A stretch of 64,000 nt of DNA from Embleya hyalina (GTDB lineage: Bacteria > Actinomycetota > Actinomycetes > Streptomycetales > Streptomycetaceae), in NCBI RefSeq assembly GCF_003967355.1, contig NZ_BIFH01000014.1, forward strand, positions 372,001 through 436,000, written 5' to 3'. A model generated the notes under the pieces. That model was not told the DNA's origin. It saw nothing but the letters and a program-made list of their open reading frames with translations, and did no database searches. Shown piece by piece: positions 1 to 64,000 of the stretch (positions within the stretch are counted from its first letter, which is position 1; each line of letters begins with the position of its first letter). Position numbers and translations under genes: made by a program.

Positions 1-67
1 CGCCGCCCGGGCCTTCGCGGCGGTGGCGGAGGGCGGCCTCCGCGGGCGGGTGGTCCTGGTGCCGTAA
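1..67 (+). CDS. C-terminal end of a probable zinc-binding dehydrogenase / quinone oxidoreductase (partial)
   Basis: Only the last 21 codons and the TAA stop (65-67) are in the window. The visible tail ends in GGLRGRVVLVP, which resembles the closing beta strand of NADPH:quinone oxidoreductases and other MDR-family dehydrogenases (usually 'GKVVL' or 'GRVVL'). The rest of the gene lies off the left edge, so this family call rests on a short motif. It converges with the DUF2127 gene, and the repeat array lies between them. Confidence 0.4.
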   Translation, partial: AARAFAAVAEGGLRGRVVLVP

Positions 68-156
68 GCCGAACACGGATCGCAAGACCCCGACCCCAAC
101 CACCGGACCCACGCCGAAAACCCTCGCAGCCCACCGACCCGCCCGCGACCCGGCCC

Positions 157-500
157 CCGGGCGGGGTGCCGGACCCGGGGGAGCCAGCCCCCCGGGCGAG
201 GAGCCGATCCCCGGGCGGGGTGTCGGGTCAGGGCGTGGTCCGGCTTCCGGGCGGGGTGTCGGGCCAGGGTGCAGTCCGGGCTCCGGGCGGGGTGCCGGGT
301 TTGGGTGCGTGCCGGCCTCCGGGCGAGGAGCCGATCTCCAGGCGAGGTGCCGGACCAGGGCGTGGTCCGGCTTCCGGGCGGGGTGTTGGCCCCCGGGCGG
401 GGTGTTGGGCCAGGGTGCGGCCGGGCTTCCGGGCGGGGTGCCGGGGCCCGGGTGCCGGGCGAGGAGCCGATCCCCGGGCGAGGTGCCGGGCCTTGGTGCG
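157..500. repeat. Composite minisatellite-like array of 36-bp and 19-bp units
   Basis: The word CCGGGCG(G/A)GG or a near copy starts at 157, 192, 211, 247, 283, 319, 338 (as CCAGGCGAG), 374, 393, 429, 455 and 474. Successive spacings are 35, 19, 36, 36, 36, 19, 36, 19, 36, 26 and 19 bp. The array is therefore built from two unit lengths: a 36-bp unit (core plus a GGGCCAGGGTGC-like tail) and a 19-bp unit (core plus GAGCCGATC). It degenerates after about 500 into looser CGGGT-rich sequence up to about 560. It fills the space between two convergent genes. All three forward frames are open across it, which reflects low complexity rather than coding. I see no gene in 68-618. Confidence 0.8.
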
Positions 501-618
501 GTCCGGGCTTCGGGTGTGGGTCGGGGTTCGGGTGGCGTGCCGGGTTTTCGGTGTGGCCGGGGCCGGGTGGATCGATTTGGCGCGCCGCGTGGCGACAAGC
601 GGGTGCCTCGGCCGGCGT

Positions 619-1437
619 TCACGTGGTGCGTGCGGACGGCGGCTTGGTCGTGTGTACCTGCTCCTCCCACGGCTGCCGGGGCGGCCCGGGGTGGATCGCC
701 TCGTCGATCTCCAGGAGCGATTCGCTGTGCCGCTCGCGCTCGAACGCCTCGGCCCCGCCGCGCACCCCGAACAGCCGCTTGGCGACGATGATGTAGACCA
801 CCGCGAGGATGTTCAGCACCAGCGTGCCGACCTTGAACCAGCTCACGTGCTCGCGCATCTCGTAGCCCTCCAGCGGCAGGAACGCCGCCGTGGCGACCAC
901 CGTGAGGTATTCCGCCCAGCGCTTGAGGTACCACAACCCGACCGCCTCGACGATCTCGACTACCGCGTAGACGACCATCCCGATCGCCACCCAGATCAGG
1001 GTCGAGCGTTTGTAGTCGAACGTCTTGCGGATCGAGTCGACGATCGGCGAGTGGTCCAGGTCGTAGTGGAAGTGCTCGGCCACCGGCCGGAACGCGGTCA
1101 GGTCGTCCTCGAACAACCGGCGCACCGAATCCTGCGAGTTGCTGAACCGCCAGACCGCGTAGGCGGCGAGCAGGATCAGTACGCCGCGCGCGGCACGTTC
1201 GATGGACAGGAAGCGCAGGATCAACACGTCGCGCAGCGCCCGACCGCGCATCACCACCGGCGCGTCGCCGGCGGGGCCGCGGCCCTTGACCTCGCCGAGG
1301 ACGTAGTCGCCGCAGCGCAGGCAACGCCACGCCTCGCCGACCGGCGTGGTCGCGTGCAGCCGGGCACGCAGCGCGGGTTCGTCGGGAGCGTACGTCTCAT
1401 GGCCGCGCCGTGCGCAGGCCCGTCGATTCCAGTCCAC
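619..1437 (-). CDS. DUF2127-family membrane protein with N-terminal Cys/His motif
   Basis: 272 aa, GTG start at 1437. The N-terminal part carries C8, H13 and a CxxC pair (C39, C42), spaced like a small zinc ribbon. Four hydrophobic segments follow at roughly residues 90-117, 168-195, 200-218 and 222-243. The interrupted bundle, with a polar stretch (about 118-165) between helices 1 and 2, matches DUF2127, a family of bacterial membrane proteins of unknown function. No enzymatic motif is visible. The last 30 residues are polar and probably cytoplasmic. The ribosome binding site is weak. It stands alone, convergent with the preceding dehydrogenase. Confidence 0.75.
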   Translation of the reverse strand: MDWNRRACARRGHETYAPDEPALRARLHATTPVGEAWRCLRCGDYVLGEVKGRGPAGDAPVVMRGRALRDVLILRFLSIERAARGVLILLAAYAVWRFSNSQDSVRRLFEDDLTAFRPVAEHFHYDLDHSPIVDSIRKTFDYKRSTLIWVAIGMVVYAVVEIVEAVGLWYLKRWAEYLTVVATAAFLPLEGYEMREHVSWFKVGTLVLNILAVVYIIVAKRLFGVRGGAEAFERERHSESLLEIDEAIHPGPPRQPWEEQVHTTKPPSARTT

Positions 1438-1539
1438 GCGGTGAAGTTACGGTCTTGCGGACCGGTCACGTTCACGTTTCGACCGGGTTCGTACCAAGGA
1501 TTGGTCATCGAAGCGTGAAATGAGGACGTACGTTCCGGA

Positions 1540-2157
1540 TCAGGGCGCGCCGTTCCCGGCGAGAACGTGGTCCAGACTCGCCGCCCACTGCCGTACGACC
1601 GCCCGCCGCCGCTCGTCGTAATCGATGACCAGGGCGCTGATGCCGAGCCCGCGGGCCACGTCGAGGGTGGCCTCCACGGCGGCGGACACCCCGGGCAGCG
1701 AGACGTCGGCGTCGAGCAGTTCGACGGCCATGTCGTATATCGCCGCGGTCAGTCGCAGATCCAGCGGGATCACCCGTGCGCGCAGCACGGGATCGTTGAC
1801 CGCGGCCGTCCACAGGTTGAGCGCGGCCCGGTACAGGGTGCCCCGGAACATCGCCGCCAGTGCCTCGACCACCGCCTCGGTGTGCGCGGGGCCGGGCGGG
1901 ATCCGGGCGCCGTCCAGGCGGGTACGGGCGACCAGGTCACCGGCGATGTGGTCGATCGCGGCGGTGAACAGGTCCTCGCGGGTGGGGAAATGGTGCTGTA
2001 CGGCGCCTCGTGAGACGCCCGCGCGCTCGGCGACCACTGTGACGGTGCCGCCGAGCCAACCCAGCTCGGCCAGCACGTCGACGGCGGTGTCCAGGAGTCG
2101 GGCGCGGGTGACACGACTGCGGTGTTGACGTGGTTCGCGTACTGGTGCGCTGGTCAC
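1540..2157 (-). CDS. TetR/AcrR-family repressor, divergent to the thiolase gene
   Basis: 205 aa from GTG at 2157; the frame stays open upstream, but the extra residues look like translated promoter. A helix-turn-helix of the TetR_N type sits near residues 20-60 (VAERAGVSRGAVQHHFPTRE). The rest is the helical ligand-binding domain, which has no recognisable ligand signature. The gene is divergent from the thiolase/SDR pair. The 18-bp palindrome at 2295-2312 in the shared region is the obvious operator, so autoregulation and control of the acyl-CoA genes are likely (inferred from layout). Confidence 0.85.
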   Translation of the reverse strand: MTSAPVREPRQHRSRVTRARLLDTAVDVLAELGWLGGTVTVVAERAGVSRGAVQHHFPTREDLFTAAIDHIAGDLVARTRLDGARIPPGPAHTEAVVEALAAMFRGTLYRAALNLWTAAVNDPVLRARVIPLDLRLTAAIYDMAVELLDADVSLPGVSAAVEATLDVARGLGISALVIDYDERRRAVVRQWAASLDHVLAGNGAP

Positions 2158-2262
2158 GTAGGTCAGCCTAACCCCCGGGACGGGTGTCGATGCCGCTTTT
2201 GTCGGTTGACGTGCACGGTATCGCCGGGACGCGCCCGCGGATGCCGCCGTCCGGGTCGATGC

Positions 2263-2312
2263 TTGACAGGGTTTGCGCGGGCGGGTCGAATGTCTTAGCG
2301 AACGTTCAGTAA
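2263..2312 (+). promoter_or_regulatory. Promoter -35 element and TetR-type operator before the thiolase gene
   Basis: TTGACA at 2263-2268 is a consensus -35 hexamer. A -10-like stretch lies near 2287-2292. Just downstream, TTAGCGAACGTTCAGTAA (2295-2312) is an imperfect palindrome with 7 of 9 base pairs matching and a GAAC/GTTC core. Its position over the start of transcription suits repression by the divergent TetR protein. The promoter assignment is by eye. Confidence 0.55.
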
Positions 2313-2460
2313 CCTTGCCGGCGGGACCCTGCGGGAATCCGGGAACGGCCGGCCCACAGCGGGATCGCGGCACGATCGCGCGGACCGCGCACCGGATGCC
2401 ACGACCGGGTCAAACCGTCGCGGTGCGCCGGTTCCACCGTCGTGAAGGAGACGCAACGCC

Positions 2461-3642
2461 ATGACCACAGCCGTCGTCGTCGACGCCGTACGCACCGCCT
2501 CCGGCAAGGGCAAGCCCGGTGGCGCCCTGTCCGGCACCCACCCCGTCGACCTGCTCGCGCACACGCTGCGGGCCCTGGTCGAGCGCAACGGCCTGGACCC
2601 GGCCCTGGTCGAGGACGTGATCGCGGGCTGCGTCACCCAGGGCGGCGACCAGTCGCTGAACATCGCCCGCAACGCGGTCCTGGCCGCCGGATTCCCCGAG
2701 GGCGTGCCCGCCACCACGGTGGACCGGCAGTGCGGATCCAGCCAGCAGGCCGCGCACTTCGCCGCCCAGGGCGTGATCGCCGGCGCGTACGACATCGTGA
2801 TCGCGGCCGGTGTCGAGTCGATGAGCCGGGTGCCGATGGGCCTGGCCTCGAACGGCGGCAACCCGTTCGGCGGCGACCTGCTCGCCGGGCGCTACCCCGA
2901 GGGCCTGATCCCGCAGGGCTACTCGGCCGAGTTGATCTCGGCCCGGTGGAACCTGGACCGGGAGACGCTGGACCGGTTCTCCGCGCGCTCACACCGCCTC
3001 GCCGCGCGGGCCGCCGCCGAGGGCGCGTTCGACCGCGAGATCGTGCCGATCACCGTGGCCGGCGGCGTGCACCGGGTGGACGAGACGGTGCGTCCGAGCA
3101 CCTCGGAGGAGGGACTGGCCGGGCTCAAGCCCGCGTTCGTGGACGAGGGCATGGCCGCGCGCTTCCCGGAGATCGATTGGCGGATCACCCCGGGCAACTC
3201 CTCGCCGCTGACCGACGGTGCGTCCGCCGCGCTGATCATGAGCGAGGAGCGGGCCGACGCGCTCGGCCTGACCCCGCGCGCCCGCTTCCACGCGTTCGCG
3301 GTCACCGGCGACGACCCGCTGCTGATGCTCATGGGCGTGGTCCCGGCCACCCGCAAGGTGTTGGAGCGGGCCGGCCTGGGGATCGACGACATCGACGCGT
3401 TCGAGGTCAACGAGGCGTTCGCGCCGGTGCCGTTGGCGTGGGCGGCGGAGGTGGGCGCCGACCTGGAGAAGGTGAACCGGCGCGGCGGCGCGATCGCCAT
3501 CGGGCACCCCCTCGGCGCCTCCGGCGGGCGGCTGCTGAGCACGCTCCTCGGGGTGCTGGAGGCCACGGGCGGGCGGTACGGATTGCAGACGATGTGCGAG
3601 GGCGGCGGGATGGCCAACGCGATGATCGTCGAACGGCTCTGA
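2461..3642 (+). CDS. Thiolase (acetyl-CoA C-acyltransferase)
   Basis: 393 aa, the usual thiolase length. It catalyses thiolytic cleavage of 3-ketoacyl-CoA, or the reverse condensation, in the cytoplasm. The nucleophilic cysteine C91 lies in DRQCGSSQQ, the second catalytic cysteine C379 in CEGGGMANA, and the histidine H349 in GHPLGASG. NEAFAPV is also conserved. The ATG follows a GAAGGAG ribosome binding site. The next gene, 91 bp downstream, is an SDR like 3-hydroxyacyl-CoA dehydrogenases, so the pair can carry out the last two steps of a beta-oxidation-type pathway. The acyl substrate cannot be read from the sequence. Control is probably by the divergent TetR repressor. Confidence 0.93.
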   Translation: MTTAVVVDAVRTASGKGKPGGALSGTHPVDLLAHTLRALVERNGLDPALVEDVIAGCVTQGGDQSLNIARNAVLAAGFPEGVPATTVDRQCGSSQQAAHFAAQGVIAGAYDIVIAAGVESMSRVPMGLASNGGNPFGGDLLAGRYPEGLIPQGYSAELISARWNLDRETLDRFSARSHRLAARAAAEGAFDREIVPITVAGGVHRVDETVRPSTSEEGLAGLKPAFVDEGMAARFPEIDWRITPGNSSPLTDGASAALIMSEERADALGLTPRARFHAFAVTGDDPLLMLMGVVPATRKVLERAGLGIDDIDAFEVNEAFAPVPLAWAAEVGADLEKVNRRGGAIAIGHPLGASGGRLLSTLLGVLEATGGRYGLQTMCEGGGMANAMIVERL

Positions 3643-3733
3643 GGTCGGGTCGTTCGTTCGGTCGCTCGGGTTTTTCGGCCGGGTTCGTCGGCCGGGTTCT
3701 TGTCAGTGAGTAGCGAGTTACGGAGACACACGT

Positions 3734-4495
3734 ATGCGCATCGAAGGCACCACCGCCCTGATCACCGGCGGCGCCTCGGGGCTCGGCCTGGCCACCGCCG
3801 AACTGCTCGTCGCGAAGGGAGCGTCGGTCGTGCTCGTCGACCTGCCCTCGTCGCAGGGCAAGGGGGTGGCCGAACGACTGGGCGAGCGCGCCCTGTTCGT
3901 CCCCGGCGACGTCACCCGCGAGGACGAGGTGCGGGCCGCGGTGGAGGCGGCCGACGCGGACGGCACGCTGGCGATCACGGTCAACTGCGCGGGCATCGCG
4001 AACGCGGCTCGCACGGTGGGCAAGAAGGGCGCCTTCCCGCTGGACGTGTTCGCCCGCGTGGTCAACGTCAACCTGATCGGCACGTTCAACGTGCTGCGCT
4101 TGGCCGCGGAGCGGATGAGCACCCACGAGCCGGTGGACGGCGAGCGCGGCGTGGTGGTCAACACGGCGTCGGTCGCCGCGTTCGACGGGCAGATCGGGCA
4201 GGCCGCCTACAGCGCGTCCAAGGGCGGGATCGCGGCGATGACGCTGCCGATCGCGCGGGACCTGTCGGGGTTGGCGGTGCGGGTGATGACGATCGCGCCC
4301 GGGTTGTTCGAGACGCCGCTGCTCGGGTCGCTGCCGGAGGCCGCGCGGGAGTCGCTGGGGGCGCAGGTGCCGCACCCGAGTCGGTTGGGGCGGCCGGCGG
4401 AGTATGCGGCGCTGGTCGCGCACATCGTGGAGAACCAGATGCTCAACGGGGAGGTCATCCGGCTGGACGGGGCGATCCGGATGGCCCCGCGGTGA
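3734..4495 (+). CDS. Short-chain dehydrogenase, 3-hydroxyacyl-CoA dehydrogenase type 2-like
   Basis: 253 aa. The Rossmann glycine motif TGGASGLG is at residues 10-17. The NCAG motif and the catalytic YSASK follow at their usual places. The large insert after NCAG ([12 protein letters not shown]) and the PGLFETPLL motif are typical of the HSD17B10/FabG-like 3-hydroxyacyl-CoA dehydrogenases. With the thiolase upstream, a role oxidising 3-hydroxyacyl-CoA with NAD is the best reading. Cotranscription is likely because the 91-bp gap holds no hairpin that I can see. The 88-bp repeats begin about 50 bp after its stop. Confidence 0.88.
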
Positions 4496-4544
4496 GCTCG
4501 GCGCCGGGCCGCAGGGGGACCTGGCCTTCGGCCTGGGTCTTTTG

Positions 4545-4850
4545 GCCTCGAACGCCGGCCGGGCTGGATGTGGGCCGGAAAGGTTCGGCCGGCGTATCGC
4601 ATTGGTTGGGTGAGGTGGCCTCAGACGCCAGCCGGGCTGGATTTGTTCGGGCTGGATGTGGGCCGGAAAGGTTCGGCCGGCGTTTCGCATTGGTTGGGTG
4701 AGGTGGCCTCAGACGCCGGCCGGGCTGGATTTGCCCGGGCTGGATGTGGGCCGGAAAGGTTCGGCCGGCGTTTCGTATTGGTCGGGTGAGGTGGCCTCAG
4801 ACGCCGGCCGGGCTGGATTCGCCCGGGCCGGATGTGGCCGGGCCGGGTTT
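4545..4850. repeat. 88-bp tandem repeat running into the 3' end of a TetR gene
   Basis: Units begin at 4545, 4618, 4706 and 4794. Units 2 and 3 are exactly 88 bp and nearly identical. Unit 1 is 73 bp because a 15-bp segment between two GGGCTGGAT copies is missing. Unit 4 is a partial, diverged copy. Each full unit contains GCCTCAGACGCC and a GGCCG-N8-CGGCC hairpin. The last unit supplies the stop codon (TCA at 4797-4799 on this strand) and final residues of the TetR gene. The extra copies therefore look like expansion of that gene's end into the space between convergent genes. Confidence 0.85.
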
Positions 4851-5480
4851 GCCTGTGTAGCCGACCGTGGACAGGGAGATTTGTACGTAGCGGTCGGCGA
4901 TTTGTTGCGGGGTCAGGGGGCCCGTGGGGCGGTACCAGTCGGCTACCGCCTGGCAGCAGGTGATGACGGCGCGGCCGGCGTCGATCGGGTACGGGGTGGT
5001 GAACTCGCCCAGGGCCACGCCGTCGCGGACGGCGGCGTGCATCAGGGATTCGAGTTCGTCGCGCATCGCCACGTAGCGGGCCCGGTTGGCCGGCTCCAGG
5101 CTGCGCATCTCGGTGTCCAGGAACGCCAGCGGCGCGCGGTTGGCCATGTACAGGACGATGCACTCGACCAGCGCGGCGAATCGCGCGGCCGGCGCTTCCT
5201 CGGCCTCCTCGAGCGCGGCCCGGCAGCGGCCCAGGGCGGCGTTCATCGAGCCGATCAGCAACTCGACGAGCAGGGCCTGCTTGTTCCGGTAGTGGTAGTA
5301 CAGCGCCGGCACCGTCACGCCCACCCGACGGGCGATGTCGCGCACCGTCGTGCCGTGATAGCCGTGCTCGTCGAACGCGGCGAGCGACGCGGCCAGGATC
5401 GGCGGCAGCAGCAGCGGTCGGTATCCGCGCCAGTCGGTGTGACCGTCGGCGCGCAGATCCGCCGCCAATGGCTCCGCCAT
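4797..5480 (-). CDS. TetR-family regulator
   Basis: 227 aa, ATG at 5480. The DNA-binding domain is at about residues 30-78 (TTVRDIARRVGVTVPALYYHYRNKQAL). The C-terminal domain resembles the TetR_C type found in regulators of fatty acid or short-chain acyl-CoA metabolism, which would suit the nearby thiolase and SDR genes (inference). The last 15 residues or so, GPATSGPGESSPAG, are low-complexity and encoded by the 88-bp repeat, so the native C-terminus was probably altered by the expansion. The candidate operator at 5550-5569 lies 70 bp upstream. Confidence 0.85.
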   Translation of the reverse strand: MAEPLAADLRADGHTDWRGYRPLLLPPILAASLAAFDEHGYHGTTVRDIARRVGVTVPALYYHYRNKQALLVELLIGSMNAALGRCRAALEEAEEAPAARFAALVECIVLYMANRAPLAFLDTEMRSLEPANRARYVAMRDELESLMHAAVRDGVALGEFTTPYPIDAGRAVITCCQAVADWYRPTGPLTPQQIADRYVQISLSTVGYTGKPGPATSGPGESSPAGV

Positions 5481-5549
5481 GGGTCCGCCTCCTGATTCCG
5501 CGGACTTGCTCCGGCCGTCCCGGGACGCATCGTCTTGGTTGCCGCATTC

Positions 5550-5569
5550 TAACGATCGCTCGCTCGGTA
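5550..5569. promoter_or_regulatory. Candidate TetR operator (imperfect palindrome)
   Basis: TAACGATCGCTCGCTCGGTA pairs at 7 of 10 positions about its centre (TA, CGA and CG on each side). It lies 70 bp upstream of the TetR start at 5480, a usual place for an autoregulatory site. The pairing was counted by eye. Confidence 0.4.
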
Positions 5570-5589
5570 CCCGTACCCGTGCGCCGACC

Positions 5590-5619
5590 GCGCGACCCGG
5601 ACCGCGGTCCGGGTCGCGC
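5590..5619. terminator. 30-bp perfect palindrome after the PLD-like gene
   Basis: Bases 5590-5619 are a perfect inverted repeat: left arm GCGCGACCCGGACCG, right arm its exact complement, no loop. It begins 5 bp beyond the stop of the gene at 5625-7649 and has no U-tract, as is usual for actinobacterial hairpin terminators. A dyad operator is possible, but the position argues for termination. Confidence 0.65.
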
Positions 5620-5624
5620 CGGGA

Positions 5625-7649
5625 TCAGCCGCCGATCTCCTGCAGGGTCTTGACCAGCTCGGCGAAGCCGATGCCCACCTCGTCCAGCACCCGGAGCAGG
5701 GCCGGCGGCGGGTCGCCGATCTGGCGGTTGAGCGGGCCGACGCGGCCCGGGACGCTCGCCAGGTCGCCGCCGCGGAAGCGCGACTCGGGGTCGGCCGGCG
5801 GGCGTATCTGGTAGCTGCGCCAGTTCCGGGCGGGCCAGTTCAGCAGGGTCAGGTCGGGCGCGTGCCAGGCCATGAACGCCCAGCGGCGCTCGTTGCCGGC
5901 CTGGATCAGCACCGGCTCGCCGTACTGCGCGAGCCGGGTCGCGGCCACCGCCGCGATCGGGACCGGGTTGCCGAACGAGCCGGTGATCCGCCAGATCCCG
6001 TCCTCGATGCCGGCCACCCAGCCGTGCGCGGCGAATTCCTCGATGGCCTCGGCGTACGGGCTGTCCTCGGCCGGCGCCGGGGCGAAGGTGGTGGTGCCGG
6101 CCGACTCGAACTCGGTCCCGGACGCGACGTAGAGCGGCGGCGGGGTCACCACCGGAGCCGGAGGGGTCGGCGCGGGCGTCGGAGCGGGCGTGGCGACCTC
6201 GACCGGGCGCGGCGGCGGGCTCACGGGTGCCGCCGGCGCCCGGGGCGGCTCGGGAGCCTTGGGCGCGGCGGGAACGGGAGCCGGAATCGGCGCGGCCGGC
6301 GTCGGTGTCGGCTCCGTACGTGGCGTCACCCGCCGCTCGCTCGGCCGTGCGGCCGTGGCCGGGCTGTACGCGAAGACCACGCCGGAGTGCGTCACGCCGC
6401 CGTCGGCGCGCGGGAGGCTGCCCCGCACCGCCGGGCCCTGACCGGCCGCCGGCGGGAAGGTCGCGCTCGTCGCACCGGCCGGGACGACCCCCAACTCCCG
6501 CCAGGAGCCCGCCGATCCGTCGACGGACGTGGCGATCGTGACCGGCTCGCGGGCGGGCCCGGCGAGCACCACGTGCAGCCCCGCGCCGTCCGCCCGGGCG
6601 CCGAGCAGGACCAGTTCGGGCATGGCCGCCACGCCGCGCAGCGCGTCCAGGTCGGCGGGCGCGACGGTGCGGCCCTCGCCGAGCGGCAGGACCGGGTCGC
6701 CGACCGTGTGTACCGCGAGGTCGAGGCCGCCGCCGGCCGCCGCGGTGGTGCCGAGGCCGGCCCGGCTCAGGTCCGCGTTGCCGGTCAGCGCGGACCACTG
6801 CCCGCCGATCCGCCACTGCATGAACCGGCCGTGTGTCAGCCGCTGTTCGGGCAGCACCCGCACCTCGGCGGGTCGCCCCGCGAGGGCCGAGCGCAGCACC
6901 GCGCCGGAGTGGCCGGACCAGTTCTCGTGTACGCCCAGCACCACCCGCGCGGGAGCCAGCCGGGCGATCGACTCGCGCAACGTCTCACCGTCCGGGTCCA
7001 GGGCGGGGGCGTACAGGTGCAACTCGTCCACCGGACCGCTCGGGAGCCGGTCGAGCAGCGGGCGGTCGAGGTTGTCCAAGAGCCGGGCCTCGGGACCCGG
7101 GGTCTCGTCCGCCAGGATGTGCCGCTCGGTCAGCAGCCCGGCGATCTCCCGCAGATGCTCCGCGGCCCACGGCGCCATCGCCACCGCGGCCAGGTCCGGC
7201 AGCTTGTCCAGCCAGTCCGCGACGTCGGCGAGCAGGGCGTTGGAGGCGTCGTCCTCGGTCTCGACCACCGTCCACAGGCGGTCGTCGCCGGCCCAGCCGG
7301 GCAGTGCGGGGGTGCCGCCGCCGATCGCGATCCGGCACGCGTGCTCGCCGATCAGTACGACCAGCTTGGCGCGCAGCGAGCCGGGACACACGGTGGGTGC
7401 GTAGAGGTAGTCCCGACCCGCGCCGCGCACCCGGCTCGGGTCGTGCGCCTCCTGGGCGGCGTCGCCGAGGATGGCGACCCGGGCGGACAGGTCCCGGGCG
7501 AGCGGTACGGCGACCCGCTCCAGGAAGGGCAGGTCGACGCCGAGGCCGAGGAACAGCGCCTCGTGCAGGGCGGCCCCGTCGGCGCGCTCGCGCCATTCGC
7601 GCAAAAGCGTGACGGGGGATGCGGATCGGGTGTGCTGCGACGCGGTCAT
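5625..7649 (-). CDS. Large protein with degenerate phospholipase-D-like (HKD) motifs and Pro-rich linker
   Basis: 674 aa from ATG at 7649. The frame is open further upstream, but ATG 7649 begins the conserved-looking part. The N-terminal ~370 residues resemble the PLD superfamily: SLRAKLVVLIG...IAIGGGT looks like a first HKD motif with His replaced by Arg, and THGRFMQWRIG...TGNADLSRAG like a second with Lys replaced by Arg. Catalysis by the usual mechanism is therefore doubtful. A Pro/Ala/Thr-rich linker covers about residues 455-525, and a ~130-residue C-terminal domain rich in Trp (IWRITGSFGNP, RRWAFMAWHAPD) follows. No signal peptide or TM helix is evident. No partner gene is adjacent. The PLD assignment is inference from motif shape. 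Confidence 0.55.
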   Translation of the reverse strand: MTASQHTRSASPVTLLREWRERADGAALHEALFLGLGVDLPFLERVAVPLARDLSARVAILGDAAQEAHDPSRVRGAGRDYLYAPTVCPGSLRAKLVVLIGEHACRIAIGGGTPALPGWAGDDRLWTVVETEDDASNALLADVADWLDKLPDLAAVAMAPWAAEHLREIAGLLTERHILADETPGPEARLLDNLDRPLLDRLPSGPVDELHLYAPALDPDGETLRESIARLAPARVVLGVHENWSGHSGAVLRSALAGRPAEVRVLPEQRLTHGRFMQWRIGGQWSALTGNADLSRAGLGTTAAAGGGLDLAVHTVGDPVLPLGEGRTVAPADLDALRGVAAMPELVLLGARADGAGLHVVLAGPAREPVTIATSVDGSAGSWRELGVVPAGATSATFPPAAGQGPAVRGSLPRADGGVTHSGVVFAYSPATAARPSERRVTPRTEPTPTPAAPIPAPVPAAPKAPEPPRAPAAPVSPPPRPVEVATPAPTPAPTPPAPVVTPPPLYVASGTEFESAGTTTFAPAPAEDSPYAEAIEEFAAHGWVAGIEDGIWRITGSFGNPVPIAAVAATRLAQYGEPVLIQAGNERRWAFMAWHAPDLTLLNWPARNWRSYQIRPPADPESRFRGGDLASVPGRVGPLNRQIGDPPPALLRVLDEVGIGFAELVKTLQEIGG

Positions 7650-8143
7650 ATGTCGATGTCCAAGGTCGTTCGTCCCGAGGGGGTGGCGTGCGGCTGCGGC
7701 TCGCGGATGCGGTCGGTGGAGCCTTCGACACGGTTTCGATGGTAGGCCCGGTCGCGCCGTGGACGAGGGGGATCGGCGGGCGGAGGTGCCCCCGGCCGGA
7801 CGCCGAGCGGCGTACGGGCCGCGCAGGTCACGCCGGCGAGCATCCGAAACCACCTTCCTCGTCGCGAGGATCATCGCAGGAGCCGGTCCCGGGGAGGGCG
7901 AAGGCCCCACCTGCCGGGCGCCACGACGGGCCATGTCCGGGGGCGACGCGCCCCCGCGTCCATGTCGCCGATCCTGCTGTCTGAGATATTAGGCGCACGG
8001 TTCCGGGCAGGTGCCGGCCGCCTCGGGATCGTGTGGCGTGAGTGCCCGGACGAGCCGATCCGGGCGGCGATCGGGCTTTGCCGGTCTTCGCCGATTCGTG
8101 TGCGCGGACCCGACCGCGGCCGGGATGCGGAGAGAATCCGGGC
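7650..8143. other. Divergent intergenic region, no gene seen
   Basis: 494 bp between the PLD-like gene (leftward) and the first GntR gene (rightward). Open frames exist but show no family features. A less GC-rich patch (CTGTCTGAGATATTAGGC, about 7978-7995) could hold promoter elements. I could not place a convincing -35/-10 pair. Confidence 0.4.
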
Positions 8144-8953
8144 ATGACATCGAGCTCGCCGGCGCGCCCGAAGAGCCGGACCGCCGTTGCCCGCGAGGTG
8201 ATCCGACGGCGCATCCTGCGCCTGGAGATGCCGCCCGGGACGGTCTTCAGCGAGGGCGACCTGGCCGCCGCCCTGGACCTGGGCAAGACGCCGGTGCGCG
8301 AGGCGCTGAACCTGCTCACCCACGAGAGCCTGGTGGCGGTCGCGCCGCACTCGGGCTATCTGGTCATGCCGGTCACCCTGCGCGACGTCCGGGAACTGCT
8401 CGAACTGCGCGTGACGGTCGAAACGTTGCCGGCCCGCCTGGTGGCCGCGCGGGCCGAGGGCGCGGCCGGTCTGGACGCGGCGGCGCTCGCGTGGTGGCAG
8501 GCGACCAGCGGGGAGCGGACGGACGCGGTGCCGACGCCGGTCCGGGGCCTGGCCGACGCCGCCGCGCTGGCCGAACGGGCCGGCAACGCGCGGGCGGCCG
8601 AGGTCGAGGGGTACGTACTGCGCCACCAGCTGCGGCACCTGTACCTGGCCACCGCGCTCGGCGACCCGTGCTGGCCCGCGCCCGACCGCTCCGCGCTGCC
8701 GGCCGCGCTGGCCGCGGGCGACCCGGACGGCGCGGCGGCCGTGGTCGAGGACGGGATCCGGGCCCTGGGCGCGGCGCTGTTCGCGGCGCTGGTGCCGGTG
8801 GTGGCCGCGTACCTGGACCGGCCCGCGGCCGGCGGGCCGGCGGGCCCACCGCCCGACGCGGTACTCGACCTGGACCTGGGCACGCTGCTCCGCGACGGTG
8901 TTTGCGACGTGCGGCCGGGCCGGGTGATCACCGCCGAGGCGACGGCGCGGTGA
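8144..8953 (+). CDS. GntR-family regulator, FadR/FCD subfamily
   Basis: 269 aa from ATG at 8144, chosen because GGAGAG lies just upstream and the wHTH starts soon after; the frame is open to 8042. The winged helix (about residues 12-72) has the GntR pattern REVIRRRILRLEMPPGT and KTPVREALNLLTHESLV. The rest is an Ala-rich all-helical domain like FCD, but its metal-binding histidines are not clear. Its last 26 bp overlap the end of the convergent GntR gene. The two share the winged-helix pattern and look like diverged paralogues. Confidence 0.8.
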   Translation: MTSSSPARPKSRTAVAREVIRRRILRLEMPPGTVFSEGDLAAALDLGKTPVREALNLLTHESLVAVAPHSGYLVMPVTLRDVRELLELRVTVETLPARLVAARAEGAAGLDAAALAWWQATSGERTDAVPTPVRGLADAAALAERAGNARAAEVEGYVLRHQLRHLYLATALGDPCWPAPDRSALPAALAAGDPDGAAAVVEDGIRALGAALFAALVPVVAAYLDRPAAGGPAGPPPDAVLDLDLGTLLRDGVCDVRPGRVITAEATAR

Positions 8954-9659
8954 TGTTCACGTCGAGCAGCGCGTCGTTGGCCAGCAACGTGTCGAGCACC
9001 CGCTCCCGACAGCCGGTCAGCCGGGTGTGCGCGGCCCGCCCGGCCGCCTCCGCGTCGCCCTCCGCCAGCGCGTCGAGGAGCGGACCGTCGTCGCCCGCGA
9101 TCACCCGCAGGTGCGGCCCGTCGGCGGTGACGCACAACCGCAGCAGCCGGTGGTGGGCGTACAGCGTGCCGGCCAGCGCGCGCCGCAGATGCCGGTTGCC
9201 CGCCAGATCGGCGATCACCAGATGCAGCCGGGTGTACCGGTCCAGCCAGGCGTCCGGCCCGGACACCGGGGTCGGCGTACGCACCCACGCACCCTCGCGC
9301 GCCGGCGCCGTGCCGACCTCCGCCGCCCGCCGGGCCACCGCCGCCGAGGCGTCCCGGGCGAGCACCCGATGCAGGTCGAACAACTCGCGCGCGGAGCGGA
9401 GCGTGACCCGGGTGACCCGGTAGCCGCTGCGCGGGATCACGTCGACGAACCCGTCCTCGGCCAGCAGCGCCAGCGCCTCGTGTACGGGTGTCTTGCTCAT
9501 GCCCAGTTCCTCGGCCACCGCCTTCTCGGTGAACCGCGCCCCCGGGGCCAGCTCCAGGTACAACACCCGGCGCCGGATCTCCCGATACGCCGAGCCGGTC
9601 AGCGACCCCGGTCGCCCCTCGCCACCGGTGCGGTACCCGGGCGGACTCGCCTGCGCCAT
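8928..9659 (-). CDS. GntR-family regulator, FadR/FCD subfamily (paralogue of the convergent neighbour)
   Basis: 243 aa, ATG at 9659 after CGAGGAG. The N-terminal wHTH is at about residues 20-80 (REIRRRVLYLELAPGARFTEK; SKTPVHEALALLAEDGFV). The C-terminal domain is FCD-like and keeps candidate metal ligands (RLHLVIADLAGN, HHRLLRL). It overlaps the convergent GntR gene by 26 bp, so the two transcripts are antisense at their 3' ends. No target gene is adjacent in the same direction, and the target is unknown. Confidence 0.82.
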   Translation of the reverse strand: MAQASPPGYRTGGEGRPGSLTGSAYREIRRRVLYLELAPGARFTEKAVAEELGMSKTPVHEALALLAEDGFVDVIPRSGYRVTRVTLRSARELFDLHRVLARDASAAVARRAAEVGTAPAREGAWVRTPTPVSGPDAWLDRYTRLHLVIADLAGNRHLRRALAGTLYAHHRLLRLCVTADGPHLRVIAGDDGPLLDALAEGDAEAAGRAAHTRLTGCRERVLDTLLANDALLDVNITAPSPRR

Positions 9660-9767
9660 GACACTCCTCGGGACTCGATACGACTCGGTCGGGTGCGATG
9701 TGGTGCGGGTGCGGGTGGGACGTGGTGCGGTGGGACGTGCCGTGGTGCGCCTCGGTGTCGTGCGGGC

Positions 9768-11300
9768 TCAGTAGAAGTGCCGCAGGTCGGGCCAGATGCG
9801 GGACCAGGGCTTCGTGGTGCCGGCGCACAGCTCGACCACCGCGTGTTGTTCCTCGTTGTCGACCCCCTTGCCGTTGTCCACCCGGGTGACCAGCCGGCAG
9901 TCGACGAAGTCGCGGTAGCGCGCGCTGACTTCGCCCTCGCGGACGACCACGACGGGCCCGTCGGCGCGGTCCGGCGGCGGGCCCCAGTCGGCGAAGGACA
10001 TGTGGCCCGAGTACGGCCTCGGCAACCCCCGGGCCGGACCGTAGCGGTCCAGCGCGCCGGCCTCGCCGTAGTTGCCCGCGAACAACACCGCCCGGCCGCG
10101 CCGGTCCGGCGGGATCCGCCCCCAGGCCACCGCCGCCGCGTCGGCCAGTTCCGGCCAGCCGATCTGCTCGCCCTGTTCGGGGTTGATCCCGATCACCGCG
10201 TTCACCCGTCCGGCCGGCAACAGCGGCAGCGCGACGACCGCACTGGTGACGGTGGCGACCAGGAGCATCGAACCCACCGGTACCCGCCGCCCGGGCCGGC
10301 TCGCGGCCCACCGCACGGTCGGCTCGCACCCCGCCGCGACCAGCACCAGAAGCAGCGGCAGCGCGTAGTACGACTTGCCGCCGGAGGCGATCACCAGCAC
10401 GCACAGGATCGCGTAGCCCGGCACTATCGAGCGGGCCCAGCCGATCTGCGGTCCCCGCAGCAGCCGTCGCGCGCCGGCCACCCAGATCGGCACGAACAGT
10501 GGCGACAGGTAGGCGATTTGCAGCGGGACGAACATGATCCGGTTCTCGGTGCCGTCGTCCGTGCTGATTCCGCCGGCCACGGTGAACTGCGGCCAGCCGT
10601 GGGTGGCCTGCCACCACAGACCCGGCGCGCTCAGCCCGATCGCGATCGCCGCGCCGCCGACCAGCCACCGGCTGCGCAGCACCTCGCGGGGGCCGACCGC
10701 GAACAGGCCCACGAGCAGGGCGACCACGAGGTAGCCGACCAGGTACTTGTTCAGCATCGCGAAGCCGACGGCGGCACCCACCGCGAGCCACCAGCGCCCG
10801 TCGCCGGTGCGCAGCAGCCGCAGGACGAACCACGCGATCAGCAGCCAGGCGACGATGTCCAGGGTCGCGGTGGACCACAGGTGACCGATGCCGAGCACGA
10901 TCCCGGAGGTGGCCGCGCAGGCCGCCGCGAGCAGCTGGCCGGCCCGTCCGCTGCCGAACTCCCGGGCGATCAGGGCGACCAGGAGCACCGTCCCGGCGCA
11001 CGCGAGGGCGGCGAATATCCGCAGGTCCTGCGGATCGTCCCCGAACAGTTCGCCGGACGCCCGGGCGAGCAGCGGGGTCAGTGGAGGCTGGTCCACGTAG
11101 CCCCAGGCGAGATGTCGACCGGCCACGACGAAGTAGAGCTCGTCGCGGTGGAATCCGTAGCGCGCGGACACCGCCGCCTGCAGCGCGAATACCGCGACCA
11201 TGATCAGCACGATCGGTCGCTTGGCGAGCGGGGGCAGGGCGGGCGGGGCCGGGGCAGGCAGCAACGGTTCGGTCGACGTGCCTTTCTCCACACGGCTCAT
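9768..11300 (-). CDS. Polytopic glycosyltransferase, ArnT/PMT-like (GT-C, PMT_2)
   Basis: 510 aa from ATG at 11300. A cytoplasmic start is followed by about ten hydrophobic helices and a C-terminal soluble domain (about residues 390-510). The first loop carries HRDELYFVVAGRHLAWGYVDQPP, in which the Asp-Glu pair is the signature of GT-C enzymes of the PMT_2/ArnT type. Such enzymes transfer a sugar or aminosugar from a polyprenyl phosphate to an acceptor outside the membrane. Acceptor and donor cannot be read here. The gene is alone, with only regulators and a kinase relic as neighbours. Confidence 0.82.
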   Translation of the reverse strand: MSRVEKGTSTEPLLPAPAPPALPPLAKRPIVLIMVAVFALQAAVSARYGFHRDELYFVVAGRHLAWGYVDQPPLTPLLARASGELFGDDPQDLRIFAALACAGTVLLVALIAREFGSGRAGQLLAAACAATSGIVLGIGHLWSTATLDIVAWLLIAWFVLRLLRTGDGRWWLAVGAAVGFAMLNKYLVGYLVVALLVGLFAVGPREVLRSRWLVGGAAIAIGLSAPGLWWQATHGWPQFTVAGGISTDDGTENRIMFVPLQIAYLSPLFVPIWVAGARRLLRGPQIGWARSIVPGYAILCVLVIASGGKSYYALPLLLVLVAAGCEPTVRWAASRPGRRVPVGSMLLVATVTSAVVALPLLPAGRVNAVIGINPEQGEQIGWPELADAAAVAWGRIPPDRRGRAVLFAGNYGEAGALDRYGPARGLPRPYSGHMSFADWGPPPDRADGPVVVVREGEVSARYRDFVDCRLVTRVDNGKGVDNEEQHAVVELCAGTTKPWSRIWPDLRHFY

Positions 11301-11475
11301 TAGGTCATGGTGCCGGATCGACGAGCGGTACGGCAGAGACTCGCGCGCAGGTCCGGACAACAAGTCGGGTCGGTCGAACGCACGGCCCAACGTCGACGGG
11401 ACGGAATCGGGGACGCCCGTTTTCCGGCACGATGACCGGATCCCGGCGCACACCGTCCTTCGGGCGTGGCCTGCC

Positions 11476-11786
11476 ATGGACATGCGGGGTTCGGGGCGCT
11501 CGGTCGCGGGCCGGTACCGCCTGCGCGAGCGGTTGGGTGCCGGGGGCCCGGGCGTGGTCCGGCGCGCCAGCGACGAGTCGTCGCCCGTCGAGGTCGCGCT
11601 CGAACAGGTGACCGTCGGCGACCGGCCGCCGGACGCGGAACGCGAGCGGCGGGTGGCCCGGGCCATGCGCGAGTCGCGCAAACGCCGCGCGAGCGTCCGC
11701 ACATCGTCGGGCGGCCACGACGCGGCACCCGGCCGACGCGTTGCCCCGACGTCGCGGGCGGCGACGAGGGCACGGCAACCGAGTGA
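11476..11786 (+). pseudogene. Relic of a serine/threonine protein kinase N-lobe
   Basis: From ATG 11476 the frame reads a kinase N-lobe: RYRLRERLGAGGPGVVRRA is the glycine-rich loop (normally GxGGMGxVWxA) and EVALEQV stands where the catalytic Lys strand (VALKxV) should be, with Lys replaced by Glu. After about residue 70 the similarity moves to another frame, where RERPHIVGRPRR resembles the 'HPHIVxLHD' strand. That frame stops at 11786. There is no catalytic loop, DFG motif or TM segment. A frameshift, a lost Lys and truncation together point to a dead fragment. Confidence 0.6.
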
Positions 11787-12002
11787 ACGCTCTCGGGAAT
11801 CGGGCCGGTCGTATCCGCCGTGGTGGTCGTACCGCTCGACTCCCGACGGCCGGCGGCGGGCCGGTCGCACCGGGGCAACTCCCGTGTGGCGGAAGGCGGA
11901 TCGGGACCGTGTCCGGGGCGGGCGACTGCTACCGTGGATCCCGACCGTCCGGACGGTCCGGGCGGCTCGGGTGAGTTTTCACCCGGGGACGGGGGTGTGC
12001 CG

Positions 12003-12542
12003 ATGCGTGATCGATTGTTGGACGCGGTGGAACGGGTACTGGTTCGGGACGGCGTGGAGTCGGTTCGGCTGGACGCGGTGGCCCGGGAGGCCGGGGTCAG
12101 CAAGGGCGGGCTGCTGCACCACTTCCCGAGCAAGCAGGACCTGGTGCGCGGGGTCGTCGAGCGACTGGCCGATCGGTTCGAGGCCGCGCTGCCCGAACCC
12201 GGGGCGCCGCCCGGGGCGTTCGCGCTGGCCTGGTTGCAGGCGAGCATCCCGGCCGAGTCGCCGACCGGTGATCGCAGCGGCGCCGACCAGGTCCCGCTCG
12301 CGCTGCTCGCCGCGGCGGGCGGGCCGGACGTCCTGGCCGCGCTGCGGGACCGCTACGCCCGCTGGCAACTCCGGCTCGCCGCCGACGGTCTGGAGCCGGC
12401 CGTGGCCGATCTGGTCCGGATGGCCGTCGACGGCTGGTGGGCCGCGCGGCTGTTGGATCTGGGCGTGCCGCACGACGACGCGCACACCGAACTGCGGGCG
12501 CTGCTCGTCGAGTTGATCCGTACCCGAGGCGGCGCGGGGTGA
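12003..12542 (+). CDS. TetR-family regulator coupled to a DUF5360 membrane protein
   Basis: 179 aa, ATG at 12003. The HTH is near residues 20-52 (VAREAGVSKGGLLHHFPSKQDLV), and the C-terminal half resembles the TetR_C_6-like group. The stop overlaps the GTG start of the next gene by 4 bp (GTGA at 12539-12542), so translation is coupled and the membrane protein is the likely regulated partner. The region upstream holds only the kinase relic. Confidence 0.87.
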   Translation: MRDRLLDAVERVLVRDGVESVRLDAVAREAGVSKGGLLHHFPSKQDLVRGVVERLADRFEAALPEPGAPPGAFALAWLQASIPAESPTGDRSGADQVPLALLAAAGGPDVLAALRDRYARWQLRLAADGLEPAVADLVRMAVDGWWAARLLDLGVPHDDAHTELRALLVELIRTRGGAG

Positions 12543-13027
12543 GCGCGGGCGTGGGCGCGTGTGCGCGCGGGCTGTTCCCCGGCGGCGCGAGCCGTGCCGT
12601 GTCCCGGGCGCGGACCGTCGACGTGATGTGCTTCACCCGGGTCTCGATGGCCGTCGCCGACGTGGGCTTCCTGCTCTACTGGACCGTCACCCTCCTCGCG
12701 CTGCTCCCGGCCGAGTACGCGTACAAGGACTACGCCGATCCGGTGATGAGCGACTGGAACCACTCGTTCGCGCCGCTCGACGTCGCCGCCGCGGTGACCG
12801 GGCTCGCCGCGCTGCGCGCGGGGCGGCGGATCGCCCCGGAGCGGGTGCATCCGCTGCTGCCGATCTCGCTGCTGCTGAGCTCCGTCGCCGGCCTCCAGGC
12901 GGTGGTGTTCTGGACCCTGCGCGGCGACTTCGCGATCGAGTGGTGGTTGCCCAACCTGTTCCTGCTGCTGTTCCCGCTGCCCGCGCTCGCCGTGCTCGTG
13001 CGGCGTACGACGATCGCCCGGCCCTGA
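12539..13027 (+). CDS. DUF5360 (YvaD-like) membrane protein
   Basis: 162 aa from GTG 12539, which overlaps the TetR stop. An in-frame ATG further in could instead begin at the first helix. Four hydrophobic helices are visible in the last 130 residues. The loop YKDYADPVMSDWNHSFAPLD matches the DUF5360 pattern 'YxDYxxPxxxxWNxSFxPLD', seen in Bacillus YvaD. The family has no known biochemical function. Coupling to a TetR gene is a common arrangement for an inducible transporter or stress membrane protein, but nothing here shows a substrate. Confidence 0.72.
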   Translation: MSAGVGACARGLFPGGASRAVSRARTVDVMCFTRVSMAVADVGFLLYWTVTLLALLPAEYAYKDYADPVMSDWNHSFAPLDVAAAVTGLAALRAGRRIAPERVHPLLPISLLLSSVAGLQAVVFWTLRGDFAIEWWLPNLFLLLFPLPALAVLVRRTTIARP

Positions 13028-13125
13028 CCGGGAGGGGTAACGTCACCACCCGGAACGCTCCGCGCTCCGCGCCCGCGGGCGGCTTTCCGGCCCGGACGTC
13101 CGACCCCTGCGAGGAAGCCCACCAC

Positions 13126-13608
13126 GTGTCCAAGACCCCCGACATCGGCGCTCCGGCACCGGACTTCACCCTCGACGCGGTACGCCTGACCGAGGGCGAG
13201 GCGATCCGCGAACCGCTCACCCTGTCCGCGCAACGCGGCCGTCCGGTGGTGCTGGCCTTCTATCCCGGCGACGACACCGCGGTGTGTACGAAGCAACTGT
13301 GCTCGTACTCCTCGGGTTTCGAGCAGTTCACCGATCTCGACGCGGTGGTCTGGGGGATCAGTCCGCAGGGACTCGACAGCCACGAGCGCTTCGCCCGCAA
13401 ACACGGCCTGCGGATGCCGCTGCTCGCCGACACGGAGCATCGGGTCGTCGAGTCCTACGGCATCGGCATGGGCGGCAAGGCGCTGCGCCGGGCGGTGTTC
13501 ATCGTGGACGCCGAGGGTGTGCTGCGCTGGAAGCACGTGGCGCTGGTCGGCCTCACCTACCGGGGAGTCGACACGCTGACGGCCCAATTGAGGTTGCTCG
13601 ACGCCTGA
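13126..13608 (+). CDS. Peroxiredoxin, AhpC/TSA-Bcp type
   Basis: 160 aa from GTG 13126 after GAGGA. The peroxidatic motif FYPGDDTAVCTKQLC carries C54, with a second cysteine at C59 that could serve as resolving cysteine (atypical 2-Cys, Bcp-like). The thioredoxin fold is complete, with RAVFIVDAEG and WKH conserved. The expected role is reduction of alkyl and lipid hydroperoxides in the cytoplasm using a thioredoxin-type donor. The gene is alone and convergent with the S1 protease, with 24 bp between their stops. Confidence 0.9.
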   Translation: MSKTPDIGAPAPDFTLDAVRLTEGEAIREPLTLSAQRGRPVVLAFYPGDDTAVCTKQLCSYSSGFEQFTDLDAVVWGISPQGLDSHERFARKHGLRMPLLADTEHRVVESYGIGMGGKALRRAVFIVDAEGVLRWKHVALVGLTYRGVDTLTAQLRLLDA

Positions 13609-13632
13609 GTCGCGGGCCGGGGGCGCCCGTCG

Positions 13633-14586
13633 TCAGAAGTTCAGCGGTTGCACGAAGGTCGGCGCCCCCTCGGTCGGTCCGCCGCTGATCAGGGCCACCC
13701 CCGTGGAACCGGTGTGGACCGGGCCGCCGGAGTCGCCGGCGGCGCCGGATTGGGTGCTGCGGGCCAGGCCGGTGACCGGGCCCTCGGGATAGTTGACGGT
13801 GACGTCGACGGCGTCGATGGTGCCGCAGCGGGTGCCGCCGGCCGCGCCGGTGCCGCAGACCCGGTCGTCGAGGTGGGGGCGGCCGAAGGCGGTGATCGTG
13901 GTGATGGCGTCGCCGTCGAGGATGTCGGGGGCCAGCGTGACGCCGTCCGCGCCGGGGACGAAGGCCCAGTCGGCGCCGGGGAAGCGGGAGTCGTCGACGG
14001 TGCCGATCCGGGTGCCGGTGCCGTCGTACCAGGTGGGCGCGTCGTGGGCGCAATGGCCCGCCGTCGTGGTGGTGTTCGGGCGATACCCGTTGAAGCCGGC
14101 GGTGCACACGAAGACCGTGCCGGTGAGGCCGCTGTACAGGGTGCTGCCGCCGTGGAAGGCCGCCGCCCGCGGCGCCGCCTCGCCCGCCGGCGCCCGGGCC
14201 ACGCGCGGGCGCATGGGGGTGTCCACCTCGGTGATCTCGACCAGCGCGGGTACCAGGCGGGCGGCCGTCAGGAAGGCCGTGGTGAGCGGATCGGCGGCGC
14301 CGCGCAGGGTGGCCAGGGTCAGCGTGCAGCGGCGGTGGTCGACGTACCAGTACTGGCCGGAGCCCGCCCGGCCGTCGAGCGCGAGCGCGTCGAGGCGGCC
14401 GTGCAGCGCGTGTAGTCGCTCGAGCCGGTCGGTCGGGCAACCGGCGCCGGCCGGGTCGGCGCCGGCCGGGCCGGCGAGCGAGGTGAGCACGAGGACGGCC
14501 GCCGCGGCCATCACCCCCGTCGACCGCGTCACGGTGCTCCGCGTGGTCCGCGTGGTGCGCTTCATGCGGAAGACCGTACGGATCAC
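13633..14586 (-). CDS. Secreted trypsin-like serine protease (S1, streptogrisin-like)
   Basis: 317 aa from GTG 14586; an in-frame ATG 7 codons later is an equal choice. A long N-region with many Arg and a hydrophobic core (VMAAAAVLVLTSLAGPAGA) forms a signal peptide ending near residue 43. The catalytic triad is intact: H178 in TAGHC, D206 in ADWAF, and S286 in GDSGGP. About 100 residues between signal peptide and protease domain could be a propeptide. The cysteine pair near TAGHC and the CGT...RCGT pair fit S1 disulfides. The family cleaves proteins outside the cell. Confidence 0.85.
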   Translation of the reverse strand: MIRTVFRMKRTTRTTRSTVTRSTGVMAAAAVLVLTSLAGPAGADPAGAGCPTDRLERLHALHGRLDALALDGRAGSGQYWYVDHRRCTLTLATLRGAADPLTTAFLTAARLVPALVEITEVDTPMRPRVARAPAGEAAPRAAAFHGGSTLYSGLTGTVFVCTAGFNGYRPNTTTTAGHCAHDAPTWYDGTGTRIGTVDDSRFPGADWAFVPGADGVTLAPDILDGDAITTITAFGRPHLDDRVCGTGAAGGTRCGTIDAVDVTVNYPEGPVTGLARSTQSGAAGDSGGPVHTGSTGVALISGGPTEGAPTFVQPLNF

Positions 14587-14741
14587 GCCCGGTTCGGGCC
14601 GGTGAACCGGGCCGAGGTCACCCGATCGGGCGCCCCATGCCCGGATCGGAGCGTGGGCATGGGGCGATTCCGCATCCGGTGGCGCGTCGATCCGCGCGGG
14701 CGGATGTGTTCGCCGGCCCGGACCACCTTGCGCCGAATACG

Positions 14742-14760
14742 CAAGGTAAGGCTAACCTAA
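14742..14760. promoter_or_regulatory. Iron box (IdeR/DmdR type) before the siderophore-binding lipoprotein
   Basis: CAAGGTAAGGCTAACCTAA matches the actinobacterial iron-box consensus TTAGGTTAGGCTAACCTAA at 16 of 19 positions. It ends 60 bp before the start codon of the lipoprotein gene, so iron-loaded DmdR/IdeR should repress it. Confidence 0.85.
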
Positions 14761-14820
14761 GTGGCGTCCTGGGGGTGTTGCCGTGTTCGCCCCCGCCCTT
14801 TCTCGCGCCCGGAGCCCCAC

Positions 14821-15843
14821 ATGCCCACTTCTCTTCGCCCGCTCGTGACCGCTCGGCGGCGCGCGGTCCGGTTGCTCGCCGTGGCGGGAGCGGCCGGTCT
14901 GCTGCTCACCGGATGCGGATCCGACTCCGACTCCAAGTCCGACTCGAAGCCCGCCGCGAGCCAGGGCGGCGGCGGGGGCGGCGACTCGGCCGGCGGCACC
15001 CGGACGGTCAAGGACGCCACCGGTACCGCCGTGCAGGTACCGGCCAATCCGAAGCGCGTCGTGGTGCTCACCCAGGAGGACCTGGACGCGGTGCTCGCGC
15101 TCGGCGTCAAGCCGGTGGGCATCACCAACGGCCAGGGCCTGGACAAGCCGCCCGCCTACCTGGCCGACAAGGTCAAGGGCATAGAGGTGATCGGCAACCT
15201 GCTCCAGCCGGTGATGGACAAGGTGATCGCGGCCAAGCCCGACCTGATCCTGGCCGGCGACATGCAGGACACGCAGATGCTCGGCCAGTTGCGCAAGATC
15301 ACCCCGGCGACGCTGGTGACCATGGCGCCCACCGACGACTGGAAGTTGTCCTTCCGCGGCGTCGGCAACGCGGTCAACAAGCTGGAGCAGGCGAACAAGG
15401 TGATCACCGACTACGAGGCCAAGGCCAAGAAGACCGGCGAGGACCTGACCGCGAACAAGGGCGCCGCGGTCAGCATCGTGCGCTGGAACCCGAACGGCCC
15501 GAGCTGGATGGAGAAGCGCCAGTTCGCCAGTGGCGTGGCGCTGGACATGGGCCTGACCCGGCCGAAGGCGCAGGACAAGGACGGCAACGCGCACACGCCC
15601 GCGCTGAGCCTGGAGAAGATCTCCGAGATCGACGGCGACTGGCTCTTCCTCGGCACGCTCACCGCGGATGGCGCGAGCGCGCTCAAGGAGGTGCAGAGCA
15701 AGCCGGCCTACAAGGAGTTGAACGCCGTGCAGAAGAACCACGTGGTCACGGTGGACGGTTCGGTGTGGTCCACGCGCGGCGGGCCGCTGGCGGCCGACGT
15801 GGTGCTCGGCGACATCGCGAAGGCGCTGTCGGCGACCTCCTGA
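14821..15843 (+). CDS. Iron-siderophore-binding lipoprotein (FecB/FepB family)
   Basis: 340 aa from ATG 14821; CGGAG lies 10 bp upstream. The signal peptide ends in the lipobox LLTGC with C32 as the lipidated residue, then a Ser/Gly-rich tether to about residue 60. The mature part has the two-lobed periplasmic-binding-protein-2 pattern (VPANPKRVVVL, KPDLILAG, AADVVLGD). Its role is extracellular capture of the ferric siderophore for a FecCD permease, here the fused permease at 31822-34209. It stands first in the siderophore locus behind an iron box and a strong terminator follows, so it is probably monocistronic. Confidence 0.9.
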   Translation: MPTSLRPLVTARRRAVRLLAVAGAAGLLLTGCGSDSDSKSDSKPAASQGGGGGGDSAGGTRTVKDATGTAVQVPANPKRVVVLTQEDLDAVLALGVKPVGITNGQGLDKPPAYLADKVKGIEVIGNLLQPVMDKVIAAKPDLILAGDMQDTQMLGQLRKITPATLVTMAPTDDWKLSFRGVGNAVNKLEQANKVITDYEAKAKKTGEDLTANKGAAVSIVRWNPNGPSWMEKRQFASGVALDMGLTRPKAQDKDGNAHTPALSLEKISEIDGDWLFLGTLTADGASALKEVQSKPAYKELNAVQKNHVVTVDGSVWSTRGGPLAADVVLGDIAKALSATS

Positions 15844-15849
15844 GCACGG

Positions 15850-15893
15850 GTCGGGGGGCCGGGCCCGGTGATTCCGGGCCCGAGGACCCCGAC
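15850..15893 (+). terminator. Nested hairpin after the binding-protein gene
   Basis: An inner stem CGGGCCCG (15860-15867) pairs with the same palindromic word at 15875-15882 around a 7-nt loop. An outer stem GTCGGGG (15850-15856) pairs with CCCCGAC (15887-15893). It begins 7 bp after the stop codon. Confidence 0.65.
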
Positions 15894-15970
15894 CGCGGCC
15901 CCGGGCCGACCGGCTTCGGCCGACTGTCGGCGATTCGACTGTTCTCGATCTGCGGAAGGCGACCGGCACC

Positions 15971-17188
15971 ATGGACACCCCGATCCTGCACGCGCTGAGC
16001 CGGGCGGTCGACGCCGGACGCGTCGACGCCTGCGCCGAGTTCTGGGCCCGGGTCGAGGCGGTCGGCGCCCCGCTGATCGAGCCCGATCCGGACGATCCCG
16101 GGCAGCGGTTGGTCACGTTCGTGTGGCGGGACGACCCGGCCGGGCCCGCCGGCGACGTGCTGGCATTGCTGCACACCTTCACCGATCGGGACCGGCACGC
16201 GGGCGATCTGACGCCGCATCTGCTGCGTCGGGTGCCGGGGACGGACGTACGGGCGATCACCCATCGGCTGCCGGCCGGGCTGCGCGCGTCGTACCAGTTC
16301 TTCGTCGGCACCGGCTCGCGGGCCGACACGCTGCGTACCGATCGGGCGGCCTGGCTGGGCGTGTTGGACGCCGCGGTGCCCGATCCGTACAACCACGCAC
16401 CCACCCTGGCCGCCCGGGACGGCCGCAACCCGTCCTCGGTACTCGCGCTGCCGGACGCCCCCGCGCAGCCGTGGGCGCGGCGTCGGCCGGGGATCCCGCG
16501 CGGCCCGCGCGAGGACACCACGGTCGACGGCCGCCGGGTGAGCGTGCTGCTCCCGCCCGCCATGGGACGACAGCCCTGCCGGGTCGTGGTGCTGCTGGAC
16601 GGGGAGGTGTGGGGATCGGTGCTCTCGATCGGCGACACCCTCGACAACCTGCACGCCGACGGCCGCATCCCGCCGACCGTCGCGCTGCTCGTGGACACGA
16701 TGGGCCGGGAGCGGCGGATGGCCGATCTCACCTGTAGCGAACCGTTCGTGGACTGGCTCGCCGACGTGTTGCTGCCGTGGGCGGGCGAACGGTACGGCGT
16801 CTCCACGGACCCGGCGCACACCGTACTGGCCGGGCAGAGCGCGGGCGGGCTGACCGCCGCCTTCGGGGCGTTCCATCGGCCGGACCGCTTCGGCAACGCG
16901 CTGTCCCAGTCCGGGTCGTTCTGGTGGCCGGACCCGGACGAGACCAACGACGGGCCCGAGTGGTTGACCCGGCGGTTCGCCGCGACCGAGCGGTTGCCGA
17001 TCCGGTTCCACCTCGAGGTGGGCCTGCTCGAATGGATGCTCGTGGCCGAGAACCGGCGCCTGCGCGATGTGCTGCGCGAGCGCGGATACCCGCTCACCTA
17101 CACCGAGTTCGACGGCGGCCACGACTACGCCTGCTGGCGCGGCGGGCTCGCCGTCGGACTCGTGGGACTGCTGTCAGCCGGCGGCTGA
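15971..17188 (+). CDS. fes: Enterochelin esterase-type ferric siderophore hydrolase
   Basis: 405 aa, ATG after GGAAGG. The first ~170 residues form the Fes N-terminal domain (FVWRDD, YQFFVGTG). The alpha/beta-hydrolase domain follows, with nucleophile S290 in GQSAGG and the terminal histidine in GGHDYACWR. Fes enzymes cut the trilactone ester bonds of ferric catechol siderophores in the cytoplasm to free the iron. An ester-hydrolysing enzyme fits a cyclic ester product made with threonine. Its last 15 bp overlap the end of the convergent MFS gene. I found no iron box directly in front of it; the gap to the previous gene holds a terminator. Confidence 0.9.
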   Translation: MDTPILHALSRAVDAGRVDACAEFWARVEAVGAPLIEPDPDDPGQRLVTFVWRDDPAGPAGDVLALLHTFTDRDRHAGDLTPHLLRRVPGTDVRAITHRLPAGLRASYQFFVGTGSRADTLRTDRAAWLGVLDAAVPDPYNHAPTLAARDGRNPSSVLALPDAPAQPWARRRPGIPRGPREDTTVDGRRVSVLLPPAMGRQPCRVVVLLDGEVWGSVLSIGDTLDNLHADGRIPPTVALLVDTMGRERRMADLTCSEPFVDWLADVLLPWAGERYGVSTDPAHTVLAGQSAGGLTAAFGAFHRPDRFGNALSQSGSFWWPDPDETNDGPEWLTRRFAATERLPIRFHLEVGLLEWMLVAENRRLRDVLRERGYPLTYTEFDGGHDYACWRGGLAVGLVGLLSAGG

Positions 17189-18781
17189 CGCGCCGGAGGG
17201 CGTGGCCGCCTCGCCTCGGCCCGCGGCCTCGCCCCCGGCGATGACGTCATCCCCGCGCTCGACCCGGTCCTGGCTCGGCTCGGTTGGGCTCGGCTCGGCG
17301 TCGCTCGGTTTCGCGTCGTTCGGTTCCGCGTCGTTCGGCTCGTCGCCGTGCGGCTCGTCGTCGAACGGCGGCGGTGCCGGCGCCTCGCGCGGCAGCCGCA
17401 GGGCGAACAGTGCGCCCAGGGCGACCAGTCCGGCCGTGACCCAGATCGCGGCCCGATACGGCCCCGGCGCGCTCGCGTCGTGTCCGTCCGCGCCGCCGGC
17501 CTCGATCACCGCCGCGCCGGCCGCGATGCCCAGCGAGCCGCCGAGCGTGCGCACGATGGTGAACAGGGCCATCGCGTGGCCCATGTCCGGCGGTTCGATC
17601 TCGCCGAACCCGGCGATCTGTACGGTCAGCACCGCCGTGCCCAGCACCAGCCCGACGCAGAACATCAACACCCGCACCGCCCAGGCGTGATCGGCCACCC
17701 CCGGCAGCGCGAGCGTGCCGAACACCAGGGCGGCCAGGACCAGCGCGGGAGTGGTCAGCTGGCGCGGGCCGAGTCGGGGCAGCAGACGGTCCACCACCTG
17801 TGAGGCGAACATCAGCCCGACCGCCTCCGGGAACACCCCGAGCCCGGCGTCCAACGCCGAGGCGCCCAGCGCCGCCTGATAGAGCAGCGGGAAGACGAAC
17901 AGCACGCCCATCAGCCCCGCCGAGGTGACCAGGGCGAGCGCGGTGGCCGCGCCGAACGCCCGATCGCTCATCAGTCGAAGCCGCAGCAGCGGTTCCTCGG
18001 AGCGCAGTTGATGGACGATCGCGACCACGAGCAGGATCAGGCCGAGCAGGCCGCACACGGCGATGGCGGGCGTGGTCCACCCCTGCGACGGGCCGAAGCC
18101 GAGCGCGTAGGTGAGCAGCCCGAGGGTGGGCGTGGTGAGCCAGAACCCGATGCGGTCGAACGGGCCGACCACACCCGCCCGATGCTCGCGCAGCCCGTAC
18201 AGGCCGAGCAGCACCGCGGCCGTGCCGATCGGCACGTTGACCAGGAACAGCCAGTGCCAGGAGAGGTGTTCGGTGAGGAAACCACCCAAGGGCGGGCCGA
18301 GGGCCGGCATCAGCGCGGTCGGCACGATCAGCCACTTGGCCAGCCGCATCCGCTCGTGCGGCGCGAACGCCGTGAACAGGATGGTCATCCCGACCGGCGT
18401 GAGCAGCCCGCCCGCCAGGCCCTGGACCACCCGGGCCAGGACCAGCGAGACCAGGTTCTGCGACAACCCGCACGCGGCCGAGGCGGCGGTGAACACCGCG
18501 AGCGAGCCGAGGAAGACCCGCTTGGTGCCGTAGCGGTCGCTCAGCCGCCCGGCCACCGGCAGCGCGGCCACCAACGCGACCAGGAAGGCGATCTCGACCG
18601 TATTGGCGGCCACCGCCGGGCGATCGAAGTCCTCCGCGATGGTGAGCAGCGCCGGGTTGACGATGGTCGAGTCGAGGCCGTTCATGCACATCGCGGCCGT
18701 GTAGACGAGCACCACGATCCAGGCGGAACCCCGGCTCGTGGCAGTACGGGTCACGCCCTGTCCGGTGTGTTCCGGGTTCAC
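17174..18781 (-). CDS. MFS exporter, DHA2 (14-helix) type, probable siderophore export
   Basis: 535 aa if GTG 18781 is used, which overlaps the MbtH stop in a GTGA; GTG 18754 is an alternative. The sequence has the DHA2 pattern of 14 hydrophobic segments, with [13 protein letters not shown] as motif A after helix 2 and a motif-C-like stretch in helix 5. The last ~65 residues are a polar tail with repeated Glu-Pro steps ([19 protein letters not shown]). Its position directly behind mbtH and the NRPS gene, in the same direction, argues for export of the finished catechol siderophore. The substrate is inferred from context only. Confidence 0.82.
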
Positions 18782-18993
18782 CGCGCGACCGGGCCGAGGT
18801 CGGTCCAGTGCGCGGTGACCCACTCCAGCGCGGCCGGGCGCGGGCACGGCCCGTGCGCGATGGCCCAACCGTCCGGCACGGCGGCGAAGTCCGGCCACAG
18901 GGAGTGCTGACCGAGGTCGTTCACCAGCACCAGGAACTCGCCGTCCTCGTCGTCGAACGGGTTCGTCGGGGTCTCGCGATCACGGCTGCTCAT
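18778..18993 (-). CDS. mbtH: MbtH-like NRPS accessory protein
   Basis: 71 aa. It carries the family signature [16 protein letters not shown] near the start, HSLWP in the middle and a C-terminal Trp-rich helix (EWVTAHW). MbtH proteins bind adenylation domains and are needed for their solubility or activity. The start lies inside the last codons of the NRPS gene (14-bp overlap), and the stop overlaps the presumed start of the exporter, so synthetase, MbtH and exporter form one tightly packed operon. Confidence 0.95.
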
Positions 18994-21900
18994 CGGTCTT
19001 GCTCTCCAATGCGGTCAGGCGGCCGGCGACCACGCGGGCGATGTGCGCGATCGGGCCGGGCAGGGTCATGTCCTTGTGCGAGCAGGCCACGTTCGTGGTG
19101 TCGATCCGACCGCTCACGTACGGGATCCAGGTCTCGGGAGTCAGCGTGTCGTCGATGGTGTCGACGGTGGCCCGGAAGAAGAGCACGTCGCCTTGGAAGA
19201 CCCGGTGGTCGAAGGCGCGGACGAGGTGATTGGTGTTGAGGTAGATGTCGCCCAACGCTTCGATCGTGGCCGGCTCCAGACCGGCCAGCGGGCTGCCCTC
19301 GCGGCGCAACACCTCGATCACCGGGCCGAGTTCGAGCGGTGCGCCGGCCAGGCTCTCCGGTCCGTAGCCGCCCATCGTGAGCAACGCCTCCAGCGCCTCG
19401 GCGCGGTCCGGGACGGGCAGTTCGCGAAAACCCTCGGCCGGATAGGCGTCCAGGATGGCGAGCAGCTCGACCGGCAGACCCAGGTCCTGGAGCCGGGTGG
19501 CCATCGCGTGCGCGATGATCCCGCCGGTGGACCAGCCGAGGAGCCGGTATGGGCCGCTCGGGTCCACCTCGCGCAGGCGGTCCACGTAGTGCGCGGCCAA
19601 CTCCTCCAGCGTGGCGGGCAGCGGCTCGTCGGCCGTCGCCGCGCCGACCCCTTGCGCCTGGAGCCCGTGGATCGGCACGTCGGCCGGCAGATGCCGGATC
19701 AGTCCCGCGTAGCACCACGACAGCCCGCCCGCCGGATGCACGCAGAACAGCGGCGTACGGTCGCCGGGAGCGGCCGGGCGCAGCGGCAGCAGTACGTCCA
19801 GCGCGTCGGTGCGGTCGGTGACCTCCAGGGCGGCGTCCAGGCCCGCGGCGGTGGGTGCCTGGAAGACGGTGCCGATGCCGATGTCGACGCCGAGCGCGGC
19901 CTTGATCCGACCGGCCAGGCGTACCGCGAGCAGCGAATGGCCGCCCAGGTCGAAGAAGTTGTCGTCGATGCCGACGCGGGGCACGCCCAGGACCTCGGCG
20001 AGCAGTGTGCAGAGCAGTTCCTCGCGCGGCCCGCGCGGCGCCCGCCCGGTGGTGGTGGTCGGGGTGTACTCCGGGCGCGGCAGCGCCTTGCGGTCGAGTT
20101 TGCCGTTCGCGGTCAGCGGCAGGCGGTCGAGGACGACCACGGCCGACGGGACCATGTGCACGGGCAGCGTCGCGGCGGCGTGTTCGCGCAGCGCGGGCCC
20201 GTCGGCGGCCGGCCGCACGGCGGGTTCGGTGGTGGGTACGGCGGTGGGTTCGGTGACCACGTAGCCGACCAGGCGTTTGTCCCCCGGGGTGTCCTCGCGC
20301 AGGATCACCGCCGCGTCGGCGACCGACGGGTGTGCGGCCAACACCGCCTCGATCTCGCCGAGTTCGACCCGGAAGCCACGAATCTTCACCTGCTGGTCGG
20401 CGCGCCCGAGGTAGTCGAGCGTGCCGTCCGCGCGGCGCCGGGCCAGGTCGCCGGAGCGGTACATCCGGGTGCCGCGCTCGCCGAACCGGGCCGCGTGCGG
20501 GTCGGCGACGAAGCGCTCGGCGGTGAGCGCGTGCCGACCCAGGTAGCCCCGGGCCAGGCCCTCGCCCGCGACGTACATCTCACCGGTCACGCCGGGCGGC
20601 ACGGGCTGGAGGTATCGGTCCAGGACGTAGACCCGCAGGTCGGGGATGTTCACCCCGATCGTGCTCGCCGTGCCGGCGGCGGCCGAGGCGCGGTCCAGCG
20701 GATGGTAGGACACATGCACGGTGGTCTCGGTGATCCCGTACATGTTCACCAGGCGCGGCGCGTCGTCGGCGTGCCGCTCGTACCAGTCGGCGAGCCGGGC
20801 CGGCTCCAGTGCCTCGCCACCGAACACCACGTAGCGCAGCGAGAGTTCGCGACCGGGGCGCTCCCGGTCGGCGGCCACCGCCTGATGGAACGCGGACGGC
20901 GTCTGGTTGAGCACGGTGACCTTCTCACGCGCGAGCAGGTCCAGGAAGGCGGCCGGGTCCCGGCTGATCGCGTGCGGCACCACCACCAACCGGCCGCCGA
21001 ACAGCAGCGCGCCCCACAACTCCCAGACGGAGAAGTCGAACGCGTAGGAGTGGAACAGGGTCCACACGTCGTCCGGGCCGAAGCCGAACCAGTGGTCGGT
21101 CGCGGTGAACAGGCGCGCCACGTTGTGGTGGGTGACCGGTACGCCCTTGGGCCGGCCGGTGGATCCGGAGGTGTAGATGACGTAGGCGGGGTCCGACGCG
21201 CGCAGCGGGCGTTTGCGTTGGGCCTGGGTCAGGTCGAAGCCCGGATGGGCGTCGGCCTCGTGGCCGTCCACATGGATCCGGGGCAACTCGTGTGCGGGCA
21301 GGCGCGGTGCGGTCGCGGTGTCGGTGAGCAGCGCGGCGGGCCGGGCGTCGTCGAGCATGTAGGCCAGCCGGTCGGCCGGGTAGTCGGGGTCCAGGGGCAG
21401 GTAGGCGGCGCCCGCCTTGGCCACCGCGAGCAGCGCGACGACCAGGTCGAGCGAGCGGGGCAGGGCGAGCGCGACGATGTCGCCGGGGCCGATGTCGCGC
21501 GCCACCAGGAGCCGGGCCAGGCGGTTGGCCCGGGAGGAGAGCTCGGCGTAACTCAGCGACAGGCCCTCGCAGTCGGCCGCGATCTGCCCGGGGTGCTCCG
21601 CCGCGACGCGCTCGTAGCGGGCGACCAGGGTGGTCGAGGAGGTCGCTGTCGCGGTGGGGCCGACGTTCCATTCGACCAGTGCGCGGTGGCGTTCGGCGTC
21701 GTCGAGCAGCGGCAGTCGGTCGATCGGGGTATCGGGATCGGCGACGGCGGCGCCCAGCAGCGCGGCGAGCCGGCGGGACAGGCCCAGCGCCGTGGTCCGG
21801 TCGAACAGATCGGTGCGGAACTCCAGGAAACCGCCCAGGCCCAGCCCGGGTTGCTCGCCCACGTTCAGGGTCAGATCGAACTTCGCGGTGCCGGTCGGGG

Positions 21901-24900
21901 TGGCCACCATCCGCGCGCGCAGCGGGCCGAGCGCGAACTCGGCGTCGGGACGGGACTGCCAAGCGATCATCACCTGGAACAGCGGGTGCCGGGCCAACGA
22001 TCGGGCCGGATTGAGTTCGTCGACGACCCGGTCGAAGGGCAGGTCGGCGTGGTCGTACGCGGCCAGTGTCGCGGTACGGACCCGGTCGAGCAGGGTGCGG
22101 AAGTCGGGAGAGCCGGAGGTGTCGGTGCGCAGGACCAGGGTGTTGACGAAGAACCCGACCAGGTCGGCGGTGGCGTCGTCGTCGCGGCCCGCCACCGGTG
22201 TGCCGAGCGGGATGTCGGTACCGCAGCCGTGCCGGGTGAGCAGCGCGGCGAACGCGGCCTGCACGGCCATGAACACGCTGGTCCCGCCCGCCCGGGCCAG
22301 TTCGACCAGGCCGGCGTGCGTGGTGGCGTCGAGCCGGAACGGCACGGTGTCGCCCGCCGTCGAGGCGATCCGGGGCCGGGGCCGGTCGGTGGGCAGCGCC
22401 AGTTCGTCGGGCAGCCCGGCCAACGTCGCGCGCCAGAAATCGAGTTGCCGGCGGGCGAGAGGGGTCGGGTCGCCGGGGTCGCCGAGCAGTCGGGCCTGCC
22501 ACGCGACATGGTCCGAGAAGCACACCGGCAGCGGCGCGAGATCGGGCGCGTGGCCGGCGGCGCGCGCGGTGTAGGCGGCGGCCAGGTCGCGGGCGAGCGG
22601 GGTGGTGGAGGCGCCGTCGCCGGCTATGTGGTGCAGCAGCAGGACCAGGGTGTGGGTGGTGCGGTCGGCGGTGAACAGCGTTGCACGCAGCGGTGTTTCG
22701 ACGGCGAGGTCGAACGGGTGGCGCACGGCGGCGGCGAATTCGGCGGCGGAGGCCGCGATGTGCAGGGTGGGGCGGGCCTGATCGGGGCTCAGGATGCGCT
22801 GGTACGGCGTGTCCTCGGCGGCCGGATGCACGGTGCGCAGCGTCTCGTGCCGGTGGACCAGGTCGGCCAACGCGAGGTCGAGCGCGGCGCGGTCCAGCGG
22901 TCCGGTCAGGGTCAGCACCAGCGGGATGTTGTAGGTGGGGCTGGGCCCTTCGAGCCGGTACATGAACCACAACCGCTGCTGGGCCGGGGACAGGGGCAGC
23001 CGGTCGGTGTCGCGCGGGACGGGGGCGAGTACGGGACGCGGCTCGGGACGGGCGCCGGCGCGGGCCAGTTCGGCCAGGCCGGCCGGGGTCGGCCGGCGGA
23101 AGACGTCGGCGAGGCCGATCGGGGACCGGAAGCTCTCCCGGGCCCGGGCGGCCAACCGGGCGGCGAGCAGCGAGTGGCCACCCAGTTCGAAGAAGTCGGC
23201 GTTGCGGTCCGGTTGTTCGGGCAGCGCCAGCACGGCCGCGAACAGATCGCACAGGATCTCCTCGTGCAGTCCGCGCGGGCCCTCGCGCAGGCCCGGCGCG
23301 GTCGGCGCGGGCTCCGGCAGCGCTCGATGGTCGATCTTGTCGTTGGCGGTGCGCGGCAGCGCGGGCAGCACCTGGATCGCCGCCGGCACCATGTGCTCGG
23401 GCAGCACGTCGGCCAGGTGCGCGCGCAGCGCCTCGGGCGCGGGGGAGCGGCCGGCGACGGGAACCGCGTAGCCGAGCAGGCGTTTGCCGTGCGCGGCCTC
23501 GCGGGCGATCACCACGGCCTGGGCGATGTCGGGATGGGCGGCCAACACCGCCTGGATCTCGCCGGGTTCGATCCGGAAGCCGCGGATCTTGACCTGCTCG
23601 TCGGCGCGCCCGAGCAGTTCGAGGGTGCCGTCGGCACGGCGGCGGGCGAGGTCGCCGGTGCGGTACATCCGGGCCCCGGGGTCGCCGTGCGCGGCGCCGA
23701 ACGGGTCGGCGACGAAGCGTTCCGCGGTCAGGTCGGGCCGGCCGAGGTAGCCGCGGGCCAGGCAGGCGCCCGCGATGTGCAGTTCGCCGGTGACGCCGAC
23801 CGGGGTCGGCCGCAGCGCGCCGTCCAGGACGTAGGCGCGCGAGCCGCGCACGGGCCGGCCCACGCCGTCCGGGCCCCAGAAGTAGGCGTCGACGGTGGTC
23901 TCGGTCGGCCCGTACAGGTTCAGCGGCCGGCTGCCGGGGGTGGCCGCCAGTCGGCGCCACAGCGGCTCGGGCACACTCTCGCCGCCCACCACCAGGATTG
24001 CCGGGTGATGCCCCTCGGGATCCAACAGCCCGTCGGTCAACAGGACTTCGGCGTAGGTGGGGGTGACGTCCAGGTAGTCGAGGCGGTGTTCGCGCACGTA
24101 GGCGATCAGTGCGCCGGGGTCGCGATAGGTCGCGTCGTCGAGCAGGTGCAGTTCGTGGCCGTGCACCATCCACAGGACCGGGTCCCACGACGCGTCGAAC
24201 GCGAACGACGCGCTGTGGCCGATCCGCAGCCGCTCCCGGCCGGTGCGTTTGACGGCGGGCGCGATGTGGTCGGTGCCGTGCCCGGCGTACAGGTTGGCGA
24301 GCGAGGCGTGGGTGACGGCGACGCCCTTGGGCCGGCCGGTGGAGCCGGAGGTGTGGATCACGTACGCGGTCTGCTCGGGGCGCGGCGGTCGCGGGGCCCG
24401 GTCCGGGTGCGCGGAGAGCCGGGCGCGGGTGCTCGGCTCGTCCAGGACCAGGGTGCGGATGCGGTGCGGGGGCAGGGCCGCGAGCGTCTCGGCGGTGCCG
24501 ATGAGGCACGCGGGACGGGTGTCCGCCAGCACGTCGGTGATCCGCCGGGCGGGGTGGCCCAGGTCGAGGAACTGGCAGACGCCGCCCGCCTTGAGCACCG
24601 CGAGCAGCGCGACGGCGGTGTCGGCGCCGCGGTGCAGGGCGACGGCGACCGGGACCTCGGCGCTGACCCCGGACGCGATCAACTCGTGCGCGAGCCGGTT
24701 GGCGGCCGACTCGAGTTCGGCGAACGTCCGCACGTCGACGCCGGCGCGGACCGCGATCGTGTCGGGGGTGCGCGCGGCCCGGCGGGAGTACAGCTCCGGG
24801 AGCGTGGCGTCGACCGGCGGTTCGGCTCGGCCCTCGGTTGCCGCGCGCACCTCGGCGGGGGTGAGCAGGTCGATCCGGCCGATCGGCAGTTCCGGCGACT

Positions 24901-26284
24901 CGTGCAGCAGCGTGACCAGGCCGTCGAGGTAGCGCAGCAGGCCGCGTTCGTGCTCGGCCAGGGAGGTCGGGTCGTAGTGGTCGCGGTGCGCGTCCAGGTC
25001 GATCCGCAGGCCGCCGGCGGGGGTCGGCACCACGCCGATGGCCAGGTCGTCGATCGGACCGGCGGCGAGGTTGTGCACCCGGCCGACCGCGTCGCCGAAG
25101 GCCAGGTCGCCCTCGAAGGTCTTGATGTTGACCATCGGGCCGTAGAGCGGCTGTTCGCGACCGGAGGTGCCCAACTCGCGCAGCAGGTCCTCCTGGCGGA
25201 ACCGCTGGTGGCGGCGCACCGCGCGCAGTTCGAGCACGACCCGGCGCAGCAACTCGCCCGCCGTGTCGCGGGGTCGCACCGCTATGCGCATCGGCAGGAT
25301 GTTGACCGCCATCGCGGGCGTACGCAGGGCGGTCACGCCGCGCCGGTTGAGCAGGGGCAGCCCGAGGGTGATCTCGCGCGCCCCGGTGACGCGGTGCAGG
25401 TATCCGGCGGTGGCGGCGAGCAGGAGTTCGGCCCAGGTGGCGCGCACGGTGGTCGCGGCCTCGGTGAGGCGAGCGGTGCGTTCGGCGTCGAGTTCGATGG
25501 TGCGGTGCGGGTTCGGTGAGGCGGGGGAGTGCGGTTCCGCCCGCGATGGCGGAACCGGCGTGGTGGATCGGGATCCGGCCAAGGTCACGGATCGGGGGCG
25601 GTCCGCGAGATGTTCCAGCCAGAATGCGCGATCGGTGTCGTACGCTTCGCTGGCTCGGTAGTCGGCCTCCTCCGCGACCAGTTCGCGCAGGGTGCCGAAG
25701 GGGTTGGGGGTGGTCGGGACATGGGTGGCGAATCCGGTGTACAGCTCCGCGACGCGCCGGCCGATCAGGGTGAGCGCGTACGCGTCCACGGCGATGTGGT
25801 GGACGCGTCGGTACCACCAGTGGCGGTCGTCGGCGAGCCGGAACAGCGCGTGGGTGACCAACGGACCGGTGGTCGGGTCGATCGGCCTGGTCAGGTCGGC
25901 GCGCAGCCACTCCTCGGCCGCCGCCTCCGGATCGGCGGCGGTGCGCACGTCGATGCGGTGCAGGGGGTCCTCGCGGCCGTCGGCGGTGGATCGTACGCCC
26001 TGGACCGGGGTTCCGTCCGGCCCGATCGACACCAGCAGGTTCAGCGTCTCGGCCTCGGCGCCCACCTGGCGCAGGGCCCGCGCGAACAGGTCGGCGTCCA
26101 GCGGGCCGCGGATCTCGATCCGGTCGGCGGTGTTGTATTCGGGGTCGTCCGGGGCCAGGGCCTGCGCGTAGTGGATGCCGGCCTGGGCGGCGAGGAGGGG
26201 AAGCCGGACGGATTCGGGGACTTCGGGGCCGTCCCGACTCGGGTCGGCGTCCGTGACCGTGGGCTGGGCCGGGTAGTGACGCAT
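18980..26284 (-). CDS. dhbF: Dimodular NRPS C-A-T-C-A-T-TE for a catechol-peptide siderophore (griseobactin-like DhbF)
   Basis: 2434 aa from ATG 26284 (GGGAG upstream). Domains: C1 about 20-450 (H162-H163, motif HHIAVDA, with Ala for the usual Gly), A1 about 480-1000, T1 with S1038 in GGHSLLA, C2 about 1080-1510 (H1218 in HHIAGDG), A2 about 1540-2070, T2 with S2117, and TE with S2252 in GWSTGG. There is no epimerisation domain, so both residues should stay L. The A2 pocket reads D-F-W-N-V-G-M-V-H, the classic threonine code. A1 reads about D-A-(W/D)-D-V-G-L-V-D; its acidic pocket residues suggest a basic substrate such as Arg, but an indel makes this uncertain. C1 should accept dihydroxybenzoyl from the free ArCP. 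The TE would trimerise and cyclise, as in enterobactin, bacillibactin and griseobactin. Confidence 0.92.
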
Positions 26285-26347
26285 GGTGTGGGGACTCCCG
26301 GGATGCGACGAGGGCAGGCGGAGCGTACCGATCCCCGGCACGCCAAC

Positions 26348-26366
26348 TTAGGTAAGCCTAAGCTAT
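26348..26366. promoter_or_regulatory. Iron box between the NRPS operon and the M20 gene
   Basis: TTAGGTAAGCCTAAGCTAT matches the iron-box consensus at 15 of 19 positions. It lies 64 bp before the NRPS start codon. It could also serve the rightward amidohydrolase gene, so both directions may be iron-repressed. Confidence 0.75.
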
Positions 26367-26420
26367 CTTTCGAATGCTCGACGGGGTGCCCCGGGGAGCG
26401 GCGGAACTCGATCAGGCGGA

Positions 26421-26575
26421 GCTCTCGATCAGACCGAGCTCCCGAAGGGACGGAGCTCTCGGTGACGTGCGCGACGCGGCTCGCGAAGGAGCGGTCGGTG
26501 CGGCTCGCGTCGGGGCTCTCGGTGCGGTTCCGGACGCTGCTCTCGAAGCGGCTCTCCATGCAGCTCTCACCGAAG
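26421..26575 (+). repeat. 12-bp-periodic GCTCTCG repeat in frame with the M20 gene
   Basis: The word GCTCTC or GCTCGC begins at 26455, 26479, 26503, 26515, 26539, 26551 and 26563, all separated by multiples of 12. Looser copies at 26421 and 26438 are spaced by 17. The phase matches the downstream reading frame, which here gives tetrapeptides GALG, DVRD, AARE, GAVG, AARV, GALG, AVPD, AALE, AALH, AALT. Either this is an untranslated repeat or the real protein starts upstream (in-frame ATG 26374) and has a helical tetrapeptide-repeat N-terminus. There is no other gene in 26285-26595. Confidence 0.65.
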
Positions 26576-26595
26576 AACATGAACTGGAGCGGAAC

Positions 26596-27762
26596 ATGAG
26601 CGTGGTCGACGTGGCGAACCTACCGGCCTCGGACGCCGACCGGGCCGCGATTCGTGATCGAGTGCTGACGAACCGCGACGAGTTGCTCGCGCTGAGCCGA
26701 CGCATCCATGCCTACCCGGAGCCGGCGTTCGCCGAACACCGGGCTTCCGCTTGGTGCGTGGAACTGCTGCGGGCGCACGGCTACGCCGTCACCGCGCCCG
26801 CGCACGGTCTGGAGACGGCCTTCGTCGCGACCGTGGGCACGGGGCCGGTGACGGTGGCCATCGCGTGCGAATACGACGCGCTGCCGGGCCTGGGCCACGC
26901 GTGTGGACACAACCTGATCGCGGCGGCGGGGGTCGGAGCGGCGCTGGCGCTCGCCCCGGTCGCCGAGCAACTGGGCCTGACCGTACGGGTGATCGGTACG
27001 CCGGCCGAGGAGCGCGGTGCGGGCAAGGCGCTGTTGCTGGAGGCGGGCGCGTTCGACGGGGTGGACGCGGCGATGATGGTGCACCCGTGTCCGTTCGAGG
27101 TGGCCGAATTCCGCTCCTTCGCGCTCGGCACGCTGTCCGTGGAGTTTGTGGGCACCGCGGCGCACCCGAGCCTGAATCCGCACGAGGGCCGCAGCGCCGC
27201 CGACGCGCTGACGGTGGCTCAGGTCGCCCTCGGGCTGCTGGGGCGGCAGTTGCCCGCCGACTGGCGGGTGCACGGCATCACCACGGCGGCGGGCACCGCG
27301 CCCAACGTGGTCCCGGAGCGGGCCACGGCGGAGTACGAACTGCGCACCACCGACGCCGCCGACCTGGCCGAACTGCGCACCCGGGTGGAGAACTGCTTCC
27401 GCGCGGGCGCCTTGGCCATCGGGTGCGAGGTGCGCCTGACCCGCCCCGAGCCGGACTACCTCGACTTCCGCACCGACCCGACCCTGATCGCCCTGTGGCG
27501 CGCCAACGCCCGGGAACTGGGCCGCCCGGAGCCCACCACCCGCCCGCCCTTCGCCTGTACCGATATGGGCAACGTCTCGCACGTCATCCCCACGATCCAC
27601 CCGGTCCTCGACATCACCGGCGGCACCTGCGGCCCCCACGAGGCGGCCTTCGCCGACGCCGCCGTCTCCCCACAGGCCGACCAGGCCCTCCTCGACGCCG
27701 CCATCGCCATGGCCTGGACCACCGCCGACTACGCAACCCTGCGCCACAACACCCCCCACTGA
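26596..27762 (+). CDS. M20-family metallo-amidohydrolase inside the siderophore locus
   Basis: 388 aa from ATG 26596, chosen for GGAG 6 bp upstream; the frame is open to ATG 26374. The M20D (hippurate/indole-acetyl amide hydrolase) pattern is clear: EYDALPGLGHACGHN with metal-binding Cys/His, PAEERGAGK with the catalytic Glu pair, the dimerisation domain from about residue 180 (GTAAHPSLNPHEGRSA), and a late His in CGPHEAAF. Such enzymes cleave N-acyl amino acids or small peptides. It shares an iron-box region with the NRPS gene, so cleavage of the dihydroxybenzoyl-peptide amide is a tempting role, but this is inference. An unrelated amide hydrolase is equally possible. Confidence 0.83.
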   Translation: MSVVDVANLPASDADRAAIRDRVLTNRDELLALSRRIHAYPEPAFAEHRASAWCVELLRAHGYAVTAPAHGLETAFVATVGTGPVTVAIACEYDALPGLGHACGHNLIAAAGVGAALALAPVAEQLGLTVRVIGTPAEERGAGKALLLEAGAFDGVDAAMMVHPCPFEVAEFRSFALGTLSVEFVGTAAHPSLNPHEGRSAADALTVAQVALGLLGRQLPADWRVHGITTAAGTAPNVVPERATAEYELRTTDAADLAELRTRVENCFRAGALAIGCEVRLTRPEPDYLDFRTDPTLIALWRANARELGRPEPTTRPPFACTDMGNVSHVIPTIHPVLDITGGTCGPHEAAFADAAVSPQADQALLDAAIAMAWTTADYATLRHNTPH

Positions 27763-27850
27763 CCGCACCCCACCGACTCCCGGACACGTCGATTCCACGA
27801 CCGACCACAACCCGGCCGGCGAGGCGGCCACCACCTGTGCGCCACGCCCG

Positions 27851-27869
27851 GAGCCGAGGCTTTCGGCTC
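27851..27869. terminator. Bidirectional hairpin between the M20 and SecA2 genes
   Basis: GAGCCGA (27851-27857) pairs with TCGGCTC (27863-27869) around a 5-nt loop. It lies in the 157-bp gap between convergent stops. Confidence 0.5.
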
Positions 27870-27919
27870 GCCTCCAGGGGGACCCGTAGGGCTTTCCGCC
27901 GCTCGGTGTCGCTGGTTGT

Positions 27920-30340
27920 TCAGTCGTTGTCGGTCGAGGTGGGGAGGAGTTTTCGGGTGATTGTGGTGAGGAAGGGGTCGCGGAGGCTTTGGAAGGGTTG
28001 GTCGTCGATCATGTAGGTCCACGTGGTGCTGGGGCGGGTGAGGTCGGAGGCCTCCTCGTCCAGGCCGGACTTGGTGATCTTGGCGGTGTTCAGGGTTTCG
28101 GCCGCGGTGCGTTGGGCGCGTTGGAGCAACGGGGCGAAGGCGCGTTGGGTTTCGGCGTGGAACGCGTCTATCGGGTTCTGGCGGGCCAAAGCGCGTAGGT
28201 GGATACCCTCGCGGAGGTCGGCGGTGCGGGCCAGGTGGTCGGTCCAGGCGCGGTCGAGGGCGTGGAGGAGGAGTTGGCGGGCCGCTTCGGCCAGGACGGA
28301 ATCGTCCACCTCTTCCACGAGTTCGGCCCAGCGGTCCGGGTTGAGGTCGGCCAGGACGACGGTCGCCGCGTCGTCGTGCAGGACGTCGTGGCGCAGGGAC
28401 AGGACTTCCCGGCGTTGCAGGTGGAGTTGTTGGTTGTACATCCACGTGGTGCGGTGGGTGTCGAACAGGGCGCCTTCGGCGACGCGTTGGGCCTGTTCGA
28501 CGTAGCGGCGCACGGCCGCGTCGAGGATGCGGCCGTCGGACTCCACCCGGGTGGCGCGCGGCGGGGGCTCGGCGGTGTGCCGAGTGATGGATTCGTCGTC
28601 GAGGCTGGTCAGGAAGACCGAGGTGCCCGGGTCGCCCTGGCGGCCCGCCCGCCCGCGCAGCTGGTCGTCCAGCCGTCGGGTGTGGTGTCGGCCGACCCCG
28701 ACCACGAGCAACCCGCCCAGTTCGACGACCCGTTCGTGGTCGGCCTCGTCCGCGCCGCCGAGGCGGATGTCCGTCCCGCGCCCGGCCATCTGGGTGGACA
28801 CCGTGATCGCGCCGATCGCCCCGGCCTCCGCGATGATCGCCGCCTCGCGGCTGTCGTCCCGGGCGTTGAGCACCGCGCACCGCAGGCCCGACTCGCGCAG
28901 CGCGGCGCCGATCCGCTCGGACGCGGCGACGTCGCGCGTGCCGATCAGGATCGGTCGGCCCGTGGCGTGGGCGCGTTCGACCAGGGCGATCAGCGCCGCG
29001 TCCCGGGACTCCTCGTCGTGGTAGAGCCGATCCGGCTCGTCCACCCGCACGCAGGGCAGGTTCGGCGGCAGGCCGCCCGTCTCCAACCGGTAGAACTCGC
29101 GCAGTTGCTCCGCGACGATCACCGCCGTCCCGGTCATCCCGGCCACCGTCGGATAACTCCCGATCAGGTCCTGCACGATCAGCTGGTCCAGGACCTCCCC
29201 GCGCGGTCCGGCGGTCAGCCCCTCCTTGGCCTCCACCGCCGCGTGCAGCCCGTCGGGCCAGCGCTGTCGCCGGGCGACCCGGCCGCGGTTGGCGTCCACC
29301 AGCTTGATGCCGCCCTCGCGCACCAGGTAGTCCACGTCCCGGCGCAGCAGCGCCCGTGCGTACAGGGCGACGTTGACCTGGGACAGGCGCGTGTCCATGC
29401 CCCGCGCGTACAGGTTGTCCACGCCCAGCGCCCGCTCCACCTCGGCCACGCCCGTGTCGGTGAGCTGTACGGTCATCGCGTCCGACGCGGCCTCGTAGTG
29501 CCGGCCCTCGACCAGGTCCGCCACCACCCGGGCCGCCTCCGCCTCGTCGGACCCCGCGGCCACTCCGCCGGCCAGGACGAGCGGGATCCGGGCCTCGTCG
29601 ATCAGCACCGCGTCGGCCTCGTCGACGATCGCCACGTCCGGTGCGGGCAACACCGTTTCGGCGGCGTCCGTACGCAATCGGTCGCGCAGCGTGTCGAAGC
29701 CGACCTCGGTGACGGGCACGTGCACCACGTCCCGGCCGTACGCGGCCCGCCGCTCCGCGGGAGTGGATTCCTGGGTCACGTGCGCCACACGCACGCCGAG
29801 CAGGTCGTAGACGGGCCCCATCCACTCGGCGTCGCGGCGGGCCAGGTAGTCGTTCACCGACAACACGTGCACCCGGCGACCCTGGAGCGCGAACCCGGCC
29901 GCGGCCAGCGCGCCGACCAGGGTCTTGCCCTCGCCGGTGGCCATCTCCACCACCGTGCCGCGCAACAGGCTCAGTACGCCCAGGAGTTGCACGTCGTAGG
30001 CCCGCTCGCCCAGGGCCCGTCGGCCGGCCTCGCGCCCGAGCGCGCACAACTCGACCATGGCGTCGTCGTCCCAGGGCGTGCCCGGAATCCCGGACGCCCG
30101 GCCGGCACGACCGAACCGGCCGCCGGAGCGCGCGGCGGCCCCCGGTTCGGGATCCGCGCCGCCGACCCGTACCCGCAGCGTGTGTGCCGCCGCGCGCAGT
30201 TCGGCGTCGGACAGATCGCGCAGCGCCGACTCGCGTTCGGCGGCGCGCCGGACCAGGGGGCGCAGGCCGGTCGGGGCCACGGTTCCGGGTTTGCCCAGGA
30301 AACGACGGACGGACCGGGTGAGAGCACCGGACGAACCCAC
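27920..30340 (-). CDS. secA2: SecA2-like accessory preprotein translocase ATPase
   Basis: 806 aa from GTG 30340 behind a strong GGAGGA. SecA motor motifs are present: Walker A as MATGEGKT (about residue 133), SVNDYLARRD, Walker B as IVDEADAVLIDEARIP, MTGTA, and the second NBD with STQMAGRGTDIRLGG and GRAGRQGDPG. Preprotein-binding and helical scaffold regions follow in order. It lacks the C-terminal CxC...CH zinc motif of housekeeping SecA, ending in KLLPTSTDND, and is about 100 residues shorter, both usual for SecA2. It probably moves a small set of proteins through SecYEG. It sits within the siderophore locus but points away from dhbA, and no dedicated substrate gene is adjacent. Confidence 0.85.
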   Translation of the reverse strand: MGSSGALTRSVRRFLGKPGTVAPTGLRPLVRRAAERESALRDLSDAELRAAAHTLRVRVGGADPEPGAAARSGGRFGRAGRASGIPGTPWDDDAMVELCALGREAGRRALGERAYDVQLLGVLSLLRGTVVEMATGEGKTLVGALAAAGFALQGRRVHVLSVNDYLARRDAEWMGPVYDLLGVRVAHVTQESTPAERRAAYGRDVVHVPVTEVGFDTLRDRLRTDAAETVLPAPDVAIVDEADAVLIDEARIPLVLAGGVAAGSDEAEAARVVADLVEGRHYEAASDAMTVQLTDTGVAEVERALGVDNLYARGMDTRLSQVNVALYARALLRRDVDYLVREGGIKLVDANRGRVARRQRWPDGLHAAVEAKEGLTAGPRGEVLDQLIVQDLIGSYPTVAGMTGTAVIVAEQLREFYRLETGGLPPNLPCVRVDEPDRLYHDEESRDAALIALVERAHATGRPILIGTRDVAASERIGAALRESGLRCAVLNARDDSREAAIIAEAGAIGAITVSTQMAGRGTDIRLGGADEADHERVVELGGLLVVGVGRHHTRRLDDQLRGRAGRQGDPGTSVFLTSLDDESITRHTAEPPPRATRVESDGRILDAAVRRYVEQAQRVAEGALFDTHRTTWMYNQQLHLQRREVLSLRHDVLHDDAATVVLADLNPDRWAELVEEVDDSVLAEAARQLLLHALDRAWTDHLARTADLREGIHLRALARQNPIDAFHAETQRAFAPLLQRAQRTAAETLNTAKITKSGLDEEASDLTRPSTTWTYMIDDQPFQSLRDPFLTTITRKLLPTSTDND

Positions 30341-30686
30341 GGGTCCTCCACTTCCGCGGGGCGGGTGGCGCCCCTGTCGTCGGCGGCCGAGGCGACGGCG
30401 ACGTCGATCGGATGCCGTGCGAAGCGCGGTGTGTCCACCCGCGCCCGCCGTTCCGTACCGCGCCCCCGTAAACCCGACCCATCACAACCTCGGCCCCACG
30501 GCGCCGGGGATCCGGTCGGTGCGGCCGTTCGGACAACGAAGCGAGGTCCACGGCTGTTCCCTGTTCGTGACCCGGATTCCCTGTCCGTGATCGCACACCC
30601 CCGATCCGTGACAACGACGGCGGGACTCGACCGGCGGGATCCGGCCGGCGGCCGACGCGGCGGGCCCGAACGGTCGGCACGGCGAA
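30341..30686. other. Intergenic region before secA2, no gene seen
   Basis: About 350 bp between the sigma-factor terminator and the secA2 start. Three short related words occur at about 30555-30615 (CCTGTTCGTGAC, CCTGTCCGTGAT, CGATCCGTGAC), which could be binding sites or simple duplication. I found no convincing open frame or promoter. Confidence 0.35.
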
Positions 30687-30732
30687 CGACTCGGGGCGGG
30701 GCCGCGAGTTCACGCGGCCCCGCCCCGAGTCG
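30687..30732 (-). terminator. Perfect 20-bp-stem hairpin after the sigma factor gene
   Basis: The arm at 30687-30706 (CGACTCGGGGCGGGGCCGCG) is exactly complementary to 30713-30732, with a 6-nt loop AGTTCA. It lies 20 bp beyond the sigma-factor stop. The stem is unusually long and perfect, and no U-tract is needed in this group. Confidence 0.85.
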
Positions 30733-30751
30733 ATCCGTGCGCGAAGTGGGG

Positions 30752-31687
30752 TCAGTCCGCCAGCAGTTCCGTGCGCAGGCGGGTCAGGATGCGGCTGAGC
30801 AGGCGCGACACGTGCATCTGGGAGATCCCGAGTCGGGCGCCGATCTGGGCCTGGGTCAGCTCCTGGCCGAACCGCATCGACACGATCTCCCGGTCCCGCT
30901 CCGGCAACGCGGCCAGCAGCGGCTTGAGTACGTGCAGGTTCTCCGCGACCTCGTAGCCGGGGTCGACGTAGGACGAGCGGCCGGAGTAGCCGTCGCCCGG
31001 ACCGTCCTCGGAGGTGGGCGCGTCCAGCGAGGCGGCGGAGTAGCCGGCCGCCGCGGTCAGCCCCTCCATGACCTCCTCGATGCCGAGGTCCAGGTATTCG
31101 GCCAACTCGGCGGGGGTGGGTTCACGGTCGAACCGACCGGTGAACGCGTCCCGCGCGCGGGCCAGTTCGAGCCGCAGCTCCTGAAGTCGCCGGGGCACGT
31201 GCACGGCCCAGCTGGTGTCCCGGAAGAAGCGCTTGATCTCGCCCGAGATGGTGGGTATCGCGAAGGTGGGGAACTCGGTCCCGAACGAGGCGTCGAAGCG
31301 GTCGATCGCCTTGATCAGCCCGATGGTGCCGACCTGGACCATCTCCTCGACGGACTCGTGCCGCGAGCGATAGCGGCCGGCCACGAAGCGGACCAGGGGG
31401 AGGTTGAGTTCGATCAGGGTGTTGCGCACGTATTGGTACTCGTGCGTGCCCTCCTCCAGCACCCTCAGTCGGTCGAAGAGGACCTTGGACATCGCTCGCG
31501 CGTCGCTCGCGGTCGGCTCCGCGTGATCGGGCGAGGCCAAGGCGTCGAAAACCCGGTCGGCGGACCCGTCGGACGCGCCGACCGGGGATTCCGGAGCCGA
31601 GGACGCGAGTGCCGGGAACGCGACGGAACGAGCCGTGTGAGCAATCTCCGCGGCGGCTGTGGTCGCGGTCGTCGTGCTCGGGTTCAT
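30752..31687 (-). CDS. Alternative sigma factor, SigB/SigF/SigG family
   Basis: 311 aa from ATG 31687, preceded by GAGGGGAAGG; the frame is open further up but that part looks like promoter. Region 2 (RNTLIELNLPLVRFVAGRYRSRHESVEEMVQVGTIGL...) is at about residues 85-150, region 3 at about 150-225, and region 4 with the HTH at about 255-305 (TQAQIGARLGISQMHVSRLLSRIL). The stretch GTEFPTFAIPTISGEIKRFFRD is the hallmark of the stress/sporulation SigB-SigF group. The N-terminal ~70 residues are a Ser/Thr/Ala-rich extension. No anti-sigma or anti-anti-sigma gene is adjacent, which is unusual for this group. The 20-bp-stem terminator isolates it from secA2. Confidence 0.9.
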   Translation of the reverse strand: MNPSTTTATTAAAEIAHTARSVAFPALASSAPESPVGASDGSADRVFDALASPDHAEPTASDARAMSKVLFDRLRVLEEGTHEYQYVRNTLIELNLPLVRFVAGRYRSRHESVEEMVQVGTIGLIKAIDRFDASFGTEFPTFAIPTISGEIKRFFRDTSWAVHVPRRLQELRLELARARDAFTGRFDREPTPAELAEYLDLGIEEVMEGLTAAAGYSAASLDAPTSEDGPGDGYSGRSSYVDPGYEVAENLHVLKPLLAALPERDREIVSMRFGQELTQAQIGARLGISQMHVSRLLSRILTRLRTELLAD

Positions 31688-31821
31688 CGTCTGCCTTCCC
31701 CTCTTGTCGTACACGGTGCGTGGGCGCGGTGCATTGTTCCGACGTCCGGGCATACTGCCCCGCCTCTTTCGGCGTACACCCCTTCGCCGCGGATTATTAC
31801 GGTCCGGCCTCGACCCCCACC

Positions 31822-34209
31822 CTACGCGCGTGCCGCGCCGGACCTACCGAGCAGTACCCACAGCAGGAACGGGCCGCCCAGCACCGTGGTCACCACGCCG
31901 ACCGGAATCTCCACGCCGTCCAGGACGATTCGGCCCAGCATGTCGGCCAGCACGATCAGGATCGCGCCGACCAGCATCGAGCCCAGGACGGGCACCCGCA
32001 GCGGCCCGGTCAGCCGTCCGGCGATCACCGGCGCGGCCAGCGCGACGAAGCCCACCGGCCCGCAGATCCCGACCGCCAGACCCGCCAGGCAGACCGCCGC
32101 GACCAGGCAGATCAGCCGGATCCGGCCCGGATCCAGGCCGAGCGAGGAGGCGGTGGAGTCGTCGAAGCGCAACACGTCAAGCTTGCGACCGAGCGCGAGG
32201 GCGAGCGGGACCAGCACGGCGAGCCCGATCAGTACCGGCCATGCCACGCTGTAGCCGCGCCCGTTCAGGCTGCCCGAACTCCATACGTACAGCGCGCTCG
32301 CGGAGTTGAGCGAGCGCCGGGCGAGCACCACCTGGGTGATCGCGGACGCCAGCGCGGACAGCGCCAGGCCGACCACCAGGACCCGATAACCGCGTTGGCC
32401 CAGCCCGCCGGCCACCGCGGTGACCACCACGGCGGCGACGAGCGCGCCGATCGGTCCGGCCCACCAGGCACCGAACGAGCCGCTCGCGCTGAAGCTGACC
32501 GAGACCAGGACGGCGGCGGTGGCGCCGTCGTTGACGCCGAGCAACTCCGGGGTGGCGAGCCGGTTTCGGGCCAGTGTCTGGGTCAGGCAGCCCGCGACGC
32601 CCAGCGCCGCGCCCGCCGCCGCGCCGGCCACGATCCGACCCAGCCGGAACTCGCGGACCAGCAGCACGTCGAAGTGGTCCCCCCGGCCCAGGATCGCGTC
32701 GAAGGTGCGGACCAGGCCCAGTTCGCGCTGGCCGGAGTACACCGACACCACGATCGCCGCGGCCAGCGCGACCGCGAGCAGCGTCGTGGCCAGCACCGAC
32801 CGACCGGGCAACAGCAGGGAGAACCGACCCCGGCGCAACACCAGATGCTCGGGCAACCGGCGCACGCGCCGCACCAGCGCCGCCGAACGCGCGGCCTCGT
32901 CCGCGCGCGCCGCCTCGTGCCCGGGTACGGCCGCGTGCTCGGGCACCGGCTCGCCCGCACGCGCCACTTCGCTTCCCCGCGCCGCCCCCGCGCCCCCGCG
33001 CCCTCGCCCGATCAGGCGCCGCACCCGCGCGGCACCGCCGACACCCCCGCCCGACGCCGACATCGACTCCGGCGCGTCCGTCAGGCCCAGCGCGCCCAGC
33101 CGCCGCGACCGCACCACGCCGATCAACAGCGGTGCGCCGATCAGCGCCACGATCACCGAGACCGGCGCCTCGAACGGCCGGGCCACCACCCGGGCCGCGA
33201 CGTCGGCGGCGGTCAGTACGGCCGCGCCGATCAGCGCGGAGAAGCACAGTTGGGCGAGGATGCGCGGACCGGCCAGGGTGCGGGCGAGGAAACCGGCGAG
33301 CAGGCCGAGGAAGGAGATCGGGCCGACCAGGGCCACCGACGACGCGGTGAGCAGCGTCACCGACACCGCGACCAGGGCCCGGGTCAGCGCCGGGCGATGG
33401 CCGAGCCCACGAGCCAGGTCGTCGCCCAGGACCAGCGCCGACAACGACCGCGAGACCAGCACCGCGAGCACGAACCCGCCCGCGAGCACCGGCGCGAGGC
33501 TGCCGAGCGAGTCGAAGCCCTGGATGCCGGCCAGCGAACCGAGGATCCAGAAGCGGAAGTTGTCGTACGCCTCGGTGGAGTTGACGATCAGGATGTTGGT
33601 GATCCCACCGAAGGTGGCGCTCAGCGCGGCGCCCGCGAGCACCAACCGCATCGGCGAACCGCCGCCGCGCCGGGCGGAGATGGCCAGGACCAGCAGTCCG
33701 GCGACGGCGGCGCCGGCGAACGCCCAGACCAGATAGCCGTATCCGGTCTGCACGCCGACCAGGGTGATGCCGAGCACGACGCCGAGCGAGGCGCCCGCGT
33801 TGACCCCGAGCAGGCCGGTCTCGGCGAGCGGGTTGCGGGTGACGGTCTGCAACAGGCAGCCGGCCGTGCCCAACGCGGCGCCGGTGAGCAACGCGGTCAG
33901 CGTGCGCGGCAGCCGCAGATCGCGAATGACAAGGGTCAGATGACTGTCGGAGCGGGCGCCGTGCCGGTTGAATATGTAGTCGAAGGCGCCGCCGACACCG
34001 ACCTCGCCGGCGCCCACCGAAAGCGAGATCCCGGTCAGCACCACCACCGTCGCGGTCAACGCGATCGCGGCGATCAGGACCGTACGCCGACCGGCCGCGC
34101 GCCCCGAGGGGTCGTCGCGGTGATCGTCCGAGTGCGCCCCGGGCGTGGCGTCGGTGGACATGCTCGGCGGGTCACCCAGGTTTTGCAGAATCGGCTGATG
34201 CACAGTCAT
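31822..34209 (-). CDS. Fused double FecCD-type siderophore permease (FhuB-like)
   Basis: 795 aa from ATG 34209. The first ATG overlaps an iron box, so ATG 34161 (MSTDATPG) is a realistic alternative. Two complete FecCD domains lie in tandem, about residues 40-365 and 470-795, each with about ten helices and the conserved GxxLGxAGCLxQTxxRNxLAxPxLLGVNxGA motif. A charged, Ala/Arg-rich linker of about 100 residues joins them. The fusion supplies both permease halves of one ABC importer, as in FhuB. The receptor should be the lipoprotein at 14821-15843. No FecE-type ATPase is in the window, so the ATPase must come from elsewhere. Confidence 0.92.
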   Translation of the reverse strand: MTVHQPILQNLGDPPSMSTDATPGAHSDDHRDDPSGRAAGRRTVLIAAIALTATVVVLTGISLSVGAGEVGVGGAFDYIFNRHGARSDSHLTLVIRDLRLPRTLTALLTGAALGTAGCLLQTVTRNPLAETGLLGVNAGASLGVVLGITLVGVQTGYGYLVWAFAGAAVAGLLVLAISARRGGGSPMRLVLAGAALSATFGGITNILIVNSTEAYDNFRFWILGSLAGIQGFDSLGSLAPVLAGGFVLAVLVSRSLSALVLGDDLARGLGHRPALTRALVAVSVTLLTASSVALVGPISFLGLLAGFLARTLAGPRILAQLCFSALIGAAVLTAADVAARVVARPFEAPVSVIVALIGAPLLIGVVRSRRLGALGLTDAPESMSASGGGVGGAARVRRLIGRGRGGAGAARGSEVARAGEPVPEHAAVPGHEAARADEAARSAALVRRVRRLPEHLVLRRGRFSLLLPGRSVLATTLLAVALAAAIVVSVYSGQRELGLVRTFDAILGRGDHFDVLLVREFRLGRIVAGAAAGAALGVAGCLTQTLARNRLATPELLGVNDGATAAVLVSVSFSASGSFGAWWAGPIGALVAAVVVTAVAGGLGQRGYRVLVVGLALSALASAITQVVLARRSLNSASALYVWSSGSLNGRGYSVAWPVLIGLAVLVPLALALGRKLDVLRFDDSTASSLGLDPGRIRLICLVAAVCLAGLAVGICGPVGFVALAAPVIAGRLTGPLRVPVLGSMLVGAILIVLADMLGRIVLDGVEIPVGVVTTVLGGPFLLWVLLGRSGAARA

Positions 34210-34227
34210 AAAGTGAGGCTAACCTAA
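34209..34227. promoter_or_regulatory. Iron box overlapping the permease start codon
   Basis: TAAAGTGAGGCTAACCTAA matches the iron-box consensus at 16 of 19 positions (reading on the + strand). It touches the ATG at 34207-34209, which implies a leaderless transcript or a start at ATG 34161. Confidence 0.75.
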
Positions 34228-34311
34228 CCACCGAGCACCCTTGGAAGGCCGCATCACGCCGACTTCGAGCCCGCGGCGCGGGCCCCACCGGGATCGACCA
34301 TGAGATCGATA

Positions 34312-34330
34312 TTAGGTTAGGCTAACCTAA
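34312..34330. promoter_or_regulatory. Perfect 19-bp iron box before dhbA
   Basis: TTAGGTTAGGCTAACCTAA is an exact match to the DmdR/IdeR consensus. It ends 39 bp before the dhbA start and should be the main iron control point for the rightward dhb operon. Confidence 0.95.
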
Positions 34331-34369
34331 ATCCCGACCAACGGGGTTGTGCTTGCCAAGGGGAGTTTC

Positions 34370-35149
34370 GTGCACCCATCAGACCTCGCCGGTCGCGTCG
34401 CGGTGGTCACCGGCGCCGCGCAGGGCATCGGTGCCGCCGTGGTGCGGGCCCTCGTCGACCAAGGCGCGACCGTCGCCGCCACCGACCGCAATCCGACCGG
34501 CGTCAAAGACCTGATGGCCGACGACGGCACCGACGCGGTGATCGCCTACCCGCTCGATGTCACCGACGCCTCGGCGGTCGACGCCACCATCGCCGCGATC
34601 GAGAACCACCTCGGGCCGATCGACATCCTGGTCAACGTGGCCGGTGTGCTGCGCGTCTCACCGGTGACCGAACTCACCGACCGGGACTGGGCCGACACGT
34701 TCGCGGTCAACACCACCGGCGTGTTCCACACCGGTCGGGCGGTGGCCGGACCGATGGCCGCGCGCGGGCGCGGCAGCATCGTCACGGTCGGCTCCAACGC
34801 GGTCGGCGTCCCGCGCACCGGGATGGCGGCCTACGCGGCCTCCAAGGCCGCCGCCACGATGTTCACGATGTGTCTGGGACTGGAGCTGGCACGCAGCGGT
34901 GTGCGCTGTAACGTGGTTTCGCCGGGTTCCACCGACACCCCGATGCAACGCGCCCTGTGGACCGACCCCGAGGTGCCGAAGCGGGTGCTCGACGGCGATC
35001 CGGCGACGTGGCGCACCGGGATTCCGCTCGGCCGGATCGCGGACCCCGCCGACATCGCCGAGGCGGTCGTGTTCCTGGCCTCGGACCGAGCCCGACAGAT
35101 CACCATGCACAACATGTACGTCGACGGCGGCGCCACGCTGCACGTGTGA
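34370..35149 (+). CDS. dhbA: 2,3-dihydro-2,3-dihydroxybenzoate dehydrogenase
   Basis: 259 aa from GTG 34370, chosen because AAGGGGAG lies 5 bp upstream; GTG 34349 is an in-frame alternative. It is a classical SDR with TGAAQGIG at residues 11-18, NVAG, and catalytic YAASK. In this cluster, and by overall resemblance to DhbA/EntA ([25 protein letters not shown]), it should oxidise 2,3-dihydro-2,3-dihydroxybenzoate to 2,3-dihydroxybenzoate with NAD. It is the first gene of the dhb operon behind the perfect iron box. Confidence 0.92.
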
Positions 35150-35403
35150 CGAACGGGCGTTCCTCGTATGGGACTTCGACCACGACCCGCCCGCCGCACC
35201 TGCCCCCGCACCCCCGCACCCCCGCACCCCCGCGCGACGCAAGGCGACGCACCGCGCGCGGCGACCGGAACCGCAGACCGTGGAAGCGGACCGCGGCGCA
35301 TCCGCTCGACGTGCCCCACTCGCCCGGCCCACCGGCAGACCGACCGGTCGTCGGTGCCGCACGGACTCCGTACCACCCCGTCGGAGAATCAAAGGAGCCT
35401 CAG
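35150..35403. other. 254-bp gap between dhbA and dhbC with an 8-bp repeat
   Basis: CCCCCGCA is repeated in tandem three times (35203-35226) with a fourth near-copy to 35234. No hairpin, iron box or start region is evident, so dhbC is probably read through from the dhbA promoter. Confidence 0.45.
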
Positions 35404-36591
35404 GTGACCACCCCAGAAGCCACCGGCCTGGCCACAGTGGGCGCGGCGACCGCGCTGCTGGAGGCGTATCGTCCGGGCGACACACGCTTCTTCGCGTCCC
35501 CCACCCGCACCCTGCTCGCGCACGGCACGCAGGCCGAAGTCGTGCACGACACAAGGCCGTTGCCGACACGCGTGGCCGCGACACTGGCCGACGCGAGCCC
35601 GGTCGGCGGCCGGCCGCCGATCGTGCTCGGCGCGGTGCCCTTCGACCAGAGCGCACCCGCCGCGCTCGTGGTGCCCGGCACGATCGACTGGGGGCCGCCG
35701 CTGTCCGCCGACCCGCTGATCGCGCTGGCCGCTCCCGCGCCGCCGCCGACCGACTGGGACATCCGCCCTGTACCCGCGCCGGAGGCCTACCGCGCAAGCG
35801 TCGCCGAGGCGGTGCGGCGCATGCGCGCGGGGGCGTTCGACAAGGTCGTGCTCGCCCGCACCCTGGAACTGCACGCGGCCGATCCGCCGGACATACCCGT
35901 CCTGTTGCAGCGCCTGGCCCGTCGTGATCCGCAGGGGTACACCTTCGCGGTCCCGGGCACCCGGCCCGACCACACCCTGATCGGTGCCAGCCCCGAACTG
36001 CTCGTCTCCCGGCACGGCGAGCGTGTGGTCGCCAACCCGCTCGCCGGATCCGCCAAGCGCAGCACCGACCTGGCCGAGGACGTACGCCGCGCGATGGCCC
36101 TGCTCGAATCCGAGAAGGACCTGCACGAACACGCCGTCGTGGTGGCGGCCGTGCGGGACGCGCTCGCCCCGCTCTGCGCCACGCTGGAGATCCCGGAACG
36201 GCCGACCCTGGTCTGCACCGCCGCGATGTGGCACCTGTCCACCACCGTCACGGGCACCGTGGACCCGGAACGACGGCCCTCCGCCCTGGAGTTGGCCTGC
36301 GCGCTGCACCCGACGCCGGCCGTCTGCGGCACCCCGACCGGCACCGCGCGGCAGACCATAGCCGACCTCGAACCCTTCGACCGGGGCCTGTACACCGGCA
36401 TGGTCGGCTGGGGCGACGCGGACGGCGACGGCGAATGGGTGGTCACCATCCGCTGCGCCGAGGCGGCGAGCGACGTGCTGCGTCTGTACGCCGGTGCGGG
36501 CATCGTCGCGGAGTCCTCCCCGGACGCGGAAACCGCCGAGACCGAGGCCAAGTTCCGCACCTTCCTGCACGCCGTGGCGGGTGAACGATGA
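35404..36591 (+). CDS. dhbC: Isochorismate synthase
   Basis: 395 aa from GTG 35404 after AAAGGAG. It has the chorismate-utilising enzyme core from about residue 135: [44 protein letters not shown] and [11 protein letters not shown], where the acidic residues bind Mg2+ and the base/acid pair acts on chorismate. Length and motifs match DhbC/EntC. It makes isochorismate from chorismate as the first step to dihydroxybenzoate. Its stop overlaps the dhbE start by 4 bp (ATGA). Confidence 0.93.
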
Positions 36592-38255
36592 GCACCCCGA
36601 GCGCCCCGAGCGCCCCGAGCGCCCCGAACCCCGGGCCGCCCGCGCCCACCTGGCCCGCCGAGTTCGCCGAGCGCTACCGCGCGGCCGGTTGGTGGCGCGG
36701 CGAGACCTTCGGCGGCGTCCTGCGCGACCGCGCCGCCGCGCACCCGGACCGGGTCGCGATCGTGGACGGCGAACGCCACTGGACCTACCGCGACCTCGAC
36801 GAGCGAGCCGACCGCGTCGCCGCCGGACTGCTCGCGCTCGGCGTCGCCAGGGGCGACCGGGTCGTGGTGCAACTGCCCAACGTGGCCGAGTTCTTCGCCG
36901 TGATCTTCGGCCTGTTCCGGATCGGCGCCCTGCCGGTGTTCGCGCTGCCCGCACACCGCCGGACCGAGATCGGCCACTTCTGCGCGTTCAGCGAGGCCGT
37001 CGCCTACGTGATCCCCGACGTGTCCGACGGCTTCGACCACCGCACCCTGGCGAGCGCGGTACAGGCGGTCACACCCACGCTTCGGCACGTCCTGGTGGTC
37101 GGCGACCCGGGCGAACACACCGCGCTGGTCGACATCGAGCGCGACCCGGTGGAGATCACCGACCCGCCGGCCCCGGGCGATCTCGCCTTCCTGCAACTGT
37201 CGGGAGGCAGTACGGGTGTGCCCAAGCTGATCCCGCGCACCCACGACGACTACATCTACTCGCTGCGCGGCTCCAACGAGATCTGCGAGGTGGACGCGGA
37301 CAGCGTGTATCTGTGCGCGCTGCCCGCGGCCCACAACTTCCCGCTCAGCTCGCCCGGCACGCTCGGCGCGCTGTACGCGGGCGCACGGGTGGTGTTGTGC
37401 CCCAAACCCACCCCCGACGTCGCCTTCGCCCTGATCGAACGCGAACGGGTGACCATCACCGGCGTGGTTCCGCCGCTCGCCCTCGCCTGGACCGAGGCCG
37501 CCGAGCGCGGCGGCTTCGACCTGGGCAGCCTGCGCGTACTCCTGGTCGGCGGCGCCAAGTTCAGCGAGGAGGCGGCTCGTAGGGTCGCCCCCACCCTCGG
37601 CTGCACCCTGCAACAGGTGTTCGGGATGGCCGAGGGCCTGGTCAACTACACCCGCCTCGACGACCCCGACGAGGTGATCGTCACCTCGCAGGGCCGACCG
37701 ATCTCCCCGGACGACGAGATCCGCATCGTCGACGACGCCGACGTCCCGCTTCCCGACGGCGAGACCGGACACCTGCTCACGCGCGGCCCCTACACGATCC
37801 GCGGCTACTGGAACGCGCCCGAGCACAACGCGAGATCGTTCACCGAGGACGGCTTCTACCGCACCGGCGACGTGGTCCGCAGACTCGCCTCCGGCCACCT
37901 CGTGGTGGAGGGCCGGGCCAAGGACCAGATCAACCGGGGCGGCGAGAAGGTGGCGGCGGAGGAGGTGGAGAACCACATCCTGGCCCACCCGTCCGTGCAC
38001 GACGCGGCCGTGGTCGCGGTACCGGACGCCTACCTGGGCGAACGCACCTGCGCGTACGTGATCCTGCGCGCCGGCGCCGAACCGCTCAAGCCCGTGGCCA
38101 TCCGCCGCTTCGTCCGCGAACGCGGTCTGGCCGGCTACAAGGTGCCCGACCACGTCGAGTTCGTCGAGACGTTCCCGTATACCGGCGTCGGCAAGGTCAG
38201 CAAGAAGGACCTGCGCGCGGCCATCGCGGCCGGACTGGCCGCCCGGGCCGGCTGA
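36588..38255 (+). CDS. dhbE: 2,3-dihydroxybenzoate-AMP ligase
   Basis: 555 aa. It is an ANL-superfamily stand-alone adenylation enzyme with the phosphate loop [19 protein letters not shown] near residues 204-222, the aryl-acid pocket motif [26 protein letters not shown] and the C-terminal lysine in GKVSKKDLR. It activates 2,3-DHB as the adenylate and loads it onto an aryl carrier protein, here the free ArCP. The N-terminus has a short SAP repeat ([10 protein letters not shown]). The start overlaps the dhbC stop, so translation is coupled. Confidence 0.95.
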
Positions 38256-38303
38256 ACCCGCGTCGTCCACCCCCACACCACCTCCCGAAGGACCGCCTCC
38301 CCG

Positions 38304-38936
38304 ATGGCACTGCCCAAGATCGCCCCCTATCCCATGCCGACCTCGGCCGACCTGCCGACGAACCGGGTGGACTGGACCGTGGATCCCACCCGCGCCGCGC
38401 TCCTCGTGCACGACCTCCAGAACTACTTCCTGTCCGCGTTCACCCCGAACGCCTCGCCGATCACCGAACTGCTCGCCAACGTCGCCCGCCTCAAGGACGA
38501 CTGCGACCGACTCGGCGTCCCCGTGGTCTACTCCGCGCAGCCCGGCGGCCAGACCGCCGAACAGCGCGGCCTGCAGCAGGACTTCTGGGGCCCGGGACTG
38601 CCCGACGACCTGCACGCGGCGGCCATCGCCGCACCGGTCGCGCCCGGCCCCGCCGACACCGTGCTGACCAAGTGGAAGTACAGCGCCTTCGTCCGCACCG
38701 AGTTGCGCCGCTGGATGCGCGACCTGGAGCGCGACCAGCTGATCATCGTCGGGGTGTACGCGCACATCGGTGTGACCACCACCGCGTGCGACGCGTGGAT
38801 GCAGGACATCCAGACGTTCGTGGTGGCCGACGCGGTGGCAGACTTCACCTCGGACAACCATCGCATGGCCCTGTCCTGGGCCGCCGCGAACTGCGCGGTG
38901 GTCACCGATACCACATCACTCTTCGCGGGAAAGTAG
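38304..38936 (+). CDS. dhbB: Isochorismatase without a carrier domain
   Basis: 210 aa. It matches the isochorismatase half of EntB/Dhb[12 protein letters not shown] with the catalytic Asp, [24 protein letters not shown] for substrate binding, LTKWKYSAF with the catalytic Lys, and [18 protein letters not shown]. It hydrolyses the enol-pyruvyl ether of isochorismate to give 2,3-dihydro-2,3-dihydroxybenzoate. EntB and DhbB proteins usually run to about 285-310 residues with a fused ArCP. Here the protein stops after the hydrolase and the carrier is the next gene, 7 bp downstream. Confidence 0.93.
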
Positions 38937-38943
38937 ACCGGAC

Positions 38944-39174
38944 ATGGCCCTGACCCTCGAGCTGATCCGCACCGACGTGGCCGACATCCTCGGCGAGGAC
39001 CCGGCGGACATCCCCGACGACGAGAACCTGGTCGACTACGGCCTGGACTCGGTCCGGGTGATGGCGCTGGTGGAGCGCTGGACCCGCGACCACGGGGTGA
39101 GCGTGGACTTCGCCGACCTGGCGGAGCGGCCGACGCTGGAGGGGTGGTCGGAACTGCTCGCGCCGAGGCCGTAG
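38944..39174 (+). CDS. Free-standing aryl carrier protein
   Basis: 76 aa. The four-helix carrier fold is evident, with the phosphopantetheine serine S36 in DYGLDSVRVM. It lies 7 bp after the isochorismatase gene and corresponds to the C-terminal domain of EntB/DhbB as a separate protein. It should carry 2,3-dihydroxybenzoyl to the C1 domain of the NRPS. No phosphopantetheinyl transferase gene is in the window, so a housekeeping one must act on it. The stop is only 9 bp from the convergent hydrolase gene. Confidence 0.93.
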   Translation: MALTLELIRTDVADILGEDPADIPDDENLVDYGLDSVRVMALVERWTRDHGVSVDFADLAERPTLEGWSELLAPRP

Positions 39175-39183
39175 TCGTCCGGT

Positions 39184-40425
39184 TCACGGGTGGCGTGGAT
39201 CCGGGGCGCACAGGGCGTGGTCGATCAGCGCCGCGGTCGCCGCGTCCACCCGTGCACCGCCCGCCTCGTCGTTCTCGTCGACGCCGTTGCGCACCACCAG
39301 GACCGCGCGGCGCCCGTCGTCGGTGACGCCGTTCTCGCTGGAGAAGCCCAGGTCGTCGCCGCCGTGTTGCCAGTATCGCCCGCCGCAGCTCAACTCGGTG
39401 CTCTCCAGGCCCAGACCGTAACCGCGTCCGGGCTCGTCGGGAATCGCACGCGTACGCCGCATCTCGGCCGATTCGGCGGGCCCGAGCAGCCGGCCGGACG
39501 ACAAGGCGACGAAGAACCGGTCGATGTCGCTCGGCGTGCTGTGGATGGCGCCCGACGCGTCGGCGACGGTGTGGTTGAGCACGGTGGTGTCGGTCGGCCG
39601 GGTGTCGCCCGCGAAGGTGTGCTGCGCCTGTGCGTGCGGCCGGGGCAGATACGGATCGTCGTCCGGGACGCGGGTGTCGTGCAGGCCGAGCGGGCGGATG
39701 ATGCGATCGCGGACCTCCTCGCCCCAGGAGCGGCCGGTGACCTGCCGGATGATCAGGCCCACCAGCAGGTAGTTGGTGTTCGAGTACGCCCACGAACTCC
39801 CCGGCTCGAAGCGGCTCGGCAGGGTCAGCGCGGCGGCGACCAGATCCTCGGCGCGATAGTGCCGGAAACGGTTCTCCCGGTAGCCGCGCGCCGAGTAGAG
39901 GGCGGGTACGGCGGCGGGCAGCGCGGTGTAGCCGGGGATGCCGCTGGTGTGTTGGAGCAGGTGGCGCAGGGTGATCCGGCGGCCGTCGTTGCCGTTGCCG
40001 CGCACCACGCCCGGGAGCCGGGCCTCGATCGGTTCGTCGAGTCGCAACCGGCCCTCGGCGACCAGTTGGAGCGCGACGGTGGCGACGAAGGTCTTGGTCG
40101 TGCTGCCGGTGCGGTAGTGGCCGTTCGGGGGCAGCGGGCGGCCGGTGTGGAGTTCGGCCTCGCCGCTGCGGGCGGTACGGACGGTGCCCGCGCCGCCGGG
40201 CGTCGGGCGAGCCGTGTAGTGCACGGTGACGCCGATCGCGCCGGCCGCGTGGACCGCGTCGGTGTCGCGTTGGAGACGGGAGGCACGGGAGGAGTCGGTG
40301 GGGGAGTCGGTGCCCGCGACCGCCGTCGCCGCGTGCGGGGCGGCCGCCGTCAGGGTCAGGGCGACGCCCAGGACCAGGGCCGCCGGGCGGGACGACCTTC
40401 CGCGGATCCGGTTCGGCGCGGTCAT
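39184..40425 (-). CDS. Secreted serine hydrolase, beta-lactamase / D-Ala-D-Ala carboxypeptidase family (second of a coupled pair)
   Basis: 413 aa from ATG 40425, which overlaps the stop of the upstream paralogue by 4 bp (ATGA). A signal peptide covers about residues 1-38. The class-C-type SxxK motif is STTKTF, the YxN motif is YSNTNY, and a GGRYWQHGGDD motif stands for the KTG-like HxG box. The family includes DD-peptidases, esterases and amide hydrolases, and the substrate cannot be read. Convergence with the siderophore operon is probably chance, although an extracellular esterase role cannot be excluded. Confidence 0.85.
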   Translation of the reverse strand: MTAPNRIRGRSSRPAALVLGVALTLTAAAPHAATAVAGTDSPTDSSRASRLQRDTDAVHAAGAIGVTVHYTARPTPGGAGTVRTARSGEAELHTGRPLPPNGHYRTGSTTKTFVATVALQLVAEGRLRLDEPIEARLPGVVRGNGNDGRRITLRHLLQHTSGIPGYTALPAAVPALYSARGYRENRFRHYRAEDLVAAALTLPSRFEPGSSWAYSNTNYLLVGLIIRQVTGRSWGEEVRDRIIRPLGLHDTRVPDDDPYLPRPHAQAQHTFAGDTRPTDTTVLNHTVADASGAIHSTPSDIDRFFVALSSGRLLGPAESAEMRRTRAIPDEPGRGYGLGLESTELSCGGRYWQHGGDDLGFSSENGVTDDGRRAVLVVRNGVDENDEAGGARVDAATAALIDHALCAPDPRHP

Positions 40426-41663
40426 CGTCGCGCGCCCCCCTCGGGGCAGAGCAGGCGGTCGGTGAGCCGTTGGATCGCGACCTCGGCGCGCAGGCCGTGT
40501 TCGTCGTCCGTGTAGGTGCCGTTGGCCACGATCACCGCGCTGCGCCGGCCGTGCTCGGTGACGCCGACGCGGATCTTGGAGCCCTCGACGTCCCCGCCGT
40601 GGCCCCACCGGTACCCGCCGCACGGCAGCGGTTGGCGCATCAGGCCGAGACCGCACCGCACACCCGGCATCACCTGCTCGAAGTCGGGCGGCATCGGTAC
40701 GGTCTCGCGCATCAGCGCGAGTTGCGCCGGCGGGAGCAGTCGGCCGCGCAGCAGCGCGGTGAAGAATCGGTCCAGGTCGGCGTGTGTGGTGACCAGTTCG
40801 CCGGCGGCGTCGGCCCAGGACATGTTGCGTACGGTCGTGTCCACCCACTCGTCCCGGTCCGGGAAGCGATGGTACGAGTGGGCGTACGGCGCGGGCAGGG
40901 TCGGGTCGTCGCCCGGGGCGTGGGTGCCGGTGAGGCCGAGCGGACGCAGCACCCGGGCACGCACCTCCTCGGCCCAGTGTCGGCCGGTGACCCGCTCGAC
41001 GATCATCCCGGCCAGGACGTAATTGGTGTTCGAGTACTCCCAGTTCGGCGCCGGGTCGTCGGGCGCGGCGGGCGGGAAGCCCGGTGGGAACCGCAGCGCG
41101 GCGGCGACGAGTTCGGCCGGCCCCATGTGGCGAAACCGCATCCGCTCGAAGTCGGCGGCGGTGTCGCCGAGTTCGATGCTGTAGTTGTGCAGCCCACTGG
41201 TGTGTCGCAGCAGGTTGTGCACGCTCACCCGGCGTCCGTCGTTGCCGTTGCCGGCCACCACGCCCGGCAACCACCGGTCCACCGAATCGGTGAGCGACAA
41301 CCGCCGCTCGGCGACCAGTTGCAGCACGACGCCGGCCACGAACGCCTTGGTGGCACTCCCGGCCCGCAACGCGCCGCCGCGCGGCATCGGTCGCCCGGTC
41401 CGCAGGTCGCCGACACCGGCACTCGCCTCGATCCGCTCGGACCCGTCCCGGAGCAGGATCGCGACATTGACGTAGCCGCCCTCGCGAAGCAGCCACTCCG
41501 CCTCCCGGCGCAGTCGCGCACCGCCTTCCTGTGTCCGCCGCGCGGCGGCGGCGGGCGCGGTGGCGACCGCGGCGGACCCGGCCAGCGCCACGGCCAGTAC
41601 GCAGCACCGGCGACGGGTCACGGTGGTGGGATTGCCGGGCAGGTGGATCGTATTCGGGAACAC
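40422..41663 (-). CDS. Secreted serine hydrolase, beta-lactamase family (first of a coupled pair)
   Basis: 413 aa from GTG 41663, with GAGGAG 6 bp upstream; the frame is open further but the extra part is promoter-like. The signal sequence (RRRCCVLAVALAGSAAVATAPAAAA) ends near residue 37. Catalytic motifs SATKAF (SxxK), YSNTNY (YxN) and GGYRWGHGGD are present in the same order as in the downstream paralogue. The two proteins have the same length and many shared blocks (LPGVV.GNGNDGRR, RHTSG, GRLLPPAQ/GRLLGPAE), so this is a tandem duplication kept as a translationally coupled pair. Confidence 0.85.
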   Translation of the reverse strand: MFPNTIHLPGNPTTVTRRRCCVLAVALAGSAAVATAPAAAARRTQEGGARLRREAEWLLREGGYVNVAILLRDGSERIEASAGVGDLRTGRPMPRGGALRAGSATKAFVAGVVLQLVAERRLSLTDSVDRWLPGVVAGNGNDGRRVSVHNLLRHTSGLHNYSIELGDTAADFERMRFRHMGPAELVAAALRFPPGFPPAAPDDPAPNWEYSNTNYVLAGMIVERVTGRHWAEEVRARVLRPLGLTGTHAPGDDPTLPAPYAHSYHRFPDRDEWVDTTVRNMSWADAAGELVTTHADLDRFFTALLRGRLLPPAQLALMRETVPMPPDFEQVMPGVRCGLGLMRQPLPCGGYRWGHGGDVEGSKIRVGVTEHGRRSAVIVANGTYTDDEHGLRAEVAIQRLTDRLLCPEGGARR

Positions 41664-41809
41664 GCCGACTCCTCGGGGACGCACGGGTACCCCCCGAGGG
41701 TCCCGTCCGACGGGGTGCCGCAACGATCGTGCGGACACCCGAACCGGCGGGGGTGGAGCCCGGTGCGCGGAGGTGGGGTCAACCGAACCGGGCCGGGTTA
41801 GAGTCGGGC

Positions 41810-42184
41810 ATGGCAACAGACGAGGGGACGACCGTTCGGGTCGACAGTTGGATCTGGTCGGTGCGGCTGACCAAGACCCGCTCGCTTGCCGCCGCGGCCT
41901 GCAAGGCCGGGCACGTGCGGGTCAACGGGGACCGGGTCAAGCCCGCCCAGACCGTCAAGGTCGGGGACGAGGTGCGGGTGCGCGTGGACGGCTACGAGCG
42001 GATCGTCGTGGTCAAGCGCATCGTGCGCAAACGGGTCGGGCCGCCGGTGGCCGCCGAGTGCCTGACCGACAACAGCCCGCCGCGTCCGCCTCGGGACGAC
42101 CTGATGGTTCCCCAACGGGATCGGGGCACGGGCCGCCCGACCAAGCGCGACCGCCGCCTCCTGGAGCAGTTCCGCGAACACTGA
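41810..42184 (+). CDS. S4-domain RNA-binding protein, Hsp15-like
   Basis: 124 aa. The S4 domain fills residues 8-60 (VRVDSWIWSVRLTKTRSLAAAACKAGHVRVNG). The C-terminal part is basic (KRIVRKRVGPP, RPTKRDRR), as in heat-shock protein 15, which binds stalled 50S subunits that carry a peptidyl-tRNA. Actinobacterial homologues are common and rarely studied. It is alone and divergent from the serine hydrolase pair, and ends in a bidirectional terminator. Confidence 0.87.
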   Translation: MATDEGTTVRVDSWIWSVRLTKTRSLAAAACKAGHVRVNGDRVKPAQTVKVGDEVRVRVDGYERIVVVKRIVRKRVGPPVAAECLTDNSPPRPPRDDLMVPQRDRGTGRPTKRDRRLLEQFREH

Positions 42185-42194
42185 CGGATGGTGC

Positions 42195-42224
42195 GGTGGG
42201 CCCACCGAGCGGAGTGGGCCCACC
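42195..42224. terminator. Bidirectional terminator between the Hsp15-like and APC genes
   Basis: GGTGGGCCCAC (42195-42205) pairs perfectly with GTGGGCCCACC (42214-42224) around an 8-nt loop, between convergent stops at 42184 and 42233. Confidence 0.8.
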
Positions 42225-42232
42225 CAGGCGGG

Positions 42233-43870
42233 TCAGACCGCGCCGGATCCCGTCGACCCCTCGTTCTTCGCCGACCCGGCCGACCCCGGGGACCCCACCC
42301 ACTCGACCACGGCGTCCCTCGATGCCACCGCACGCGGCAACGTCTCGCCGCGGAAGAACGACGGCGCGACGAAGCGATACCCGAGCATGAGCACCGCGCC
42401 CAGCAACAGCGCGCCGATCCCGGTCAGGAACACCCCGCCGAGTTGCCAGTGCGGCGCGAACGGCAGGGTCCAGTACGTCGTGCCGTAGTCCTTGTCCGAG
42501 TAGACGTAGCAGGCGTCGATGAAGAAGTACGCCAGCAGTGCGCCGCCGAGCCCCGGCATGATGCCCTTGGTGATCAGGTCGCGCCGACTGCGGGTGAGCA
42601 CGCGCCGGTAGTACCAGACGCAGGCGAAGCCGGTGATGCCGTAGTAGAACGCGATGGCCAGGCCGATCGAACCGATCGAGTCGGTCAGTACGTTCGTGCT
42701 GACCCGGGTGATCGCCACGTAGAACGCCACCGACGCGATCCCCATGCCGACCGTGGACCAGGTCGGCACCTGGTTGCGGGTGTGCACGCGCGAGAACTTC
42801 GCCGGGATGGCCCGGTGCGCGGCCATCGACAGCGCGGTGCGCGCGGTGGGCAGGATGGTGGTCTGGGTGGACGCCGCCGACGAGGTCAGCACCATGAACA
42901 CCAGCAACTTGGCCATGAACCAGCCGAATCCGACGCTGCCGAAGACGCTCGAACCCAGGCTGGACAGTACGTCCCCGGAGTTGTCCGGATTGGCCAGACC
43001 GTCGCCGGTGTCGCCGGCGCCCGCGAAGGACAGCGCCGAGGTGCTGATCAGGACGTAGATCAGGAGGAGCAGGACGGTCGAGATCACCGCGGCCCGGCCG
43101 GGGGTGCGCGCGGAGTCCGCGGTCTCCTCGTTGATCGACACGGCCGTGTCCCAGCCCCAGTAGATGAACACTGCGGCCAGGACGCCCTTCGTCAGCGCGT
43201 CGACCGAGTCGATCTCGAACGGGTCGAACCAGGACCACGCGACGTGGACCGAGCCGTCCGGGGCGTTGCCGAGATAGACCTTCCAGAGCGCGGTGAGGCC
43301 GAGGGCGACCAGGACCACGATCTCGATGGTCAGCAGCACCTTCTGCAGGTTGGCGGACAGTTCGATGCCGACGTAGCAGATCCAGGTCATCAGGATGATC
43401 CAGACCACGCCCGCGAACGTGGTCCAGAACGTGTCCTCGGCGAGGCCGTGGGCGCCGACCAGTCGGAAGCCGTACTGGCCGGCGATCTGCGCGAGGTTGG
43501 CCATCACGATGACGTCCGCGACGATGATGGCCCAACCGCCCATCCAGCCGGTCATCGGGCCGAACGTGCGCGATCCCCAGGTGAAGGTGGTGCCGCAGTC
43601 CGGGTTGTCCTCGTTGAGTTCCTTGTAGCCGTACGCGATCAGGAACATCGGGACGAAGGCCAGGACCATGACGATCGGCGATTGCAGACCGACGCCCGCG
43701 ACGATGATGCCGAGGGTGGCGGCCAGACTGTAGGCCGGTGCGGTGGAGGCGAGCCCGATCACGACGCTGGACGCGAGGTCCAGGGCGCCGGTCTTGAGGC
43801 CCTTCTCGCCGGCTGCGCGACGCGGGAGCGGTTCGGGCGCGGAGGGTCTTGCGGGGTCGGTGGAGACCAT
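42233..43870 (-). CDS. APC-family amino acid permease
   Basis: 545 aa, ATG at 43870 behind AGGACGG. Twelve to fourteen hydrophobic helices are visible. The first helices carry GLASTAPAYSLAATLG, the APC helix-1 unwound segment, and INEETADSARTPGRA is the conserved loop after helix 6. This pattern matches APC (AAT-like) transporters of amino acids or amines driven by cation symport or exchange. Substrate unknown. No metabolic gene is next to it, so function cannot be narrowed. Confidence 0.87.
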   Translation of the reverse strand: MVSTDPARPSAPEPLPRRAAGEKGLKTGALDLASSVVIGLASTAPAYSLAATLGIIVAGVGLQSPIVMVLAFVPMFLIAYGYKELNEDNPDCGTTFTWGSRTFGPMTGWMGGWAIIVADVIVMANLAQIAGQYGFRLVGAHGLAEDTFWTTFAGVVWIILMTWICYVGIELSANLQKVLLTIEIVVLVALGLTALWKVYLGNAPDGSVHVAWSWFDPFEIDSVDALTKGVLAAVFIYWGWDTAVSINEETADSARTPGRAAVISTVLLLLIYVLISTSALSFAGAGDTGDGLANPDNSGDVLSSLGSSVFGSVGFGWFMAKLLVFMVLTSSAASTQTTILPTARTALSMAAHRAIPAKFSRVHTRNQVPTWSTVGMGIASVAFYVAITRVSTNVLTDSIGSIGLAIAFYYGITGFACVWYYRRVLTRSRRDLITKGIMPGLGGALLAYFFIDACYVYSDKDYGTTYWTLPFAPHWQLGGVFLTGIGALLLGAVLMLGYRFVAPSFFRGETLPRAVASRDAVVEWVGSPGSAGSAKNEGSTGSGAV

Positions 43871-44108
43871 GGCGAACCGTCCTGTCCTAGACGGATGTTT
43901 TCTACCCGTTCGACCGATATCGGACCATTGAAGCAGGGGATCAGATTAGACCCCCCGACAAGCCGTCCGGCAGCCCCGAAGGCCGGAAAAATCAAGGGAA
44001 CTGATGTCGTGTCAGGCGAGTGGGGCGGGGAGCGTCGCGGAGTGCGGCGGGGTGGTCACCGTCGGCCACGACGTCGACACCGCGCCCCTCCCCGCCCGCG
44101 GGCGCCGC

Positions 44109-45320
44109 TCAGGCCGGCACCCGGGTCGGTTCGGGGGTCGTGTGCTCGGCGGTCGGAACGGCGTGCGCGGGTGCGCGCCCCCGCATGCGGGAGTCCGTCC
44201 AGGTGCTCGCCAGGGCGATCAGGCCCAGCGCGACGCCGACCCACGCGACGGCGGCGTAGTCGAAGCCGGCCGCGATCACCCGGCCGCCGAGCAGCGGGCC
44301 GACGGTGATGCCGACGTTGAACGCCGCCGTGTTGGTCGCGCCGGCGAGGGTGGGGGCGTCGGACGCGATGGCGAACACCCGGGCGTTGACGGCCGGGTTG
44401 GCCGCGAAGCCGCCCGCGCCGAGCAGGAAGACCAGGACGAGGGTGGCGGGCACGTTCCGCGCGGTCAGCGCGAGCAGCAAGGACACGACGACGATCGTGC
44501 CGAGGCTGCCGTACAGCGTGCCGAACGGGTGTTCGTCGGCCAGTCGTCCGCCGACCGTGATCCCGACCACCGCGCCCACCCCGTACCAGGACAACACCAG
44601 CGGCACCCACGCCTCGCCGATCCCGGTGGTGTTGGTCAGCATCGTGCCGAGGTAGCTGAACACCGCGACCACGGCGCCGAAACCGGCCGCCGTCGTGGTG
44701 TAGGCGACCCACAGTCGCGGTCGGCGCATGGAGCGCAGTTCGGTCCGGACCGAGCGCGGCGTCTCGTCCGCGGTGTGACCGCCGGGCAGGACCGCGTACA
44801 CCGCGACCGTGCTCAGCGCGGTGAGGAGGGCGACCGCCCAGAAGGCGGCACGCCAGCCGGCCCAGTTGCCGATCATGGTGCCGAGCGGGAGGCCGACCAC
44901 GGTGGCCAGGGACAGTCCGCCCGCGACCACCGCCATCGCCTTGGCCCGCGCGTTCGGGGCGACCAGGCCGATGGCGGTGACGGCCGCCACCGCCCAGAAG
45001 CCGGCATAGGCGATGGCGCTGACCACGCGGGTGGCGAGCACCACCCAGTAGCCGGGGGCGAGCGCGCCGACCACGTGGCCCAGGACGAATACGGCCTGGA
45101 AGGCGATCAGGGCGGTCCGTCGCGGCCAGTGCAGGGTCAGTACGGCGAGCAGGGGCGCGCCGACGACCATGCCGACGGCGAAGGCCGAGATCAGCAGCCC
45201 GGCGTCGGGGATGGAGACGCCGAGGTCGGCGGCCATCGTCTCCAGCAGTCCGGAGAGCATGAACTCCGAGGTGCCTTGGGCGAATATGCCGAGTCCGAGG
45301 ACGTAGACGGCCAGGGGCAT
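44109..45320 (-). CDS. MFS efflux transporter, Cml/AraJ-like (12 helices)
   Basis: 403 aa, ATG at 45320. It has twelve hydrophobic segments. The opening MPLAVYVLGLGIFAQGTSEFMLSGLL is typical of the chloramphenicol-exporter (Cmx/Cml) and AraJ group of drug:H+ antiporters. Motif A-like and motif C-like (GLPLGTMIG) segments are in place. The family label does not prove drug export. The TetR gene behind it, in the same direction, has a matching pair of candidate operators in front of both genes, so this is a regulated efflux module. Confidence 0.83.
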   Translation of the reverse strand: MPLAVYVLGLGIFAQGTSEFMLSGLLETMAADLGVSIPDAGLLISAFAVGMVVGAPLLAVLTLHWPRRTALIAFQAVFVLGHVVGALAPGYWVVLATRVVSAIAYAGFWAVAAVTAIGLVAPNARAKAMAVVAGGLSLATVVGLPLGTMIGNWAGWRAAFWAVALLTALSTVAVYAVLPGGHTADETPRSVRTELRSMRRPRLWVAYTTTAAGFGAVVAVFSYLGTMLTNTTGIGEAWVPLVLSWYGVGAVVGITVGGRLADEHPFGTLYGSLGTIVVVSLLLALTARNVPATLVLVFLLGAGGFAANPAVNARVFAIASDAPTLAGATNTAAFNVGITVGPLLGGRVIAAGFDYAAVAWVGVALGLIALASTWTDSRMRGRAPAHAVPTAEHTTPEPTRVPA

Positions 45321-45354
45321 GGGGTACTCCCGAGTCGGTGGTGCGGGCGTTCAT

Positions 45355-45379
45355 GTTTTGGAATGTTCAGTTCAAAATG
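45355..45379. promoter_or_regulatory. Candidate TetR operator before the MFS gene
   Basis: The sequence has the form TTGGA-N8-TTCAA within flanking T and A runs (TTTTGGA...TTCAAAA). It lies 35 bp before the MFS start. A 25-bp stretch matching it at about 17 positions occurs upstream of the TetR gene at 46044-46068. Confidence 0.55.
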
Positions 45380-45444
45380 GGGGCATGCATGGGCGGGGCG
45401 CGAGGGTGTGGTGGGCGCCGTGTCGGCTCGGCGCCCGCGGACCG

Positions 45445-46026
45445 CTAGAGCGCCGCGAGTGTCGTCTCCGCGATCGCCGTGAGCCCCGCGCGGTCCACCC
45501 CGCTGCGGGCGGCGAGTCGGATTCCCGACACCGCGCCGATCACCGCGTGTGCGAGCGCGTCGGCGTCCTTGTCCCGGTCGATGTCGCCGTCGAGCCGGCC
45601 GGCGTCGATGGCGGCCTTGATCGCGGCGTGCCGGCGGCGATAGTCCCGTTCGAGCAGCGCCGTCACCTCGACGTCGCGGCCGGACAGTTCGATCGCGGTG
45701 TTGACCACCAGGCAGCCGCGCCGGTCACCGAGGTGGTCGGTCTCGTCGACCACGATCGTGGTCAGCAGGTCGCGGATCTTGTCGTGCACGGGACGATCGT
45801 TCTCCAGGTTCGCGACCTGGACGCTCGTCATGTGCTCGATGTAGCGCCGCAGCGCGCGCAGGAACAGATCGCGCTTGCTGCCGAACGTGTTGTAGATGCT
45901 GCTGCGGCCGAGGCCGGTCGCGTCGCACAGGTCCTGCGTCGAGGTGGCCTCGTAGCCCGCCCGCCAGAACGCGTCGAGCGCGGCCTGGACCGCCTGCTCC
46001 TCGTCGAACTTCCGTGGTCGGGCCAT
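45445..46026 (-). CDS. TetR-family repressor of the adjacent MFS gene
   Basis: 193 aa from ATG 46026 (MARPRKFDEEQAV), the usual start form for this group. The HTH is at residues 24-56 (TSTQDLCDATGLGRSSIYNTFGSKRDLF). The C-terminal domain resembles the TetR_C_16/AcrR-like efflux regulators, with the RGCLVVNTAIEL motif common in this subgroup. The candidate operators in front of this gene and the MFS gene share the spacing TTGNA-N8-TNCAA, so autoregulation together with control of the pump is likely. Confidence 0.88.
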   Translation of the reverse strand: MARPRKFDEEQAVQAALDAFWRAGYEATSTQDLCDATGLGRSSIYNTFGSKRDLFLRALRRYIEHMTSVQVANLENDRPVHDKIRDLLTTIVVDETDHLGDRRGCLVVNTAIELSGRDVEVTALLERDYRRRHAAIKAAIDAGRLDGDIDRDKDADALAHAVIGAVSGIRLAARSGVDRAGLTAIAETTLAAL

Positions 46027-46043
46027 GTCGAGCACGCTAGCAG

Positions 46044-46068
46044 GTTTTGTAATGAGTGGTCCAATAAG
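46044..46068. promoter_or_regulatory. Candidate TetR operator before the TetR gene (partner of 45355-45379)
   Basis: It has the form TTGTA-N8-TCCAA, with the same spacing as the site before the MFS gene. It begins 18 bp upstream of the TetR start codon and could also touch the promoter of the rightward gene at 46124. Confidence 0.5.
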
Positions 46069-46123
46069 GTTGATCGCTCTCCGCCATCGACGCCGCACGT
46101 TCGAGAGGGAAGGATTGTCGACC

Positions 46124-47365
46124 ATGGTGGAGTGGGGGCCTCTGGCCGGGCTGGACGGGATCGACTGGGCGGGTTCGGGACACGCGTACGGCTCGGCCGA
46201 GGACGTGCCCGAACAACTGCGCGCGTTGCGCTCGGCGGACGCGGGGGAGCGGGGGCGGGCGCTGGACGCGCTCTACGGCAACATCTTTCATCAGGGCAGT
46301 CGTTACGAGGCGACGGCGCAGGCCGTACCGTTCCTGCTCGCGCTCGTCGCGGACCCGGGCACCCCGGATCGGGCCGAACTGGTGCACCTGCTCGCGGCGT
46401 TGGCGATCGGATTCGACGAGGTGCACCTTCCCGACGGGGTGGCGATCGCCGACTGGCGCGCTGCGGTGGGTCGGGCGCGCGCCGAGGGCGAGGAGGGGGC
46501 ACGGCGGCGGTTCGACGGGTGGATCGCGGAGGCCGACGGGGAGGTCGAGCGGCGGGCCAGGGAGCGGCGGCGGGACACCTTCGACTTCGAGAAGTCGTGC
46601 CGGGCGGCCGAGTACGAACTGCGCGCGTACGACGCGGTACGCGCCGGGGTGCCGACGCTGTGCGGTGTGCTGACCGACCCGGATCCGCGACTGCGGGCGG
46701 CGGCGGCCCACGCGGTCGGCTGGTTTCCCGAGGAGGCGCCGCGGATCCTGCCCCGGCTGCGCGACCTGCCGGCGACGGAACCGGTACCGGGCGTGGCGGC
46801 GAACGCGATCGTGGCGATCGGTCTGCTCGGCGACGCGGCCCAGATAGCCCCGCTGCGGGCGTACCACCAGGGCACCGACGAACCCCTGGCCCGCTGGGCG
46901 GCGGCGATCGCGCTGGCCCGGCTCGGCGCGGCCGACCTCGAGGTGATCGCCGAACTCGCCGCCTGCACGGTGGACCCGCCGACCGACGACGAGGCGGTCC
47001 CGATGGGGTTCTTCGACGGGGACCTGCGGGCCTACGCGTCGAGCAGCCTGGTCGCCCTCGAAGCCGGCGAACTCCCGGTCGACGTACTGGAATCGGTCCT
47101 GGCAGGGCTGTCCCGCACCTCCGGCCCGGCAGCCTTCGCCATCACGGACGCGGCACTCCGCCTGGCCTTCGGCACGGAGGCGCGGGCTACGCCGGCACCG
47201 GCCTTCGCCGACTTACCGGAGGCGCGGCGCCGGGTCGTGGCGACCCTGGCCGAACTGGACGTGGACACCTGGAAGTGGGTCAACTTCCGCGAGCTGCTGC
47301 GGGCGCGCGACCTGCCGGACGACCGGGCGGCCTGCCGGAGGTACGCGGGATTGGCGGAGGACTGA
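46124..47365 (+). CDS. HEAT-repeat-like protein of unknown function
   Basis: 413 aa from ATG 46124, although the GAGAGGGAAGG ahead of it is rather far away. The chain is helical and Ala/Leu-rich, with several paired-helix units (VPTLCGVLTDPDPRLRAAAAHAVGWF; ANAIVAIGLLGDAA; PLARWAAAIALARLGAADL) typical of HEAT or PBS-lyase repeats, seen here from about residue 175 to 300. The N-terminal YGNIFHQGSRYEATAQAVPFLLALV is a recurrent motif in actinobacterial HEAT-repeat hypothetical proteins. There is no catalytic motif, signal peptide or TM helix. Such proteins are usually protein-binding scaffolds. Its divergence from the TetR gene may be incidental. Confidence 0.68.
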   Translation: MVEWGPLAGLDGIDWAGSGHAYGSAEDVPEQLRALRSADAGERGRALDALYGNIFHQGSRYEATAQAVPFLLALVADPGTPDRAELVHLLAALAIGFDEVHLPDGVAIADWRAAVGRARAEGEEGARRRFDGWIAEADGEVERRARERRRDTFDFEKSCRAAEYELRAYDAVRAGVPTLCGVLTDPDPRLRAAAAHAVGWFPEEAPRILPRLRDLPATEPVPGVAANAIVAIGLLGDAAQIAPLRAYHQGTDEPLARWAAAIALARLGAADLEVIAELAACTVDPPTDDEAVPMGFFDGDLRAYASSSLVALEAGELPVDVLESVLAGLSRTSGPAAFAITDAALRLAFGTEARATPAPAFADLPEARRRVVATLAELDVDTWKWVNFRELLRARDLPDDRAACRRYAGLAED

Positions 47366-47389
47366 GCCCGTGCCCCGGCGGGGTGGTGG

Positions 47390-48040
47390 CTACCGCGTCG
47401 GCGGTGCCCGCAGCGTCTCCGGGTCGGTGGCGGCCGTCAGCAGGCGGGCGTGGATGGCGGTGCCGGCCCGGGTGTAGGCGCTCTCGTCGTCGTGCAGGAC
47501 GCTGATGCCGTTGGCGGTTTCCAGGAACGCGATGATCTCGAAGACGAGTTGGGCCACGTCCAGGTCCCGGTGGGCCTCGCCCCGGGTCTTCGCGGCCTCG
47601 GCCTCGGCGATCAGCAGTGCGCGCCAACCACTCCAGGCACCGGCCAGCGCGTCGCGGACCCGGCCCGGGCGGGCGTCGAATTCGGCGGCGGTGTTGAAGA
47701 AGAAGCAACCACCGGGGAAGACCCGCTCGCGCGAGTAGGCGATCCAGCGCTCGGTCAGCCGCCACAGCCGGATCAGGCCGGCCGGCCCCTCCATCGCCGG
47801 GGTCACCACGTGGTCCACGTAGACCTCGATCGCCGCGCCGATCGCGGCGAGTTGCAATTCCTCCTTGGATCCGAAGTGGGCGAACACCCCGCTCTTGCTG
47901 ATCTCCAGATCGCTCGCGAGCCGGCCGATGGACAGGCCCTCCAGTCCCTCCATCGAGGCGATGTCGGCGGCCCGATGGACGATCGCCTGCCGGGTGCGAT
48001 CGCCCTTGCGGACTCGCCCGTCGGTCGCGGACGTGCTCAT
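47390..48040 (-). CDS. TetR-family repressor, divergent to an alpha/beta hydrolase gene
   Basis: 216 aa from ATG 48040, with AGGAG 5 bp upstream; GTG two codons earlier is possible. The HTH is at residues 38-70 (LSIGRLASDLEISKSGVFAHFGSKEEL). The C-terminal domain is the TetR_C_11-like type with GGCFFFNTAAEFDARPGRVRD. The strong 26-bp palindrome between this gene and the hydrolase gene overlaps the hydrolase promoter. The pair therefore looks like a repressor with its target. Confidence 0.9.
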   Translation of the reverse strand: MSTSATDGRVRKGDRTRQAIVHRAADIASMEGLEGLSIGRLASDLEISKSGVFAHFGSKEELQLAAIGAAIEVYVDHVVTPAMEGPAGLIRLWRLTERWIAYSRERVFPGGCFFFNTAAEFDARPGRVRDALAGAWSGWRALLIAEAEAAKTRGEAHRDLDVAQLVFEIIAFLETANGISVLHDDESAYTRAGTAIHARLLTAATDPETLRAPPTR

Positions 48041-48148
48041 GACCACTCCTGTCTGCGCCGGCTCGACCGGTCCGGCCCCTCGGGTCGGCCCGCCGCCTGC
48101 TCGGCCGACCGGCGTCGATTATCCCGCTGTCGCGCCCGCCCCCGGGCC

Positions 48149-48197
48149 TTGACAGTCTTCGCCGACCTGATAAATAGTACGACCGGTCGTGCAATTT
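48149..48197 (+). promoter_or_regulatory. Hydrolase promoter overlapped by a TetR operator
   Basis: TTGACA (48149-48154) is a consensus -35 hexamer and TAAATA (48171-48176) a -10-like hexamer at 16-bp spacing. A palindrome centred at 48184/48185 spans 48172-48197. Its core ACGACCGGTCGT (48179-48190) is perfect and AAAT/ATTT flank it. Counting outward, 11 of 13 pairs match. Bound repressor would cover the -10 element. Confidence 0.75.
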
Positions 48198-48254
48198 TGA
48201 TACAACGGGTTGCATCCCATCCCGACGAACCACTCACCCAGGGGGCATGCGGAC

Positions 48255-49250
48255 ATGACCTATCCGAAGGGGACCGGCGCCATCGCCCGCCGGATCGATA
48301 CCGAACCCGCCTCGACGGCAACGGCGCCGGCCGTTCCGAGGGACCCGGCGCGCCCCGTGGCGGGCGGTGTGCGGGCCGGGGAGACGTCCGCGCGGTTGAC
48401 CCTGAGGGCGGTGACGGCGCTGTCCCCGAGGGCCGCCGGGGCGCTGGCGTATGTGCTGTTTCGGCGTCCTTTCGGGCGCAGTCCGGTCCGGCCCGCGGAG
48501 CGTTCGGCGCACCTGTTCGCGGTCACCGACACGTTGGACGTCGGCGGTCGGAAGGTCGTCACCTACCGCTGGGGCGACGGGGCCGATCCGGTTCTGCTGC
48601 TGCACGGATGGCAGTCCCGGGCCTCGCGCTTCGCGCCGTTCGTCGAGGAGTTGCGGGCCCGGGGCCTGACCCCGATCGGCTTCGACGCGCCGGGGAACGG
48701 GGATTCGGGCGGGATCGGGCCCACGGTTTTGGACTATGCCGAGATCGCCCGGCAACTCCAGGAGCGGCACGGGCGGTTCCGGGCCATGCTGGCGCATTCC
48801 TTCGGTGTGCTCGGGGCCTTCCAGGCGTTGCGCTCGGGAGTGCGGGCGGATCGGGTGGTGGCGATCGGCGGAGTGTGCGACATGGAATACCTGTTGTACC
48901 GGTTCAGCGCCCGACTCCGGTTGGACGCGCGGGTCGTGGCGCTGGTCCGGGAGCGGGCGGACGAGCGGCTGCTGGCCCCGGAGTCGGACATCTGGGAGCG
49001 GTTCTCCGCGTCCTACGGTCCCGAGCCGGTACGGGTGCCGATCCTGGTCGTGCACGACGAGGACGACCCGATGGCGACGGTCGATCAGGGGTATCGGCTC
49101 GCGGCGGCCCATCCCGACCGGGCCCGGCTGTTCGTCACCAGGGGACTCGGCCATCACCGCGTGATGAGCGACCCGGCCGTGGTCGCCGAGGTGCTGCGTT
49201 TCCTCGACGAAGCCGAGGCGCCCGTGCCGGCGGCCCGCCGGGTGGCGTAG
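48255..49250 (+). CDS. Alpha/beta hydrolase
   Basis: 331 aa from ATG 48255; TTG 48210 is an in-frame alternative. The hydrolase domain runs from about residue 95. VLLLHGW is the oxyanion-hole strand, and LAHSFGVLG the nucleophile elbow (S in GHSxG-like AHSFG). VVHDEDDP supplies the acidic residue and GLGHHRVM the histidine. The N-terminal ~90 residues (Ala/Arg-rich, ending in ALAYVLFRRPFG) are atypical and may contact the membrane. Specificity is unknown. It is probably repressed by the divergent TetR protein. Confidence 0.85.
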   Translation: MTYPKGTGAIARRIDTEPASTATAPAVPRDPARPVAGGVRAGETSARLTLRAVTALSPRAAGALAYVLFRRPFGRSPVRPAERSAHLFAVTDTLDVGGRKVVTYRWGDGADPVLLLHGWQSRASRFAPFVEELRARGLTPIGFDAPGNGDSGGIGPTVLDYAEIARQLQERHGRFRAMLAHSFGVLGAFQALRSGVRADRVVAIGGVCDMEYLLYRFSARLRLDARVVALVRERADERLLAPESDIWERFSASYGPEPVRVPILVVHDEDDPMATVDQGYRLAAAHPDRARLFVTRGLGHHRVMSDPAVVAEVLRFLDEAEAPVPAARRVA

Positions 49251-49257
49251 CACGCTG

Positions 49258-49953
49258 TCACCCACCCGATGTGTGCCGCCGGCGGGGGTCGAGGCGCCAC
49301 GGGGAGATCCCGGCCGAGGGCCACGGATACCGGTCGAGGACGCGCGAGGGCGTGGTGGTGCCCTCGTCGTCGTCGACGACGTGGAGGTAGCGCAGGCCGA
49401 CGTAGTTCGCGGTCGGGTGGCCGGCGAGCAGCGGGCCGGCGAAGCTGCCGGTGCCCGTGGCCATGTCGGTGCGCGGGTTGGCGAGTTGGATGTACGTGAA
49501 GGTGCCCGCGCTCCGGGCGATCCAGCCGGTGAAGATCACCACGTGGCCGTCGGCGGTGTCGTCCAGCGCGTCGCCGGGGAGCAGGTCGTCGCGGTCGACC
49601 CGATCGGTGACCGAACGCCGGTCGAGGGAATCGGTGGTGAAGTCGGTGCTCGGCAGATGCCAGGCCATCGCGACCATTCCCGAGCAGTCCGTGCGGTAGT
49701 CGTGCGCGCCCTCGGCGTCCGGGGCGACGGCCTGCTGGTCGTACTCGACTCCGCGGTCGAACCAGTCCTCCGCCCGGGCCAGGACCTCCGAACGGGCGAT
49801 GGCTCCACCACGCGTGGAGGCGGCCTCGGCCGCCGGCGCGGTGGTCAGGCCGAGGGCGGTCGCGGAGAGGAGGAGGGCGATCGTCACGCGGGCGCGGGTC
49901 CGGGCGCCGGCTCGGGTGTGACGGCGGGTCGCAGGAAGGTTCAAATGGTGCAT
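49258..49953 (-). CDS. Secreted NlpC/P60-like cysteine peptidase or CHAP-like protein
   Basis: 231 aa from ATG 49953. The signal peptide is at about residues 1-43 (RVTIALLLSATALGLTTAPAAEAAS). The mature chain has YRTDCSGMVAMAWHL, the NlpC/P60 nucleophile motif (xDCSGLVxxxW), and DGHVVIFTGW with the catalytic histidine, separated by PGDALDD as usual. These enzymes cut peptide bonds in cell-wall stems. There is no cell-wall-binding domain. It converges with the hydrolase gene, 7 bp between stops. Confidence 0.83.
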   Translation of the reverse strand: MHHLNLPATRRHTRAGARTRARVTIALLLSATALGLTTAPAAEAASTRGGAIARSEVLARAEDWFDRGVEYDQQAVAPDAEGAHDYRTDCSGMVAMAWHLPSTDFTTDSLDRRSVTDRVDRDDLLPGDALDDTADGHVVIFTGWIARSAGTFTYIQLANPRTDMATGTGSFAGPLLAGHPTANYVGLRYLHVVDDDEGTTTPSRVLDRYPWPSAGISPWRLDPRRRHTSGG

Positions 49954-50017
49954 TTCACTAGATTTATCCACAACATGGCAATCCCGACGCATCCGCCGGG
50001 GTGTGTCGGCCTGCGGA

Positions 50018-50617
50018 TCAATCGCCCAGTGCCGCCCGGGACGCGGCCAGGGCGGCGGCCTCGATCGACCTCGGCGGGGTTCGGCCCGCCCCCAGGTGTC
50101 GGCGCAGCGCCGCGTACGGCACGTCGACCAGCGCGAACGTGACCCGCTCCAGACCCGCCGACGAGACGCGGCCGAAGCGCGCCCGGGTGTACGCCCGCAG
50201 CGCCTCGCGCACCGCGTCGTTGATCCCGGCGGGATCCGGACCGAGTTCGGTGGGCCAGTGGGCGACCAGGTCCTCGCGGCGATGCAGGAGCAACACCCGA
50301 GCCTGGTCCGGATGCTCCCGGGCCCAGCCCAGCACGGCCCGGATCGCCCGGTCGGCGCCGCGCTCGGGGTCCGGGTCGGCCAGCGCGGCCAGGAAGGGCT
50401 CCTGGAAGCGGTGCACGGTGCGCACCCACAGCCGGGCGAGCAGCACATCGCGCGACGCGAACCGGTGGTACACGGACCCGACCGGCGCCGCCGCCTCGGC
50501 GGCCACGGCCGCCATCGTCACCCCGGACGCGCCGGCCCGCGCGGCGACCCGCAGCGCGGCGTCGAGGAAGTCGTCGTCGCCGAACCTCGGTTTGCGGCCC
50601 ACGTCCGTCCGCCTCAC
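50018..50617 (-). CDS. TetR-family regulator, divergent to a PPOX-fold protein
   Basis: 199 aa from GTG 50617; GTG 50602 is an alternative with a clearer GAGG ahead. The HTH is at about residues 33-65 (VTMAAVAAEAAAPVGSVYHRFASRDVL). An 18-bp palindrome at 50636-50653 lies between it and the divergent PPOX gene. The combination suggests a small self-controlled oxidoreductase module. Confidence 0.85.
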   Translation of the reverse strand: MRRTDVGRKPRFGDDDFLDAALRVAARAGASGVTMAAVAAEAAAPVGSVYHRFASRDVLLARLWVRTVHRFQEPFLAALADPDPERGADRAIRAVLGWAREHPDQARVLLLHRREDLVAHWPTELGPDPAGINDAVREALRAYTRARFGRVSSAGLERVTFALVDVPYAALRRHLGAGRTPPRSIEAAALAASRAALGD

Positions 50618-50635
50618 CCTCGTGCTTGATTTTTA

Positions 50636-50653
50636 CTGGAACCATGATTCTAG
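50636..50653. promoter_or_regulatory. TetR operator between the TetR and PPOX genes
   Basis: CTGGAACCATGATTCTAG is an imperfect palindrome with 7 of 9 base pairs matching (GAA-N-CATG-N-TTC core). It lies in a distinctly AT-richer stretch 19 bp before the TetR start. Confidence 0.55.
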
Positions 50654-50703
50654 TATGGAGTCACCAATATCGTGCAGGCGTTGTGAACGATCGGCGGTCG
50701 ACC

Positions 50704-51201
50704 ATGCCCATCACCCCCACCCTCCTCGACACGGCCCTGCGCATCGTGCGCTCCCACGGGTTGGGCTTCTTGGCCACCACCGACGAGCGCGGCGCGCCCC
50801 GGGTGCGCCTGGTGCAACACCTCGCGGTCGAGGACGACGCGACGATCTGGTTCGCCACCAGTCCGCGCTCGCGCAAGGCGCTCGACATCGGTGCCCGGCC
50901 CGAGGTGTCGTACTCGGTCGAGGATCGCCGGGCGGTCGCCTACGCGACGCTCCATGCCCGGGCCGAACCGGTCCACTCCGAGTCGGAGTCGATCGCGCGC
51001 TGGGACGAGACGCTGCGGCCGTTCTTCCCGGCGGGTCCGACCGGGGGCGACTTCGTGCTGGTGCGCCTGGTGCCGTATCGGGTCGAGGTGCTCGACTTCT
51101 CCGCCGGGGTGCACCCGGAGCCCTACGGGCTGGTGCCGGCGATGTCGGTGCTCTCCGGTGCCGGGTCGGGGTCGCCTCAGGCGGGGAAGTCGAAGCCGTA
51201 G
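50704..51201 (+). CDS. PPOX-class flavin/F420-fold oxidoreductase
   Basis: 165 aa from ATG 50704; GTG 50683 is possible. The split-barrel pyridoxamine-5'-phosphate-oxidase fold is suggested by GFLATTDERGAPRVRLVQHLAVEDDATIWFAT, SRKALDIGARPEVSYSV and the strand pattern that follows, as in general stress protein 26-like members. It probably binds FMN or F420. The reaction is unknown. The last 25 bp overlap the convergent deacetylase gene. It is likely regulated by the divergent TetR protein. Confidence 0.8.
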   Translation: MPITPTLLDTALRIVRSHGLGFLATTDERGAPRVRLVQHLAVEDDATIWFATSPRSRKALDIGARPEVSYSVEDRRAVAYATLHARAEPVHSESESIARWDETLRPFFPAGPTGGDFVLVRLVPYRVEVLDFSAGVHPEPYGLVPAMSVLSGAGSGSPQAGKSKP

Positions 51202-51995
51202 CCCTGTTGCACGAGCCAGGGGAGCAACTGCTTGAGCGCGGCCAGGGTCTGTGCGCGGTCGCCGCCCGCGTCGTGCATCAGGATTATCCCGCCGGGCCTC
51301 AGCTCCTTCTCGGCGGTGGCCAGGATCTTGTCCGCGCCGGGGCGCTGCCAGTCGCGGGTGTCGTCGGACCAGTCCAGCGAGCGCATGCCGTACCCCGCCG
51401 CCATCGCGCGTACCTGCGGTGACCAGTCGCCGCCGGGCGCGCGGAACCAGTCGACCTTCGTGCCGGCTCCGGCCGCCGCGACGATCTGGTCGTGCGCGGT
51501 GGTGATCTCGTACTTGATCCGGGACAGCGGGCGCTTCGCGATGCCCTCGTCGTGGGTGACCGAGTGGTCGCACAGCCGGTTGCCGTCCGCGACGACCTCC
51601 TTGACCAGTTTCGGATTGGCCTTCGCGTTCGGGCCGAGCATGCAGAACGTCGCCTTGGCCCGGTACTGCTTCAGCAGCGCGAGCACCTGCGGCGTCCACT
51701 GCGGGCTCGGCCCGTCGTCGAAGGTCAGCGCGACCGTACGCCCGCCGGTCGCGGTCTTGCGCACCAGCGCGTCCGGCACCAGCGGCGCCGGTATCGATGC
51801 CTGCGGATCGGCCGCGGTGGGCGCGTCGGACGGTGGCGGACCGACCTCCGCCGACCCCTCGCGCCCACCCGGCGCGGCCTTGTCTCCGGAGCCGCCCGAA
51901 TCCGACGAACACGCCGCGGTCCCGGCGGCGAGCACCCCGGCCACGGCGAGAACGGTCAGACGACGCAGGACACGGCGGGTGGGAAGGCTCGTCAC
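51177..51995 (-). CDS. Polysaccharide deacetylase lipoprotein (NodB/CE4)
   Basis: 272 aa from GTG 51995, chosen for TTGGAG 7 bp upstream. A signal peptide with a lipobox-like AGTAAC gives C29 as the probable lipidated residue, then a Ser/Gly/Pro tether to about residue 90. The NodB domain has all CE4 motifs: TFDDGP (metal and catalytic Asp), HSVTHDE (metal His), RAPGGDW, and LMHDAGGDR. Such enzymes remove N-acetyl groups from peptidoglycan or other GlcNAc polymers at the cell surface. Confidence 0.9.
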   Translation of the reverse strand: MTSLPTRRVLRRLTVLAVAGVLAAGTAACSSDSGGSGDKAAPGGREGSAEVGPPPSDAPTAADPQASIPAPLVPDALVRKTATGGRTVALTFDDGPSPQWTPQVLALLKQYRAKATFCMLGPNAKANPKLVKEVVADGNRLCDHSVTHDEGIAKRPLSRIKYEITTAHDQIVAAAGAGTKVDWFRAPGGDWSPQVRAMAAGYGMRSLDWSDDTRDWQRPGADKILATAEKELRPGGIILMHDAGGDRAQTLAALKQLLPWLVQQGYGFDFPA

Positions 51996-52121
51996 CGGTG
52001 ACTCCAAGCACTGTTCGGAACTACGGACACATGTCCGAACACGTACGCGGCCAACGGACGGGTTCCGCACCCGAAGCCCATTTTGCGGCGACTTGGCGTG
52101 CCCTTGGCCCTCGGCGGGAGG

Positions 52122-52685
52122 TCAGTCGCGGTCGAGGGCGCCGAGCGTGGCGGGCAGGTCGGGAGTTTCGGCGGCGGGGCGGTTGTAGGGGAGTCGGCCC
52201 AGTACGGCGGCCATGCCGCAGGTGTTCGTGACGGCGGAGAAGACCAGGCCGGAGCCGATCGCCGCGGACAGGAGGCGGGCCTTGGGCGCACCGCGGCCGG
52301 CGAGCAGGCCGAGCACCACGAGGGAGCCGGCGGCGAGCCGGACCTGGCGCTCCATCGGCCACACCCGGCGGGCGCCGTCCGGGGCGTCCAGGGCGTGGCC
52401 CTCGGCGGCCCAGGCCGAGGTGCCGCCGGTCAGGTGCGCGGCCTCGACGCCGGCGGCGGCCAACTCGGTGCGGGCCCGCTCGGAGCGGGCCCCGGAGGCG
52501 CAGACGATCAACAGTTCGGGATGCGCCGCCCGCTTGAGCACCGGCACCGCCTCGCGCAGCCGGTCCAGCGGGACGTTGTACGCGCCGGGGATGTGGCCCG
52601 TGGCGAACTCGCCGGGGGTGCGCACGTCGAGCACGGTGAACGCGGTCAACCGGGCGCGGACCTGCGCGGGAGCGAGGGCGGTCAT
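52122..52685 (-). CDS. Rhodanese with C-terminal DUF2892 membrane segment (YgaP-like)
   Basis: 187 aa from ATG 52685. Residues 1-105 form a rhodanese domain (LDVRTPGEFATGHIPGAYNVPL; active cysteine in CASGARSERA). Residues 115-170 are the DUF2892 pair of helices (RLAAGSLVVLGLLAGRG, CGMAAVLGRLPYNRP), as in inner-membrane rhodaneses such as YgaP. The expected chemistry is transfer of sulfane sulfur to a thiol acceptor. It lies downstream of metX in the same direction, but a strong hairpin at 52722-52756 separates them. Proximity to two sulfhydrylases supports a sulfur-handling role. Confidence 0.88.
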   Translation of the reverse strand: MTALAPAQVRARLTAFTVLDVRTPGEFATGHIPGAYNVPLDRLREAVPVLKRAAHPELLIVCASGARSERARTELAAAGVEAAHLTGGTSAWAAEGHALDAPDGARRVWPMERQVRLAAGSLVVLGLLAGRGAPKARLLSAAIGSGLVFSAVTNTCGMAAVLGRLPYNRPAAETPDLPATLGALDRD

Positions 52686-52721
52686 GTGATCGGCCTTTCG
52701 ACGGCCCGCCCGCTGCCGGGT

Positions 52722-52756
52722 CGGGGAGCCGCGCCGGTGCGTGGCGCGGCTCCCCG
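52722..52756 (-). terminator. 14-bp-stem terminator after metX
   Basis: CGGGGAGCCGCGCC (52722-52735) pairs perfectly with GGCGCGGCTCCCCG (52743-52756) around a 7-nt loop. It lies about 30 bp past the metX stop and before the rhodanese start. Confidence 0.8.
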
Positions 52757-52787
52757 GACTCGACACCGGGTGGGGTGATGGGGAGGA

Positions 52788-54023
52788 CTACCTTCCGGTA
52801 ACGGTGGGATCGAGCAGAGCGTTCCGGTCGGGTGGCGGATTTCGGGTCGGCACGGGACGCCCGACCCGCCCCGCCCGCTCCGGGGGCTCGGCACCGTCGA
52901 CCCGGTTCGCCCCTTCCGCCCGCCCCAGGAGTTCGGCGACCAGGGGAGCCACCTGGTCCAGTTCGAGCAGGAAGCCGTCGTGGCCGTACGCGGAGCGCAC
53001 CACGCGCAGTGGGCCCGCGGTCGGGATGGCGTCGGCGAGGGTCCGCTGCTGGCTCGGCGGGTACAGGCGGTCGCTGTCGACGGCCGCGACCACCGTCGGG
53101 GCGGTGATCCGGGCGAGCGCCGCCGCCACGCCGCCCCGACCCCGGCCCACGTCGTGGCTGTTCATCGCCTCGGTCAGGGCCACGTAGCTGCCCGCGTCGA
53201 AGCGTGCGCTCAACTTGGCCGCGTGGTGGTCCAGATAGGACTCGACGGCGTAGCGGCCGTTCGGGCCCTCGCCCGGCTGTCGTCGCCGGCCGAAACGGGC
53301 GGCCAGTTCGGGCTCGCTGCGATAGGTGACGTGCGCGATGCGGCGGGCCAGGCCGAGCCCCCGCCAGGGCCCGGCCTCGGCCGGCCGGTCGTGGTAGTCG
53401 CCGTCGGCCCACCCCGGATCGGCCCGGATCGCGTGCAGCTGTGTCGAGCACCACGCGATCTGCTCGGCGCCGGCCGCCGCGGCGGTGGCGATCAGGAACA
53501 GCGCGCCGACCCGCTCCGGATGGCTCACCGCCCACTCCACCGCCCGCATCCCGCCCATCGACCCGCCCACCACGGCCGCCCAGCGCTCGACGCCCCACAC
53601 GTCGGCGGCGGCCACCTCGGCGGCCACCTGGTCGCGAATGGTCAACCGGGGAAAGCGACTTCCCCAGGCCCGGCCGCCCGGACCGGGCGAGGCGGGGCCG
53701 GTGCTGCCCCGGCAACCGCCGAGCGCGTTCGGCGCGACCACGAACCAGCGGTCGGTGTCCAGCGCCCGACCCGGGCCGATCAGGCCGTCCCACCAACCGG
53801 GAGTGGGAAAGCCGGGACCGGCCGGACCGGCGACGTGGCTGTCCCCGGTCAACGCGTGCAGGACCAGCACCGCGTTCGAGCGGTCCGGGGCGAGCCGACC
53901 CCACGTCTCGTAGCCGATCCGGACCTCGGGCAGCACCTCCCCCGACTCGGTCCACAGCGGTGCGGGCAGGGTCAGCGAACGAGGCCCCGCCGGGGCGGGC
54001 GTGGTGTGTGCGGCGTGCGACAT
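52788..54023 (-). CDS. metX: Homoserine O-acetyltransferase
   Basis: 411 aa. It is an alpha/beta-hydrolase-fold acyltransferase with nucleophile S155 in GGSMGG, ALTGDSHVAG, PNALGGCRGSTGP, SYLDHHAAKL, DSDRLYPP and YGHDGFL, the full MetX set. It acetylates homoserine with acetyl-CoA to give O-acetylhomoserine, the acceptor for sulfhydrylases such as MetY upstream and the fusion protein across the divide. The C-terminal ~40 residues are a Pro/Arg-rich extension. It follows metY by 36 bp in the same operon. Confidence 0.95.
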   Translation of the reverse strand: MSHAAHTTPAPAGPRSLTLPAPLWTESGEVLPEVRIGYETWGRLAPDRSNAVLVLHALTGDSHVAGPAGPGFPTPGWWDGLIGPGRALDTDRWFVVAPNALGGCRGSTGPASPGPGGRAWGSRFPRLTIRDQVAAEVAAADVWGVERWAAVVGGSMGGMRAVEWAVSHPERVGALFLIATAAAAGAEQIAWCSTQLHAIRADPGWADGDYHDRPAEAGPWRGLGLARRIAHVTYRSEPELAARFGRRRQPGEGPNGRYAVESYLDHHAAKLSARFDAGSYVALTEAMNSHDVGRGRGGVAAALARITAPTVVAAVDSDRLYPPSQQRTLADAIPTAGPLRVVRSAYGHDGFLLELDQVAPLVAELLGRAEGANRVDGAEPPERAGRVGRPVPTRNPPPDRNALLDPTVTGR

Positions 54024-54059
54024 GGCGAGCGTTCCGTCCGAAGTTCCCGGCTTTCCCGG

Positions 54060-55436
54060 CTAGTTCGACTGCGCGGCGGCGCGGAATCCGGCCACCAGGT
54101 CGGCACGCAGGTCGGACAGCCCCTCGATGCCGACGGAGAGTCGGACCAGGCCCGGGGTGACACCCGTGGCCAGGCGTTCGGCGTCGGTGAGCTGGGCGTG
54201 CGTGGTACTGGCGGGGTGGATCACCAGGCTGCGCACGTCGCCGATGTTGGCCAGATGGCTGAACAGGGACAACGCGTTCACGAACCGGCGACCCGCCTCG
54301 ACCCCGCCCGTCAACTCGAACGCGACGACGGCCCCGGCGCCGCGCGGCAGATAGCGCTTGCCCGCCGCGTACCACCGGCTGCTCGGCAGACCCGCGTAGT
54401 GCACGGTCTCCACCTCCTCCCGGCTCTGCAACCACGCGGCCAGCGCGCTCGCGTTCGCCACGTGCCGCTCGACCCGCAGCGACAACGTCTCCAGGCCCTG
54501 GAGGATCAGGAAGCTGGTCAGCGGCGCGATCGAGGCTCCCACGTCGCGCAGCAGCTGCACGCGCAACTTCGCCGCGTACGCGCCCGGGCCCAGATCCGGC
54601 CAGTAGCGCAGCCCGTTGTAGCTCGCGTCGGGCTCGGCGAAGCCGGGGAACCGTTCGGCGTGCGCGCCGAAGTCGAAGGTGCCGCCGTCCACCACGACGC
54701 CGCCGATCGCGGTGCCGTGCCCGCCCAGGAACTTGGTCGCCGAATGCACCACGACGTCCGCGCCGTGCTCGATCGGCCGCAGCAGATACGGCGTGGGCAC
54801 CGTGTTGTCCACCACCAGCGGTACACCGGCGGCGTGCGCGACGTCGGCGACCGCCGCCACGTCCAGCACGTTGGCGCGCGGATTGCCCAGCGTCTCGGCG
54901 AACAGCAACTTCGTCCGCGGCCGGATCGCGGCCCGCCACGCGTCGAGGTCGTCCGGGTCGTCGACGAAGGTGACCTCGACGCCGAGCTTGGGCAGCGTCC
55001 AGTGGAACAGGTTGTACGTGCCGCCGTAGAGCGACGCGCTGGACACGATGTGGTCGCCCGCCGCCGCGAGGTTGAGCACCGCCAGCGTGGTCGCCGCCTG
55101 CCCGGAGGCCGTCGCGACCGCCGCCACGCCGCCTTCGAGCGCCGCCACGCGCCGCTCCAGCGCGTCGGTGGTGGGGTTGTGGATCCGGGTGTAGATGTGG
55201 CCTTCCTCGGACAGGTCGAACAGTCCGGCCGCGTGGTCGGTGTCCCGGAAGACGAACGAGGTGGTCTGGTAGATCGGCACCGCGCGGGCCCCGGTGGTCG
55301 GATCGGGCTCGGCGCCGGCGTGCACCTGCCGGGTCTCGAAGGACCACGACGCGGGGTCGTCGGTACGTACGGGGTCGTCGGCGCCCACGGGTTCGGCTTC
55401 GACGACGGGCGGCGTGTCGGTGGCTTCGAGGGTCAT
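54060..55436 (-). CDS. metY: O-acetylhomoserine sulfhydrylase (aminocarboxypropyltransferase)
   Basis: 458 aa from ATG 55436 after AAGGAG. It is a Cys/Met-metabolism PLP enzyme with the Schiff-base lysine K235 in [12 protein letters not shown], the phosphate-binding [13 protein letters not shown] and [10 protein letters not shown], and [13 protein letters not shown]. It makes homocysteine from O-acetylhomoserine and sulfide (or methionine from methanethiol). metX follows. In a block of about 105 residues around the lysine it is about 84% identical by eye to the sulfhydrylase half of the divergent fusion protein, so the two arose by fairly recent duplication. Control is probably through the leader peptide upstream. 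Confidence 0.95.
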
Positions 55437-55744
55437 CGGGAAACTCCTTGCGGGGTACGGGTGTCGGCGGCGGACGCGGGCAACGACGGGTGGAGCCGGA
55501 CCGATTGCGGATACGCGGGAGCAGGCCCCGGGCGTGCGGCGATCGGGCGTGCCGCACCGACCGCACGGCACGCGGCGAAGCGGCCGCGAGGCGGGCGTGG
55601 TTCGGCCACCCGAAGGCCCGGGCCGAAAGGGCCCGCGCACGGGGGAGCGGGAAGCGGGAAAAGGCGGGGCGCGGCGGAGCCGGCGGGTCAGCGCCCGGAC
55701 TCACACACCGCGCGAACCACCGGGACCGGAGCGGTCACCGGGGT

Positions 55745-55813
55745 TCAGTGGGACATGCGACACGCCATGCTGGTCACGCGCACGAGATCCACGTGGCGGC
55801 GACTGACGAGCAT
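55745..55813 (-). CDS. Leader peptide (22 aa) of the metY-metX operon
   Basis: ATG 55813 to TGA 55745-55747 encodes 22 residues containing SRRHVDLVRVTSMACR; an in-frame ATG at 55825 would add MSCP. The pattern RRHVDLxRVxS..CR is the one found in short putative leader peptides in front of sulfur-assimilation operons in Streptomyces. It lies 309 bp upstream of metY in the same direction. The single late Cys-Arg suggests sensing of charged tRNA-Cys or ribosome pausing to control transcription or translation. The mechanism is inferred. Confidence 0.75.
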   Translation of the reverse strand: MLVSRRHVDLVRVTSMACRMSH

Positions 55814-56018
55814 GGGGCAGGACATGGCGGCGAGTGTAGGCGGCCCGAAGCGGTTTGCGCCACGGGGTACCACCCGGCGCTCGCCGTCGGCCGGTCCCGG
55901 ACCCGCGTCGCGGCCGTCGCCCCGCTCGATGTCCGACCCGTACCCTTACGCGTCGTCTACCGGATGTGACGGAAAGTCCGCTGGACCAACACGCCTTCCT
56001 CGTGCTTACATCACGGCC

Positions 56019-56105
56019 ATGACTCCGCGTCAGGTCGCTTCCGTGCTGCTCGACCCCTTCTGGGTGGGTCGACGAGCCGACCACTTCGACCAGATCTGTC
56101 GCTGA
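56019..56105 (+). CDS. Candidate leader peptide (28 aa) of the oxygenase-sulfhydrylase operon
   Basis: ATG 56019 to TGA 56103-56105 encodes 28 residues ending in VGRRADHFDQICR. It shares with the metY leader the RR...H.D core and the Cys-Arg at the end, though the family fit is looser. It lies 240 bp upstream of the fusion gene in the same direction, a mirror image of the metY arrangement. No clear ribosome binding site is visible. If real, both divergent operons respond to the same cysteine signal. Confidence 0.5.
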   Translation: MTPRQVASVLLDPFWVGRRADHFDQICR

Positions 56106-56345
56106 CCCCTGCGCTCGTGCGGTGCGCTCTCGCGCCGCCGAGCTGGTGTGTGCCCGCCCCCGCGTGACCGATGTCGGTCCGCCGCGCGCCGGCCCGCCCG
56201 CCTTCCGCGTCGCCGCCCTCCGGGCCGGCACGCCATCCGTACCCGATCTCGCCCCACCCGCCGCGAATCCGCCGCGCCGCGTTCGGCCCCGTCCCGGGCC
56301 GACGTCCGGCACGGCGTGCCCGAGGCTGTACCGAGGACCCCAGTC

Positions 56346-58709
56346 ATGGCAACCAGCGCACCGCCCACCACCCTGCCCGTGATCGACATCTCCCGATTCC
56401 GCGACCCCGCCGCGGACCCGGCCGCCTTCCTGGCCGAACTCCGCTACGCGGCAAGGGAGATCGGCTTCTTCTATGTGATCGGCCATGGCGTCGACCCGGA
56501 GCTGCGGGCCCGCGCCCTGGCGGTCTCGAAGCGCTTCTTCGCGCTGCCCGAGGCGGACCGGCTCGCGGTGGAGAACATCAACTCGCCACAGTTTCGCGGG
56601 TACACCCGCACCGGCACCGAGTACACCGAGGGAGGGCCGGACTGGCGCGAACAACTGGACATCGGCCCCGAGCGGGCGGCGCTCGACCTCGGCCCGGACG
56701 ATCCCGCCTACCTGCGGCTGATCGGCCCCAACCAGTGGCCGCCCGCGCTGCCCGAACTGCGCGAGACCGTCCTCGCCTGGCAGGCCGAGGCGTTGCGGGT
56801 CAGCCGCGAGGTGCTGCGGGCGCTGGCCGCCGCGCTCGGCCAGGACGGCGGCTACTTCGACGAGTGGTTCGACGAGGAGGCCGCGGTCCACGTCAAGGTG
56901 GTGCACTACCCGGGGCGACCCAGCGCCGACGTGGACCAGGGGGTGGGCGCGCACAAGGACTACGGCTATCTCGCGCTGCTCCAGCAGGACGAGATCGGCG
57001 GCCTCCAGGTGCAGGCCCGGGACGGCTCCTGGATCGACGCGACGCCGCTGCCGGACGCGTTCGTGTTCAACATCGGCGAGATGTTGGAGATCGCCACGCG
57101 CGGCTACCTGCGGGCCACCCGGCACCGGGTGATCGCTCCCCAACCGGGCGTCGACCGCTACTCGTTGCCGTTCTTCCTCGGCCCGCGCCTGGACGCCGTC
57201 GTCGAACCGCTGGACCTGCCCGCCGAGTTGGCCGCCGAGGCCGACGGGGTCACCGAGGACCCGAGCAACCCGCTCAAGCCCGCCTACGGGGAGAACGCGC
57301 TGATCGGATGGCTGCGATCGCATCCGCGCGTGGTGGAGCGGTGGTGGTCCGACCTGCTCCCGGGCGCCGCCGGAACACCCGACCCCCGACCCGCCTTCGA
57401 GACGCTCCAGGTGCACGCCGGCGCCCGCCCCGACCCGGCCACCGGCGCCCGCGCCGTGCCGATCTACCTGACCAGCAGCTACGTCTTCCGCGACGCGGCG
57501 CACGCGGCCGACACGTTCGCGCTCACCGACCTGGAGACGCACGCGTACACCCGGCTGTCCAACCCCACCACCGCCGTGGTGGAGGAGCGCGTCGCCGCAC
57601 TGGAAGGCGGCACCGCGGCGGTGGCCGTGGGCAGCGGTCAGGCCGCCACCACCCTCGCGCTGCTCAACCTGGCCCGCGCCGGCGACCACCTCGTCGCGGC
57701 GGCCTCCCTGTACGGCGGCACCCGCACGCTGCTCGAACACACCTTCGCCGACCTGGGCATCGAGGTGAGCTTCGTCGACGATCCGGACGACCTCGACGCC
57801 TGGCGCGCCGCGATCCGCCCGGGCACGAAGGCGCTGTTCGGCGAGAGCGTCGGCAACCCGCGCGGCAACGTGCTCGACCTGGCCGCCGTCGCGGAGATCG
57901 CGCACACCGCGGGTGTCCCGTTCGTGGTCGACAACACCGTACCCACGCCGTACCTGCTCCGGCCGATCGAGCACGGCGCCGACATCGTGGTGCACTCCAC
58001 CACCAAGTTCCTCGGCGGACACGGCACCGCGATCGGCGGGATCGTGGTCGACGGCGGCACCTTCGACTTCGGCGCGCACGCCGACCGCTACCCCGGCCTG
58101 GTCGCACCCGACCCGACCTATCAGGGCCTCTCCTTCTGGGAGCGGTTCGGTCCGGACCGGATCGCCTACGCGCTGCGCCTGCGGGTACGGCTGTTGCGCG
58201 ACCTCGGCCCGGCGGTGTCGCCGCTGAACAGCTTCCTGCTGCTCCAGGGCATCGAGACGTTGTCGCTGCGCCTGGACCGGCACACCGCCAACGCCGAACG
58301 GGTGGCGGCCTGGCTCGCCGCGCGGCCCGAGGTGGTGCGGGTGGACCACCCGAGCCTGCCCACCAGCCCGTGGCACGCGGCGGCTCGGCGCTATCTGCCG
58401 CGCGGCGCGGGGGCGGTACTGTCGGTGGACCTGGCCGGCGGCCTGGCGGCCGGGCGGCGCTTCGTCGAGGGGCTGCGGCTGTTCAGCCACCTGGCCAACA
58501 TCGGCGACGCGCGCAGCCTGGCGATCCACCCCGCGTCCACCACACACGCGCAACTGGAACCCGATCAGCGGCTACACGCCGGGGTGACCCCCGGGCTGGT
58601 CCGGCTGTCGGTCGGCCTGGAGGGCATCGACGACCTGCTCGCCGACCTGGAACGCGGCCTGGCCGCCGCGGCCGCCGGCACCGACGTCCCCGAGGAGGGC
58701 TCCCGATGA
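56346..58709 (+). CDS. Fusion of a 2-oxoglutarate/Fe(II) oxygenase with an O-acetylhomoserine sulfhydrylase
   Basis: 787 aa from ATG 56346 with GAGGA upstream, one uninterrupted frame. Residues 1-340 are an isopenicillin-N-synthase-like oxygenase: the DIOX_N part ([20 protein letters not shown]), then the double-stranded beta-helix with the Fe(II) triad H203, D205 (HKDYG) and H260, and the 2-oxoglutarate motif R271-Y-S273. Residues from about 347 form a full MetY-type PLP enzyme with Schiff-base K554 (HSTTKFLGG). Both halves keep every catalytic residue I can check. The join is a short stretch ([11 protein letters not shown]). O-acetylhomoserine would come from metX across the divide. I infer that the oxygenase breaks a C-S bond and the attached sulfhydrylase captures the released sulfide or thiol. 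The substrate is unknown. Confidence 0.9.
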
Positions 58710-59548
58710 CCACCCGTCAGGCCGTGCACGAAAGCCGGATCCGCGGTGCCCGCGGCGAGTTCCACCTGCGCGTCTGGCCCGTCGGGGGCGAACCCGTCGC
58801 GGTCGTGCTCTTCCTGCACGGGCTCGGCGAACACGCCGGCCTGCACGAGCCGTTGGCGCATCGACTCAACGCCGACGGGATCGAGGTGTGGGCCCCCGAC
58901 CAGATCGGCCACGGCCTCAGCGACGGCACCCGGGTCCTGGTGGAGAGCCTGGACGCGCTCGCCGACGACGCCGAGCTGGTCCTGGCGCGGATCACGGCGG
59001 GCCGCCCCGGAGTGCCGCTGATCCTGGCCGGCCACTCGCTCGGCGCGGCCGTCACCCTGCTGCTCGCGGGCGAGCGAGCCGCCGCCGGGGCCGCCCGCGC
59101 GCTGGTCCTGGCCGGCGCCGGGACCGGGTTGTCGGCGGGCGAGAGCGGGCTGCGCGCGCTGCTCGCCGAACACGACATCGACCCGATGTCGCTGCGCAAG
59201 GACCCGAGCGAACTGTGCGGAAACGCCGAGTACGCCGAGCGGTTGCGCAACGACCCGCTGGTCTGGTCCGGCGGCCTGCGCCCCGAGACGCTGGACGCGC
59301 TGGAAGCCGGCGGCGCGCGGATCGCCGCACTGATCGCCGACGGCGCGATCACCCGGCCGGTGCTCTTCGTCCACGGCGAGGCCGACGACCTCGCGCCCGC
59401 GAGCGCGGTCCGCGCCGCCGCCGAGACGCTGCCCGACGCCCGGGCCCGGATCTACCCCGGCGACCTGCACAACGTGCTCGCCGAGCGCGACAGCGCCCGA
59501 GTACACGACGAGATCGCCGAGTTCGTGCTGGCCGCCGCCCACGCCTGA
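58706..59548 (+). CDS. Alpha/beta hydrolase, monoacylglycerol-lipase-like, coupled to the fusion gene
   Basis: 280 aa, ATG 58706 overlapping the fusion stop by 4 bp (ATGA), with GAGGAGG just upstream. It is a Hydrolase_4-type protein: FLHGLGEH (oxyanion hole), DQIGHGLSDG, nucleophile Ser in AGHSLGAA, acidic residue in VHGEADDLAP and His in GDLHNVLAE. The family hydrolyses esters of glycerol, lipids or small molecules. Tight coupling implies that it acts on the same compound as the fusion protein, perhaps releasing an esterified organosulfur substrate (inference). No signal peptide, so cytoplasmic. Confidence 0.88.
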   Translation: MTTRQAVHESRIRGARGEFHLRVWPVGGEPVAVVLFLHGLGEHAGLHEPLAHRLNADGIEVWAPDQIGHGLSDGTRVLVESLDALADDAELVLARITAGRPGVPLILAGHSLGAAVTLLLAGERAAAGAARALVLAGAGTGLSAGESGLRALLAEHDIDPMSLRKDPSELCGNAEYAERLRNDPLVWSGGLRPETLDALEAGGARIAALIADGAITRPVLFVHGEADDLAPASAVRAAAETLPDARARIYPGDLHNVLAERDSARVHDEIAEFVLAAAHA

Positions 59549-59650
59549 GCCGCCGGCCCGAAGGCCGCAGGGCCCCGCCGTCCCACCCCGCGCGGCCCCG
59601 CCCCGCCACGTCACCCCGCACCACCCCACCCGCAAGGAGATCGATCCACC

Positions 59651-61204
59651 ATGCGCCGCTCCGCGCTCCGCATCGCCGCCGTCCTCGCCCTGGCCGGACC
59701 GGTCCTCGCCGCGTGCGGCTCCGGCGGCACCCCGAACCCCGCCGCCGACGGCGCCAACACCCAGGCCCCGGCGCCCGCGGACAGCGCGCTCGACCCGAAC
59801 GCCACGGCCCGGGTGCGGCTGGTCCTGGAGCCCACCAGCCTCAACCTGACCACCACCGCCGGCGTCGCGCTGGAACAGGTCCTGCTCGACAACGTCTACC
59901 AGGGCCTGCTCGGCGTCGACACCAACGCCGACAACAAGATCGTGCCCGCCCTGGCATCCGGCTTCGAGACGTCCCCCGACGGCCTCACCTACACCTTCCA
60001 CCTCACCCCGGGCGCCGCCTTCCACGACGGTTCGCCGGTCACCGCCGAGGACGCCGTCTGGTCGCTCCAGCAGGTGCTCGCGCCCGGCTCCAAGCAGCCG
60101 AACGCCAAGACCCTGGCCACGATCGCGGGCGTCGCCGCACCCGACCCGGCCACCGTGGTGATCACCCTCAGGCAGCGCGACACCAACCTCACCTGGGCAC
60201 TGACCCAGCGTCAGGGCGTGATCTACAAGAAGGGCACCGACTTCGCCAAGCTGGACACCACGGAGAACGGCACCGGCCCGTTCAGGCTCGACGGCTGGCA
60301 ACGCGGCTCGGCGATCACCCTCGTGCGCAACGACGCCTACAAGGGCGCCAAGGCGAAGGTGGCCAAGGTCGTGCTCAGCTACATCCCCGACCGCAACGCG
60401 GCGAACAACGCGCAGGCCACCGGTCAGACCGACATCGAGACCGCCGCCGAGGCCACGCTGCTCCAGCCGTTCACCGGCAACGACAGGTTCACCGTGCTGC
60501 GCGGCACCACCACCGACAAGTACACGCTGGCGATCAACAACGCCAAGGCACCGCTCAACAACCCGGCCGTGCGGCACGCCATCCGGCGCGCGATCGACAA
60601 GGACGCGCTGATCAAGTCCCTCGGCGGGGCGGGAGTTCGGCTCGGCGGGCCGATACCCACCTCCGACCCGGGCTACCAGGACCTGACCACGATCGACCCG
60701 CACGACGCGGCGGCGGCGAGGAAGGCGCTCGCCGACGCAGGGGTCGGCGAGCTCAAGCTCACCCTGAAGATCCCCAACATCTATCCGGCCGCGATCGGCG
60801 ACGTCCTGGTCTCCAACCTCAAGGACGCGGGCATCGAACTCACGGTCAAGCAACAGGAGTTCACCGCCTGGCTGAGCGAGGTGTACACCGCGAGGGACTA
60901 CGACCTGAGCCTGGTCAACCATGCCGAGCCGCACGACGTCGGCAACTTCGCCACCCCCGGCTACTACTTCGGCTACGACAACGCGGAGGTGCGCGACTGG
61001 TACGCGCAGGCCGTGGCCGCTCCCGACGAGCGCACCCGCACCGACCTGCTCGCCCGGATCGGCCGCCGGGTCGCCGAGGACGCCGGCGCCGACTGGCTGT
61101 ACCAGGCGCAGACGCTGACCGTGGTGCGCAAGGGCGTCAGCGGCGCACCCCAGCACCACACCAGCAGCCGGCTCAACCTCGCCGGCATCGGGATCACCAA
61201 GTGA
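59651..61204 (+). CDS. ABC transporter substrate-binding lipoprotein (DppA/OppA family, SBP_bac_5)
   Basis: 517 aa, ATG after AAGGAG. The signal peptide ends in LAAC with C22 lipidated. The family-5 pattern is clear: LEPTSLNLTTTAGVALEQVLLDNVYQGLLG near the start, LASGFETSPDGLTYTFHLTPGAAFHDGSPVTAEDAVWSL in the middle, and NNPAVRHAIRRAIDKDALI. Members bind peptides, nickel chelates, glutathione or other small molecules. The position behind the oxygenase-sulfhydrylase gene argues for a sulfur-containing ligand. The 102-bp gap from the previous gene holds no obvious terminator. Confidence 0.9.
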   Translation: MRRSALRIAAVLALAGPVLAACGSGGTPNPAADGANTQAPAPADSALDPNATARVRLVLEPTSLNLTTTAGVALEQVLLDNVYQGLLGVDTNADNKIVPALASGFETSPDGLTYTFHLTPGAAFHDGSPVTAEDAVWSLQQVLAPGSKQPNAKTLATIAGVAAPDPATVVITLRQRDTNLTWALTQRQGVIYKKGTDFAKLDTTENGTGPFRLDGWQRGSAITLVRNDAYKGAKAKVAKVVLSYIPDRNAANNAQATGQTDIETAAEATLLQPFTGNDRFTVLRGTTTDKYTLAINNAKAPLNNPAVRHAIRRAIDKDALIKSLGGAGVRLGGPIPTSDPGYQDLTTIDPHDAAAARKALADAGVGELKLTLKIPNIYPAAIGDVLVSNLKDAGIELTVKQQEFTAWLSEVYTARDYDLSLVNHAEPHDVGNFATPGYYFGYDNAEVRDWYAQAVAAPDERTRTDLLARIGRRVAEDAGADWLYQAQTLTVVRKGVSGAPQHHTSSRLNLAGIGITK

Positions 61205-61223
61205 GCTCGGATCGGGGTCCGGC

Positions 61224-62192
61224 ATGACCGTGTTCGTCGTGCGCCGGCTCGGACTGCTCGCGTTGTCCCTGCTCGGCGCGAGCATCCTGACCTTCGCCCT
61301 GCTTCGACTGCTCCCCGGTGATGCCGCCGCCTCGGTCGGCGGCATCACCGCCGACAAGGCACAACTCCGGTCGATCCGACACGACCTGGGTCTGGATCGG
61401 CCGCTGATCGCGCAGTACTGGACCTGGCTGACCGAGGTACCCACCGGTGATCTCGGCCACTCGCAGCTCAACGGCTCCTCGGTGACCGGCGAACTCGGCG
61501 AGAAACTGCGGGTCACCGGCCCGCTCGTGCTCGGCGCGCTGGTCCTGGCGCTCGTCTTCGCGGTACCGCTGGGGATGCTCGCGGCGGTGCGCCGGGAGCG
61601 GCGCGACGGTACCGCGATCAGCGTGGCGAGCCAGCTCGGGATCGCGCTGCCCACGTTGTGGGTGGGCCTGTTGCTGATCCTGCTGTTCGCCGTGCAGACC
61701 CCGCTGCTGCCGGCCCAGGGCTTCCCGGTGGAGGGCTGGGCCGACCCCGGCGAGGCGAGCCGCAGTCTGGTGTTGCCGACGCTGACCCTCGCCCTGTCCG
61801 AGGGCGCGGTGCTGCTGCGTTTCGTGCGCTCGGCCACGCTCGACGTGCTGCACCGGGACTACCTGCGTACCGCGCGCGCGGCCGGGCGTACCCGCACCGG
61901 TGCGCTCCTTCGGCACGGGCTGCGCAACGCGGCCGGGCCGGTGTTGTCCATGCTCGGCGTACAGGTCGCCGCCCTCCTGGTCGGAGCGATCGTGGTGGAG
62001 AAGGTGTTCACCCTGCCCGGCGTCGGCTCGATGCTGGTCGCCGACGTGGGCAACCGGGACCTGGTCAAGGTGCAGGGCGAGGTGATGCTCCTGGTGGCGA
62101 TCGTGCTGTTCGTCGGCTTCCTGGTGGACATCGCCCAGCGGTTGATCGACCCGCGCCTGGCGGACGTTCGGGTCCGGGAGGTGACCGGATGA
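61224..62192 (+). CDS. ABC transporter permease (DppB type)
   Basis: 322 aa. Six membrane helices are visible. The N-terminal motif (LRLLPGDAAAS, LDRPLIAQYWTWLTE.PTGDLGHS) and the EAA loop (LRTARAAGRTRTGALLRHGLRNAAGPVLS) are those of the DppB/OppB family. It starts 19 bp after the binding-protein gene, and its stop overlaps the next gene by 4 bp. Confidence 0.93.
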   Translation: MTVFVVRRLGLLALSLLGASILTFALLRLLPGDAAASVGGITADKAQLRSIRHDLGLDRPLIAQYWTWLTEVPTGDLGHSQLNGSSVTGELGEKLRVTGPLVLGALVLALVFAVPLGMLAAVRRERRDGTAISVASQLGIALPTLWVGLLLILLFAVQTPLLPAQGFPVEGWADPGEASRSLVLPTLTLALSEGAVLLRFVRSATLDVLHRDYLRTARAAGRTRTGALLRHGLRNAAGPVLSMLGVQVAALLVGAIVVEKVFTLPGVGSMLVADVGNRDLVKVQGEVMLLVAIVLFVGFLVDIAQRLIDPRLADVRVREVTG

Positions 62193-63940
62193 GGGCGCGA
62201 ATCGCCGTCATCGGTGTGCTGCGCGCGCTGTCGCGCGACCGCAACGGCCTGATCGGCGGCACCCTGGTCGCGATCCTGGTCGGCGCGGTGCTGCTGTCGC
62301 TGGCGTGGACCCCGTACGACCCCACCGCCGTCGATCCGAACTCGCCCTGGCTGCTCCCGTTTTCGGACGGGCACGTGCTCGGGACGGACATGCTCGGGCG
62401 GGACCAGTTCAGCCTGATCCTGGTCGGCTCCCGGGAGACACTGGTGATCGCGCTCGTCTCGGCGGGAATCGCCGCCGCGCTCGGCGTGCCGCTGGCGTTG
62501 GCGGCGGCGCTCGGACCGCGCCGGTTCGCCGCCGGAGTGGTGCAACTGGTCGACGTGGCCATCGCGTTCCCGGCGCTGCTCACCGCGATGATCCTGGCCG
62601 CCGTGTTCGGCGGATCGGTGTGGACCACGGCGAGCGCGATCGGCGTCGCGTTCGGGGTACACCTGGCCCGGATCGCCCGGGCCGAGATCGAGCGGGTGGC
62701 CGGCACCGACTACGTCCTGGCCGCCGCCGCGAGCGGATCGAGCACGGGGCGCACCATCCGGCGGCACATCCTGCCCAACATCGCGCCGACCCTGCTGGTC
62801 CAGCTCTCGCTGGTGATGGCGGTGGCCTCGCTGACCGAGGCGGCGCTGTCCTACCTCGGCTACGGCAGCCCCGCGCCCGCCGTGTCCTGGGGCCGGATCC
62901 TGCACGACCAACAGCCCTACATCTCCGCCCGGCCGCTGCTCGTGGTCTGGCCCGGACTCGCCGTCGCGCTGACCGTGCTGGGCTTCAACCTGCTCGGCGA
63001 CGCGCTGCGGGACGCGACCGATCCGCGCCTGCGGCACGGGGGATCGGGGGCGGTCGCCAAGGCCGACGGCGAGCGCGCGGTGCGGGCGATTCGCCCGCCC
63101 GCCGCGGTCGCCGGCGCGCTCCTGGAGATCACCGACCTCACCATCCGGATCGCCGGCCGCACCGTGGTGGACGGCGTCGACCTGACCCTCGCGCCGGGCG
63201 AACGGCTCGGCCTGATCGGCGAGTCCGGCTCCGGCAAGTCGCTCACCGCGCTGGCCGTGCTCGGCCTGCTGCCCGAGGGCGCCGAGGCCACCGGCAGCAT
63301 CCGGCTCGACGGCGCCGAACTGCTCGGCCGCTCCGAGCGCGAACTCGCCCGAATCCGCGGCGATCGGGTCGCCATGGTCTTCCAGGAACCGCTCACCGCG
63401 CTCGACCCGACCATGCGCGTCGGCCGGCAGATCGCCGAACCGCTGCGCCTGCACCGGGGCATGACCCGCCGTCGGGCCGACGAGGCGGCGATCGAGCTGG
63501 CCGCGCGGGTGGGCCTGCCGGATCCGGCCGACCTGGTCCGGGCCCGGCCGCACCAGCTCTCCGGCGGGCAACGCCAGCGGGTGGGCATCGCGATCGCCCT
63601 GGCCTGTCGACCGGCGCTGCTGATCGCGGACGAGCCGACCACCGCGCTGGACGTGACCGTGCAGCGGGACATCCTCGCGCTGCTCGACGAGCAGGCCCGG
63701 GAGCAGGGCACCGCGCTGCTGTTCATCACGCACGACCTCGCGGTGGTGTCCTCGGTGAGCGATCGCGTCGCGGTGCTGCGCGGCGGGCGCACGGTCGAGC
63801 AGGGGCCGCTGGAGACGATCCTGCACGACCCGCGCGCGCCCTACACGCGCGCGCTCCTCGCCGCCGCGCGAGCGACGGCGTTCGCCCCGATCGAGGCGCC
63901 GGCCGAGATCCCCACCGACTCCGTGGAGGCCGCGTCGTGA
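62189..63940 (+). CDS. ABC transporter permease-ATPase fusion (DppC-DppD)
   Basis: 583 aa from ATG 62189. Residues 1-280 are a DppC-type permease (VLGTDMLGRDQFSLILVGSRETL; EAA loop LAAAASGSSTGRTIRRHILPNIAPTLLV). From about residue 310 a DppD-type ATPase follows, with Walker A GESGSGKS, Q-loop VFQEP, signature LSGGQRQR, Walker B LLIADEPTTALD and the switch histidine in FITHD. The ALDPTMRVGRQIAEPL motif is typical of peptide/nickel ATPases. Permease-ATPase fusions of this transporter class recur in actinobacteria. The stop overlaps the GTG of the next gene. Confidence 0.93.
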   Translation: MRARIAVIGVLRALSRDRNGLIGGTLVAILVGAVLLSLAWTPYDPTAVDPNSPWLLPFSDGHVLGTDMLGRDQFSLILVGSRETLVIALVSAGIAAALGVPLALAAALGPRRFAAGVVQLVDVAIAFPALLTAMILAAVFGGSVWTTASAIGVAFGVHLARIARAEIERVAGTDYVLAAAASGSSTGRTIRRHILPNIAPTLLVQLSLVMAVASLTEAALSYLGYGSPAPAVSWGRILHDQQPYISARPLLVVWPGLAVALTVLGFNLLGDALRDATDPRLRHGGSGAVAKADGERAVRAIRPPAAVAGALLEITDLTIRIAGRTVVDGVDLTLAPGERLGLIGESGSGKSLTALAVLGLLPEGAEATGSIRLDGAELLGRSERELARIRGDRVAMVFQEPLTALDPTMRVGRQIAEPLRLHRGMTRRRADEAAIELAARVGLPDPADLVRARPHQLSGGQRQRVGIAIALACRPALLIADEPTTALDVTVQRDILALLDEQAREQGTALLFITHDLAVVSSVSDRVAVLRGGRTVEQGPLETILHDPRAPYTRALLAAARATAFAPIEAPAEIPTDSVEAAS

Positions 63941-64000
63941 CCGCGCCCGCCGTACTGCTGCGTGCCGAGGGCCTGACCCGGACCCATCGGCTGCCGCGTC
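63937..64000 (+). CDS. Second ATPase of the importer (DppF type), N-terminus only
   Basis: GTG 63937 overlaps the previous stop (GTGA). The 21 visible residues (VTAPAVLLRAEGLTRTHRLPR) look like the first beta strand of an ABC ATPase. The gene runs off the right edge. A DppF partner is expected at this place. Confidence 0.7.
   Translation, partial: MTAPAVLLRAEGLTRTHRLPR

Follow-up and report, generated by a model that had tools for sequence, protein, structure and literature searches.

Organization of the locus

The window analyzed here is a 64,000-nucleotide stretch of the Embleya hyalina genome (12.05 Mb in 78 contigs). An earlier note, made from the sequence alone, had described a single frame of 787 codons at 56346-58709 (plus strand) that joins an oxygenase to a sulfhydrylase. 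The frame and the Pfam and TIGR01326 matches bear this out: the gene encodes one two-domain chain, with an isopenicillin-N-synthase-like 2-oxoglutarate (2OG)/Fe(II) oxygenase as its N-terminal half (about residues 10-340) and, as its C-terminal half (residues 352-772), a MetY-like member of the Cys/Met PLP family, an O-acetylhomoserine sulfhydrylase. Pfam searches placed DIOX_N at residues 10-133 (E 4.8e-34), 2OG-FeII_Oxy at 185-280 (E 1.5e-22) and Cys_Met_Meta_PP at 352-772 (E 2.7e-125). The residue numbers given in that note are also correct, namely H203 and D205 (GAHKDYG, 201-207), H260, R271 and S273 (DRYS), and K554 (TTKFLGG, 552-558). The locus comprises the following features.

52788..54023, minus strand: metX, homoserine O-acetyltransferase, whose product is the co-substrate of the PLP half (profile matches)
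54060..55640, minus strand: canonical metY paralogue, divergent from the fused gene (profile matches; start codon approximate)
56019..56105, plus strand: short leader ORF of 28 codons, MTPRQVASVLLDPFWVGRRADHFDQICR and a stop codon, ending 240 nt 5' of the fused gene (conservation)
56346..58709, plus strand: fused 2OG/Fe(II) oxygenase-O-acetylhomoserine sulfhydrylase gene, 787 aa (frame, Pfam, TIGR01326, relatives)
56373..57365, plus strand: oxygenase half, with DIOX_N, 2OG-FeII_Oxy, H203/D205/H260 and R271/S273 (Pfam, alignment)
57351..57395, plus strand: linker, about residues 336-350, of varying length among the five fused homologues (linker alignment)
57399..58661, plus strand: PLP half, residues 352-772, MetY-like, with K554 and clade-specific changes at 395-405 and T552 (Pfam, TIGR01326, tree, residue comparison)
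58706..59548, plus strand: alpha/beta hydrolase (Hydrolase_4), in a 4-nt start/stop overlap with the fused gene (Pfam, neighborhoods)
59651..61204, plus strand: ABC transporter substrate-binding protein, SBP_bac_5 (Opp/Nik type; profile matches)
61224..62192, plus strand: ABC transporter permease 1, BPD_transp_1 (profile matches)
62189..63940, plus strand: ABC transporter permease 2, joined in one frame to an ATPase (domains recognized by eye in the translation)

A Hydrolase_4 homologue occupies the equivalent place in Embleya, Yinghuangia, Amycolatopsis, Nocardia and others, and a second ATPase-like match lies just beyond the window end (14028-14711 of L118, our record of this locus). The canonical MetY of the window is 70% identical to the PLP half. 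A structure model of the fused protein (mean pLDDT 69.5, pTM 0.52) was too weak for a tunnel search or for active-site geometry.

The oxygenase half is a DIOX_N-type enzyme

Both oxygenase profiles passed their gathering thresholds (PF14226, 117.9 bits against 27.3; PF03171, 80.2 bits against 23), and H203, D205, H260, R271 and S273 are identical in all 22 rows of the oxygenase alignment. The RxS motif also occurs in isopenicillin N synthase (IPNS), which uses no 2OG. IPNS chains scored at most 53 bits against the oxygenase half, which is thus not IPNS proper, and the ethylene-forming-enzyme chains represented by many structures scored about 55-63 bits, too low for a close relation. The nearest solved chains are 9ovh (234 bits) and 6jyv (189 bits), with which the oxygenase half shares DIOX_N, 2OG-FeII_Oxy, the HxD...H triad and RxS. 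In contrast to these chains, whose iron motif reads H-T-D, it carries H-K-D and is linked to sulfur genes, and our searches found no function assigned to it. 9ovh, too, is named an ethylene-forming enzyme; we saw no assay behind the name. Thebaine 6-O-demethylase is among the other PDB matches, and it exemplifies the oxidative O-demethylation known among DIOX_N-type oxygenases.

The H-K-D motif is present in 102 of 103 oxygenase rows. It was discarded as a marker of the sulfur-linked clade, since it also occurs in 20 of 20 control paralogues that have no sulfur neighbors. The quick oxygenase tree was computed with L017 and 22 mostly Mesorhizobium loci left out.

TauD and other sulfonate and sulfate-ester dioxygenases are 2OG/Fe(II) oxygenases of sulfur scavenging, and to our knowledge the TauD-type enzymes are not coupled to a sulfhydrylase. 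They belong to another oxygenase family than the DIOX_N half, and the TauD family is absent among the six Pfam hits of the fused protein. A keyword search for this oxygenase in PMC12581299 and PMC8557817 returned nothing on it.

An O-acetylhomoserine sulfhydrylase of a separate clade

The PLP half scored 599.3 bits against TIGR01326 (OAH_OAS_sulfhy), above the cut-off of 495.1, and 321.4 bits against the methionine gamma-lyase model TIGR01328, below its cut-off of 549.7. With the equivalog model NF005872 (PRK07812; cut-off 703) it reached 691.2 bits, against 793.2 for the canonical MetY of the window. Its nearest solved chain is 4kam, an O-acetylhomoserine sulfhydrylase. K554 and the SLYGGT, YTRxxNPT and VRLS motifs, which have established roles in the fold family, are retained. 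The PLP half thus shares family, catalytic residues and much of its sequence with MetY, but differs by its fusion, by its score below the NF005872 cut-off and by its membership in a separate, oxygenase-linked clade.

This clade emerged from a quick maximum-likelihood tree of 90 proteins, in which 34 oxygenase-linked actinobacterial PLP proteins grouped together (SH-aLRT 100), apart from the metX-linked MetY proteins. The proteobacterial oxygenase-linked PLP proteins fall elsewhere in the tree; therefore, either the pairing has several origins or there was an exchange of MetY partners. L003 and L017 were set aside for this tree, L017 representing the same genome place as L119, and L141 formed a very long branch. 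Ten columns separate the oxygenase-linked from the metX-linked actinobacterial group (34 versus 36 rows, with L119 counted in the latter and L003, L017, L120, L126 and L141 set aside). They include T552, two residues ahead of the PLP lysine, and, in the region of the YTRxxNPT loop (395-405), substitutions and the insertion of one residue. We infer from these clade-specific residues that the substrate has probably changed.

From gene pair to fusion

A near full-length, stop-free frame was found in the host genome and, among 100 relatives searched, in two genomes of the same genus (G001, G002) and two of the same family (G004, G030). The fusion is thus present in five genomes, three of Embleya, including the host, and two of Yinghuangia; the closest named relative found, Embleya scabrispora, is 94% identical in the oxygenase half. 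No full-length match appeared among the matches listed for G003 (same genus, 1650 contigs) and G020 (the genus of G004 and G030), and the best of them was in each case a MetY-like place. Since the relatives and the host genome match over nearly the whole length in one frame, the fusion is not an assembly error. The merging of two genes by a sequencing error, which the earlier note had raised as a way for its reading to fail, is ruled out by the intact fusion in five genomes and by purifying selection on both halves (dN/dS of 0.05-0.19 in each half for five pairs of fused genes). Both halves are conserved, and the linkers of the fused homologues differ in sequence and length.

We examined the 43 best-matching actinobacterial loci of the same oxygenase clade (L038-L080, of which L058 and L060 are near-identical; L038, L039, L040 and L074 duplicate L122, L123, L124 and L119 and were used once in the trees). 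An intact dedicated PLP gene directly follows the oxygenase in 32 of them, 3 of these being fused. One locus (L074) has a canonical metY-metX in its place, three (L042, L055 and L078) retain only a truncated PLP remnant, and in seven the PLP gene is absent downstream of the oxygenase. In 28 of the 29 split pairs, the end of the oxygenase frame and a start codon share a 4-nt overlap; in the exception, L048, the first candidate start overlaps by one base. In 18 of the 43 loci, the fetched flank contains a downstream gene, in the same orientation, for a substrate-binding protein of the window type. Five Nocardia loci have neither a PLP nor a MetQ-like match. As a control, 20 more distant oxygenase paralogues from related genomes (48-54% identical) were inspected. 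None had a PLP match within about 3-4 kb on each side, and no neighbor family recurred around more than 6 of them. Paralogues of this kind, without sulfur neighbors, are common in Streptomycetaceae.

The fusion is a recent form of a wider oxygenase-PLP gene pair. The covalent link is not what is essential to the pair: Embleya and Yinghuangia were the only genera in which we found it, with separate overlapping or adjacent genes elsewhere. Independent fusions in Ensifer and Azospirillum, suggested by single-piece tblastn matches spanning both halves, were rejected, since a stop codon ends the first frame ahead of the second gene; this holds for the fetched plasmid loci, i.e., the oxygenase-first pairs and the PLP-first loci L133, L138, L140 and L143.

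Neighborhoods beyond actinobacteria

In tblastn searches the oxygenase half matched 327 plasmid records, and 39 plasmid records cover at least 80% of the whole fused protein in one place. From the tops of these lists, and hence not at random, 17 plasmid regions were fetched, 11 of them annotated. The PLP gene adjoins the oxygenase gene, on one side or the other, in Sinorhizobium, Pseudoroseomonas, Azospirillum (two), Rhizobium NXC24, Roseomonas and Shinella, and in five unannotated regions the pair was seen by translation. No fused pair was found among the pairs read outside actinobacteria. The proteobacterial plasmid pairs adjoin differing sets of ssuD, sfnB, LLM monooxygenase, SsuA-like, sulfate-transporter, cysE or RidA-annotated genes. 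The RidA-annotated gene of Rhizobium NXC24 lies directly 3' of the pair and scored 99.5 bits against TIGR00004, below the cut-off of 106.25.

The oxygenase also occurs without a dedicated PLP partner. Klebsiella and Pantoea carry it with a MetQ/ATPase/permease set annotated as methionine-type, and an unannotated Streptomyces chartreusis record with a divergent metY. In Phyllobacterium the neighbors are LLM, GNAT, M20 and msuE genes. Among 37 rhizobial and related loci (L081-L117), the majority lack a PLP partner and have at most a MetQ-like transporter. A MetQ-like gene is present in 20 of them; MetY is located less than 400 bp downstream of the oxygenase in L083, divergent from it in L100 and about 3.5 kb away in three others. 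Because the oxygenase is often found without a PLP partner and has a paralogue without sulfur neighbors, it can function in the absence of MetY, and the family at large is not necessarily concerned with sulfur.

A related pairing is in print. According to the accessible text of PMC3228920 (2011), a Shewanella gene for a MegL-like protein always lies beside an isopenicillin-N-synthase-like oxygenase gene. This megL-pcbC pair, described with MetJ boxes, resembles ours in that a transsulfuration-family PLP enzyme is always clustered with an IPNS-like oxygenase. In contrast, its genes are separate, its PLP enzyme is MegL-like rather than MetY-like, and the accessible text gives no mechanism for the oxygenase; the likeness is one of description. 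Our searches of open-licence PMC papers turned up none on an oxygenase-sulfhydrylase fusion, the Shewanella pairing being the nearest. The remark in the earlier note that it knew of no described enzyme of this kind thus stands for these searches, with the qualification that a pairing of neighboring genes had been reported.

Two further lineages connect the oxygenase to methylthio-alkane reductase (Mar). On a plasmid of Candidatus Chlorohelix (Chloroflexota), nifB- and nifH-like genes and two nitrogenase-component genes are followed by the oxygenase gene. The D component matches 9fmg (475 bits) and 9d9u (473 bits), with the next chain at 134; we found no paper for 9d9u. 9FMG is the Mar complex, a nitrogenase-like, oxygen-independent reductase according to the available part of PMC12552129. 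In Rhodopseudomonas rhenobacensis, the oxygenase gene is divergent from metY-marD-marK; after the oxygenase gene come an SsuA-like gene and, at a greater distance, a second mar set. The MarD of this species matches 9fmg with 582 bits, and its B, H, D and K homologues share 41-76% identity with their Chlorohelix counterparts. Within the Rhodopseudomonas family the oxygenase was found in 3 of 149 genomes, twice with marDK-metY and marBH and once with metY-ssuA-sfnB-LLM. A class-wide draw of 190 genomes returned two, R. rhenobacensis and another alphaproteobacterium (L182) in which none of the tested sulfur genes lies near the oxygenase. The Mar linkage rests on three loci.

In Rhodospirillum rubrum, the O-acetylhomoserine sulfhydrylase (OAHS) forms methionine from O-acetylhomoserine and methanethiol, the latter in the form of a glutathione adduct, and OAHS and proteins named MetQ, MetN and NlpA are up on 5-methylthioadenosine, as stated in the available part of PMC4958253. 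MarBHDK with OAHS resembles the system proposed here in the putative release of methanethiol for capture by OAHS and in shared gene neighborhoods. It differs in that Mar is, according to PMC12552129, an O2-independent nitrogenase-like reductase, whereas here an oxygenase is fused to the sulfhydrylase.

A conserved leader ORF precedes the fused gene

Recurring 8-mers in the upstream regions led to the leader ORF. Its core, LLDPFW..RRAD[QH]FD..C, lies upstream of the oxygenase in 16 of 64 distinct loci. All 16 belong to the Streptomyces-Embleya-Yinghuangia-Actinacidiphila branch, which comprises 19 loci; the three that lack it are L051, L052 and L078, and in L078 the oxygenase match is truncated at its 5' end. 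The leader DNA pattern was found in seven of 150 relatives, once each; six have the oxygenase locus, and the locus in G024 lacks the oxygenase. One Streptomyces plasmid carries a second leader copy ahead of an MFS-like frame. Differences between leaders are distributed over the codon positions as 108/30/170 (pairwise, 11 unique sequences), a pattern as would be expected for a translated peptide. No NCBIfam model matches the window leader, including NF042934 at E up to 1; the leader before the L079 oxygenase is a near-match to that model (23.1 bits, cut-off 27). Leader peptides with runs of Cys codons ahead of actinobacterial cys operons are described in the accessible part of PMC1262725. The Cys-containing leader suggests that expression may follow cysteine supply.

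RNA folding of the leader region revealed nothing unusual (z -0.98). A shared DNA operator 5' of the oxygenase was rejected, as no dyad exceeded the shuffles among 33 upstream regions (best, 3 loci; shuffles, 2-4). Of 30 actinobacterial loci, 3 have a SAM-IV riboswitch, which in two cases lies upstream of a divergent Opp-type operon. A SAM riboswitch was dismissed as the general regulator, as it occurs in 3 of 37 loci (30 actinobacterial, 7 proteobacterial; L120 set aside) and not in the locus of the window.

DISCUSSION

Several independent neighborhoods tie the oxygenase-PLP pair to organosulfur metabolism; the oxygenase family as a whole is wider. We propose, with medium confidence and on the basis of sequence and gene context, that the fused gene is the fused form of an organosulfur-scavenging module. 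The oxygenase would break a C-S bond in a thioether taken up by the cell, and the released thiol would be transferred to O-acetylhomoserine by the MetY half. The downstream Opp-type transporter would import a small thioether-like compound. With Fe(II), O2 and 2OG, the oxygenase half would hydroxylate the carbon adjacent to sulfur, and the resulting hemithioacetal would break down to an aldehyde and a thiol, most likely methanethiol, which is favored over sulfide because of the Mar linkage. In the PLP half, the thiol would replace the acetate of O-acetylhomoserine supplied by MetX, yielding methionine, or homocysteine if sulfide were the nucleophile. The fusion might keep a reactive, volatile thiol near its acceptor and supply both activities in a 1:1 ratio. 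Import and capture are deduced from what the respective families do, and cleavage from gene linkage. The differing transporter types between lineages may reflect different substrates. The bifunctional sulfur catalyst of the earlier note survives in part: a scavenging role in which the oxygenase frees sulfur fits most neighborhoods, but the covalent link is not essential, since the pair elsewhere consists of separate genes.

The order of the reactions could be the reverse, with the PLP half first splitting or remodeling a sulfur amino acid in the manner of methionine gamma-lyase and the oxygenase acting on the product or the carbon skeleton. This reading, which we consider unlikely, would accommodate the invariable MegL-oxygenase pairing reported for Shewanella in the accessible text of PMC3228920, the MetQ-like transporter genes adjoining the oxygenase and the clade-specific residues near the PLP active site, and also the RidA-annotated gene after the Rhizobium NXC24 pair, even though the latter scored below the TIGR00004 cut-off. 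PLP lyases release enamines, which bears on a RidA gene beside the pair. However, the PLP half passes TIGR01326 (599 versus 495 bits) and fails TIGR01328 (321 versus 550), the pair repeatedly adjoins metX-metY, and an oxygenase without a PLP partner is common. The ssuD, SsuA-like or sulfate-transporter genes near the pair in Sinorhizobium, Pseudoroseomonas, Roseomonas and Shinella would be in keeping with a TauD-like role, i.e., cleavage of sulfonates or sulfate esters to sulfite or sulfate, followed by ordinary reduction and entry of sulfide into the PLP half with no direct hand-over. We regard that role as improbable: the oxygenase belongs to the DIOX_N type and its Pfam search returned no TauD family, no gene named sulfite reductase, which such a route needs, is among the annotated neighbors in the plasmid pair regions, and the Mar linkage points to thiols.

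The fusion may also be neutral, two enzymes of one sulfur-starvation operon having merged through loss of the overlapping stop, so that they share regulation rather than a reaction sequence. From a split state with a 4-nt overlap, a small frame change suffices for fusion, only one branch is fused, and the linker is variable. Recurrence of the pair with different MetY lineages and in both gene orders, and the canonical metY-metX in the same place in Actinacidiphila, nevertheless suggest linked function over chance, and we assign this explanation a low probability. Tailoring of a sulfur-containing natural product appears very improbable. The hosts are rich in secondary metabolism and the oxygenase belongs to an isopenicillin-N-synthase-like family, but the conserved set of neighbors, with an ABC importer and MetX-MetY, contains no biosynthetic genes, and the pair or the oxygenase also occurs in Rhizobium, Azospirillum and Chloroflexota.

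The enzyme families are known; their covalent and operon combination is new, as is the predicted reaction sequence. A more specific version, which we put forward tentatively as somewhat unlikely, is that of an O2-dependent counterpart of methylthio-alkane reductase, in which one chain, expressed under a new Cys-containing leader peptide, would convert a methylthio compound, O2, 2OG and O-acetylhomoserine to methionine. If this is true, soil bacteria would have an aerobic route by which thioether sulfur is taken without losing methanethiol, an aerobic match to the nitrogenase-like anaerobic enzyme. A branch of 2OG oxygenases to which our searches found no function assigned would also gain one that can be tested. 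The fusion offers both activities in a single gene, and the operon-specific leader ORF would be a separate handle on sulfur control.

Leader ORF and RNA elements

A conserved, operon-specific leader ORF was found upstream of the fused oxygenase-PLP gene:

56019-56105, + strand: leader ORF, core LLDPFW..RRAD[QH]FD..C

No NCBIfam model matches this ORF, which is a candidate Cys-responsive leader. Additional copies occur on a Streptomyces plasmid (L132, ~17519), where the ORF precedes an MFS-like frame, and in one relative genome (G024; L155 and L027), with no oxygenase within the locus as fetched.

Riboswitches were detected at three oxygenase loci:

L051, 3878-3991: SAM-IV riboswitch
L052, 5525-5638: SAM-IV riboswitch
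L044, 25-138: SAM-IV riboswitch

At L051 and L052 the riboswitch lies upstream of an Opp-type transporter of a different kind, which is oriented divergently and adjoins the oxygenase-PLP pair. In an Amycolatopsis bin (L062), Sernc350, an sRNA family of Saccharopolyspora, matches strongly at two places (942-1452 and 2353-2857).

Gene neighborhoods and possible loss of the PLP partner

The oxygenase gene also occurs within methylthio-alkane reductase (mar) islands at two loci (L150, 2588-19794, and L183), in both of which marDK is directly preceded by metY; L150 carries two mar sets. In Azospirillum (L135 and L142), the oxygenase-MetY pair is followed by genes for an FAD-binding protein and a ferredoxin, which are fumarate-reductase/APS-reductase-like with scores under the model cut-offs.

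Another oxygenase with the H-K-D motif, a paralogue at 48-54% identity, was present in 20/20 sampled family and order genomes (L158-L177), which had been picked for its already-listed presence; no neighborhood was widely common to these 20 loci.

L060, titled Rhodococcus rhodnii, clusters with Kibdelosporangium in both the PLP and oxygenase trees; this record is possibly mislabelled.

At three actinobacterial loci (L042, L055, and L078), the oxygenase gene is adjoined by a truncated PLP remnant, which suggests that the PLP partner was secondarily lost there.
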